A stretch of 36,190 nt of DNA, taken from positions 1 through 36,190 of the forward strand of contig NZ_QAXS01000031.1 of assembly GCF_003053565.1 (NCBI RefSeq). The letters run 5' to 3'. This DNA is from Halanaerobium saccharolyticum. Lineage in GTDB: Bacteria; Bacillota; Halanaerobiia; Halanaerobiales; Halanaerobiaceae. Under the pieces are notes generated by a model that saw only the letters and a program-made list of their open reading frames with translations, did not search any database and had not been told where the DNA came from. Position numbers and translations under genes: made by a program. Of the stretch, positions 1 through 36,190 are shown piece after piece. The stretch's first letter is position 1, and each line of letters opens with the position of its first letter.

Positions 1-16
1 TTTTTAAAATAATTTT

Positions 17-90
17 GTCGGCCGGAAAAATTGATAATTCAACTTTTCAGCGACATACATTATCTTAACATCAATCCCCCTTTTTGTCAA
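17..90 (-). promoter_or_regulatory. Outward-facing promoter with hairpin at the transcript 5' end
   Basis: On the minus strand a TTGACA -35 (85-90) is followed after exactly 17 bases by TAAGAT (62-67), giving a predicted start near 55. The transcript would begin almost at once with a long hairpin (54 down to 17): outer GTCG/CGAC arms and an inner stem of about 10 pairs with one G-U pair around an ATTA loop. No T-run follows, so it is not a terminator. The gene it serves lies beyond the left edge; a stable-RNA leader or a structured mRNA leader are both possible. Confidence 0.6.
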
Positions 91-111
91 GAGTTTGAAC
101 CGAAAAATCTG

Positions 112-510
112 CTAACCTTCTATAATTTTTAAATAAATATTTCTGCTTCTGGGTCCATCGAACTCACAGAAGTATATTCCCTGCCAGGTCCCAAGCAACA
201 GTTTTTTATTTTTAATTATGACGGTCTGGTCTACTCCGAATAAACTTGATTTAATATGAGCCGCCGAATTCCCTTCTAAATGGGCATAATTATCATCAAA
301 AGGAATTATTTTATTTACCTCTTTCTTAATATCAGCGGCAACATCCGGATCAGCGTTTTCATTTATAGTCACTGCAGCAGTTGTATGGGGAATATGAATC
401 ATTACTAAGCCAGAATCAACTCCAGTTTTTTTAACTGCGTTCTGTATTTTTGAAGTAATATCAACAAACTCAACCCTGTCATTAGTTTTAAGTGAAATCT
501 TTTCAAACAT
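112..510 (-). CDS. YjbQ family (UPF0047) protein
   Basis: A 132-residue protein covering the full UPF0047/YjbQ domain. Recognisable parts are the start MFEKISLKTNDRVEFVDIT, the HIPHTTAAVTINENADPDV block (about residues 39-58), the acidic and His-containing HLEGNSAAHIKSSLFG block (about 77-92), and the GTWQGIYFCEFDGPR end (about 107-121). Conserved His and acidic residues in these blocks form a metal site in the family. Members show weak thiamine-phosphate synthase activity and can complement thiE mutants, but their physiological role is unsettled. The start is supported by an AGGGGG Shine-Dalgarno upstream. The gene lies downstream of lysS beyond a terminator, so it probably has its own weak promoter between 511 and 590. 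Confidence 0.9.
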   Translation of the reverse strand: MFEKISLKTNDRVEFVDITSKIQNAVKKTGVDSGLVMIHIPHTTAAVTINENADPDVAADIKKEVNKIIPFDDNYAHLEGNSAAHIKSSLFGVDQTVIIKNKKLLLGTWQGIYFCEFDGPRSRNIYLKIIEG

Positions 511-586
511 ACTTAACCCCCTTTTAGATTTTTAGCTGAATTAGCCTTTGTTAAATTTAACTGAAAATTGAATAAATTATTTCTAA

Positions 587-615
587 AAGCAAAACCGGGC
601 ACTAGTCCCGGCTTT
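587..615 (-). terminator. Intrinsic terminator after lysS
   Basis: A CCGGG/CCCGG stem (595-599 with 607-611) and a 7-base loop, followed on the minus strand by TTTTGCTTTT. It lies just downstream of the lysS stop and separates lysS from the YjbQ gene. Confidence 0.75.
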
Positions 616-630
616 ATTTTCAATTTTTAA

Positions 631-2112
631 TTATTCATTACTTTCAGGTCTCATAGTAGGGAAAAGAATTACATCCCTAATAGAGCTTGAATCTGTCAGC
701 AGCATAATTAAACGGTCAATTCCAATTCCAAGTCCACCTGTAGGCGGCATACCGTATTCAAGTGCTCTTATGAAATCATAATCCATCATCTGTGCTTCTT
801 CATCACCAGCTTCACGCATTTCTACCTGCTTTTCAAATCTGCGCTTCTGTTCTTCAGGATCATTTAACTCACTGAAGGCATTGGCAATTTCTCTACCATA
901 GACAAAAGCTTCAAAACGGTAGGTAAAACGAGGATCATCTTCTATTTTTTGAGCAAGCGGTGATACTTCAATTGGATAGTCCATAATAAAGGTTGGCTGA
1001 ATTAACTTATCTTCAACTCTTTCCTCAAAAACTTCGTTTAGAACTTCTCCATAAGAAAGACCTTCTTCAGGTTTAACACCTACGGAAGCTGCTGCCTCAT
1101 ATGCCTCTTCTGCAGTATCAAATTCGGAAAAATCTACATCGGCATATTTTTTAACAGCTTCTACCATAGTGATCCTGGTCCAGGGAGTTGTAAAATCAAG
1201 CTCTGTTCCCTCATATTCTAAAGTGTCTGTTCCCAGAACTTCTGCTGCTAAATGACTTACCAGATTCTCAGTCAGTTCCATCATATCATGATAATCAGCC
1301 TGAGCCTGGTAAAGCTCCATAGTAGTAAATTCAGGATTATGCTTATAGGACATCCCTTCATTACGGAAATTTCTATTGATTTCAAATACCTTTTCAAAGC
1401 CACCAACGATTAACTTTTTAAGATAAAGCTCCGGTGCAATTCTTAAGTAGAGATCCATATCCAAAGTATTATGATGGGTTACAAAAGGACGAGCAGTTGC
1501 TCCACCTGCAATTGGATGCATCATCGGTGTTTCAACTTCTAAAAATCCTTTTTCCTCGAGGTATCTTCTCATCTCTTTGATGATTTTACTTCTAATAACA
1601 AAAGTTTCTTTAACATCAGGATTAACAATTAAATCCAAATAACGCTGGCGGTAACGAATATCTTTGTCTTTTAAACCATGAAACTTTTCTGGTAAAGGTC
1701 TTAAAGATTTGGTTAAAAGTTCAAAAGAAGATACTCTAATTGAAACCTGTCCCCGATTCGTTTTGAAAACAGTCCCTGTAATACCAACTAAGTCTCCAAG
1801 ATCTAAATCCTGAAAAAATTCATAGCGCTCTTCACCAATATTATTCTGCTTTACATATAATTGAACTTTTCCGGTCATATCCATTAAATCAGCAAAACTA
1901 GCCTTACCGTGAGTACGAATCGCCATTAAACGGCCTGCTAATTTAACCTCTTTTTCTTCCAGTTCTTCAAAATTATTTTCTACCTCAGCTGCATGATGAG
2001 TAACTTCGTATTTCTCAGCAAAAGCCTTTTTGCGCTCTTCTCTTAATTGAGATAGCTTTTCCCGTCTCTGTAACATTAACTCATTCATATCTTCGAGCAT
2101 ATTTTCACTCAT
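631..2112 (-). CDS. lysS: Lysine--tRNA ligase, class II
   Basis: Cytosolic enzyme charging tRNA-Lys with lysine. The 493-residue length is normal for bacterial class II LysRS. After a charged N-terminal helix, an OB-fold anticodon-binding domain spans about residues 55-150. The class II catalytic core follows: motif 1 around [16 protein letters not shown] (about 190-205), motif 2 around [19 protein letters not shown] (about 248-268) and motif 3 [15 protein letters not shown] (about 458-472), ending in the usual VILFPTMRP. The ATG start follows an AAGGAG ribosome site. The gene is downstream of greA in the common coaX-dusB-greA-lysS order, separated from greA by about 100 bases and possibly co-transcribed. 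A tRNA-Lys(TTT) gene is in the same window (35530-35605). Confidence 0.98.
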
Positions 2113-2213
2113 TATAAATATCCAACTCCTTATTTAATTATAATAGAGTTCTACCCCTATTTCTTACAAACAACAGTAATTTTGTAAATTATAAATGATT
2201 TTGATAATTTTAT

Positions 2214-2696
2214 TTAATGTCTAACCTTTTTGATTGAAATAATCTCATAGTCAACTTCTCCCGCAGGAGTTTCAACAGTCACTTCATCCCCTATAGCATG
2301 TCCTAAAATTGCTTTGCCGATAGGTGATTCATTTGAAATCTTATAATTTAATGGGTCTGCTTCTGCTGAGCCAACTAAAGTATAGCTGATTTTTTCGTCA
2401 CTATCAAGGTCATGCAGCATAACGGTAGTTCCAAGATTAACCTGTTTGTCAGTTACTTCTTCATCTTTGACAACATGAGCATTGTTGAGCATATTTTTTA
2501 TTTCCTGAATTCTACCCTCCACAAATGCCTGTTCATTTTTAGCATCATCATATTCGGAGTTTTCACTGATATCTCCAAATTCTCTGGCTACCTTAATTCT
2601 TTTTGCAACCTCACGTCTCTTCTCTGTTTCTAAATATTCTAATTCGTTTTCTAATTTTTCAAAGCCTTCTTCAGTCAGCATTACCTGTTCTGCCAT
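2214..2696 (-). CDS. greA: Transcription elongation factor GreA
   Basis: Rescues backtracked RNA polymerase by inserting its coiled coil in the secondary channel and stimulating transcript cleavage. The 160-residue protein has the N-terminal antiparallel coiled coil (about residues 1-75) with the acidic tip region GDISENSEYDDAKNEQAF, where the D and E residues that help bind the catalytic Mg sit, and the C-terminal FKBP-like domain (about 80-158) with SPIGKAILGHAIGDEVTVETP. Length is typical. A strong promoter (2855-2883) and a roughly 150-base leader containing two hairpins lie upstream, so greA (perhaps with lysS) is expressed independently of dusB. Confidence 0.97.
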   Translation of the reverse strand: MAEQVMLTEEGFEKLENELEYLETEKRREVAKRIKVAREFGDISENSEYDDAKNEQAFVEGRIQEIKNMLNNAHVVKDEEVTDKQVNLGTTVMLHDLDSDEKISYTLVGSAEADPLNYKISNESPIGKAILGHAIGDEVTVETPAGEVDYEIISIKKVRH

Positions 2697-2775
2697 AACT
2701 ATCTACCTCTACTTTCTAAATAATATTTTAAGTTTTAAATTGTCGAAATTGTCTAATATATATAAAAGTACCAAA

Positions 2776-2830
2776 TGGGCCAGCAACACAGCCCAACAAG
2801 AAAGTGTGCCAGGTAATAATACCTGACACT
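2776..2830. repeat. Paired hairpins in the greA leader, REP/MITE-like
   Basis: Two adjacent inverted repeats. One is TGGGC/GCCCA around a 10-base loop (2776-2795). The other is an AGTGT...CAGGT arm pairing with ACCTG...ACACT around AATAAT, with a two-base bulge (2803-2830). They are GC-richer than the flanking AT-rich spacer and lie inside the predicted greA 5' leader. The shape resembles REP elements or IS200/IS605 subterminal hairpins, but no transposase is nearby and copy number cannot be judged from one window. Confidence 0.45.
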
Positions 2831-2854
2831 ACTATAAGTCTACAATTATTAATT

Positions 2855-2883
2855 ATTATAAATAACTTTACTTTTATTGTCAA
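2855..2883 (-). promoter_or_regulatory. greA promoter
   Basis: TTGACA (2878-2883) and TATAAT (2855-2860) are separated by exactly 17 bases, a consensus housekeeping-sigma promoter on the minus strand. It lies just downstream of the dusB stop, with transcription predicted to start near 2848. Confidence 0.85.
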
Positions 2884-2911
2884 GCAAGTTTAGATAATCA
2901 CTTAAATTAAT

Positions 2912-3886
2912 CTAAGAACTTATAGTCTTCTGATAGCTCCTTAATAGTCTTATCAGAGCTTCCAGATCAGAAAGCTGGTTAACTTTATTTTTAATATCAC
3001 TGGCATTTGGAAGTCCCTTTAAATACCAGGAGATGTGTTTGCGCATAATTGGAACTCCATGTCTTTCCCCATAATAGTCAACTGCCAGTTTTAAGTGCCT
3101 GATGGCCATATCAATTTTTTTTGAATAAGAAGGTTTTTCAAGCAGCTTACCTGTTTTTAAGTATTCAATAATTTCTTTAAATATCCAGGGATAGCCCTGA
3201 GCCGCGCGTCCAATCATTATACCGTCACAGTTGGTCTGCTCAAAAACAGCTTCCGCATCTTCAGCAGAAAAAATATCGCCATTTGCAATTACAGGAAGCT
3301 CTACCGCCTGAACAACCTTCTTTATTATTTGCCAGTCAGCCTCACCTTTATAAAATTGACTGCGGGTTCTACCATGTACTGCAACTGCTGCTGCACCGGC
3401 TTCTTCTGCAAGTTTTGCAAGTTCAACTGCATTAATATTTTCTTCATCCCAGCCGCTGCGCATTTTGACAGTCACTGGAACACCGGCTGCTTCAACAGCT
3501 GCTTTTATTATTTTATAGGCAAGCTCTAAATCTTTCATCAGTGCTGACCCGGCACCATTTTTTACAATTTTTCTGGCAGGACAACCCATATTAATGTCGA
3601 TAATATCCACATTATATTCTTCAGAAATACCTGCAGCAGCTCGGGCCATAAAATCCGGCTCTTCCCCAAAAATCTGGACAGCTATTTTTCCATTTTCTGC
3701 TTTATCAAATTCAATTAATTCTGCAGTCCTTTTATTTCCATATTCATAACCTTTGGCACTAACCATTTCTGTATAGAGAAGTTCAACTCCCATTTCTCTA
3801 ATTAGCTGTCGATAAGGGTAATCACTTACACCTGCCATAGGAGCTAAAAAAACTGCAGGTTCAACTTTTAAATCCTGTATTTTCAT
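2912..3886 (-). CDS. dusB: tRNA-dihydrouridine synthase (DusB/NifR3 type)
   Basis: FMN enzyme that reduces uridines in the tRNA D-loop with NAD(P)H. The N-terminal TIM barrel starts with VFLAPMAGVSDYPYRQLIREMG (FMN binding). The catalytic cysteine sits in NMGCPARKIVKNGAGSALM (about residue 104). VTVKMRSGWDE, AVHGRTRSQFYKG and VIANGDIFSAEDA complete the FMN and phosphate sites, and GIMIGRAAQGYPWIF is also typical. A helical C-terminal domain follows. I place the start at the ATG at 3886, one base after the coaX TAG stop (TAGAATG), because it gives the canonical MKIQDLKVEP beginning. An in-frame ATG six codons upstream (3904) would overlap coaX. Tight spacing implies translational coupling to coaX. 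Confidence 0.95.
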   Translation of the reverse strand: MKIQDLKVEPAVFLAPMAGVSDYPYRQLIREMGVELLYTEMVSAKGYEYGNKRTAELIEFDKAENGKIAVQIFGEEPDFMARAAAGISEEYNVDIIDINMGCPARKIVKNGAGSALMKDLELAYKIIKAAVEAAGVPVTVKMRSGWDEENINAVELAKLAEEAGAAAVAVHGRTRSQFYKGEADWQIIKKVVQAVELPVIANGDIFSAEDAEAVFEQTNCDGIMIGRAAQGYPWIFKEIIEYLKTGKLLEKPSYSKKIDMAIRHLKLAVDYYGERHGVPIMRKHISWYLKGLPNASDIKNKVNQLSDLEALIRLLRSYQKTISS

Positions 3887-3887
3887 T

Positions 3888-4661
3888 CTAGGATCCCATT
3901 CCATTTATATCAGCTATATATTTTAATCCCTTTAAAGTTAAAAAGGGTTCTACATAATCAATTGAATCAGTTTCAGCAGCTATCAGACTTACCAGCCCAC
4001 CGGTAGCAATCACAACAGCATCTTCCGAAAGCTCTTTTTTGAATTTCTTAACCAGGTATTCAACCTGACCAACAAAACCATAAACTATTCCAGATTTCAT
4101 ACCATCAATTGTATTTTTACCGATCGCTTTTCCTGGTTCAATCAGCTCAATTCTCGGCAGCTTAGCCGATTGGCTGAAGAGAGCTTCTGCCGAAATTCCT
4201 ATCCCGGGCGCAATAGATCCCCCAAGATATTCTCCTTTTTTCGAAACTGCACAAAAAGTTGTAGCCGTTCCAAAATCAACAATTATTAGTGGTCCCTCGT
4301 ATAGGTGACCTGCTGCTACGGCATTAACTATTCGGTCGGCACCAACTTCTTTGGGATTATCAGTTTTAATATTCATTCCTGTTTTTACTCCTGGCCCAAC
4401 AACTAATGGATTTACATTAAAATAACGATAGGCTGTTTTCTTTAAAATTCTTAAAATCGGAGGTACAACACTTGAAATAATGATTGAGTTTACAGCATCA
4501 TTATTGATATCTGCTGACTCAAATAAATTTTTAAAAAGCATCCCATACTCATCTGGAGTTTTATTTCTATCAGTAGAAATTCGCCAGTGAGTTTTTAACT
4601 CGTCACCCTGATATAAACCCAAAACTGTGTTAGTATTACCAATATCCATTGTTAAAATCAT
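3888..4661 (-). CDS. coaX: Type III pantothenate kinase
   Basis: Catalyses the first step of coenzyme A synthesis, ATP-dependent phosphorylation of pantothenate, with the acetyl-CoA-insensitive type III (ASKHA-fold) enzyme. Diagnostic features in the 257 residues are the N-terminal phosphate loop [13 protein letters not shown] (residues 5-17), [19 protein letters not shown] (about 103-121) with the catalytic Asp, [13 protein letters not shown] (about 127-139), the [15 protein letters not shown] loop, and a late VIATGG segment. Length is normal. It heads the coaX-dusB pair and has its own promoter (4763-4791). Confidence 0.97.
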
Positions 4662-4726
4662 TTTTTCTGCCCCTTATTAATTTTATTTAGTCCATCTTTT
4701 TTCTAATTTTAAATAAAGGCTTATCT

Positions 4727-4755
4727 AAAAAAGCAGCTGAATATTTAAAAGCTGC
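4727..4755 (-). terminator. Terminator after the nitronate monooxygenase gene, with overlapping alternative hairpin
   Basis: GCAGCT/AGCTGC stem (4733-4738 with 4750-4755) followed on the minus strand by TTTTTT. An alternative 8-bp pairing between 4775-4782 and 4750-4757 (AGCTGCAG with CTGCAGCT) would occupy one arm of this stem and disrupt it in transcripts reading through from upstream. Confidence 0.7.
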
Positions 4756-4762
4756 AGCTTTA

Positions 4763-4791
4763 TATTAAACCAAACTGCAGCTAAATGTCAA
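4763..4791 (-). promoter_or_regulatory. coaX promoter
   Basis: TTGACA (4786-4791), 17-base spacer, TTAATA (4763-4768) on the minus strand; the predicted start near 4756 is right at the upstream gene's terminator hairpin. Confidence 0.65.
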
Positions 4792-4799
4792 ATTATTAC

Positions 4800-5741
4800 T
4801 TAATCTTTAAAGTAATTTTTTATTTCCTGGAAAATTTCTTTGGTCGACAAAATCTCCTTAACCCGTCCTATACCAGCCCCGGTAAAGAATACACCATTAT
4901 CAAGATCTCCTTTTCTGGCATTAATCAGAGCGTCTTTGATACAGAACTTTTTAGTACAGCTCTTTAAACAATCTGTACAGTTTGCTGGTGGGGGAGCTTC
5001 TCCGGCTTGAATAAGTTCAGAAAATCTTGTTTTAATAGCATTGGCTTTGTAACCAACCGAACTCATAATCTTCACTACATCATCATTAGAAGCTTTAACA
5101 CATAACTCCTTAAATTTTTCTGAGACTGAAGCTTCCTTGCTTGCCAGAAATCTTGTTCCCATTTGGACCCCATCAACACCAAGTTTAAACATGGATTCAA
5201 TATCTGCAGGAGTCACTGCTTCGCCAGCGCCAATTACAGGTATATCAACTTTTCCAGCTACTTTTTTAATCAAATCAAAAATATTTTCATCACTCCCAAG
5301 ATGTCCTCCAGCATTTCCTCCCTCAACTACTACAGCAGAAGCTCCTAATTTTTGGGAGATTCGTGCCAGTTTTAGGGAAGAAACAATAGGAATCACAGGG
5401 GTGTTATATTCTTTGCCAACCCCAAACATATCTCGCGAAAATCCGGCTCCTGAAATAATACAATCTATACCTGCTTCAACTGAGGCCTTTAACAGTTCAC
5501 TGAAACCTGTAGCCGCAAACATTATATTTACACCAATTATACCATCACTTAATTTTCTTGCTTTTTTGATTTCTGATTTTAATTCTTCAGGTGTCATAAC
5601 TGAAGCACCAATTACTCCAATACCACCTTCATTGGCAACAGCAGCTGCCAGTTCAGCCATTGAAACTCTAATTGCCATTCCTCCCTGGATAATAGGAAGT
5701 TTTGCTTTCAAATCAGCAATCTTTAATTCAGGTAATCTCAA
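4800..5741 (-). CDS. Nitronate monooxygenase / 2-nitropropane dioxygenase family flavoprotein
   Basis: FMN-dependent TIM-barrel protein of 313 residues. Family markers are the start LPIIQGGMAIRVSMAELAAAV (FMN contact), GVNIMFAATGF, AGFSRDMFG, VVVEGGNAGGHLG (phosphate and FMN loop, with the family's conserved GG-AGGH), VDIPVIGAGEAVTPAD and GVDGVQMGTRFLASKEA. FabK-type enoyl-ACP reductases share this fold, so substrate cannot be fixed by sequence reading; no fatty-acid genes are nearby. The C-terminal part has a Cys cluster, CTDCLKSCTKKFC (about residues 257-269), seen in a clostridial-type subgroup as far as I recall, which could be structural or metal-binding. The ATG start follows an AGGAG site. 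Its terminator overlaps the coaX promoter region. Confidence 0.85.
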   Translation of the reverse strand: MRLPELKIADLKAKLPIIQGGMAIRVSMAELAAAVANEGGIGVIGASVMTPEELKSEIKKARKLSDGIIGVNIMFAATGFSELLKASVEAGIDCIISGAGFSRDMFGVGKEYNTPVIPIVSSLKLARISQKLGASAVVVEGGNAGGHLGSDENIFDLIKKVAGKVDIPVIGAGEAVTPADIESMFKLGVDGVQMGTRFLASKEASVSEKFKELCVKASNDDVVKIMSSVGYKANAIKTRFSELIQAGEAPPPANCTDCLKSCTKKFCIKDALINARKGDLDNGVFFTGAGIGRVKEILSTKEIFQEIKNYFKD

Positions 5742-5854
5742 TTTATCACTCCTAAAAATATTTTAAACTTTATTCTACTTAATCTTATCATAGAATCAAT
5801 CAGATTTAAATGTTTTTCTGACTATTAGTCAAAATTATAATTTCAACTGTTCAG

Positions 5855-6817
5855 CTAGGGTGCAGACGGTATTTCAATTTCCCCTGCCAGAAACTGCTGT
5901 TTATACTCTTCGATCTTGGTCCTTTTCTCACTGCTCAACATATCAGATAGCTGATCCTGTTCTAAAACAAAAGCATTATCAGCCAGACCAAATTCTTTAA
6001 TTTCGTTAATGTAATTATCATTACTATAATTTTCAATTAACATTTTGACCAGATGATCAGTATTTTTTAAAACTGCTGTTACCATATTATTTGGAGCAAG
6101 ATCTATATCTGCAGCATCCAGTGAGATTAATTTAATATTATTTTCTAAGGCTGTCTCTATTATCCCCCGAGAAGAAGGACCTGCTGCATAAAAAATTAAA
6201 TCAACATTTTCTGCCGCTAATTCCGCACTAATTTCTTTAGCAGCAGAAAAATCATTAAAACTACCTACATAACGGCTAATAATTTCTATTTCAGAATTTA
6301 CCGATTTAACACCTGTCTCAAATCCAAGCTGATAGTGACCAATTTTTTCTGTTTTTTGTCCACCAATAAATGAAACTTTAGCATTATCACTTGCCAGAGC
6401 AGCAACAACTCCAGCTAGAAAAGCCTCCTCTTTTCTCTTAAAGGTAAGAGACATAACATTCTCTTCTTCTACTATTCCATCAAAGAGTACAAAATTAGTT
6501 TCTGGATACATCTGAGCAGCTTCTTTGACAGCCTGTTCCATTGTAGAACCGACTCCCCAGATTAAGTCGAAATTATTTTCCGCAAAATAATTAAGATTAT
6601 CCTGGTATTCTGTCATTAGGTCTGACTCTCTATAATCTGTTTTTAAATTTAAATTTTCAGCCACTTTATTCAAAGAATTTCTCAACTGCTGATTATAGCT
6701 GCTGTCTTTAAAGCCACCGACATCACTAACTAAAGCAACTTCCATGTATTGGGCAGAGACAGCAAATGATATTAATAAAAGAAAGAGTATTAAGATTGAT
6801 ATTATTTTAAAATTCAT
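5855..6817 (-). CDS. BMP family (PnrA-like) ABC transporter substrate-binding protein
   Basis: Extracytoplasmic binding protein of the basic-membrane-protein family, which usually delivers nucleosides or similar ligands to an ABC importer. I choose the ATG at 6817 (320 residues): it follows a GGAAGGTG site, overlaps the birA stop by 11 bases, and gives a good signal peptide (MNFKIISILILFLLLISFAVSA). An upstream start (6856) would put 13 extra residues before it. The mature part has VALVSDVGGFKDSSYNQ, FDLIWGVGSTMEQAV, NFVLFDG, AFLAGVVAALAS, VSFIGGQ and IFYAAGPSSRGIIE, matching the family blocks. Unlike most relatives there is no lipobox cysteine after the signal peptide; cleavage after VSA would release it. 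No permease or ATPase partner is adjacent, so it is an orphan here. Confidence 0.85.
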   Translation of the reverse strand: MNFKIISILILFLLLISFAVSAQYMEVALVSDVGGFKDSSYNQQLRNSLNKVAENLNLKTDYRESDLMTEYQDNLNYFAENNFDLIWGVGSTMEQAVKEAAQMYPETNFVLFDGIVEEENVMSLTFKRKEEAFLAGVVAALASDNAKVSFIGGQKTEKIGHYQLGFETGVKSVNSEIEIISRYVGSFNDFSAAKEISAELAAENVDLIFYAAGPSSRGIIETALENNIKLISLDAADIDLAPNNMVTAVLKNTDHLVKMLIENYSNDNYINEIKEFGLADNAFVLEQDQLSDMLSSEKRTKIEEYKQQFLAGEIEIPSAP

Positions 6818-7679
6818 TTTTTTCACCTTCCCAGGAACAGTCATTATATTTATCAAGGCTCTGATAATTTAAGGAGGTATTAGATGACTGAAGTTTCTTC
6901 TGTCGTCCATCAGGAAACTCAACTAAAAGGTCACCATTATCCATTATTGCTTTAATTAAAACAGTTTCTTTTTTACCATTATGTCTAAGATCAACTTTTT
7001 TTCCAGTCAGATTTAAAGTTTCTTTCCACTGATTAATTATTTGATCTCGCTTCTCAGCCAGATAATTATCAAAATAAAAATTAATTTTTTCTATTAACCT
7101 GGCCAGAAATAGGTTTTTATTGATCTTTTTGGCCTTTTGCAGATAATAAGAAGTGGCAATTTCTTTTATTTCTGAGTTAAAATAGTCATTATTTAAATTG
7201 ATTCCACAGCCAACAATAACAAAGATCTCCTCTTCTTTATTTAAAACTAATTCTGATAAGATACCACAAATCTTTTTGTTATTGACCAGTATATCATTTG
7301 GCCATTTAACAACAGTCTTTAAATCAAAAAAATTAAAAGTGTCTTTTACTGCTAGAGCTGCAGCTGCAGTAATTTGTGGAATTTCATCAACATTAGCTTC
7401 AGGCTTAAAAAGAAAGGAAACAGCTATACTGGCTGGATCACTGGAAAGCCAGTTGTGGCCGCGTCTTCCTCTTCCTGCAAGTTGAGAATCAGCAGCAAAA
7501 ATAATTAGTTTATTTTTATTAAATAGTTCTACATTAAAAGCTGAACTTTTTATATATTTTTTAGCCTGATTATTAGTAGAATCAATGCTCTCATAAACTT
7601 TTATAAAAACTTTATTCATTATCTTATTATCCAGCTCATTATTTATTATTTCCCGATCAAACACATTATATTCTTCCAT
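6807..7679 (-). CDS. birA: Biotin--[acetyl-CoA-carboxylase] ligase, no repressor domain
   Basis: Activates biotin with ATP to biotinyl-AMP and transfers it to the target lysine of biotin carboxyl carrier domains. The catalytic core shows YESIDSTNNQAK (residues 29-40), the adenylate loop GRGRRGHNW (69-77), KWPNDILVNNKKICGIL (125-141) and IVGCGINLN, followed by an SH3-like C-terminal domain with LTGKKVDL and LLVEFPDGR. Only about 20 residues precede the core, so the winged-helix DNA-binding domain of bifunctional BirA is missing and this form should not repress biotin genes. The start has an AGGAGAA site. It sits between folT and the BMP gene, and its end overlaps the BMP start, indicating coupling. 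Confidence 0.95.
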   Translation of the reverse strand: MEEYNVFDREIINNELDNKIMNKVFIKVYESIDSTNNQAKKYIKSSAFNVELFNKNKLIIFAADSQLAGRGRRGHNWLSSDPASIAVSFLFKPEANVDEIPQITAAAALAVKDTFNFFDLKTVVKWPNDILVNNKKICGILSELVLNKEEEIFVIVGCGINLNNDYFNSEIKEIATSYYLQKAKKINKNLFLARLIEKINFYFDNYLAEKRDQIINQWKETLNLTGKKVDLRHNGKKETVLIKAIMDNGDLLVEFPDGRQKKLQSSNTSLNYQSLDKYNDCSWEGEKNEF

Positions 7680-7696
7680 TTATAAATTCTCCTAGA

Positions 7697-7721
7697 AAAA
7701 GGACCCTAAAAGGGCCCTTTT
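7697..7721 (-). terminator. Hairpin between folT and birA
   Basis: A stem of about 9-10 pairs (AAAAGGGCCC with GGGTCCTTTT, one G-U) and a 5-base loop. On the minus strand only a short T-run follows before the birA ribosome site. It may act as a partial terminator or processing site inside a folT-birA-BMP transcript. Confidence 0.55.
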
Positions 7722-7738
7722 GAATTATTATTAAGTTA

Positions 7739-8281
7739 TCAACAGCTTGTGCCCGCTTTAATTTTGCGAACTTTAACAGCATCATAATTTAAAAGTACCT
7801 TAATAAAATATGCATAAAGTGGTATATTAATTAACTGACTTATTAATCCCGATGGCATCAACACAGTAAAAGGTACTCCAAATAAAGTGTTAATAAAATA
7901 TGGGACCAGAATTAAAGAAGATATTAATTGTCCTACAGCCACTGAAATAAAAATTATAGGTAGTGTTCGGCAGCGTTTGAGTACATAAAACACCATAAAC
8001 CCTGGAATAAAACCGGTTAAAAAAGAAGTAAAGGTAAAATGAGGCATATAAGCTCCCATTGGATTAATAAAATAACCCAGCAGGTCTCCAAGTGCACCAA
8101 CAATACCTCCAGCAATAGGACCAAAAGCCACACCTGCAAAAATTATCGGTAGACCACCAAAACCAATTCGTACTCCTTCAACTCCTGCAATTGGAATCCT
8201 GATACTGAACACTCTGGTTAAAATGATAGTTAATGCTGTTAAAAAAGAAAGATAGGCAATCTTTTTTGTGCTTAATTTCAT
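7739..8281 (-). CDS. folT: Folate-type ECF transporter S component
   Basis: Membrane substrate-capture subunit of an energy-coupling factor importer, probably for folates. The 180 residues hold about five or six hydrophobic helices. The FolT-like block runs VEGVRIGFGGLPIIFAG, FGPIAGGIVGALGDLLGY and INPMGAYMPHFTFTSFLTG, with conserved small and aromatic residues of the S-component fold. The shared EcfA/EcfT module is not in the window, as expected for group II ECF systems. A tetrahydrofolate riboswitch in its leader (8355-8442) is strong independent evidence for folate as substrate. The start has a very G-rich Shine-Dalgarno (GGGGGGAGGTG). fhs, a THF-consuming enzyme, lies immediately upstream on the same strand. 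Confidence 0.9.
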   Translation of the reverse strand: MKLSTKKIAYLSFLTALTIILTRVFSIRIPIAGVEGVRIGFGGLPIIFAGVAFGPIAGGIVGALGDLLGYFINPMGAYMPHFTFTSFLTGFIPGFMVFYVLKRCRTLPIIFISVAVGQLISSLILVPYFINTLFGVPFTVLMPSGLISQLINIPLYAYFIKVLLNYDAVKVRKIKAGTSC

Positions 8282-8326
8282 TTTCTACACCTCCCCCCTC
8301 TCTGGTTAGATGATAGTTTATATCTG

Positions 8327-8352
8327 CACCAAAGAAAGAGGAAACTTTGGTG
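8327..8352 (-). promoter_or_regulatory. Expression-platform hairpin between the THF riboswitch and folT
   Basis: A perfect 8-bp stem CACCAAAG/CTTTGGTG with a 10-base loop TTTCCTCTTT. No T-run follows. The loop's CCTCTTT can pair with AGAGAGG directly before the folT Shine-Dalgarno, so translation control is more likely than termination (inference). Confidence 0.55.
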
Positions 8353-8354
8353 AC

Positions 8355-8442
8355 AGCGGACGCGACAGGGAGACCGCAGCTAAAAGCTTTCGTTTCAGAG
8401 CAACGTCCCATCTCTGAACACTCTACGCCTCCTGTCTACTCT
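8355..8442 (-). ncRNA. Tetrahydrofolate (THF) riboswitch
   Basis: About 88 nucleotides on the minus strand match the class I THF aptamer: AGAGTAGA at the 5' side, GGCGTAGAGTGT, a hairpin whose loop region holds GATGGGACGTTG, the AACGAA linker, a short GCTTTTAGC hairpin, TGCGGT, and the closing GCGTCCGCT. The aptamer arms GACAGG[A]G and CTCCCTGTC can form the closing helices. It lies about 74 bases before the folT ATG and after the fhs stop. THF binding in this family usually lowers expression of folate transport or synthesis genes. Confidence 0.92.
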
Positions 8443-8465
8443 ATCACTATATTTCATTTGTTTTT

Positions 8466-8494
8466 ATTATATCCCATCTAAACAAATTTTTAAA
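8466..8494 (-). promoter_or_regulatory. Candidate promoter for the riboswitch-folT transcript
   Basis: TATAAT (8466-8471) with a poor TTTAAA -35 (8489-8494) at 17 bases, just beyond the fhs stop codon. It would start transcription near 8459, about 17 bases before the aptamer. Confidence 0.45.
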
Positions 8495-8499
8495 GTTAT

Positions 8500-10170
8500 T
8501 TAGAACAATCCAGAAATTTTTCCATCAGCATCAATATCTATATCTTCAGCCGAAGGTCTTTTTGGCAGACCAGGCATTGTTAATACAGGACCGGTCATTA
8601 CAACTAAAAATCCAGCTCCCGCAGATAGATTAATTTCTTTTACACTAATTCTAAAACCACTGGGCCTTCCTTTTAAATTAGGATTATCAGAAATAGAACT
8701 CTGGGTTTTTGCCATACAGACTGGAATTTCAGCATAACCCTGCTTTTCATATTTTTTTATTTGAGCCAGCGCAGTATCACTATAATCAACACCATCAGCA
8801 CCATAGATTTCAGTGGCAATAGTTTCTATCTTTTCTTTAATTGGAGCCTTCTCATCATAGAGGAATTTAAACTTGCTCTCTTCATTTTCAAGCACATCCA
8901 CAACAGCATTTGCAAGTTCTTCTCCGCCTTCTCCACCGTTAGCCCAAACTTCAGATAAAGCTACATTGACTCCCAGTTCTTCACACTTTCTTCTTACTAA
9001 TTCTAATTCCGCTTCACTATCATCGGGGAATCTGTTTATAGCTACAACTGTCGGAACACCAAATTTATTGACATTTTCAATATGCTTTTCTAAATTTTCC
9101 ATACCTTCTTCCAGGGCAGCCAGATTTTCTTCTTTTAGATTATCCTTTGCTACTCCACCGTGCATTTTTAAAGCTCTAATGGTTGCAACTAAAACAGTTG
9201 CATCAGGTTCTAAATCAGCAAATCTGGATTTTATGTTATAAAATTTCTCAGCTCCCAGGTCAGCTCCAAAGCCAGCCTCTGTAACTGTAATATCTCCAAG
9301 TTTCATTGAAAATTTAGTTGCCATTACACTATTACATCCATGAGCAATATTTGCAAATGGCCCCCCATGAATAAAAGCAGGAGTGTTTTCTAGAGTCTGG
9401 ACTAAATTGGGTTTAATAGCGTCTTTCAATAAAGCTGTCATTGCTCCTTCTACCTTTAGATCATGAGCTGTTACACTTTCTCCATCATAAGTATAGCCAA
9501 TTACTATTTTTCCCAGTTTATCTTTTAGCTCCATCAAATCATTGGCCAGACACAAAATTGCCATAATTTCGGAAGCAACTGTGATTAAAAATCCATCTTC
9601 TCTGGGATATCCATTTTTAGTGCCACCAAGTCCAACCACAGTATTTCTTAATGCTCGATCATTCATATCTACCGCTCTTTTAAAAGTAATTTGAGTTGGA
9701 TCAATATTTAATTCATTACCCTGTTTAATATGATTATCAATCGCGGCTGCCAGTAGATTATGAGCGATCCCAATTGCGTGAATATCACCTGTAAAGTGAA
9801 GATTAATATCTTCCATAGGAATTACCTGAGCATAACCTCCACCTGCTGCACCACCTTTAATCCCCATTGTAGGTCCTAAAGAAGGTTCTCTAATTGCAAT
9901 AACTGCATTTTTTCCAATCCGATTTAATGCCTGTCCCAGTCCAACAGTAGTAGTGGTTTTACCCTCTCCGGCTGGAGTGGGAGTAATTGCAGTTACCAGC
10001 ACCAGTTTGCTATCAGAGTTATCAGAAAGTCTTTTTAGTACATCCAGTTTAACTTTTGCCTTATACTTACCATATAATTCCAGGTCATCTTCTTTTAAAC
10101 CAATCTGTTCAGCAATTTCTGTGATCTCTTTCATTGTGGCTTCCTGAGCAATTTGAATATCACTTTTCAC
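8500..10170 (-). CDS. fhs: Formate--tetrahydrofolate ligase
   Basis: Makes 10-formyl-THF from formate, ATP and THF; central to one-carbon supply and the Wood-Ljungdahl methyl branch in anaerobes. The 556-residue length is typical. The ATP loop [13 protein letters not shown] is at about 63-75. Other conserved blocks are [24 protein letters not shown] (split over about 93-116), [67 protein letters not shown] and a C-terminal [19 protein letters not shown]. The start is a GTG at 10168-10170 preceded by GGGGGAAG; the next in-frame ATG is 12 codons in and lacks as good a site. It is followed by the THF riboswitch and folT, forming a folate-related neighbourhood. Confidence 0.97.
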
Positions 10171-10291
10171 TATACTTCCCCCTCGAATAATTTGTTTGAA
10201 AATTTAAATTATATTTAATTCTTATTATATTATTTCAATGTAATTTAATTAATTCCTGCTTTGATATTTATTTCACTTATTTTTTCGTCAA

Positions 10292-11074
10292 TTAGATCTT
10301 CAGCTGCTTTCTGGAATTAAAAAATGTCCTGGCTCCGCGGTTTACCATAAAAAATACAGTTAAGGTTACACTTCCTAAAATCCCCATCATAATTGCAATC
10401 TGATACTTGATAGCAATTACTGGAGAGGCACCTGCTAAAATCTGACCGGTCATCATCCCGGGAAGAAATACAATCCCCATCCCCATCATCGAATTGATTG
10501 TTGGCAGTACAGCATTATAAAACGCTCTGTTGCTAATTTCTTTAACAGCGGTTTCTGGTTCAGCACCCAGCATTAAGTAATTTTCAATCAGTGCTTTATT
10601 ATCCTTAAATCCATCTATTAAATGGTTAACTCCCAAAGATATTCCGGTCATTGAATTTCCAATCAGCATTCCTGATAACGGAATAAAATAGTCAGCTCTA
10701 AACCACGGATCAAGCCCAACGACTATCAGGACAAAGAAAAAGATACTTATAGACGTTCCTAAAAACATTGAGCCTGCAATTATACCCTTCATTTTTTTTG
10801 ATATTTCTGAATCAACCCTACCATAAATATTATAGATTGCAAAAATCTCCATGATCAGCAAAATCAAAATACTGTAATATGGATTTTGATTTGCAAAAAC
10901 ATATTCTAAAATAAAACCCACTGCGACTAGTTGAATTGTCATTCTAACTGAAGCCAGCAATATTTCTCCTTTATGTCCAATTTCTTTTTGTTTGACAATA
11001 AAAAGCAGAATCAAAACAAAAATATAGGCAAATACCAGCTGTAATAATTGTATATTTATAATATCGTTCTCCAT
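10292..11074 (-). CDS. fetB: ABC transporter permease, FetB/YbbM (UPF0014) family
   Basis: Membrane subunit of a FetAB-type ABC exporter; in E. coli FetAB exports iron and protects against oxidative stress. The 260 residues contain about seven hydrophobic segments. UPF0014 markers include the early basic patch KQKEIGHKGEILLASVRMTIQLVAVGFIL, IPLSGMLIGNSMTGISLGVNHL, LMLGAEPETAVKEISNRAFYNAVLPTINSM and MGIVFLPGMMTGQILAGASPVIAIKYQI. The ATG start has an AGGAGG site. It lies 41 bases after fetA in a padR-fetA-fetB operon. The metal specificity is inferred from the family only. Confidence 0.9.
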   Translation of the reverse strand: MENDIINIQLLQLVFAYIFVLILLFIVKQKEIGHKGEILLASVRMTIQLVAVGFILEYVFANQNPYYSILILLIMEIFAIYNIYGRVDSEISKKMKGIIAGSMFLGTSISIFFFVLIVVGLDPWFRADYFIPLSGMLIGNSMTGISLGVNHLIDGFKDNKALIENYLMLGAEPETAVKEISNRAFYNAVLPTINSMMGMGIVFLPGMMTGQILAGASPVIAIKYQIAIMMGILGSVTLTVFFMVNRGARTFFNSRKQLKI

Positions 11075-11115
11075 AAAATTTCACTCCTCCTGTTTTTAAC
11101 TGTTTATTTAAACTC

Positions 11116-11742
11116 TCAGTCAGTAATTCTGCCAGCTTCTATATTAATTATCCTATCAGCAAATTTTTCGGCTATCTCTGGACTGTGAGTAACCATAATT
11201 AATGTTCTCTTATTTTCTCTAACATAATCAACTACCATCTGAATAATCTTTTCTTCTGTTTTCTTATCCAGAGAAGATGATGGCTCATCTAAAAGAAGCA
11301 CCTCTGGTTCCAGCAGCATAACCCTAGCCAGAGCCAGGCGCTGTTTTTCTCCCCCCGATAAATTCTCAGCATTATCACTCAAATTTTGACTTAACGAAAC
11401 TTTCTCCAGCAGCTCTTTATAATTTAAATTTTTAGAAATTCCATTATCAGCAATTTCTTCAGTTATTTTAAAATTATCTCTGATAGTTCCCTTAAAAATC
11501 TCCGGGTCCTGCGGCAGCATTACAACTTCTCTTCTCAAAGCAACAGGATCATAGCTTTCAATATTTTTATCTTTATAAAAGATTTCTCCCTGATCAGCTG
11601 TAATCATATTATTAAGCAGCTTTAGAAAAGTTGTCTTACCACCTCCACTGCTGCCGAGTATTGCTGTAACTAAATTTTTATCCAGTTCTATCTTTTCAAT
11701 ATTTAAAATATCTTTAAATATAACATTCTCAAGTTTAAACAT
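11116..11742 (-). CDS. fetA: ABC transporter ATP-binding protein, FetA/YbbL type
   Basis: ATPase subunit partnering the adjacent FetB-like permease. The 208-residue protein is a single, compact nucleotide-binding domain: Walker A GSSGGGKTT (residues 30-38), Q-loop around VVMLPQDPEIFKGTIRDN, signature LSGGEKQR (128-135), Walker B VLLLDEP (148-154), D-loop SSSLD and a switch His in VTHSPEIAEKFADRI. The short length and the EIFKGTIRDN block fit YbbL. The ATG start has a strong AAGGAGG site 13 bases after the padR stop, so it is in an operon with padR. Confidence 0.88.
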   Translation of the reverse strand: MFKLENVIFKDILNIEKIELDKNLVTAILGSSGGGKTTFLKLLNNMITADQGEIFYKDKNIESYDPVALRREVVMLPQDPEIFKGTIRDNFKITEEIADNGISKNLNYKELLEKVSLSQNLSDNAENLSGGEKQRLALARVMLLEPEVLLLDEPSSSLDKKTEEKIIQMVVDYVRENKRTLIMVTHSPEIAEKFADRIINIEAGRITD

Positions 11743-11754
11743 ATTTACCTCCTT

Positions 11755-12063
11755 CTAATTCATAATTTCATCTGATAACTCTCTAGTCTTTGCCTTTACT
11801 TCCTTTAAAACCTCTTCTCCTTTTGCTGTAAGACTGTAATACTTTCTTACTTTACCCTCAACAGTTTTCTCTTCACTATTTAATATTCCATCTGATTCCA
11901 TTGAGTGTAGAATTGGATATAATGTGCCGGAACTTATATTATAGCCATGACTTTTTAATTCTTCTATCATCCAGAGGCCAAAAAAAGGTTCTTTTTTAGC
12001 GTGATATAGAATATGAACTCTCATGAAAGCTAAAAAAAGTTTTCTTAAGATTTTATTTTCCAT
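11755..12063 (-). CDS. PadR family transcriptional regulator
   Basis: A 102-residue winged-helix protein. PadR features are the N-terminal helix followed by FFGLWMIEELKSHGYNISSGTLYPILHSMESDGILNSE (about residues 28-65: recognition helix in SSGTLYPILHSM) and the wing VRKYYSLTAKGEEVL. A short C-terminal helix would dimerise, as in the small PadR subgroup. It is the first gene of a padR-fetA-fetB unit and probably controls this operon in response to a metal or other stress exported by it; that link is inferred from position. Upstream is an extended -10 (TGCTATAAT) flanked by TTATCG/CGATAA arms. Confidence 0.88.
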   Translation of the reverse strand: MENKILRKLFLAFMRVHILYHAKKEPFFGLWMIEELKSHGYNISSGTLYPILHSMESDGILNSEEKTVEGKVRKYYSLTAKGEEVLKEVKAKTRELSDEIMN

Positions 12064-12075
12064 ACTTTCACCTCT

Positions 12076-12118
12076 TTATCGTTTTTCGTTATTGATTATT
12101 ATTATAGCATTTCGATAA
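12076..12118 (-). promoter_or_regulatory. padR operon promoter with inverted-repeat arms
   Basis: Extended -10 TGCTATAAT on the minus strand (-10 hexamer 12101-12106), with no good -35. Inverted TTATCG (12076-12081) and CGATAA (12113-12118) arms flank it and could be operator half-sites for the PadR protein. Confidence 0.5.
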
Positions 12119-12152
12119 TAAGATTAAAAGTAAAAAGCGAACATTTAATCAG

Positions 12153-12180
12153 AAAAAAACGACCAGCATATGCTGGTCGT
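12153..12180 (-). terminator. Intrinsic terminator after ftsH
   Basis: A perfect inverted repeat with 9-bp arms ACGACCAGC/GCTGGTCGT around ATAT, followed on the minus strand by six T residues. It lies 26 bases beyond the ftsH stop. Confidence 0.9.
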
Positions 12181-12206
12181 TTGATTAGTTATATATTTTT
12201 TCTATT

Positions 12207-14111
12207 TTAACCATTCTGTGGTTCAGGTTCAAAAGTAGTGATTATACTTTCCTGCTTATCTTCACCATCAGAATCATCTTCTTCTATTCTATCTTTATCT
12301 GGATCTCCAGTAATTTCTTCACCTCTCATCAGACGTTTAATCTGATCAGCGTGTAAAGTTTCATATTCTTTTAAGGCTGCCACAATTTTTTCTACTGTCT
12401 CAGAATTTTCTCTGAGCAGTCGTTCAGCCTTACTGTAGCATTCCTCAACCATCTTACTAATTTCTTTGTCAATTCGAGCAGCGACTTCTTCACTGTAATT
12501 TCTCTGACGAGAAATGTCTCTACCCAGAAATACCTGCTGATCATGTTTTTGACCTAAGGTTAGAGGACCTAAGTTTTCGCTCATTCCATACTCAGTCACC
12601 ATTGCTCTAATGATCTGGGTTGCTCGTTCAATATCATTTTGAGCACCTGTGCTAATATCATCAAGGAAAATTGCTTCCGCAGCTCTTCCTCCCATTAGAC
12701 TGGTAACTTTATCTAAAAGCTGTCCTTTGGTCATAAAGTTCTGATCATCTGACGGCAGAGGAACTGTAAATCCACCGGCTCTACCTCGAGGTATAATTGT
12801 CACTTTATGAGTGCGATCAGCATGCTCCAAAAGTTCACCCAGCAGAGCATGTCCAGTTTCATGATAGGAAACAAGATTTTTCTCTTCTTCAGAAACTACT
12901 TTACTCTTTCTAGCAGGTCCAGCAATAACTCGATCAATAGCATCATCAAATTCCTTCATTGCGATGATTTTCTTTGATCTTCTGGCCGCTAAAATAGCAG
13001 CTTCATTAGCAAGATTCTCCATATCGGCACCGGTAAATCCAGGGGTTCTTTTAGCAAGTACCTCTAAATCGATGTCGTCATCTAACGGTTTATCCTTAAC
13101 ATGTATTTCTAATATTTTTTGTCTTCCCAATCTATCAGGCTTATCTACCATTACCTGACGATCAAAACGTCCAGGTCTCAATAAAGCTGGATCTAGAACA
13201 TCGGGTCTATTGGTTGCAGCCATTAAAATAATACCTTCATTTGGTTCAAAACCATCCATTTCAACTAAGAGCTGGTTTAAGGTCTGCTCACGCTCATCGT
13301 GGCCGCCACCAAGTCCGGCTCCACGCTGGCGTCCAACTGCATCAAGCTCATCAATAAAGATAATACAGGGTGAATTTTTCTTACCCTTTTCAAATAAATC
13401 TCTAACTCTTGAGGCACCAACACCAACAAACATTTCCACAAAGTCAGAACCACTGATAAAGAAGAAGGGAACTCCCGCTTCTCCAGCAACTGCCTTTGCC
13501 ATAAGTGTTTTACCTGTTCCAGGAGGTCCAACCATTAAAACTCCCTTAGGTACTTCAGCACCCAATTCGGTAAATTTATCCGGTTTCTTTAAAAATTGAA
13601 TTACTTCCTGTAATTCTTCTTTCACCTCATCATAATTAGCAACATCATCAAAGGTTACCTTAACATCACTTTCATTTAGTTTAGCCTTGCTTTTACCAAA
13701 TGACATCATCTTGCTGCCGCCACCCTGCATTTTCTGCATAATGAAAATCCAGGCAACAATTAAAATCACAACAGGTAAAATATAACTTAGAATATTAATC
13801 CACCATGGTGTTGTCGGCTGTGGCTCAGTTTTTATATTCACATCGCCAGCCCGCAATTCCTGCATTAGTGATGGAATCGCCTCAGGTGGAACTGGAACTT
13901 TAAAATTTCTACTATTTATTGAACCTGTCACTTCCTGATTACCAATGATAGTCACCTGGTTAATATTATCAGCTTCAACTTCAGTTAGAAGATCTGTGTA
14001 TGTAAAATCTTCTAGAGTTGATGGTCCCTGCTGCATAAAAAATTGTGCAACTAAAATTGATATAGCAATCAGAATTAAATAAAATCCTATATTTTTAACA
14101 AACTTATTCAA
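12207..14111 (-). CDS. ftsH: ATP-dependent zinc metalloprotease FtsH
   Basis: Membrane-anchored hexameric AAA+ protease that degrades damaged membrane proteins and regulators. Transmembrane helices lie at about 8-26 and 103-124 with an extracytoplasmic domain between. The AAA module has Walker A GPPGTGKT (195-202), Walker [10 protein letters not shown] (250-258), [18 protein letters not shown] with the SRH arginines (301-318), and the protease domain has the zinc motif HETGH (417-421), with a third ligand Asp in the NDIERATQI segment. The 634-residue length is typical, with an acidic tail. The start is a TTG at 14109-14111, nine bases after GGGGAGG, giving the expected [14 protein letters not shown] consensus promoter (14155-14183) lies upstream, separate from the hpt gene. 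Confidence 0.97.
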
Positions 14112-14154
14112 ATTTATTTGCCTCCCCTACGACTTAAATCATATACAGTAAAAT

Positions 14155-14183
14155 ATTATAACACAACATTTATATTTTGTAAA
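14155..14183 (-). promoter_or_regulatory. ftsH promoter
   Basis: TTTACA (14178-14183), 17-base spacer, TATAAT (14155-14160) on the minus strand, about 45 bases upstream of the ftsH TTG start. The rest of the 14112-14303 spacer is very AT-rich with no clear terminator for hpt. Confidence 0.75.
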
Positions 14184-14303
14184 TAAAATGAGCTTTACTG
14201 GCACTTAATATTTTATAATTTATATTTTATTAATTAGCTCAACTAAATTATATTATAAACTATCAATATTAAATTTCAATTAAAAATTAAAAAAATATAA
14301 ATA

Positions 14304-14885
14304 TTAATCTTTAAGTCGCTGAGTATTTATATATAACTTTTCCTTTAAAACACCAATAAATGATAAATTCCTGTATTTCTCCGCAAAATCAAGACCATAA
14401 CCTACAACAAATTTATCCGGAATTTCAAAACCATTAAAATCTGCATCAATTTCTTTCTGAACTCTTCGATCAGGTTTATCTAGAAGAGTAACCACTTTGA
14501 TACTTTTCGGATCACGAGTTTCGAGCATATCAACTACATGTTTAAGAGTTCTACCTGTATCAATAATATCTTCTACAATTAAGAGGTGTCTTCCCTCAAT
14601 ATTTTCTTCCATATCTTTGATTATCCTAACAACTCCAGATGATTCTGTAGAAGCACCATAACTTGAAACATCCATAAAATCAAAAACTACAGGTAAGTCA
14701 ATTTCTCTAGCCAGATCAGCCATAAATAAAATTGCTCCCCTCAGAATACAGAGCATTACAATATCATCATCATCTTCATAACTGTCTGTAATTTCCTTTC
14801 CCAATTCTGAAATTCTCTGCTTTAATTCTTCCTCATCAATAATTACTTCTTTAATATCGTCTGCAAAAACAGTGTTTTTCCCCAT
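14304..14885 (-). CDS. hpt: Hypoxanthine phosphoribosyltransferase
   Basis: Purine salvage enzyme joining hypoxanthine or guanine to PRPP. The core is VMLCILRGAILFMADLAREI (flexible loop region), DFMDVSSYG, the PRPP-binding motif LLIVEDIIDTGRTL, and KFVVGYGLDFAEKYRNLSFIGVL at the C-terminus, all typical of bacterial HPRT. I choose the ATG at 14885 (193 residues): GAGGAGG lies seven bases before it. An in-frame ATG at 14900 would put that ribosome site inside the coding region. The gene begins one base after the tilS stop, the common tilS-hpt-ftsH order. Confidence 0.96.
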   Translation of the reverse strand: MGKNTVFADDIKEVIIDEEELKQRISELGKEITDSYEDDDDIVMLCILRGAILFMADLAREIDLPVVFDFMDVSSYGASTESSGVVRIIKDMEENIEGRHLLIVEDIIDTGRTLKHVVDMLETRDPKSIKVVTLLDKPDRRVQKEIDADFNGFEIPDKFVVGYGLDFAEKYRNLSFIGVLKEKLYINTQRLKD

Positions 14886-14886
14886 T

Positions 14887-16290
14887 TTAATCCTCCTCAT
14901 TATATTTTAACTTTAAAATTAAAACCTTATCTGTTTCCCTGGTGATTTTGTAAGTATCAGAAATCTTATAGGGCGGCAGCCAGATAATATTGTCTTCTGC
15001 ATCCACAATAAGCAGCAGCTGATCCCTCTTCTGTTTTGGAACTTTTTGATCAATTAAAATATCTTTAACTTTTTTATGTCCTGCCATGCCCAGTGGCTTT
15101 ATCCTATCTCCTGCTTTTCTATTTCTTAAAAATAAAGGTAATTGTAATTTTTGATAATCAAAAGCAGCTGTCAGAGAATCAGTAGAAAAAGAAAAATCAT
15201 CAATATCTATAATTCGGCTCACAAAACTGCAGTTATTATCAATTTCTATTGTTTCCCCAACTTCAAATTTGATTTTATTATTTAATTTATTGGTGGAATT
15301 GATTTTTTTGAAGAAAATTAGACTTGAATAACTAATTTCCACTCGAATACCAGAGGCAATATCAACCCCGCGGCCTGTCTTTTGGTTTTGAATCAATTTC
15401 TCTATTTCAAAAATATGATCAAGATATAAATCATCAAGATTACTGTTTAGTTTATTATAGATGTATCTATAAATTCTGCGCTGCAAAACCTGATCTAGAT
15501 TAATAATTTCATTAAAATCAACAACTATTTTATTCTCGTTTTCTGACTTTACAATTTGTTCATATTTTTTTGCTGCCATCTCCTGCAGAAATTCATTTTC
15601 TGCTGCAACCAATTTGCTGCTGCGGGCAATAACTTCCCTGGCATTATAATTGATCTCCTTTTCTACCAGTGGGAAAATTTCATTTCTAATAATATTTCTG
15701 CTGTAGATATTTTCCTGATTAGTGGTGTCAAAACGAGGTTCTAATTTTTTTTGCTTACAGTATGCTAATATTTCTTCTTTACTAAATTCAAGCAGAGGAT
15801 GAATAATTTTTATCCCATTCAACTCTGTCTTAGACTGAATTCCACTTAAACCCTGCAGACCACTTCCCCTAAACAAATTCAAAAGGACAGTTTCTGCCTG
15901 GTCATCTCTGTGATGTGCTAAAGCCAGTAAATCATAATTGTTTTTTTGAATAATTTCCTTAAAAAAATCAAATCTTAATTTTCTGGCCAGAGCTTCAGCT
16001 GAAGAATTATTTTTTTTGATTAATTCAGGTAAATTTACCTGCTTCAAAAAAAAATCAAAGCCCTTTTTTTGAGCGTAAGCTTTAACAAATTCAGCCTCTG
16101 CCGCAGACTCTTCCCGCAGCTTATGATCTACATGTGCCACAGCTATTTTAAGATCAAATTCCTCTTTGTATTCAGAAAAAAGCTCCACCATAGCTAAAGA
16201 ATCAGGGCCACCTGAGACAGCTAGCAGCAAATTTTTGCAGTCTTTAAGTAAATTGTTTTTAATTATATAATCTATAAATTTAGCCTCCAT
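14887..16290 (-). CDS. tilS: tRNA(Ile)-lysidine synthase
   Basis: Converts the C34 of tRNA-Ile(CAU) to lysidine so that it reads AUA and is charged with Ile. The 467-residue protein has the N-terminal PP-loop ATPase domain with SGGPDS (26-31), the HVDHKLREES block, ALAHHRDDQAETVLLNLFRGSGLQGLSGI, and a central helical domain. The C-terminal TilS domain contains RNRKAGDRIKPLGMAGHKKVKDILIDQKVPKQKRDQ (split here; about residues 392-426). The ATG start has a GGAGGA site. The only CAT-anticodon tRNAs in the window look like fMet and elongator Met, so the substrate tRNA is elsewhere. Confidence 0.96.
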   Translation of the reverse strand: MEAKFIDYIIKNNLLKDCKNLLLAVSGGPDSLAMVELFSEYKEEFDLKIAVAHVDHKLREESAAEAEFVKAYAQKKGFDFFLKQVNLPELIKKNNSSAEALARKLRFDFFKEIIQKNNYDLLALAHHRDDQAETVLLNLFRGSGLQGLSGIQSKTELNGIKIIHPLLEFSKEEILAYCKQKKLEPRFDTTNQENIYSRNIIRNEIFPLVEKEINYNAREVIARSSKLVAAENEFLQEMAAKKYEQIVKSENENKIVVDFNEIINLDQVLQRRIYRYIYNKLNSNLDDLYLDHIFEIEKLIQNQKTGRGVDIASGIRVEISYSSLIFFKKINSTNKLNNKIKFEVGETIEIDNNCSFVSRIIDIDDFSFSTDSLTAAFDYQKLQLPLFLRNRKAGDRIKPLGMAGHKKVKDILIDQKVPKQKRDQLLLIVDAEDNIIWLPPYKISDTYKITRETDKVLILKLKYNEED

Positions 16291-16355
16291 TAAAAATCCT
16301 CCAAAAAATAACTGTATTACTATATTTCAAGATCTAGAAATCTAAACCTGCAAAA

Positions 16356-17264
16356 TTATATATTTAATTGATTTTTTATTAAACCATGCAGCAGATCATG
16401 ATCACTGATCGACAATTCACTACTGACAATAAAATCTAAAATAGATTTTAAAATTATTAAACCAGCTATAATGATATCCGCTCTCTGAGGCTGTAATCCT
16501 TTAACATTTTTTCTCTCTTTTAAGTTTAAATTGCTCAGTTTATTGATAATTTTTTCTAATTCTTTTTTATTAATCCCTGTATTTTCAATTTTACTGCTGT
16601 CATAAACTTCGAGCTCCAGTTTAATAGCTGCCAGAGTAGTAATTGTGCCTCCCACTCCTCGAATTTTAAATTCCCTATTAAAATCAAGTTCACCTGCTAA
16701 CAAATCATTTACATAATTACTAATTTTATTAACCGATTCAGTTTTAAATTCAGCCTCTGGATTGACAACAAATTTTTCAGTCATTCTGACACAGCCAATG
16801 TCCAGACTTTTAAAATTTATTTTTGAGGCTTCAGACCAGATAAACTCTGTGCTTCCACCACCAATATCAATTAATAAAAAATCATTTTCTAAATTAGAAA
16901 CTGCACCAGCATAATTGAGCTCAGCTTCTTTTTCACCACTTATAATTTCAAGCTTAAAATTGAGTTCCTGCAGTTTATCTTTAAGCAGATAGGCATTATT
17001 AACATCTCTAAGAGCACTTGTACCAACAACTCGCAGCTTTTCAACCTGATAGCGATCTATAATGGCTCTAAACTTTTTTAATGCTTGATAAACCCTTTCA
17101 ACAGCAGCTGCCTTTAATTTTCGGTTTTTATCTACTCCTTCTCCCAACCTTGTTATTTCTAATTCTCTGGCCAGGATATCAAAGGAATTATTACCACTCT
17201 TTTCGCCAATCAACAGCCGACAGGAATTTGTTCCAATATCAATTGCTGCTGCTCTCAAACTCAT
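16356..17264 (-). CDS. Ppx/GppA family phosphatase
   Basis: ASKHA-fold phosphohydrolase related to exopolyphosphatase and pppGpp phosphatase; acts on polyphosphate and/or (p)ppGpp. The N-terminal phosphate loop AAAIDIGTNSCRLLI, RLGEGVDKNRKLK, VGTSALRDVNNAY, ISGEKEAELNYAGAV, LLIDIGGGSTEFIW and RGVGGTITTLAAI are the family blocks. At about 302 residues it is the short form without the C-terminal HD-like domain. I choose the ATG at 17264, which gives MSLRAAAIDIGTNS; starts further upstream (to 17321) would extend far into the DUF501 gene. It overlaps the DUF501 stop by 26 bases, implying coupling. Confidence 0.93.
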   Translation of the reverse strand: MSLRAAAIDIGTNSCRLLIGEKSGNNSFDILARELEITRLGEGVDKNRKLKAAAVERVYQALKKFRAIIDRYQVEKLRVVGTSALRDVNNAYLLKDKLQELNFKLEIISGEKEAELNYAGAVSNLENDFLLIDIGGGSTEFIWSEASKINFKSLDIGCVRMTEKFVVNPEAEFKTESVNKISNYVNDLLAGELDFNREFKIRGVGGTITTLAAIKLELEVYDSSKIENTGINKKELEKIINKLSNLNLKERKNVKGLQPQRADIIIAGLIILKSILDFIVSSELSISDHDLLHGLIKNQLNI

Positions 17265-17784
17265 CAACCCTTTCTTTACAAATTTTACAGTTTTCAGGCC
17301 AGTCAATTTTATTAAAGACAACTTCTCCAGCCGGATTAGATTTTTCCACTAAAAAATCGGCAAGATGAGTATGCAAACATTTAATACCTTCTTTTTCTCT
17401 AATCCCACCGACACCTGATTCAACAAGCATTCTGTATAAATCCTCAGATACTTCCCTGGCTTTTTGTAGTTCTGCAGCTGATAATAACTGTTTTCTTTTC
17501 TCAGCATATCTTTGATGGGCAGCTTCCATTAATGCTTTAAATTCCGCATCACTTTTTAATTTTTTTCCCAGTTCAGAAATCAAATTACTTTCAGCTTCCA
17601 GACGGTCGACCTCGTAATTTAAATATGGACAGCTGAGCCAGTAGATAGTTGGCGCTGCGGTATTGTTAGTAAATGGTTTAACAGTAATAACTGCCGGGAA
17701 TCCAAATGGACAATAAAGGGCAGTTTCTAAGAAATTATCAATTTTTCTATCTAATTGAAGTTCTATTATTTTATGATCATCCAT
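17239..17784 (-). CDS. DUF501 domain-containing protein
   Basis: A 181-residue protein of the DUF501 family, whose function is unknown. The family's features are visible: ALYCPFGFPAVITVKP near the N-terminus (about 26-42), TIYWLSCPYLNYEVDRLEAE (about 51-70), a helical middle with AHQRYAEKRKQLL, the GVGGIREKEGIKCLHTHLADFL block (about 133-154) and NPAGEVV. Conserved Cys and His in CPFG, SCP and CLHTH suggest a metal or redox site. A C-terminal CKIC is also present. In many bacteria DUF501 is next to ppx, as here, with overlapping ends, so a shared role in phosphate or nucleotide metabolism is plausible but unproven. A terminator separates it from the S1 protein gene. Confidence 0.88.
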   Translation of the reverse strand: MDDHKIIELQLDRKIDNFLETALYCPFGFPAVITVKPFTNNTAAPTIYWLSCPYLNYEVDRLEAESNLISELGKKLKSDAEFKALMEAAHQRYAEKRKQLLSAAELQKAREVSEDLYRMLVESGVGGIREKEGIKCLHTHLADFLVEKSNPAGEVVFNKIDWPENCKICKERVDEFESSSN

Positions 17785-17826
17785 AATTACTGCTCCCTGT
17801 AGTTAATTTATTATAAATTTGTACAT

Positions 17827-17867
17827 TAAAAAGAGAAAACACCCCTTAAACGAATTAAAGGATGTTT
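17827..17867 (-). terminator. Intrinsic terminator after the S1 protein gene
   Basis: A 13-bp stem with G-U pairs (17837-17849 with 17855-17867) and a 5-base loop, followed on the minus strand by TTCTCTTTTT. It lies about 30 bases past the S1 gene stop. Confidence 0.8.
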
Positions 17868-17895
17868 AAAAAGTCAATAAAAAATTGGCAAATAT

Positions 17896-18261
17896 TTATT
17901 TAGAACTTCCGCCGTTTTTTGCCTCTCTGCTTTTTAGATCTTGCTGACGCTCACTGCTCTGCTTTAAGAAACGTTCCATTTTTTCATCAAAGGACATTTC
18001 TGGAGCATGATCAATACGGTCATCTGGATCCTCTAATTGTTTGATGGAAAGGCCAATTTTTCCGTCATCATCGACATTAATAACTTTAACCTTAACTTCG
18101 TCCCCTTCTTTAAGGAAATTACTAATATCTTTTACATACGTGTTAGCCACCTCAGAAATATGAACCAGGCCTGTTTCTCCACTTTCTAATTCAACAAAAG
18201 CACCAAAATTTGTTATCCCTGTAACTTCTCCTACAACTATACTTCCAACTTCAATGGACAT
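17896..18261 (-). CDS. S1 RNA-binding domain protein (YabR/GSP13-like)
   Basis: A small cytosolic RNA-binding protein of 121 residues. One S1 domain fills about residues 3-72: VGSIVVGEVTGITNFGAFVEL, GLVHISEVANTYVKDISNFL, VKVKVINVDDDGKIGLSIKQL. The charged tail (about 73-121) is predicted flexible. Similar proteins (YabR, GSP13) associate with ribosomes. The gene stands between divIC/tex and ppx/tilS, as yabR does in many Firmicutes. It has its own consensus promoter (18300-18329) and terminator, so it can be made as a single-gene transcript. The start has GGGAGGA. Confidence 0.92.
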   Translation of the reverse strand: MSIEVGSIVVGEVTGITNFGAFVELESGETGLVHISEVANTYVKDISNFLKEGDEVKVKVINVDDDGKIGLSIKQLEDPDDRIDHAPEMSFDEKMERFLKQSSERQQDLKSREAKNGGSSK

Positions 18262-18299
18262 CTTTAAAAAATTCCTCCCTAGATATTAATATTGTACTC

Positions 18300-18329
18300 A
18301 TTATAACTTAATTAAGACAGAAGTGTCAA
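18300..18329 (-). promoter_or_regulatory. Promoter of the S1 protein gene
   Basis: TTGACA (18324-18329), 18-base spacer, TATAAT (18300-18305) on the minus strand, between the tex stop and the S1 gene. Confidence 0.8.
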
Positions 18330-18348
18330 ATTTATCGGCTAAAATTTT

Positions 18349-20520
18349 CTAAAATTTTAAAGTTAAAGAAATTCTTCCTCGTTTTTGATCAACATCAAGG
18401 ACCTTAACCTCTATATTCTGCCCAATTTCGACAATTTCAAAGGGATCACTAACATACATCTGACTCATCTCAGAAATATGAAGCAGTCCATCCTGTTTTA
18501 AACCAATATCAACAAAAGCTCCAAAATCAACTATATTGCGAACTTTACCTTTGAAAATCATCCCCGGCTCAATATCCTCTATTTTTAAGATGTCTTTACG
18601 GAATATTGGGGCCGGCATTGAATCCCGTGGGTCCCGTCCGGGCTGTTTTAAAGCAGCCACAATATCTTTTGCAGTTGGCAGACCAATATCTAAATCTGAA
18701 GCGGTCTTTACCAGGTCAATTTCATTTAATTTTTCTCTGATTTGATCCAATTTTTCTCTATCTCTAATATCAGCTGCCTGATAATTAATATTAGCTAATA
18801 TCTTCTCTGCTGCCTGGTATGATTCCGGGTGAATGGGAGTCAGAGCAAATGGATCAGCTTCTGAATCAAGACGAATAAAACCTGCAGCCTGCTCATATGT
18901 TTTAGGTCCAAAACCATAAACATCAAGCAGATCCTTTCTCTGCTTAAATTTTCCCTCCTGACTGCGGTGCTCAATAATCTTATCTGCATTATTAGAGCTA
19001 ATACCTGCTACATAAGTTAATAAAGCTGCCGAAGCTGTGTTAATCTCAACTCCAACATGATTAACCGCGTCAACTACTACCTCATTTAATGCTTTTTCTA
19101 AGTTTTTTTGAGAAATATCATGCTGATACATTCCTACCCCAAGTGACTTGGGATCAATTTTAACCAGTTCAGCCAGTGGGTCCTGAATTCGGCGCCCAAT
19201 AGAAATTGCTCCTCGAATTGAAACATCCAGCTCTGGAAACTCCTTCCGGGCCAACTTCGAAGCAGAATAAACTGAAGCCCCAGCTTCACTAACAATAGTA
19301 TATTCTACATCCATTCCGCCCTTTATCAGTTCTGCCACAAAACTCTCTGTTTCTCTACTAGCAGTTCCATTACCAATTACAATTAAATCAATCTCATAAT
19401 TTTTAACCAATTTGGCAATCTCAGCAGCGGCTTCATTTTGCTTATTAACCGGTGGATGGGGATAAATAGCACCTGTTTCTAATAACTTGCCATCCTCAGC
19501 TAAAGCAGCAAGCTTACAGCCGGTCCTGAAGGCAGGGTCAACAGCAAGTACCCTTTTCCCTTCCAGCGGCGGCTGCATTAATAGAGATCTTAAATTTGTT
19601 GAAAAATTATTAATAGCCTTTAGTTCTGCTTTTTCTGTTAAATCATTACGTACTTCTCTTTCTAAGGATGGAAAAATAAGTCTTTTATAGGCATAATCTA
19701 CAGCATTTATTAAATGTTCAAAGCTGCCAGACTTATTTTTATCAAACTCATAAAAAGCATAAATCATCTCTATTGCCCGCTCATCATCAACTTCTATTTT
19801 AACTCTCAGTACTTCTTCATTTTCTCCTCTGTTTAAAGCTAAAATTCTGTGAGGTGGTATCTTATTTATTGATTCTCTGAACTCATAGTAATCCTGATAT
19901 TTACCCTCTTCATCTTCATTTTTTTGTTCTGAAACAATTTTAGCAGTTTTAAATACATAATCCCGCAGCTTTTTGCGCAGATCAGCATCATCCGATATAT
20001 CACCTGCTATAATATCTTCAGCTCCACTTAATACATCTTCCACCTGCTCCAGCTCTTTTTCTGGATCAAGATAATTTTCAGCCTCTTTTTTGATTTCTGA
20101 TTTATCTTTTTGCTGGCTTAAGATTAACTCAGCTAGTGGTTTAAGACCTTTATCAATTGCTTTCGCAGCTTTGGTCTGCTTTTTAACTTTAAAGGGACGA
20201 TATAAATCCTCTACTTCCTGCAGAGTATCAGCCTTTTTAAGCTTATTTAATAGCTCATCATCTAATTTCTCCTGTTTATCGGCTGCTGCAGCAACTTCAT
20301 TTTTCCGCTCATTTAAACGGCGTAAATAATCTATTTTTTCCTCAACATTTCTAATTTCCTCTTCATCTAGACTACCTGTCATTTCTTTTCGGTAACGAGC
20401 AATAAAAGGGACTGTATTGCCTGAATCTAAAAGCTCTACTGTAGCCTTAATATTTTCTTTTTTCAAATTCAATTCGTCTGCTGCCTGCTGCATTAAATCT
20501 GATTTAATATACTCTGACAT
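18349..20520 (-). CDS. tex: Tex family RNA-binding transcription accessory protein
   Basis: Conserved nucleic-acid-binding protein related to eukaryotic Spt6, thought to act in transcription. The 723 residues follow the Tex layout: N-terminal helical Tex_N with VPFIARYRKEMTGSLDEEEIR (about 36-56), a YqgF/RNase H-like domain with LAVDPAFRTGCKLAAL and LIVIGNGTASRETE (about 328-396), the helix-hairpin-helix part with SIGRRIQDPLAELVKIDPKSLGVGMYQHD and GISSNNADKIIEHR, and a C-terminal S1 domain with GKVRNIVDFGAFVDIGLKQDGLLHISEMS (about 652-680). The ATG start follows AAAGGAG. It is inserted between divIC and the separate S1 gene. Confidence 0.96.
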   Translation of the reverse strand: MSEYIKSDLMQQAADELNLKKENIKATVELLDSGNTVPFIARYRKEMTGSLDEEEIRNVEEKIDYLRRLNERKNEVAAAADKQEKLDDELLNKLKKADTLQEVEDLYRPFKVKKQTKAAKAIDKGLKPLAELILSQQKDKSEIKKEAENYLDPEKELEQVEDVLSGAEDIIAGDISDDADLRKKLRDYVFKTAKIVSEQKNEDEEGKYQDYYEFRESINKIPPHRILALNRGENEEVLRVKIEVDDERAIEMIYAFYEFDKNKSGSFEHLINAVDYAYKRLIFPSLEREVRNDLTEKAELKAINNFSTNLRSLLMQPPLEGKRVLAVDPAFRTGCKLAALAEDGKLLETGAIYPHPPVNKQNEAAAEIAKLVKNYEIDLIVIGNGTASRETESFVAELIKGGMDVEYTIVSEAGASVYSASKLARKEFPELDVSIRGAISIGRRIQDPLAELVKIDPKSLGVGMYQHDISQKNLEKALNEVVVDAVNHVGVEINTASAALLTYVAGISSNNADKIIEHRSQEGKFKQRKDLLDVYGFGPKTYEQAAGFIRLDSEADPFALTPIHPESYQAAEKILANINYQAADIRDREKLDQIREKLNEIDLVKTASDLDIGLPTAKDIVAALKQPGRDPRDSMPAPIFRKDILKIEDIEPGMIFKGKVRNIVDFGAFVDIGLKQDGLLHISEMSQMYVSDPFEIVEIGQNIEVKVLDVDQKRGRISLTLKF

Positions 20521-20579
20521 TTAAAAACTCCTTTACATGCTGATTATATTTATATTCTGTTAAAAATCTAAAAACTTTT

Positions 20580-20918
20580 CTATTCGCTTTGTTCTTCATC
20601 TGAATCTTGATCCTCTCCAGTTTCTTCATCCTCTTCAACTGGAATAAACATTTTTTCGCCTGGCTTTACCAGGCCAAGTTTTTCTCTGGCAACTTCTTCT
20701 ATGTATTCATGGCTGCTGCTGTTTTCTAACTGCTCCTTTAACCTCTGATTTTCAGCCTCAGCCTCTGCAATTTCAGCTTCAATCTTCTCAATTTGATTTT
20801 CAAGCTGGTTCATTCTTGTCATATTCTGATAAAAATTAAAAGCGGCTATCAGTGCGATAACTACAACAATTGTAACAACCACCGGATTTAACAAAAAATC
20901 CTTTTTCTGCCGAGGCAT
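20580..20918 (-). CDS. divIC: Septum formation initiator family protein (DivIC/FtsB-like)
   Basis: Bitopic division protein that joins the FtsL/FtsB-type complex at the septum. In 112 residues: a short basic cytoplasmic start (MPRQKKDF), one transmembrane helix (about 11-28, VVVTIVVVIALIAAF), an extracytoplasmic leucine-zipper-like coiled coil (about 33-67), then the family's HEYIEEVAREKLGLVKPGEKMFIPV motif (about 70-94) and a very acidic tail. The acidic tail would be compatible with a halophile but is not proof. It has its own promoter (20959-20987). tex follows 59 bases downstream. Confidence 0.92.
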   Translation of the reverse strand: MPRQKKDFLLNPVVVTIVVVIALIAAFNFYQNMTRMNQLENQIEKIEAEIAEAEAENQRLKEQLENSSSHEYIEEVAREKLGLVKPGEKMFIPVEEDEETGEDQDSDEEQSE

Positions 20919-20946
20919 ATTTATTCCTCCCGTAAGCTAAATTATG

Positions 20947-20987
20947 ATTACAGTTGTAATTATACTTTAAATTCAACAATTAATCAA
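20947..20987 (-). promoter_or_regulatory. divIC promoter overlapping a palindrome and the upstream terminator
   Basis: TTGATT (20982-20987), 17-base spacer, TATAAT (20959-20964) on the minus strand. A perfect inverted repeat ATTACA-GT-TGTAAT (20947-20960) touches the -10 and start region and could be an operator. The -35 overlaps the T-run of the ugpC-type gene's terminator. Confidence 0.7.
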
Positions 20988-21016
20988 AAAAGCAGCCGAA
21001 TTTAAAATTCGACTGC
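20986..21016 (-). terminator. Intrinsic terminator after the sugar ABC ATPase gene
   Basis: A stem of about 12 pairs (20992-21003 with 21005-21016, one G-U; the inner A-T pairs probably open to form the loop), then TTTTTT on the minus strand. Confidence 0.85.
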
Positions 21017-21061
21017 TTCATTAATTCTTATCTATTTTAAAATACTATATTTTAAGCTTAA

Positions 21062-22171
21062 TTAAAAGATACATTCCTCTGTTTCAGCATCAAAGACATG
21101 GATTTTTCTTAAGTCAATACCAAGTGAAATTGTATCTCCAACCTGAGCAGTACTTTCAGCTTCCACACGAGCAATTAAGGAGTGACCCTCTTCAGCAAGA
21201 TAGAGATAAATTTCTGAACCCATAGGCTCAACAACATCTACATCTGCTTCAAAAGAGTTATCTTCTTTAACTTCAAAATCATGGGTGATTTTAGTATCTA
21301 CAATATCTTCAGGTCTTACACCAAAAACAACCTCTTTACCTACATAATCTTTAATGTGATCTTCTTTATCTTCAGGTACACGAATTTTAAAAGCGCCATC
21401 GCCTTCAAGATAATAAGTATCTCCCTCTTTTTCAATTACTGCGTCCATAAAGTTCATGGCTGGTGAACCAATAAATCCAGCTACAAACATATTGTTAGGC
21501 TTATTGTAAAGAGATAATGGATCATCAACCTGCTGAACTACACCATCTTTAAGCACAACAATTCTGTCTCCCATTGTCATCGCTTCTGTCTGATCGTGAG
21601 TTACATAAATCATTGTAGTTTTTAGACGATCATGCAGTTTGGATAACTCAGTTCTCATCTGAACTCTTAACTTCGCATCAAGGTTAGAGAGGGGCTCATC
21701 CATTAAGAATACTTTAGGCTCACGCACAATTGCACGACCAAGAGCAACACGCTGTCTCTGACCACCAGATAGCTGTTTAGGCTTTCTGTCTAATAACTGC
21801 TCAATACCTAAAATATCTGCAGCATCCTGAACACGTCTATCAATTTCGTCTTTAGGAAACTTACGTAATTTAAGTCCAAAAGCCATGTTATCATAAACAT
21901 TCATATGTGGATACAGAGCGTAGTTCTGGAAAACCATCGCAATATCTCTATCTTTAGGTGCTACATCATTAACAACCTGATCACCAATTTTTAAAGTACC
22001 TTCACTAATTTCTTCCAGACCAGCAATCATTCTTAAAGTTGTTGACTTACCACAACCGGAAGGTCCTACTAAAACAACAAACTCCTTATCTCTGATCTCC
22101 AAGTTCTGATCCTTAACCGCTGTAAAATCACCAAAATGCTTATAAATATGTTCTAAAGTTACACTTGCCAT
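21062..22171 (-). CDS. Sugar ABC transporter ATP-binding protein (UgpC/MsmK/MalK type)
   Basis: ATPase for carbohydrate ABC importers. The nucleotide-binding domain has Walker A GPSGCGKST (36-44), VFQNYALYPHMNVYDN (Q-loop), signature LSGGQRQR, Walker B VFLMDEPLSNLDAKLR, and the switch His in VTHDQTEAMTMGDRI. A C-terminal regulatory OB/TOBE domain (about 240-369) contains VFGVRPEDI, as in MalK, UgpC and MsmK. Such ATPases often serve several permeases, which explains the absence of permease and binding-protein genes here. It starts 21 bases after the LacI-type regulator stop, so the two are co-transcribed. The ATG has an AGGAGG site. Confidence 0.94.
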   Translation of the reverse strand: MASVTLEHIYKHFGDFTAVKDQNLEIRDKEFVVLVGPSGCGKSTTLRMIAGLEEISEGTLKIGDQVVNDVAPKDRDIAMVFQNYALYPHMNVYDNMAFGLKLRKFPKDEIDRRVQDAADILGIEQLLDRKPKQLSGGQRQRVALGRAIVREPKVFLMDEPLSNLDAKLRVQMRTELSKLHDRLKTTMIYVTHDQTEAMTMGDRIVVLKDGVVQQVDDPLSLYNKPNNMFVAGFIGSPAMNFMDAVIEKEGDTYYLEGDGAFKIRVPEDKEDHIKDYVGKEVVFGVRPEDIVDTKITHDFEVKEDNSFEADVDVVEPMGSEIYLYLAEEGHSLIARVEAESTAQVGDTISLGIDLRKIHVFDAETEECIF

Positions 22172-22192
22172 TAAAAAATCCTCCTCATAATT

Positions 22193-23203
22193 TTAGTTGT
22201 ATTTTGATATTGATGACTCCCTAATAATTAATTCGGGAGTTAAAACCTTAATTTGTTGACTGTCCAGATTATCATTAATCAATTTTAATAAAAATTCCAG
22301 TGAGCTTTTACCAAGCTCCTCCACCGGCTCACTCAAAACTGTCAGTGGTGGATCAATTACTGAAGTTAAAATATTATCACCATAACCAACTACTGCAAAA
22401 TCATCGGGAATAAAATAACCTCCCATTTTAATTGCTTCCACAAGCCCGATTGTAGTTAACTCTCTGGTAGAAATAAAGGCATCGGGAATAACATCACCTT
22501 CAATAATTTCTAAAAAAACATTATAACCAGCCTGTCTGTCATTAGCAGTTGAAAAAATCAGTTCCTGATTAAGATCTAAACCTGAATCCCTGAGTGCATT
22601 TTTATAACCACTAATCTTTTCTTCCTCAATCAAATCATCTCGACTGCCGCAGACAAGTGCTATTTTTTTGAAATTTTCTTCTACCAGGTGTTCTACAGCC
22701 TGATAAATACCCTGGCTATAATCAGTTAAAACTGAAGTAAAAAAGTTTTCCTCTGCCAGCCGATTAACCAGTACAATTCTATTATCCTGACTAAAACTGG
22801 CTCTCAAAAGATGACTCCCTACAAGTTTACCACCAATAAATATTGCCCCATCAACCTGATTTGATTCCAAAAGTGATAGATAGGACTCTTCCTTATCTTC
22901 CTGATTATTGGTATTGCAGAGAATTATCTGATAACCTTTTTCATCTGCAGCCTTTTCAATACTCTTTACAATCTCAATATTGCCGGGGCTGTCCATTTCT
23001 GCCAAAATTACAGCAATCATATTAGTCTTTTTAGCTGCCAGTCCCCGCGCCAGCTGATTTGGACGATAATTATTTTCCTTTGCAATTTTCAAAATTTTTA
23101 ACTTTGTTTCTCTACCAACTCCAGGCTTATCATTTAAAGCCCGAGAAACTGTTGATTCTGCAACATCAGCCATGCGAGCAATATCTTTAAGAGTAATCTG
23201 CAT
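22193..23203 (-). CDS. LacI family transcriptional regulator
   Basis: 336-residue repressor with the family's helix-turn-helix at the N-terminus (TLKDIARMADVAESTVSRALNDKPGVG, about residues 4-30), the hinge helix NYRPNQLARGLAAKKTNMIAVIL, and a periplasmic-binding-protein-like effector domain ending in DFAVVGYGDNILTSVIDPPLTVLSEPVEELG. The effector is probably a sugar, given the downstream sugar ABC ATPase; which sugar cannot be told. A perfect 14-bp palindrome typical of LacI operators sits 37 bases upstream of the start, so autoregulation of the lacI-ATPase operon is likely. Confidence 0.93.
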   Translation of the reverse strand: MQITLKDIARMADVAESTVSRALNDKPGVGRETKLKILKIAKENNYRPNQLARGLAAKKTNMIAVILAEMDSPGNIEIVKSIEKAADEKGYQIILCNTNNQEDKEESYLSLLESNQVDGAIFIGGKLVGSHLLRASFSQDNRIVLVNRLAEENFFTSVLTDYSQGIYQAVEHLVEENFKKIALVCGSRDDLIEEEKISGYKNALRDSGLDLNQELIFSTANDRQAGYNVFLEIIEGDVIPDAFISTRELTTIGLVEAIKMGGYFIPDDFAVVGYGDNILTSVIDPPLTVLSEPVEELGKSSLEFLLKLINDNLDSQQIKVLTPELIIRESSISKYN

Positions 23204-23239
23204 CTTTCTGCCTCCAGTTTTAAATGCCTGCGCAATTTA

Positions 23240-23253
23240 CGCAAGCGCTTGCG
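23240..23253. promoter_or_regulatory. LacI-type palindromic operator
   Basis: A perfect palindrome CGCAAGCGCTTGCG, with the central CG step typical of LacI/GalR operators. It lies between the pgmB terminator and the LacI-type gene. A second imperfect repeat (TGCG...CGCA, 23228-23242) overlaps its edge. Confidence 0.8.
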
Positions 23254-23263
23254 AAAACTTGAA

Positions 23264-23322
23264 GAAAAAAAGAGCCTGTAATAATAATTAACTCTTATTA
23301 TTACTATTCGTTACAGACTCTT
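23264..23322 (-). terminator. Intrinsic terminator after beta-phosphoglucomutase gene
   Basis: A long hairpin: outer 12-bp stem (AAGAGTCTGTAA with TTACAGGCTCTT, one G-U) and an inner TAATAATAA/TTATTATTA stem with a one-sided bulge, followed by a run of T on the minus strand. It ends the transcription unit before the lacI-ATPase operon. Confidence 0.85.
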
Positions 23323-23349
23323 AAATTCCTTCTTTTTTATTTAAATTTT

Positions 23350-24000
23350 TTATAATTTTTCTATAATCTCATCAAAATCTATATCGCCAACATTGGCATA
23401 TACCAGATGAGCCTTGCCAACTCTTGCTTCAGGTCCAACTCCAACTGCCTTCATATTAGCTGCTAAAGCTGCTTCTACACCTGACTCTGCATCCTCTAAA
23501 ACAACACATTCTTCCGGCTTCAGCCCCAGATTTTTGGCTGCATGTAAAAACAAATCCGGCGCCGGTTTTGCATTTTCTACACTGTTTCCATCTGCAATTG
23601 TATCAAAGATGTCTGTGATTTGCAAATGTTTTAAAACTTTTTTTGCATTCCTGCTTGATGAACCTACAGCCAGCTTATAACCATCTGCTTTAAGTTTCAT
23701 TAATTTTGCTTCCATATCATCCAGAATATCAGCTTTAGTTATTTCCTCTAAATAATCCTGATAATATGCATTTTTTCGATCAGTCCATTCCTTTTTCTGG
23801 TCTTCAGGAACTTCTTTTCCATCCAGAATAATCTCCATTGATTCCATTCTGGAAACACCGCGCAGCTGTTCATTTACTTCGCGATTAAAAAACAGGTCTT
23901 CTTCATCAGCCAACTTCTGCCAGCTTTTATAATGATATTCTGCAGTATCAGTTATAACTCCATCAAGATCAAAAATAAATCCTTTAATTTCTTTTGCCAT
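23350..24000 (-). CDS. pgmB: Beta-phosphoglucomutase family HAD phosphatase
   Basis: Interconverts beta-glucose 1-phosphate and glucose 6-phosphate in the breakdown of maltose or trehalose through phosphorylases, or acts as a related sugar-phosphate phosphatase. HAD motif I FDLDGVITDTAEYHYKSW (nucleophile Asp 11, acid/base Asp 13) includes the TAEYHYKSW cap element typical of beta-PGM; the cap domain has LRGVSRMESMEIIL; motif II VGSSSRN; motif III KPAPDLFL; motif IV VLEDAESGVEAA. I choose the ATG at 24000 (216 residues), which follows GGAGTGG; the in-frame ATG at 24015 would contain that site. It is last in a presumed operon before a strong terminator, and next to sugar-transport genes. Confidence 0.9.
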   Translation of the reverse strand: MAKEIKGFIFDLDGVITDTAEYHYKSWQKLADEEDLFFNREVNEQLRGVSRMESMEIILDGKEVPEDQKKEWTDRKNAYYQDYLEEITKADILDDMEAKLMKLKADGYKLAVGSSSRNAKKVLKHLQITDIFDTIADGNSVENAKPAPDLFLHAAKNLGLKPEECVVLEDAESGVEAALAANMKAVGVGPEARVGKAHLVYANVGDIDFDEIIEKL

Positions 24001-24049
24001 AATAACCACTCCCATTATAAATTTATTATTCCTAAAATGAAATTAATTT

Positions 24050-24625
24050 CTAGTCCAGATCAAAACTTGCTATGATTTTTTCGACTGGATCCAGAGTTGG
24101 CCTCCAGATTTCCATTTTTTCTGCTGCTGCAGAAATTGGACGGGACATTCCCTCCATAAATAAACAAATCTCTGTTAGTTCATCAACTGGAATTGGATTT
24201 TCAGCAAAAATATTGCTGATTATTGTGATATGAAACATCCACTCCTCATAATTTTCAATAGTTGAAATAGCTTCTGCTTTAAGACTCTGATGAACTGCCT
24301 CAGAAAATTCTTTTAAAGATTTAGTTTCATTAACTTCCAGCACCAGCTGATGCTGATCCGAAAATTTAATACAGCTGAAACGATCAACTTCAACCTCAAT
24401 TTTGTTGAATTCTCTTACCTTTTTAGCAAGAATTTCTTTGGCCTTATCAGCTTTATTTTTCGCTATTCTATCGATTGTAATATGCAGCTGCGGATATATC
24501 TGATCGGGATAAAGGTTGTAGTGCTCAGAAACTATTTTCTGCACCTGAGCAGCTGTTTCTACAAGTTCTTCACCTGGAATCAATACTAAAAAATACTCAT
24601 TTTCTAAATCTGCAGCTTTTATCAT
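24050..24625 (-). CDS. 2H phosphoesterase superfamily protein (2'-5' RNA ligase-like)
   Basis: A 191-residue protein with the two HxT/S motifs that define the 2H fold: LHITID (His 48, Thr 50) and FHITII (His 132, Thr 134). Families with this fold include LigT/ThpR RNA 2',3'-cyclic phosphodiesterases and YjcG-like proteins; I cannot assign a substrate. It lies 17 bases after the ABC ATPase gene and 50 before pgmB, so it is probably co-transcribed with both, though no functional link is clear. Confidence 0.75.
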   Translation of the reverse strand: MIKAADLENEYFLVLIPGEELVETAAQVQKIVSEHYNLYPDQIYPQLHITIDRIAKNKADKAKEILAKKVREFNKIEVEVDRFSCIKFSDQHQLVLEVNETKSLKEFSEAVHQSLKAEAISTIENYEEWMFHITIISNIFAENPIPVDELTEICLFMEGMSRPISAAAEKMEIWRPTLDPVEKIIASFDLD

Positions 24626-24641
24626 AATTAAATCCCCATCT

Positions 24642-25904
24642 CTAATTTTCCAGTTTTTTAATTTCTGAAGTTAAACGACTTTTATCATCAAGCAGTAATA
24701 TATTCTCATCTTCCTCTAATAATTTATTCCAGATCTTTTCTGCTTTTCCTTTAATATAGTCTCTTTTTTTAATTTTAAGGTTAGAAAATAAAATCTTAGC
24801 CTTATCAGGATAATCAAGCAAAATTTCTAAATTCGCCAGATTACCATGCCCGAATGGAAGATCACTTAAGATAATCAAATCCGCTTTTTCAATCAACTTT
24901 TTATTTTGTTTAATTTCAGCTTTGGAAATATCAATGAAAGGTGGTGCTTCAACAATTTCAATCCCCAGCTCTTTTGCAGCCTGCCAGTCAGCATCACCTA
25001 TATTTAAGACACCAATACTCAATTGATAACCCAGATTTTCCAGTTTATAGATGAACTTTTTAGCAGTTCCACCACCAGCTATAATGTGAATTTTGAAATC
25101 TTTTTTTTCAGTCTTACGGTTAAATTTATTAACTTCTGGAACCAGAGTAATAAATGGTCTGTCAGAAAGTGGATTGGTTTTAATTAAAACCTCTGCTTTG
25201 TAGACTTGCCTGATATTTTCCTCTGTTAAAACCTCTTCTGCCGGGCCAGCAGCAAATATTCTTCCTTCCTTTAGTAAAATTAATTCCTCACAATACTGAG
25301 CAGTTAGATTAAGATCATGGGAGACTGTAATAATTGTTAGATTCAATTCCTGATTCAAATAATTTAAAAGATCATAAATTTCACCCTGATAATTAATATC
25401 AAGACTGGAAGTAGGCTCATCCAGCAGCAGAACGTCAGGCTTCTGGGCCAGAGCTCTGGCAATTATAACCCTCTGTCTTTCACCACCCGAAAGTTCATTA
25501 ATTGATTTACTCCTTAATTTTAGAGTATCAGTAACTTCCATGACCTCTTTTACAATTTTTTTATCTTTTTTGTTAACTCCAGACCAGCGTTTCTGATATG
25601 GATGTCTACCCATCATTATAATATCATAGACGTTAAAATTAAAATTAACCTCTGTATTCTGGGGAACAACTGCCATTTTTCGAGCCAGCTCTATCGAACT
25701 GTAATCGTTTAACAGTTTAGAATCCAGGTAAACAGTTCCACTATCTGATTTTAAGCTGCTGCTGATATTTTTTAAAAGAGTTGATTTACCGGAAGCATTA
25801 GGGCCAATAATACCAATAAAAGAGCCTGCTTCAATTTCTAGATCAATCCCCTTAAGAATTTCTTCAGCAGCATAACTAAATTTAATTTTATCTGTTCTCA
25901 GCAT
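24642..25904 (-). CDS. FecE/BtuD-type ABC ATPase with extra C-terminal domain
   Basis: ATPase for a metal-chelate (siderophore, haem or cobalamin) importer. The N-terminal 255 residues are a standard nucleotide-binding domain: Walker A GPNASGKST, VVPQNTEVNFNFNVYDIIMMGRHPYQKRW, signature LSGGERQR, Walker B VLLLDEPTSSLD and VSHDLNLTAQYC. About 150 further residues form an extra domain with a Rossmann-like glycine strand IHIIAGGGTAKKFIYKL, then LSIGVLNIGDADWQAAKELGIEI, EAPPFIDIS and LIILSDLPFGHGNLANLEI. I have seen such tails on a subset of cobalamin/iron ABC ATPases, but know of no assigned role. I choose the ATG at 25904, just after the permease TGA stop; TTG and GTG codons up to 25916 overlap the permease. 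Confidence 0.85.
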   Translation of the reverse strand: MLRTDKIKFSYAAEEILKGIDLEIEAGSFIGIIGPNASGKSTLLKNISSSLKSDSGTVYLDSKLLNDYSSIELARKMAVVPQNTEVNFNFNVYDIIMMGRHPYQKRWSGVNKKDKKIVKEVMEVTDTLKLRSKSINELSGGERQRVIIARALAQKPDVLLLDEPTSSLDINYQGEIYDLLNYLNQELNLTIITVSHDLNLTAQYCEELILLKEGRIFAAGPAEEVLTEENIRQVYKAEVLIKTNPLSDRPFITLVPEVNKFNRKTEKKDFKIHIIAGGGTAKKFIYKLENLGYQLSIGVLNIGDADWQAAKELGIEIVEAPPFIDISKAEIKQNKKLIEKADLIILSDLPFGHGNLANLEILLDYPDKAKILFSNLKIKKRDYIKGKAEKIWNKLLEEDENILLLDDKSRLTSEIKKLEN

Positions 25905-25909
25905 AATTT

Positions 25910-26926
25910 TCACCAAATATTTTTAGATTTATTGCGCAGTAAATAAATAAAATATGGGCCACCGGCAAAAGCGGTAATTATTCCAACCGGTAGTTCCATT
26001 GGAGCCATTATAGTTCTGGCCGCTGTGTCTGCAAGCAGCAAAAATGAAGCACCAAATAAAGCTGCCAGCGGTATCAGCCGTCTGTGATCAGGCCCAATTA
26101 TCATCCTCGCAATATGAGGCACAACTAGACCTATAAAACCAATGCTGCCGCTAACAGAGACTACTGAGGCGGTCAACAGGGATGCTGCTCCAAGTAAAAT
26201 TATTTTTGTTCTCTCTACATTTAGGCCAAGATGCCGGGCACTCTCTTCTCCGAGCAGTAATATATTTAAGTCCTTAAGATAAAATAATATTACAGCAAAT
26301 GCTGTTAAAAAATAAGGTAAGATCATCTTAATGTCTCCCCAGGCTGAACCAGCAAGACTCCCCATCAGCCAGTAAACCAGCTGCTGCAGATTTTCCGTTC
26401 TTAAAACCATTAGAAAAGACATCATGGAATTCAAAATAAAACTTACTGCTACTCCTGCCAGTAAGAATGTTAGAACCGGTAATTTATTCCCTACCCGGGC
26501 CAGCTGATAAACTGTGAAAACTGTGATTACCGCTCCTAAAAAGGCAAAAGCAGGTAGAGAATTTAAATTAAAAATAGCAATTTCTACCCCTAAAAACAGA
26601 GCCAGCATTACTCCAGTTCCTGCTCCAGCCGATATTCCAATAATATAGGGATCAACCATTGGGTTTCTAATTATAGCCTGAAAAACAGCACCGGCAACAG
26701 CAAGCCCTGCTCCAACAATAAATGCAAGTATAATTCTCGGCAGTCTTATTTCTCCAATAATAATTGCTGCTGAAGCAGAGACACTGCTGCTGTTAAATAT
26801 ATAGCTTAAAATATCAGCTGGATTAATCTGACTTGAACCAATAAATAAAGCCAGAAAGATCAAAAATGCTGAAAACAAAAGCGCCCCTATAAAGATCAAT
26901 ATATTATTTTTATCTTCTCCCATCAT
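25910..26926 (-). CDS. FecCD family ABC transporter permease
   Basis: Membrane subunit of a siderophore/haem/cobalamin-type importer (BtuC/FhuB family). The 338 residues have about ten hydrophobic helices. Family blocks are IRLPRIILAFIVGAGLAVAGAVFQAIIRNPMVDPYIIGISAGAGTG (split; about 53-99), YWLMGSLAGSAW, LLGEESARHLGLNVERTKIILL, VSGSIGFIGLVVPHIARMIIGPDHRRLIPLAALFGA and ELPVGIITAFAGGPYFIYLLRN. The ATPase gene follows directly, coupled at its stop codon. No binding protein gene is in the window, so the ligand is unknown. It starts 41 bases after the DUF1015 stop. Confidence 0.93.
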   Translation of the reverse strand: MMGEDKNNILIFIGALLFSAFLIFLALFIGSSQINPADILSYIFNSSSVSASAAIIIGEIRLPRIILAFIVGAGLAVAGAVFQAIIRNPMVDPYIIGISAGAGTGVMLALFLGVEIAIFNLNSLPAFAFLGAVITVFTVYQLARVGNKLPVLTFLLAGVAVSFILNSMMSFLMVLRTENLQQLVYWLMGSLAGSAWGDIKMILPYFLTAFAVILFYLKDLNILLLGEESARHLGLNVERTKIILLGAASLLTASVVSVSGSIGFIGLVVPHIARMIIGPDHRRLIPLAALFGASFLLLADTAARTIMAPMELPVGIITAFAGGPYFIYLLRNKSKNIW

Positions 26927-26967
26927 TATCAGTCCCCAGTACTGAAATTTGCTTCAATATTTGTAAG

Positions 26968-28251
26968 CTATTTTTTTATTGATAATTTATTAATTACAAG
27001 GCCGGTTAAAAGTTTTGGATAAAAGTCAGTAGACTTCTGCGGCATTTTTTCTCCCTGGTCTGCAATATCCTTCACTTCTTTAACCGAAGTAGGATTTAGA
27101 ATAAATGCTGCCTGATATTTACCAGTCTCCAGTTTTTCAAGAGCTTTATCTCGATATCTTATATAGTCTAGATTTGACTTAGCAGCCAGTGCTTTTTTAT
27201 CTATACCCAAATATTTTTCCAGAATAATATTATGCAGAATACTTACATCAAGTTCTTTATAAGCCTGAGAATAATCACCTTCTACCTGATCCAAAACAGC
27301 CTCATTTTCAAATTCAAACACATAGTATGCTTCAGCTGCTCCAGCTTTAAAACCAAATACTTTCTTTTCCTGATTCTGATCAAGAAAAATATACATTTCC
27401 TCTTTACTGTCAAATTCTTTAATACTAAAATCCTCAGCTGCTTTTTCTAAAAACGAATTAACTTCAAAATCTTTAATATTATACAATAATCTGTGGGTGG
27501 GCAGTACCTTTAATCCTGGATCATCCATATTGATAAAAGTCATCAGACGGTGATTAAAACTTTCAACTCCATCTGCCTGCCAGCCCTTTTCTTTACACTC
27601 CTGCTGATAATTTAAAGCTGTCTGATAGCGGTGATGTCCATCAGCAATATATAAATTTTTAGATTCCATCTTTTCTTTTATCTCTGCTATCAGCTCTGAA
27701 TCAGTCAGCTGCCAGACTTTATGTAAATTCTGATCTTCATCATGCACCTCAAAAAGAGGCTCGTCTTTCATTAATTTTGTAAATAAATTATTAATTTCAT
27801 TTTTCTGATCTGAATAAAGCATAAAAATATGACCAAAATTTGCTTCTGTAGATCTAATTAACTTTAAACGATCTGCTTTTGGCCCTTCCATTGTATTTTC
27901 GTGAGCCTTAACTCCTTCGCCAGCCTCCAGTTCTCCCAGACCAACAAAGCCCTTGCGGACAAACTTTTCTCCTTCAACCTCATATTCCTGAGTGTAGAGA
28001 TAAAAACCTGCTTTTTGATCACGAACTAAAATCTGCTTTTTAATCCAGTTGTTCAAATAATCAGCTGCACTCTGATAGCGATCTTCTTCCTTTCCTAAAA
28101 TCAAACGCACAACATTATAAGGACTTTGCTCATAATATTCTTCCTGTAACTGCTGATCAATCTTATCATATGGTTGTGTTACTACCTTCTCGAGTTCTCC
28201 AACCTGCTCCTGGTTATATCTATAACCATGAAATGGAAATACCTTCGCCAT
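26968..28251 (-). CDS. DUF1015 domain-containing protein
   Basis: A 427-residue member of DUF1015, a family without a generally accepted function. Recognisable blocks are MAKVFPFHGYRYN, VTQPYDKIDQQLQEEYYEQSPYNVVRLILGKEEDRY, FVRKGFVGLGELE, HENTMEGPKADRLKLIRSTEANFGHIFMLY, the IADGHHRYQTALNYQ motif (about 201-215) and NMDDPGLKVLPTHRLL. The DGHHR motif resembles the GxxR box of ParB/sulfiredoxin-like folds, which include free serine kinase SerK (inference). I choose the ATG at 28251, with GGAG eight bases upstream, not the GTG at 28260. It diverges from serA1 and shares the intergenic region, consistent with a serine-metabolism role. Confidence 0.85.
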   Translation of the reverse strand: MAKVFPFHGYRYNQEQVGELEKVVTQPYDKIDQQLQEEYYEQSPYNVVRLILGKEEDRYQSAADYLNNWIKKQILVRDQKAGFYLYTQEYEVEGEKFVRKGFVGLGELEAGEGVKAHENTMEGPKADRLKLIRSTEANFGHIFMLYSDQKNEINNLFTKLMKDEPLFEVHDEDQNLHKVWQLTDSELIAEIKEKMESKNLYIADGHHRYQTALNYQQECKEKGWQADGVESFNHRLMTFINMDDPGLKVLPTHRLLYNIKDFEVNSFLEKAAEDFSIKEFDSKEEMYIFLDQNQEKKVFGFKAGAAEAYYVFEFENEAVLDQVEGDYSQAYKELDVSILHNIILEKYLGIDKKALAAKSNLDYIRYRDKALEKLETGKYQAAFILNPTSVKEVKDIADQGEKMPQKSTDFYPKLLTGLVINKLSIKK

Positions 28252-28271
28252 ACTTATCACTCCTTTTAATC

Positions 28272-28300
28272 ATTATATATTTTTATCAGCTTTACAGCAA
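28272..28300 (-). promoter_or_regulatory. Promoter of the DUF1015 operon
   Basis: TTGCTG (28295-28300), 17-base spacer, TATAAT (28272-28277) on the minus strand, about 20 bases before the ATG. The -35 resembles the TTGCTT of both serA promoters. Confidence 0.65.
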
Positions 28301-28380
28301 GCTAGATTCAGATATCAAAATTTTTGTAATATAATGAAAATATAATTTATTCTTATTTTACTCTGTTAAAGCATTAAATC

Positions 28381-28430
28381 CTTGCTTTATCCTTTCCAGT
28401 TAGATATAATTAAAAAAAATTAGTAGCAAG
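28381..28430 (+). promoter_or_regulatory. serA1 promoter with inverted CTTGCT/AGCAAG arms
   Basis: TTGCTT (28382-28387), 17-base spacer ending TTAGA, TATAAT (28405-28410). CTTGCT (28381-28386) and AGCAAG (28425-28430) form inverted arms flanking the -10. The serA2 promoter has the same layout. Confidence 0.7.
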
Positions 28431-28452
28431 AAGAGAGAAGGAGTGGTAATAA

Positions 28453-30057
28453 GTGTATAAGGTTTTAGTCAGTGACAATATTGCTCAAAAAGGAATTGAT
28501 ATTTTACAGGAAGCAGGCATGGATGTTGATTTCAAACCAGGACAGAGCCGAGAAGATTTTTTAGAAACTATTGCCGACTATGATGGAATTATTGTTAGAA
28601 GTATGACTCTTTTAGACGCTGAAGCTTTAAATAAGGCAAAAAAATTAAAGGTAATAGGTAGAGCAGGTACAGGTTATGATAATATTGACTTAGATGAGGC
28701 TACTAAACATGGAATTTTCGTTTTTAATACCCCAACTGGAAACACAATTTCTGCGGTTGAACACACTCTGGGAATGATGCTTTCACTTTCCCGTAATATT
28801 CCCCAGGCAAACCAGGCACTACACAATGATATCTGGGACCGCAAAAAATATATGGGGGTTGAAGTAAAGGGTAAAACTTTAGGAATTATTGGTCTGGGAA
28901 GAATCGGAAGCAGGGTTGCCAAGAGAGCCCAGAGTTTTGGAATGAAAGTAATTGCCAATGACCCGTATCTAGCTCCAAAAAAAGCTGAGAAAATTAATGT
29001 CCCTTTACTGCCATTTAAAGAGGTTTTAGAAAAAGCAGATTATGTTACACTACATACACCGCTAACTGATGAAACCTATCATATTTTAAGTCACAAAGAA
29101 TTCGCCATTATGAAAGATGGTGCGCGCGTAATTAACTGCGCCAGAGGTCAAAATGTAGATACCAAAGCTCTGGCTGAGGCATTAGAAAAAAATAAAATTG
29201 CCGGTGCAGCAATCGATGTTCATGAGGAAGAACCAGTTAAAGCCAGTAATAATCCTCTACTTAAATTTAATGATCGTGTTATTATGACCTGTCATTTAGG
29301 TGGAACAACTACTGAGGCCATGGATAATGTGTCGATTACCGCAGCTGAAGAAGTAGTTTCAGTCTTACAGAGCAATCTGCCCGAATCACCACTTAATATC
29401 CCGGCAATGGATCCCCAGGAGTTTAATCAGGCTAAACCGTATATTAATCTGGTAACTAAGCTGGGTAATTTTATGGCTAAGTGGAAAGGGCACGAAAGAA
29501 TTGAGGCTGTAGAAGTCGAATATGGTGGAGAGGTTAATCAATTTAACCACAAGCCAATGACTTTAAGTCTGGTAAAATCTATTTTAGAGCCGATTTTAGA
29601 TGACCGAATTAATCTTGTAAACGCAATGCATATTGCTGAAGAAAGAGGTATTTCTTTAAAGGAAAGCCAGATTCAAAATGAAGGTGAATTAAAAAATATT
29701 ATTAAAATCAACCTTAAAACTGAAACTGGAGAGTACAGTCTGGCCGGAACCTATTTACCAATTGGATTTAGGTTAATCGAAATTAATGGGCTGAGAATTG
29801 ATCTTGACCTCTCAGGTGAATTTATTATAGTTAGTTATCAGGATAAACCGGGAGTAATTGGTAAAATTGGTTCAACACTTGGTGAAGAAAATATTAATAT
29901 TGCTAATATGCAGGTGGGACGTCAGGATATTGGCGGCGAAGCAATTATGATGATGCAGATTGATTCAAAACCTTCTAAAGAAATTATGGAAAGAATCAAA
30001 GTCCATCTTGATGAACTTGATACTCGAGTAAAAGATTTAAGCTATCTGGAAATATAA
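28453..30057 (+). CDS. serA: D-3-phosphoglycerate dehydrogenase, first copy
   Basis: First enzyme of serine biosynthesis: oxidises 3-phosphoglycerate to 3-phosphohydroxypyruvate with NAD. The 534-residue long form has the split substrate domain (VGRAGTGYDNIDLDEAT), a Rossmann domain with an intact GLGRIGSRVAKRA motif (about 148-160), the catalytic Arg in NCARGQNVD, Glu in IDVHEEEP and His in CHLGGTT, then the allosteric substrate-binding domain (about 320-450) and a C-terminal ACT domain (FIIVSYQDKPGVIGKIGSTL, about 455-534) that in the family binds serine. The start is a GTG at 28453 after AGAAGGAG. A tandem paralogue follows after a terminator. The intact motifs make this the likelier active housekeeping copy. 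Confidence 0.96.
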   Translation: MYKVLVSDNIAQKGIDILQEAGMDVDFKPGQSREDFLETIADYDGIIVRSMTLLDAEALNKAKKLKVIGRAGTGYDNIDLDEATKHGIFVFNTPTGNTISAVEHTLGMMLSLSRNIPQANQALHNDIWDRKKYMGVEVKGKTLGIIGLGRIGSRVAKRAQSFGMKVIANDPYLAPKKAEKINVPLLPFKEVLEKADYVTLHTPLTDETYHILSHKEFAIMKDGARVINCARGQNVDTKALAEALEKNKIAGAAIDVHEEEPVKASNNPLLKFNDRVIMTCHLGGTTTEAMDNVSITAAEEVVSVLQSNLPESPLNIPAMDPQEFNQAKPYINLVTKLGNFMAKWKGHERIEAVEVEYGGEVNQFNHKPMTLSLVKSILEPILDDRINLVNAMHIAEERGISLKESQIQNEGELKNIIKINLKTETGEYSLAGTYLPIGFRLIEINGLRIDLDLSGEFIIVSYQDKPGVIGKIGSTLGEENINIANMQVGRQDIGGEAIMMMQIDSKPSKEIMERIKVHLDELDTRVKDLSYLEI

Positions 30058-30078
30058 ATATATTTAGTATAATCGCGG

Positions 30079-30109
30079 GAGCAGTCTTATTAAGACTGCT
30101 CTTTTTTTT
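30079..30109 (+). terminator. Intrinsic terminator after serA1
   Basis: 10-bp stem GAGCAGTCTT/AAGACTGCTC with a 3-base loop (30079-30101), then eight T residues. It separates the two serA transcription units. Confidence 0.93.
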
Positions 30110-30150
30110 ACCCCTTTTTATTTTTGCGTCTTAATTTTAAGAATTTTCTG

Positions 30151-30197
30151 TTTGCTTGTATCGTATTTATTAGATATAATGAAGTTAAATTAGCAAA
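30151..30197 (+). promoter_or_regulatory. serA2 promoter with inverted TTTGCT/AGCAAA arms
   Basis: TTGCTT (30152-30157), 17-base spacer ending TTAGA, TATAAT (30175-30180). Arms TTTGCT (30151-30156) and AGCAAA (30192-30197) are inverted and flank the -10, as in serA1. Confidence 0.7.
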
Positions 30198-30219
30198 ATA
30201 TTTAGGGGAGTGATTAACC

Positions 30220-31821
30220 GTGTATAAAGTTTTAGTCAATGACAACATTTCTCAAAAAGGCATTGATATTTTACAAGAGGCAGGTATAGAAGTTGATTTC
30301 AAACCCGAACAATCTCGCGAAGAATGTTTAAAAACTATTCATCAATATGATGGAATAATACTTCGCAGTATGACAGATTTAGATAAAAAAGCCTTAGCTA
30401 AAGCTGAAAACTTAAAAGTAATAGGCAGAGCAGGCACCGGTTATGATAATATCGACCTGGAGGAAGCAACTAAAAAAGGAATTTTTGTTTTTAACACTCC
30501 TACCGGCAATACTATTTCTGCTGTAGAACATACTCTGGGAATGATGCTTTCCCTTTCCCGAAATATTCCTCAGTCAAATCAGGCATTACACAACAACCTC
30601 TGGAATAGAAAAAAATATAGAGGAGTTGAATTAAAAGCTAAAACACTGGGAATAATTGGATTAAATAGAATTGGGAGCCGAGTTGCTAAAAGAGCTCAAG
30701 CTTTTGGAATGGATGTAATAGCAAATGATCCCTATCTTGCTCCAGAAAAAGCAGAAAGTTTAAATGTTCCTCTGCTTTCTCTAAAACAACTCTTAAAAAA
30801 ATCTGATTATATAACTCTTCACATCCCATTAACTGAGGAAACTCATCATCTCTTAAGCGAAGCTGAGTTTAAATTAATGAAGAAAAATGCGCGAATAATT
30901 AATTGTGCTCGCGGAAAAAATATTGACACCAAAGCACTGGCCAGAGCTCTAGCAGAAAATGAAATTGCAGGCGCTGCAATCGATGTTCATGAGGAAGAAC
31001 CTGTCCCTAAAGATAATCCACTGCTGAATTTTGAAGACCGGGTTATAATGACTGCACATCTGGGAGGAACCACTATTGAAGCAATAGATAATAATTCTAT
31101 CGCTGCTGCTAGAGAAGTTGTCTCTGTTCTCGAGGGTAATCTTCCAGAATCACCTCTCAATATTCCGGTTATGGATCCTCAGGAATTCAAAAAAGCTCAG
31201 CCATATATTGAACTGGTAGCTAAATTGGGTAAATTTATGGCAGAATGGAAAGGAGACCAGCGAATTAAAGCAGTTGAAGTAGAATACGGGGGTGAAATTA
31301 ATAATTTCAAGCTTAAACCCATAACCTTAAGTTTAATTAAATCTATTCTTGATCCCATACTGGATAACAGAATCAACTTAGTTAATGCAATGCATATAGC
31401 TGAAGAAAGAGAAATTGCCATTAAAGAAAGTAAAATTCAAAATGAAACTGAACTTAAAAATTTAGTCAATCTAAAAGTTAAATCTGATAAAGAAGAATAC
31501 AGTCTTTCGGGAACTTATCTTCCTAATGGTTATCGAATTGTAAGAATAAATGATTTAAGAATTGATCTTGAGCTGGACGGAGAATTTATAATTGTAAGTT
31601 ATCAGGATAAACCGGGTGTGATTGGAAAAATAACCTCTGTTTTAGGAAAAGACAAAATTAATATTGCAAATATGCAGGTTGGCAGGAAATCACCAGGTGG
31701 AGAGGCAGTTGTATTGATTCAAATTGATTCAAAACCCTCAGAAGAAGTTATGCAAGAAATCAAAAATAGTCTAAATGAAATCAATGCCAATCTTAAAGAA
31801 ATAAATTATCTTAAAATATAA
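30220..31821 (+). CDS. D-3-phosphoglycerate dehydrogenase paralogue, altered nucleotide motif
   Basis: A 533-residue paralogue of serA1, collinear and similar along its whole length, so a tandem duplication. The catalytic Arg (NCARGKNID), Glu (IDVHEEEP) and His (AHLGGTT) are kept, as are the allosteric substrate-binding and ACT domains. The nucleotide loop reads GLNRIG where the family has GLGRIG: Asn (AAT) replaces the central glycine of GxGxxG. That should impair or change NAD binding, so it may use its cofactor differently, be weakly active, or act as a regulatory partner of SerA1. The start is a GTG at 30220 after AGGGGAG. It has its own promoter and ribosome site, so it appears to be expressed. 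Confidence 0.9.
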   Translation: MYKVLVNDNISQKGIDILQEAGIEVDFKPEQSREECLKTIHQYDGIILRSMTDLDKKALAKAENLKVIGRAGTGYDNIDLEEATKKGIFVFNTPTGNTISAVEHTLGMMLSLSRNIPQSNQALHNNLWNRKKYRGVELKAKTLGIIGLNRIGSRVAKRAQAFGMDVIANDPYLAPEKAESLNVPLLSLKQLLKKSDYITLHIPLTEETHHLLSEAEFKLMKKNARIINCARGKNIDTKALARALAENEIAGAAIDVHEEEPVPKDNPLLNFEDRVIMTAHLGGTTIEAIDNNSIAAAREVVSVLEGNLPESPLNIPVMDPQEFKKAQPYIELVAKLGKFMAEWKGDQRIKAVEVEYGGEINNFKLKPITLSLIKSILDPILDNRINLVNAMHIAEEREIAIKESKIQNETELKNLVNLKVKSDKEEYSLSGTYLPNGYRIVRINDLRIDLELDGEFIIVSYQDKPGVIGKITSVLGKDKINIANMQVGRKSPGGEAVVLIQIDSKPSEEVMQEIKNSLNEINANLKEINYLKI

Positions 31822-31834
31822 GAATTCAAATTTC

Positions 31835-31859
31835 AGAGCAGCCTTTCTGGGGCTGCTCT
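31835..31859 (+). terminator. Hairpin terminator after serA2
   Basis: 9-bp stem AGAGCAGCC/GGCTGCTCT with a 7-base loop, followed by CTTCTCATCTT. The T-run is interrupted, so termination may be weaker than at serA1. Confidence 0.6.
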
Positions 31860-31902
31860 CTTCTCATCTTAATTAATTATTTAAAACTATAGCTGTAATT
31901 TC

Positions 31903-33063
31903 TTATTTAGCAAAATCATATTCTAATTCCCGGTTTAAAAAATATAAAAAAACAATAATTAAAAACATAAAGAAACTTATGCTTGCAAAACCAGTAAACA
32001 CATTAAAAATATCATTGATTTTACCAATCAGCCAGTTTGAAGTCATATTTATTGCAGAGGCAGTAGTAATAATAAAGCCCATATAAGAACTTACACCCTT
32101 ATCAAATTCATTCATTATAACTGCCATAATGGTAGGGAACATAATAGAAATAAAAAATCCTGCTGTAGAAAAGAAAACTGCTCCCAAAACTCCCTCTACT
32201 AAGAGACCGCAGATAAATAAGAATAATGTTGCTGAAGCAAAGATAAATAGTATTTTGATATATCCTAAATGCTCTGTAAAATATCCTCCTACAAGTCTCC
32301 CCACAGTAAAAATTACAAAAAATAATGATAAATATGTAGAAGCAGAAGTTGTGCTAAATGCTCTTTCTACATGCAGAAAATTAACCAGCCAGCTTCCAAT
32401 TGCAATTTCAGACACAACAGCTGAGCCTAAAACTGCAGAAAAAAGCCATACTTTTTTCTGCTTTACTATTTCTTTAATTGCAATATTATCTTTTTTATCA
32501 TTTTCAATTTCTACTGGAAAATCAGTAAAAAATAAATAGATAAGTAAAAATATAATCAAAACCAGTGCAGTTAAATAAATTTGATACCATTCTAAGTCTA
32601 AAGATAAAAGCCAGCCGGCATAACGAGGGCCTATAGAAGCTCCTACACCAAAAAATAAATGGAGCATATTCATCATCATCCCGGATTTTTCTACAAATAT
32701 CTTGGCTCCCAGTGAATTAGCACCGATCTCTACTGAGCCAAGTCCAATTCCCAGTAGTGTCATCAACAAGATTAAATAAAGAAATGAATTAATATAACCC
32801 ATTATAAATATACTAAAAGCAGCAGCCAGAAATCCAAAAGTAATTACTCTTTTTAAGCCAAAATGACTGGCCGCCAGTCCCCCAAAAAATGTTGCCGACA
32901 TAAATCCAAAAGTTGAGGCCATCAGCATTACACCAATCTGTGAGTAATTTACTGTATAAAAATCTCTGATTGGAGGAATTAATGTACCCCTCATATTATT
33001 AATAAATCCCAGCATTATCATCATCATAAATGCCAGAAAAACTAGCTTTTTATGTCTTTTCAT
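31903..33063 (-). CDS. Major facilitator superfamily transporter
   Basis: A roughly 386-residue inner-membrane carrier with twelve hydrophobic segments in two halves. Typical features are LGFINNMRGTLIPPIRDFY in helix 1, the loop 2-3 motif GLAASHFGLKRVITFGFL (GG-ASHFGLKR, like the G-x3-D-x-x-G-R box), and GRLVGGYFTEHLGYIKIL in the second half. It resembles sugar or drug MFS carriers (FucP-like layout), but no substrate can be named. The ATG at 33063 and a TTG at 33066 are both possible starts after GGAAGG. It lies about 40 bases downstream of the aminotransferase gene and is likely co-transcribed; export or uptake of a serine-pathway compound is possible but unsupported. It converges with serA2. 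Confidence 0.88.
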   Translation of the reverse strand: MKRHKKLVFLAFMMMIMLGFINNMRGTLIPPIRDFYTVNYSQIGVMLMASTFGFMSATFFGGLAASHFGLKRVITFGFLAAAFSIFIMGYINSFLYLILLMTLLGIGLGSVEIGANSLGAKIFVEKSGMMMNMLHLFFGVGASIGPRYAGWLLSLDLEWYQIYLTALVLIIFLLIYLFFTDFPVEIENDKKDNIAIKEIVKQKKVWLFSAVLGSAVVSEIAIGSWLVNFLHVERAFSTTSASTYLSLFFVIFTVGRLVGGYFTEHLGYIKILFIFASATLFLFICGLLVEGVLGAVFFSTAGFFISIMFPTIMAVIMNEFDKGVSSYMGFIITTASAINMTSNWLIGKINDIFNVFTGFASISFFMFLIIVFLYFLNRELEYDFAK

Positions 33064-33106
33064 CAATAATCAAACCTTCCAAATAAACTCAACAGATTTT
33101 TTAAAT

Positions 33107-34177
33107 TTATAACTCTAAAATACTTTCAATAGTGGCCAGTAAACCCTTGATGTCAGCTAAGCTCAGATCACCCATATGTCCAATTCTAAAAGCTTTATTT
33201 TTCAAATCACCATAGCCATTAGCAATTCGAATATTATATTTTTCGACCAGAGTCTTAATTAAATTATTAACATCAATACCTCGATTGTTTTCAATACAGG
33301 TAACTGTATTCGACCAGTACCCTTCCTCAGCATATATATCAAAATATTCTAAAGCCCAGTTTTGAACATATTCAGCCATTTCCTGATGTCTGGCAAATCT
33401 ATTTTCTATGCCCTCAAGATTAACGATATCATCCAGCTGCTTTTGCAGGGCAAAAATTTGTGGAATTGCCGGAGTTGTTCTTGTCTGTGAACGCTGATGA
33501 TACTTATATAAAAGTGGCAGATTAAAATAATAGCTTTTACTTTCCACCTCTTCTGCTCTCTTTAACAAATCATCACTAACTGAAGCAACAGTTAGACCTG
33601 CAGGTAAAGCAAATGCCTTCTGAACTCCTGCCAGACACATATCAATTCCCCAGTCATCTACTCTAATTTCAGTACCAGCCATTCCTGAAACAGCATCAAC
33701 TAAAAATAAAACATCATCAAATTTCTTTACAACTTCTCCAATTTCCTTAACTGGATTCATTAAACCTGTAGAAGTCTCATTTAAAACAACAGTAATCGCA
33801 TCATATTTACCTGTCTTAAGCTTTTCTTCTACTAATTCTGGTTTTACAGCCTGATCCCAGGGAATCTCTACTTTATCACAGGCAACACCATTTTTTTTAG
33901 TGATTTGATACCAGCGATCTGAAAAAGCGCCATTGACAAAATTTAAACAGCGTTTTTTGACCCCATTGGTCACTGCAGCCTCCATAGCTCCAGTTGAAGA
34001 TGAGGAAAATAAAAAAACAGGATTTTCTGTAAATAGTAATTTTTTTAAATTTCCCTGAATATCATCATAAATCTCAGAAAATTTCTCAGTTCGGTGGTGA
34101 ATTTGTGCTGTTGATAATTCCTTAAGTAATTCACTTCTCACTTCTGTTGGTCCTGGAGTAAATAATTTTTCGTGCAT
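33107..34177 (-). CDS. Class V aminotransferase, probable phosphoserine transaminase
   Basis: PLP enzyme of the alanine--glyoxylate/serine--pyruvate transaminase branch of class V (about 356 residues). Visible features are FTPGPTEVRSELL, HHRTEKFSEIYDDI, FSSSSTGAMEAAVTN (cofactor phosphate loop), VLNETSTGLMNPV, FLVDAVSGMAG with the PLP-binding Asp, the Schiff-base lysine in GVQKAFALPAG, and RTTPAIPQIFAL. It is not the classic SerC. Proximity to two serA genes suggests that it converts 3-phosphohydroxypyruvate to phosphoserine. I choose the ATG at 34177, with GAGGTG seven bases upstream; the in-frame ATG at 34192 would contain that site. Confidence 0.85.
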   Translation of the reverse strand: MHEKLFTPGPTEVRSELLKELSTAQIHHRTEKFSEIYDDIQGNLKKLLFTENPVFLFSSSSTGAMEAAVTNGVKKRCLNFVNGAFSDRWYQITKKNGVACDKVEIPWDQAVKPELVEEKLKTGKYDAITVVLNETSTGLMNPVKEIGEVVKKFDDVLFLVDAVSGMAGTEIRVDDWGIDMCLAGVQKAFALPAGLTVASVSDDLLKRAEEVESKSYYFNLPLLYKYHQRSQTRTTPAIPQIFALQKQLDDIVNLEGIENRFARHQEMAEYVQNWALEYFDIYAEEGYWSNTVTCIENNRGIDVNNLIKTLVEKYNIRIANGYGDLKNKAFRIGHMGDLSLADIKGLLATIESILEL

Positions 34178-34218
34178 TTTTGAACACCTCATAAATTATA
34201 TTTTCAGCTTCAGCTGAA

Positions 34219-34265
34219 TTGCTCGGTTCTCTATACTTAGATATAATTATTTATTATTATAGCAG
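34219..34265. promoter_or_regulatory. serA-like TTGCT...AGCAG box upstream of the aminotransferase gene
   Basis: TTGCT (34219-34223) and AGCAG (34261-34265) enclose a TTAGATATAAT (34237-34247), repeating the serA1/serA2 layout. Read on the plus strand it has TTGCTC, 17 bases, TATAAT, but no gene lies that way. On the minus strand an extended -10 TGCTATAAT (-10 hexamer 34256-34261) could serve the aminotransferase gene. Confidence 0.5.
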
Positions 34266-34325
34266 TTAAAGTAAAAATAATAAAGTAATATTAAATTATC
34301 AGAATATTGAAAAATACTAAGAAAT

Positions 34326-34347
34326 AAAAAAAGCACCTTTAAGGTGC
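34326..34347 (-). terminator. Intrinsic terminator of the rRNA-tRNA operon
   Basis: 6-bp stem GCACCT/AGGTGC with a 3-base loop (34333-34347), then seven T on the minus strand, 12 bases past the last tRNA. Confidence 0.9.
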
Positions 34348-34358
34348 ATAATATCAAA

Positions 34359-34433
34359 TGGAGCGGGAAACGAGATTTGAACTCGCGACCCTCACGTTGG
34401 CAACGTGATGCTCTACCACTGAGCTATTCCCGC
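34359..34433 (-). tRNA. tRNA-Gly (GCC)
   Basis: Cloverleaf with GCGGGAA acceptor arm, AGCTCAGTGGTAGAGC D-arm, anticodon loop TTGCCAA and GTTCAAAT T-loop; CCA is encoded. Last tRNA of the cluster. Confidence 0.96.
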
Positions 34434-34441
34434 ATATTTAA

Positions 34442-34526
34442 TGGTGGAGGGGAAAGGATTTGAACCTTTGTAGGCATCGCCGGCAGATTTACAGTCTGCT
34501 CCCTTTAACCACTCGGGCACCCCTCC
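34442..34526 (-). tRNA. tRNA-Tyr (GTA)
   Basis: 85-nt class II tRNA: GGAGGGG acceptor, long variable arm, anticodon loop CTGTAAA, encoded CCA. Confidence 0.96.
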
Positions 34527-34535
34527 AGATTAGAT

Positions 34536-34562
34536 GTAGGAAATAAGAAGTAGGAAATAAGA
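34536..34562. repeat. 7-base tandem repeat in a tRNA spacer
   Basis: GTAGGAAATAAGA occurs at 34536-34548 and again at 34550-34562, readable as four heptamers alternating GTAGGAA and ATAAGAA/T. A near-copy (GTAGGAAGTAAGA, one change) is at 34894-34906 in another tRNA spacer. The 3' part of this spacer (34573-34590) holds a degenerate complementary stretch. Confidence 0.6.
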
Positions 34563-34629
34563 TTATTAAAAATCCTATTCTATTCCTTTTTAATATTTTA
34601 TTGTCCTCCACCCAGAAATAAATTAACTT

Positions 34630-34705
34630 TGGTGGAGATAAGGGGATTCGAACCCCTGGCCTCTACACTGCCAGTGTAGCGCTCTCCCAGCTGAGCTATA
34701 TCCCC
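34630..34705 (-). tRNA. tRNA-Ala (GGC)
   Basis: GGGGATA acceptor, AGCTCAGCTGGGAGAGC D-arm, anticodon loop CTGGCAG, encoded CCA. Confidence 0.95.
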
Positions 34706-34722
34706 ATGGCTATAAAAGTCAA

Positions 34723-34799
34723 TGGAGCCGATGACCGGAGTTGAACCGGTGACCTCTTCCTTACCATGGAAGCGCTGCTACCAACTGAGCTACATCGGC
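34723..34799 (-). tRNA. tRNA-Thr (GGT)
   Basis: GCCGATG acceptor, anticodon stem CTTCC/GGAAG with loop ATGGTAA, encoded CCA. Confidence 0.95.
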
Positions 34800-34807
34800 A
34801 TAAAAAA

Positions 34808-34884
34808 TGGCGGAGGAGACGGGATTTGAACCCGCGATCTCCGGCTTGACAGGCCGGCGCGTTAAACCGCTACGCTACACCTCC
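34808..34884 (-). tRNA. tRNA-Asp (GTC)
   Basis: GGAGGTG acceptor, anticodon stem CCGGC/GCCGG with loop CTGTCAA, G discriminator and encoded CCA. Confidence 0.95.
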
Positions 34885-34886
34885 GT

Positions 34887-34931
34887 ATTGGATGTAGGAA
34901 GTAAGATGTCGAGAAAGGAATCTCTTCCAAT
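34887..34931. repeat. Spacer hairpin containing a third copy of the heptamer-type repeat
   Basis: ATTGGA at 34887 and TCCAAT ending at 34931 are inverted, with GGAAG/CTTCC inside and a nested GAGA/TCTC pair. The 5' arm carries GTAGGAAGTAAGA, related to the repeat at 34536-34562. Confidence 0.5.
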
Positions 34932-34956
34932 CTAACAATATACTTCATTATTTAAA

Positions 34957-35032
34957 TGGTGGGCGAAACAGGGCTCGAACCTGTGACCCCCTGCTTGTAA
35001 GGCAGGTGCTCTCCCAACTGAGCTATTCGCCC
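34957..35032 (-). tRNA. tRNA-Val (TAC)
   Basis: GGGCGAA acceptor, anticodon stem CCTGC/GCAGG with loop CTTACAA, encoded CCA. Confidence 0.96.
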
Positions 35033-35039
35033 GCAAAAA

Positions 35040-35115
35040 TGGTACCCTCAAGGGGATTCGAACCCCTGCCGCCAGGATGAAAACCTGGTGTCCTAGACCC
35101 CTAGACGATGAGGGC
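35040..35115 (-). tRNA. tRNA-Glu (TTC)
   Basis: GCCCTCA acceptor (first pair G-U), CGTCTAGG D-arm, anticodon loop TTTTCAT, encoded CCA. Confidence 0.95.
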
Positions 35116-35125
35116 ATAAATTAAA

Positions 35126-35218
35126 TGGCGGAGAGAGAGGGATTCGAACCCTCGCCAGGGTAAATACCCTGCTACAGGTTTAGCAAACCCGCCCCTTCAG
35201 CCACTTGGGTACCTCTCC
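35126..35218 (-). tRNA. tRNA-Ser (GCT)
   Basis: 93-nt class II tRNA with GGAGAGG acceptor, long variable arm, anticodon loop TTGCTAA, G discriminator and encoded CCA. Confidence 0.95.
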
Positions 35219-35229
35219 ATGAATACAAA

Positions 35230-35306
35230 TGGTGGGTCTAAGAGGACTTGAACCTCTGACACTGTGGGTATGAACCACATGCTCTAGCCAACTGAGCTAT
35301 AGACCC
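35230..35306 (-). tRNA. tRNA-Met (CAT), elongator type
   Basis: GGGTCTA acceptor, anticodon stem TGTGG/CCACA with loop TTCATAC. The GGTTCATACC centre fits elongator Met; tRNA-Ile2 (lysidine) usually has CTCATAA, so it is less likely but not excluded. Confidence 0.88.
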
Positions 35307-35314
35307 ATGATATA

Positions 35315-35391
<77 letters not shown>

Positions 35392-35448
35392 ATCTTACCA
35401 TGTAATTTTGCCTGATGTATATAAAATATTAATTTTTAAAAATAAAAA

Positions 35449-35525
35449 TGGTTGCGGGGACCGGATTCGAACCGATGACCTCCAGGTTATGAGCCTGACG
35501 AGCTACCAGACTGCTCTACCCCGCG
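35449..35525 (-). tRNA. Initiator tRNA-fMet (CAT)
   Basis: Acceptor CGCGGGG against CCCCGCA gives the initiator-specific C1-A72 mismatch; anticodon loop CTCATAA; encoded CCA. The anticodon stem is TCAGG/CCTGG, so position 29-41 is A-U where most bacterial initiators have the first of three G-C pairs. Confidence 0.95.
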
Positions 35526-35529
35526 CCAA

Positions 35530-35605
35530 TGGTGAGCCATGGAGGATTCGAACCTCCGACAACCTGATTAAAAGTCAGGTGCTCTGCCAACTGAGCTAAT
35601 GGCCC
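35530..35605 (-). tRNA. tRNA-Lys (TTT)
   Basis: GGGCCAT acceptor, anticodon stem CCTGA/TCAGG with loop CTTTTAA, encoded CCA. Only four bases separate it from tRNA-fMet. Confidence 0.95.
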
Positions 35606-35633
35606 AAAATAATGATGAGCATTTATAATTAAA

Positions 35634-35708
35634 TGGCTGGGGCGGTAGGATTCGAACCTACGCGTCCTGAGACCAAAACCCAGTGCCTTACCGCTTGGCT
35701 ACACCCCA
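35634..35708 (-). tRNA. tRNA-Gln (TTG)
   Basis: TGGGGTG acceptor, AGCCAAGCGGTAAGGC D-arm, anticodon loop TTTTGGT, G discriminator and encoded CCA. First tRNA after 5S rRNA. Confidence 0.95.
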
Positions 35709-35741
35709 GTATTATAAAAATCATCAAAGCTTGGAAAAAAG

Positions 35742-35858
35742 GACCGGCAGCGACCTACTCTCCCACATCGTTACCAATGCAGTACCATAGGCGCTGGAGG
35801 ACTTAACTTTTGTGTTCGAGATGGGAACAAGTGTTGCCCCTCCGCTATTACCACCGGA
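35742..35858 (-). rRNA. rrf: 5S ribosomal RNA
   Basis: About 117 nt on the minus strand with the conserved 5S blocks TTCCCATCTCGAACAC, AGTTAAG, GCGCC, ATGGTACTG and TGGGAGAGTAGGTCG, and complementary ends (CCGGTGG with CTGCCGG). Exact ends are estimates. Confidence 0.95.
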
Positions 35859-35859
35859 A

Positions 35860-36119
35860 ATCTATAAAATTTTGATTTATTCTGTTCTCTTTTCTTTTAT
35901 GAACTTGATCTTTTTACTTTGAGAAAAGCCAACAAAATTTCTGTTTTGATTTCACACCTTATTAATTTAGCTTTTCATTGCTTTATGAAGGTCAAAGAAA
36001 AAAGCTGTCTGAGCGAAGCGAGTTCTTTTTTCTACTGAAAAAAAGCAATTAAATGCGTTAAAAATTAATTGGTCTTTGAAATTAAAACTGTAAATTCAAA
36101 GATACATATAGGAAATAAT
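35860..36119 (-). other. 23S-5S spacer with nested inverted repeats
   Basis: No gene. On the minus strand, sequences AGAAAAAAG/CTTTTTTCT (about 9 bp, near 36000-36035) enclose a GC-richer GCGAAGC hairpin, and TCAAAGA (near 35993) can pair with TCTTTGA (near 36073) around them. This could form a processing structure for rRNA maturation. Confidence 0.5.
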
Positions 36120-36190
36120 GATTAAGCCCTCGATCTATTAGTACCAGTTAGCTTAATGTATTACTACACTTACACCTCTGGCCTATCTAC
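36120..36190 (-). rRNA. rrl: 23S ribosomal RNA, 3' end (partial)
   Basis: The minus strand carries the conserved 3' terminus, with CTAACTGGTACTAATAGATC and GAGGGCTTAA. The rest lies beyond the right edge. The exact 3' end is an estimate. Confidence 0.93.

Follow-up and report, generated by a model that had tools for sequence, protein, structure and literature searches.

Phosphorylation of free serine has so far been described in a few hyperthermophilic archaea and in a staphylococcal siderophore pathway. SerK of Thermococcus kodakarensis uses ADP, and not ATP or PPi, as phosphate donor and rejects threonine and homoserine as substrates (PMC5120207). In Desulfurococcales serK is located beside serA and aminotransferase genes, and its authors proposed a route of serine assimilation from serine via phosphoserine and phosphohydroxypyruvate to 3-phosphoglycerate (PMC5120207). 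The second described free serine kinase, SbnI, acts in staphyloferrin B synthesis. SerK is a member of the ParB/sulfiredoxin-like fold, and the ParB-CTPase fold was recently surveyed in PNAS (2025); in this survey 'DU1015' appears among 50 ParB-fold candidates picked for NTP-binding tests, so that the relation of DUF1015 to ParB had already been noticed (PMC12704722). The main text of the survey does not name DUF1015 among the NTP binders, and those parts of it that deal with the family report neither a result or function for it nor a connection to serine, an operon or a catalytic interpretation (PMC12704722). Elsewhere in the full-text literature searched DUF1015 was mentioned by name only incidentally and no link to serine was found; subscription papers, preprints and supplements were outside the scope of this search, so a prior description is possible. 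DUF1015 carries no assigned function in the libraries used here; half of the genomes sampled from the phylum encode it, and it extends to about 20 phyla.

The DUF1015 locus of Halanaerobium saccharolyticum

The window analyzed here is a stretch of 36,190 nucleotides from the H. saccharolyticum genome (3.2 Mb in 94 contigs, 98.7% complete), which harbors a single DUF1015 gene. The following genes and elements surround it:

26968..28251, minus strand: DUF1015 gene, 427 aa from a conserved ATG at 28251, proposed free-serine kinase
28453..30057, plus strand: serA1, phosphoglycerate dehydrogenase with ACT domain, 534 aa (TIGR01327, 612.7 bits, cut-off 454)
30077..30103, plus strand: hairpin resembling an intrinsic terminator, after serA1
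30220..31821, plus strand: serA2, second tandem phosphoglycerate dehydrogenase, 533 aa (TIGR01327, 603.2 bits)
33107..34192, minus strand: class-V aminotransferase, probable phosphoserine transaminase (PF00266)

The DUF1015 protein was matched by Pfam PF06245 with an E-value of 4e-90 (302.5 bits, gathering score 25.8), and with E-values up to 10 no HTH, ParB or HAD model of Pfam was found on it, DUF1015 being the only model that passes. A longer open reading frame of 430 codons starts with GTG at 28260 (26968-28260, minus strand), and residues are numbered according to this frame throughout. The true start is likelier to be the ATG at 28251, since this codon and the GGAG ribosome-binding site ahead of it are both kept in an alignment of ten genus genomes.

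The second serA reported close by in the initial annotation was recovered above the TIGR01327 cut-off; it is a tandem duplicate of serA1, and of ten genus members just two have it, the window strain and its nearest relative (L049). The aminotransferase, which lies beyond serA2 on the minus strand together with an MFS transporter gene, had been taken for a probable phosphoserine transaminase. It is the sole match of the genome to the SerC model (TIGR01364, 50.6 bits, under cut-off) and meets no curated cut-off, leaving its probable role as phosphoserine transaminase to be assigned by context. Directly beyond it 13 tRNA genes lie densely clustered with a 5S rRNA gene (34362-35858, minus strand). 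At another site of the window a THF riboswitch, a control element related to one-carbon metabolism, was detected upstream of the open reading frame 7739-8281 (8352-8445, minus strand; Rfam RF01831, 72.5 bits).

Divergent promoters of DUF1015 and serA1

DUF1015 and serA1 are divergently oriented and separated by about 200 bases, and matched TTGCT-type promoters had been noticed between them. Exact matches to this promoter-like form were found at four positions:

28272..28300, minus strand: TTGCTG-N17-TATAAT ahead of DUF1015
28382..28410, plus strand: TTGCTT-N17-TATAAT ahead of serA1
30152..30180, plus strand: TTGCTT-N17-TATAAT ahead of serA2
34219-34247, plus strand: fourth exact TTGCT-N18-TATAAT, just upstream of the aminotransferase start and pointing away from it

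The two elements of the divergent region are both conserved in the ten genus members. The window contains four exact copies of TTGCT-N18-TATAAT versus 42 in the 3.2 Mb genome, about 10 of which are copies of one repeat, while the same element read backwards does not occur anywhere in the genome. As a generic sigma-70 scan of the window gave no surplus of promoter-like sites, the TTGCT-type elements constitute a specific promoter-like form in common and not the product of a generally promoter-rich region. The element at 34219-34247 faces the tRNA cluster, a region with no evident gene on the plus strand.

The modeled fold of DUF1015 is closest to SerK and SbnI

A fold comparison with SerK and ParB had been put forward as a check in the initial annotation. 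An AF2 model of the window protein was built from an alignment of 53 DUF1015 proteins (mean pLDDT 94.5, pTM 0.91) and searched against the PDB with Foldseek. Nine matches with E < 1e-3 were obtained and all of them were SerK or SbnI, namely P. furiosus 1VK1, five free serine kinase entries and three SbnI entries. Upon re-alignment SerK reached Z-scores of 13.2-14.8 over 225-232 of ~240 residues and SbnI 12.0-12.5, followed by sulfiredoxin with 5.5 and lower values for all others. As a control against a peculiarity of one subfamily, a second model was generated for the protein of locus L070, which is encoded in a SerC-SerA-DUF1015 operon and shares ~28-29% identity with the window protein; this model reached a pLDDT of 96.0. 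The identical set of nine matches was returned, with Z-scores of 12-13 for SerK, 12 for SbnI, 4.9 for sulfiredoxin and 2.9 for ParB. Across both models the SerK and SbnI alignments comprised 212-232 residues with Z-scores of 12-15. Because models of two distant subfamilies gave the same nine matches, the predicted fold of DUF1015 is nearest to the two families for which phosphorylation of free serine is known and is not merely ParB-like, which makes the relation more specific than the one to ParB in general (Z 12-15 versus 2.9).

Sequence motifs shared with SerK

A search of the PDB with the single DUF1015 sequence gave no match. When DUF1015 profiles were searched against 177,635 PDB sequences, only SerK chains were found with E-values up to 10, the best being 0.0058 (alignment A1) and 0.00073 (broader alignment A3). 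The matches formed two collinear stretches, the first containing DGHHR and the second a C-terminal KTT segment. For the C-terminal stretch HHalign gave a probability of 94 between the DUF1015 profile and SerK, whereas the reversed SerK control gave 0.1. Overall sequence identity to SerK is 12-19%. Three motifs of the window protein recur, as judged from the sequences, in the order HE (Glu30), DGHHR and K-T-T of SerK:

27892..27903, minus strand: codons of H120-E121-N-T123, corresponding by motif order to SerK H29-E30
27628..27642, minus strand: codons of D207-G-H-H-R211, the ParB/SerK phosphate-binding box (GxxR), aligned by HMMER to SerK DGHHR
27028..27036, minus strand: codons of K409-S-T411, corresponding to SerK K221-T-T223 by HMMER and HHalign, with a negative reversed-sequence control

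Conservation was counted in 141 DUF1015 relatives from about 20 phyla. The DGHHR box is present in 141/141 proteins, as are H120, R131 and K409, while E121, T123 and T411 are each kept in 140/141. The motif ADGHHRYQTA, which had been likened to the GxxR/GCHR box of the fold that contains SerK, occupies residues 206-215, and the HMMER alignment of its DGHHR to that of SerK bears this likeness out. As expected from SerK, HE-x-T precedes DGHHR and a helix follows, a likeness that is one of motif order. The SerK chains of the PDB include E30A and E30Q mutants within the KPHE motif, so Glu30 is the position that was probed in the structural work, and according to the SerK structure paper Glu30 reportedly acts as the catalytic base.

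The distance from HE to DGHHR is 87 residues in DUF1015 versus 40 in SerK, since DUF1015 contains insertions and an N-terminal part with an invariant PYD. With a length of ~430 aa DUF1015 is ~190 residues longer than SerK; the N-terminal part beyond the SerK match comprises residues 4-85 of the window protein (28006-28251) and includes this PYD, of which P30 and D32 are present in 141/141 relatives and Y31 in 140/141.

Distribution and linkage to serine genes

DUF1015 was found in 100/199 sampled genomes of the phylum, in 18/59 of the class and in many other phyla, its relatives spanning about 20 phyla that are mostly bacterial. Linkage was surveyed in 141 DUF1015 loci, which were selected on a mix of score and diversity, and the following figures are therefore counts and not frequencies. 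A serA-like gene was located within three genes of DUF1015 in 26 loci and an aminotransferase gene in 28. In one of the former (L139) the neighbors turned out to be other hydroxyacid dehydrogenases, and after its removal 25/141 loci were serA-linked. Three further adjacent DUF1015/serA pairs were identified by comparing coordinates (G082 C99, G114 C114 and G180 C24), and at two Planctomycetota loci an aminotransferase gene is the neighbor without serA. The recurrence of DUF1015 with serA and aminotransferase genes in distant genomes, for which a survey had also been suggested, is thus confirmed.

On the tree the linked genes fall on about eight separate branches, comprising an operon clade (L063, L067-L076 and L079), L064, L087, L098, L105, L108 (Bipolaricaulota), L110 (Chloroflexota) and the window genus. 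Linkage requires a minimum of 13 label changes, and the linked branches may have gained the arrangement independently or retain what is left of an old operon. Outside of these lineages most DUF1015 genes have no serA nearby. In the window genus serA is divergently oriented at position -1 in 10/10 loci examined, while in the nearest relatives from other families of the same order DUF1015 is unlinked. The usual arrangement outside the window genus is aminotransferase, SerA and DUF1015 in this order on a single strand with gaps of -86 to +104 bases. SerA lengths in these operons are about 300, 390 or 530 residues, and the aminotransferase partner is a class-V enzyme as in the window or a genuine SerC over cut-off (L068, L070). 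Genome G114 carries two DUF1015 genes (L066 and G114:C114:489-1424), only one of which adjoins serA, and so offers a natural pair of linked and unlinked copies.

No SerB over cut-off in the sampled genomes of the phylum

The lack of a recognizable SerB-type phosphatase among these genes had been part of the initial argument for a role of DUF1015 in serine metabolism. No SerB over cut-off was found in the whole H. saccharolyticum genome. Its best matches are weak and are other HAD proteins which, judged from sequence, resemble a Cof-type, a beta-phosphoglucomutase-like and a small soluble HAD protein, and the genome encodes one histidine-phosphatase protein. The observation therefore holds genome-wide. 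As the SerB model reached its cut-off in 0/199 genomes of the phylum, whether these carry DUF1015 or not, its absence is nevertheless weak and uninformative as evidence and was discarded as support. A strong SerA match is present in 177/199 sampled genomes. Non-orthologous phosphoserine phosphatases, SerB2-SerB4, have been catalogued, and 450 gut genomes of diverse Firmicutes were reported to encode SerA and SerC and none of the four known phosphoserine phosphatases (PMC9026213). If DUF1015 ran from phosphoserine to serine it could fill a part of this gap, and only a part, because half of the sampled genomes are devoid of DUF1015. A supply of phosphoserine for cysteine synthesis owing to a missing CysE was considered as well and is unsupported, a CysE-like protein over cut-off being present here and in 157/199 genomes.

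Proposed function of DUF1015

It had been suggested that DUF1015 may interconvert serine and phosphoserine or control this flux. The SerK-type fold, the invariant motifs and the repeated serine-gene neighbors make such an interconversion probable, although the SerB argument has fallen away; of the three refuting conditions named in the initial annotation, those on fold and gene linkage thus turned out for the proposal. From this combination we infer catalysis, substrate, donor and direction as follows: DUF1015 is likely an enzyme of the SerK/SbnI superfamily which transfers phosphate between a small donor and the hydroxyl group of free L-serine, serine + donor-P <-> O-phosphoserine + donor, most likely toward phosphoserine. 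The shared fold at 12-19% identity does not by itself prove a shared reaction.

In analogy with SerK, the phosphates of the donor would be held by the DGHHR box, which lies where a helix begins, Glu121 of HE-x-T would serve as catalytic base and take the proton from the hydroxyl of serine, and the K-S/T-T segment at the C-terminus may contribute to closure of the two-domain cleft. The analogy also suggests ADP as donor, with ATP or PPi as possible alternatives. In the cell the reaction would most likely proceed from serine to phosphoserine, and the neighboring aminotransferase together with SerA running backwards could deliver serine carbon into glycolysis as 3-phosphoglycerate, as was proposed for archaeal SerK. 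The same three-gene set is found at serK loci of Desulfurococcales, which suggests the same serine-assimilation pathway.

Alternatively, DUF1015 could act in the opposite direction as the last step of serine synthesis, transferring the phosphate of phosphoserine to AMP or Pi and thereby replacing SerB. Its position directly after SerC and SerA in several operons would fit, as would a SerB score under cut-off in 199/199 sampled genomes and the 450 gut Firmicutes genomes without a known phosphoserine phosphatase (PMC9026213). However, about half of the sampled genomes have no DUF1015, yet 177/199 possess a strong SerA, so that many serine producers must use another phosphatase. Furthermore, the formation of ADP from phosphoserine is energetically unfavorable, and synthesis in this direction would need PPi or steep ratios. 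Three genomes (G164, G061 and G189) also encode a long SerA over cut-off elsewhere, and in G164 the SerA of the operon is only ~300 residues long, which fits an added, separately regulated gene set. We regard this direction as unlikely. A broader version, in which DUF1015 is the final serine-synthesis enzyme of SerB-less bacteria and works as a reversible phosphotransferase, regaining the phosphate as ADP or PPi rather than losing it by hydrolysis and allowing the SerC-SerA-DUF1015 operon to run as synthesis or as assimilation, is doubtful, if slightly easier to credit. On the evidence, a serine kinase is favored no less than the missing phosphatase.

A non-catalytic role appears very improbable. 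DUF1015 would here use its ParB-like fold as a nucleotide switch that senses serine or phosphoserine and controls SerA or the expression of serA. Divergent promoters with serA, as in the window genus, are typical of regulator-target pairs, and ParB folds act as switches, several of which bind NTPs without known enzymology (PMC12704722). Yet no HTH or other DNA-binding family was found by Pfam on the DUF1015 protein, its invariant positions cluster in the SerK-type motifs, with the putative base Glu121 among them, its fold is far nearer to SerK and SbnI than to ParB, and the genes beside it in the operons encode enzymes of a single pathway. Least probable of all is a kinase of the same fold for homoserine, glycerate or hydroxypyruvate with serine genes as incidental or indirect neighbors: most DUF1015 genes do not adjoin serine genes, so the ancestral role could differ, but free serine is the substrate of the close structural relatives whose activity is known, SerK accepts neither threonine nor homoserine (PMC5120207), and DUF1015 is linked to SerA and to two different families of phosphoserine-transaminase type.

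Comparison with known systems

SerB and SerB2-SerB4 act on the same metabolite, phosphoserine; they are HAD or histidine-phosphatase hydrolases and DUF1015 matches neither. Decades ago biochemical work on propionibacteria reportedly described a PPi-dependent serine phosphotransferase (EC 2.7.1.80). With the ParB/sulfiredoxin (ParB-CTPase) fold DUF1015 has the GxxR-type phosphate-binding box in common, but the match is confined to a partial domain with 73-101 aligned residues (Z about 5 for Srx and 2.9 for ParB) and is far below that of SerK and SbnI; moreover, ParB segregation proteins carry an HTH after the ParB fold, and none was found by Pfam in DUF1015. SbnI (PDB 5UJE, 5UJD, 6NR6) is the second-best fold match of both models with Z about 12. 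It shares about 10-14% identity and is encoded in a siderophore cluster, whereas DUF1015 is found in serC/serA operons.

The closest described relative is the ADP-dependent SerK (PDB 5X0B-5X0K; P. furiosus 1VK1), whose two-domain fold the DUF1015 models match along almost the entire length of SerK. HE, DGHHR and K-T-T occur in the same order in both, and in some hosts both genes lie beside serA and an aminotransferase gene. SerK comprises 242 aa, whereas DUF1015 has about 430 with the N-terminal PYD part and longer insertions. SerK was described as confined to Thermococcales and Desulfurococcales, in contrast to DUF1015 with its occurrence in ~20 mostly bacterial phyla. Taken together, the free-serine kinase superfamily probably has in DUF1015 a large and mostly bacterial branch. 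A serine kinase activity of DUF1015, if true, would bear on the gut genomes with SerA and SerC described above and would make the phosphorylation of free serine a widespread reaction of bacterial metabolism.
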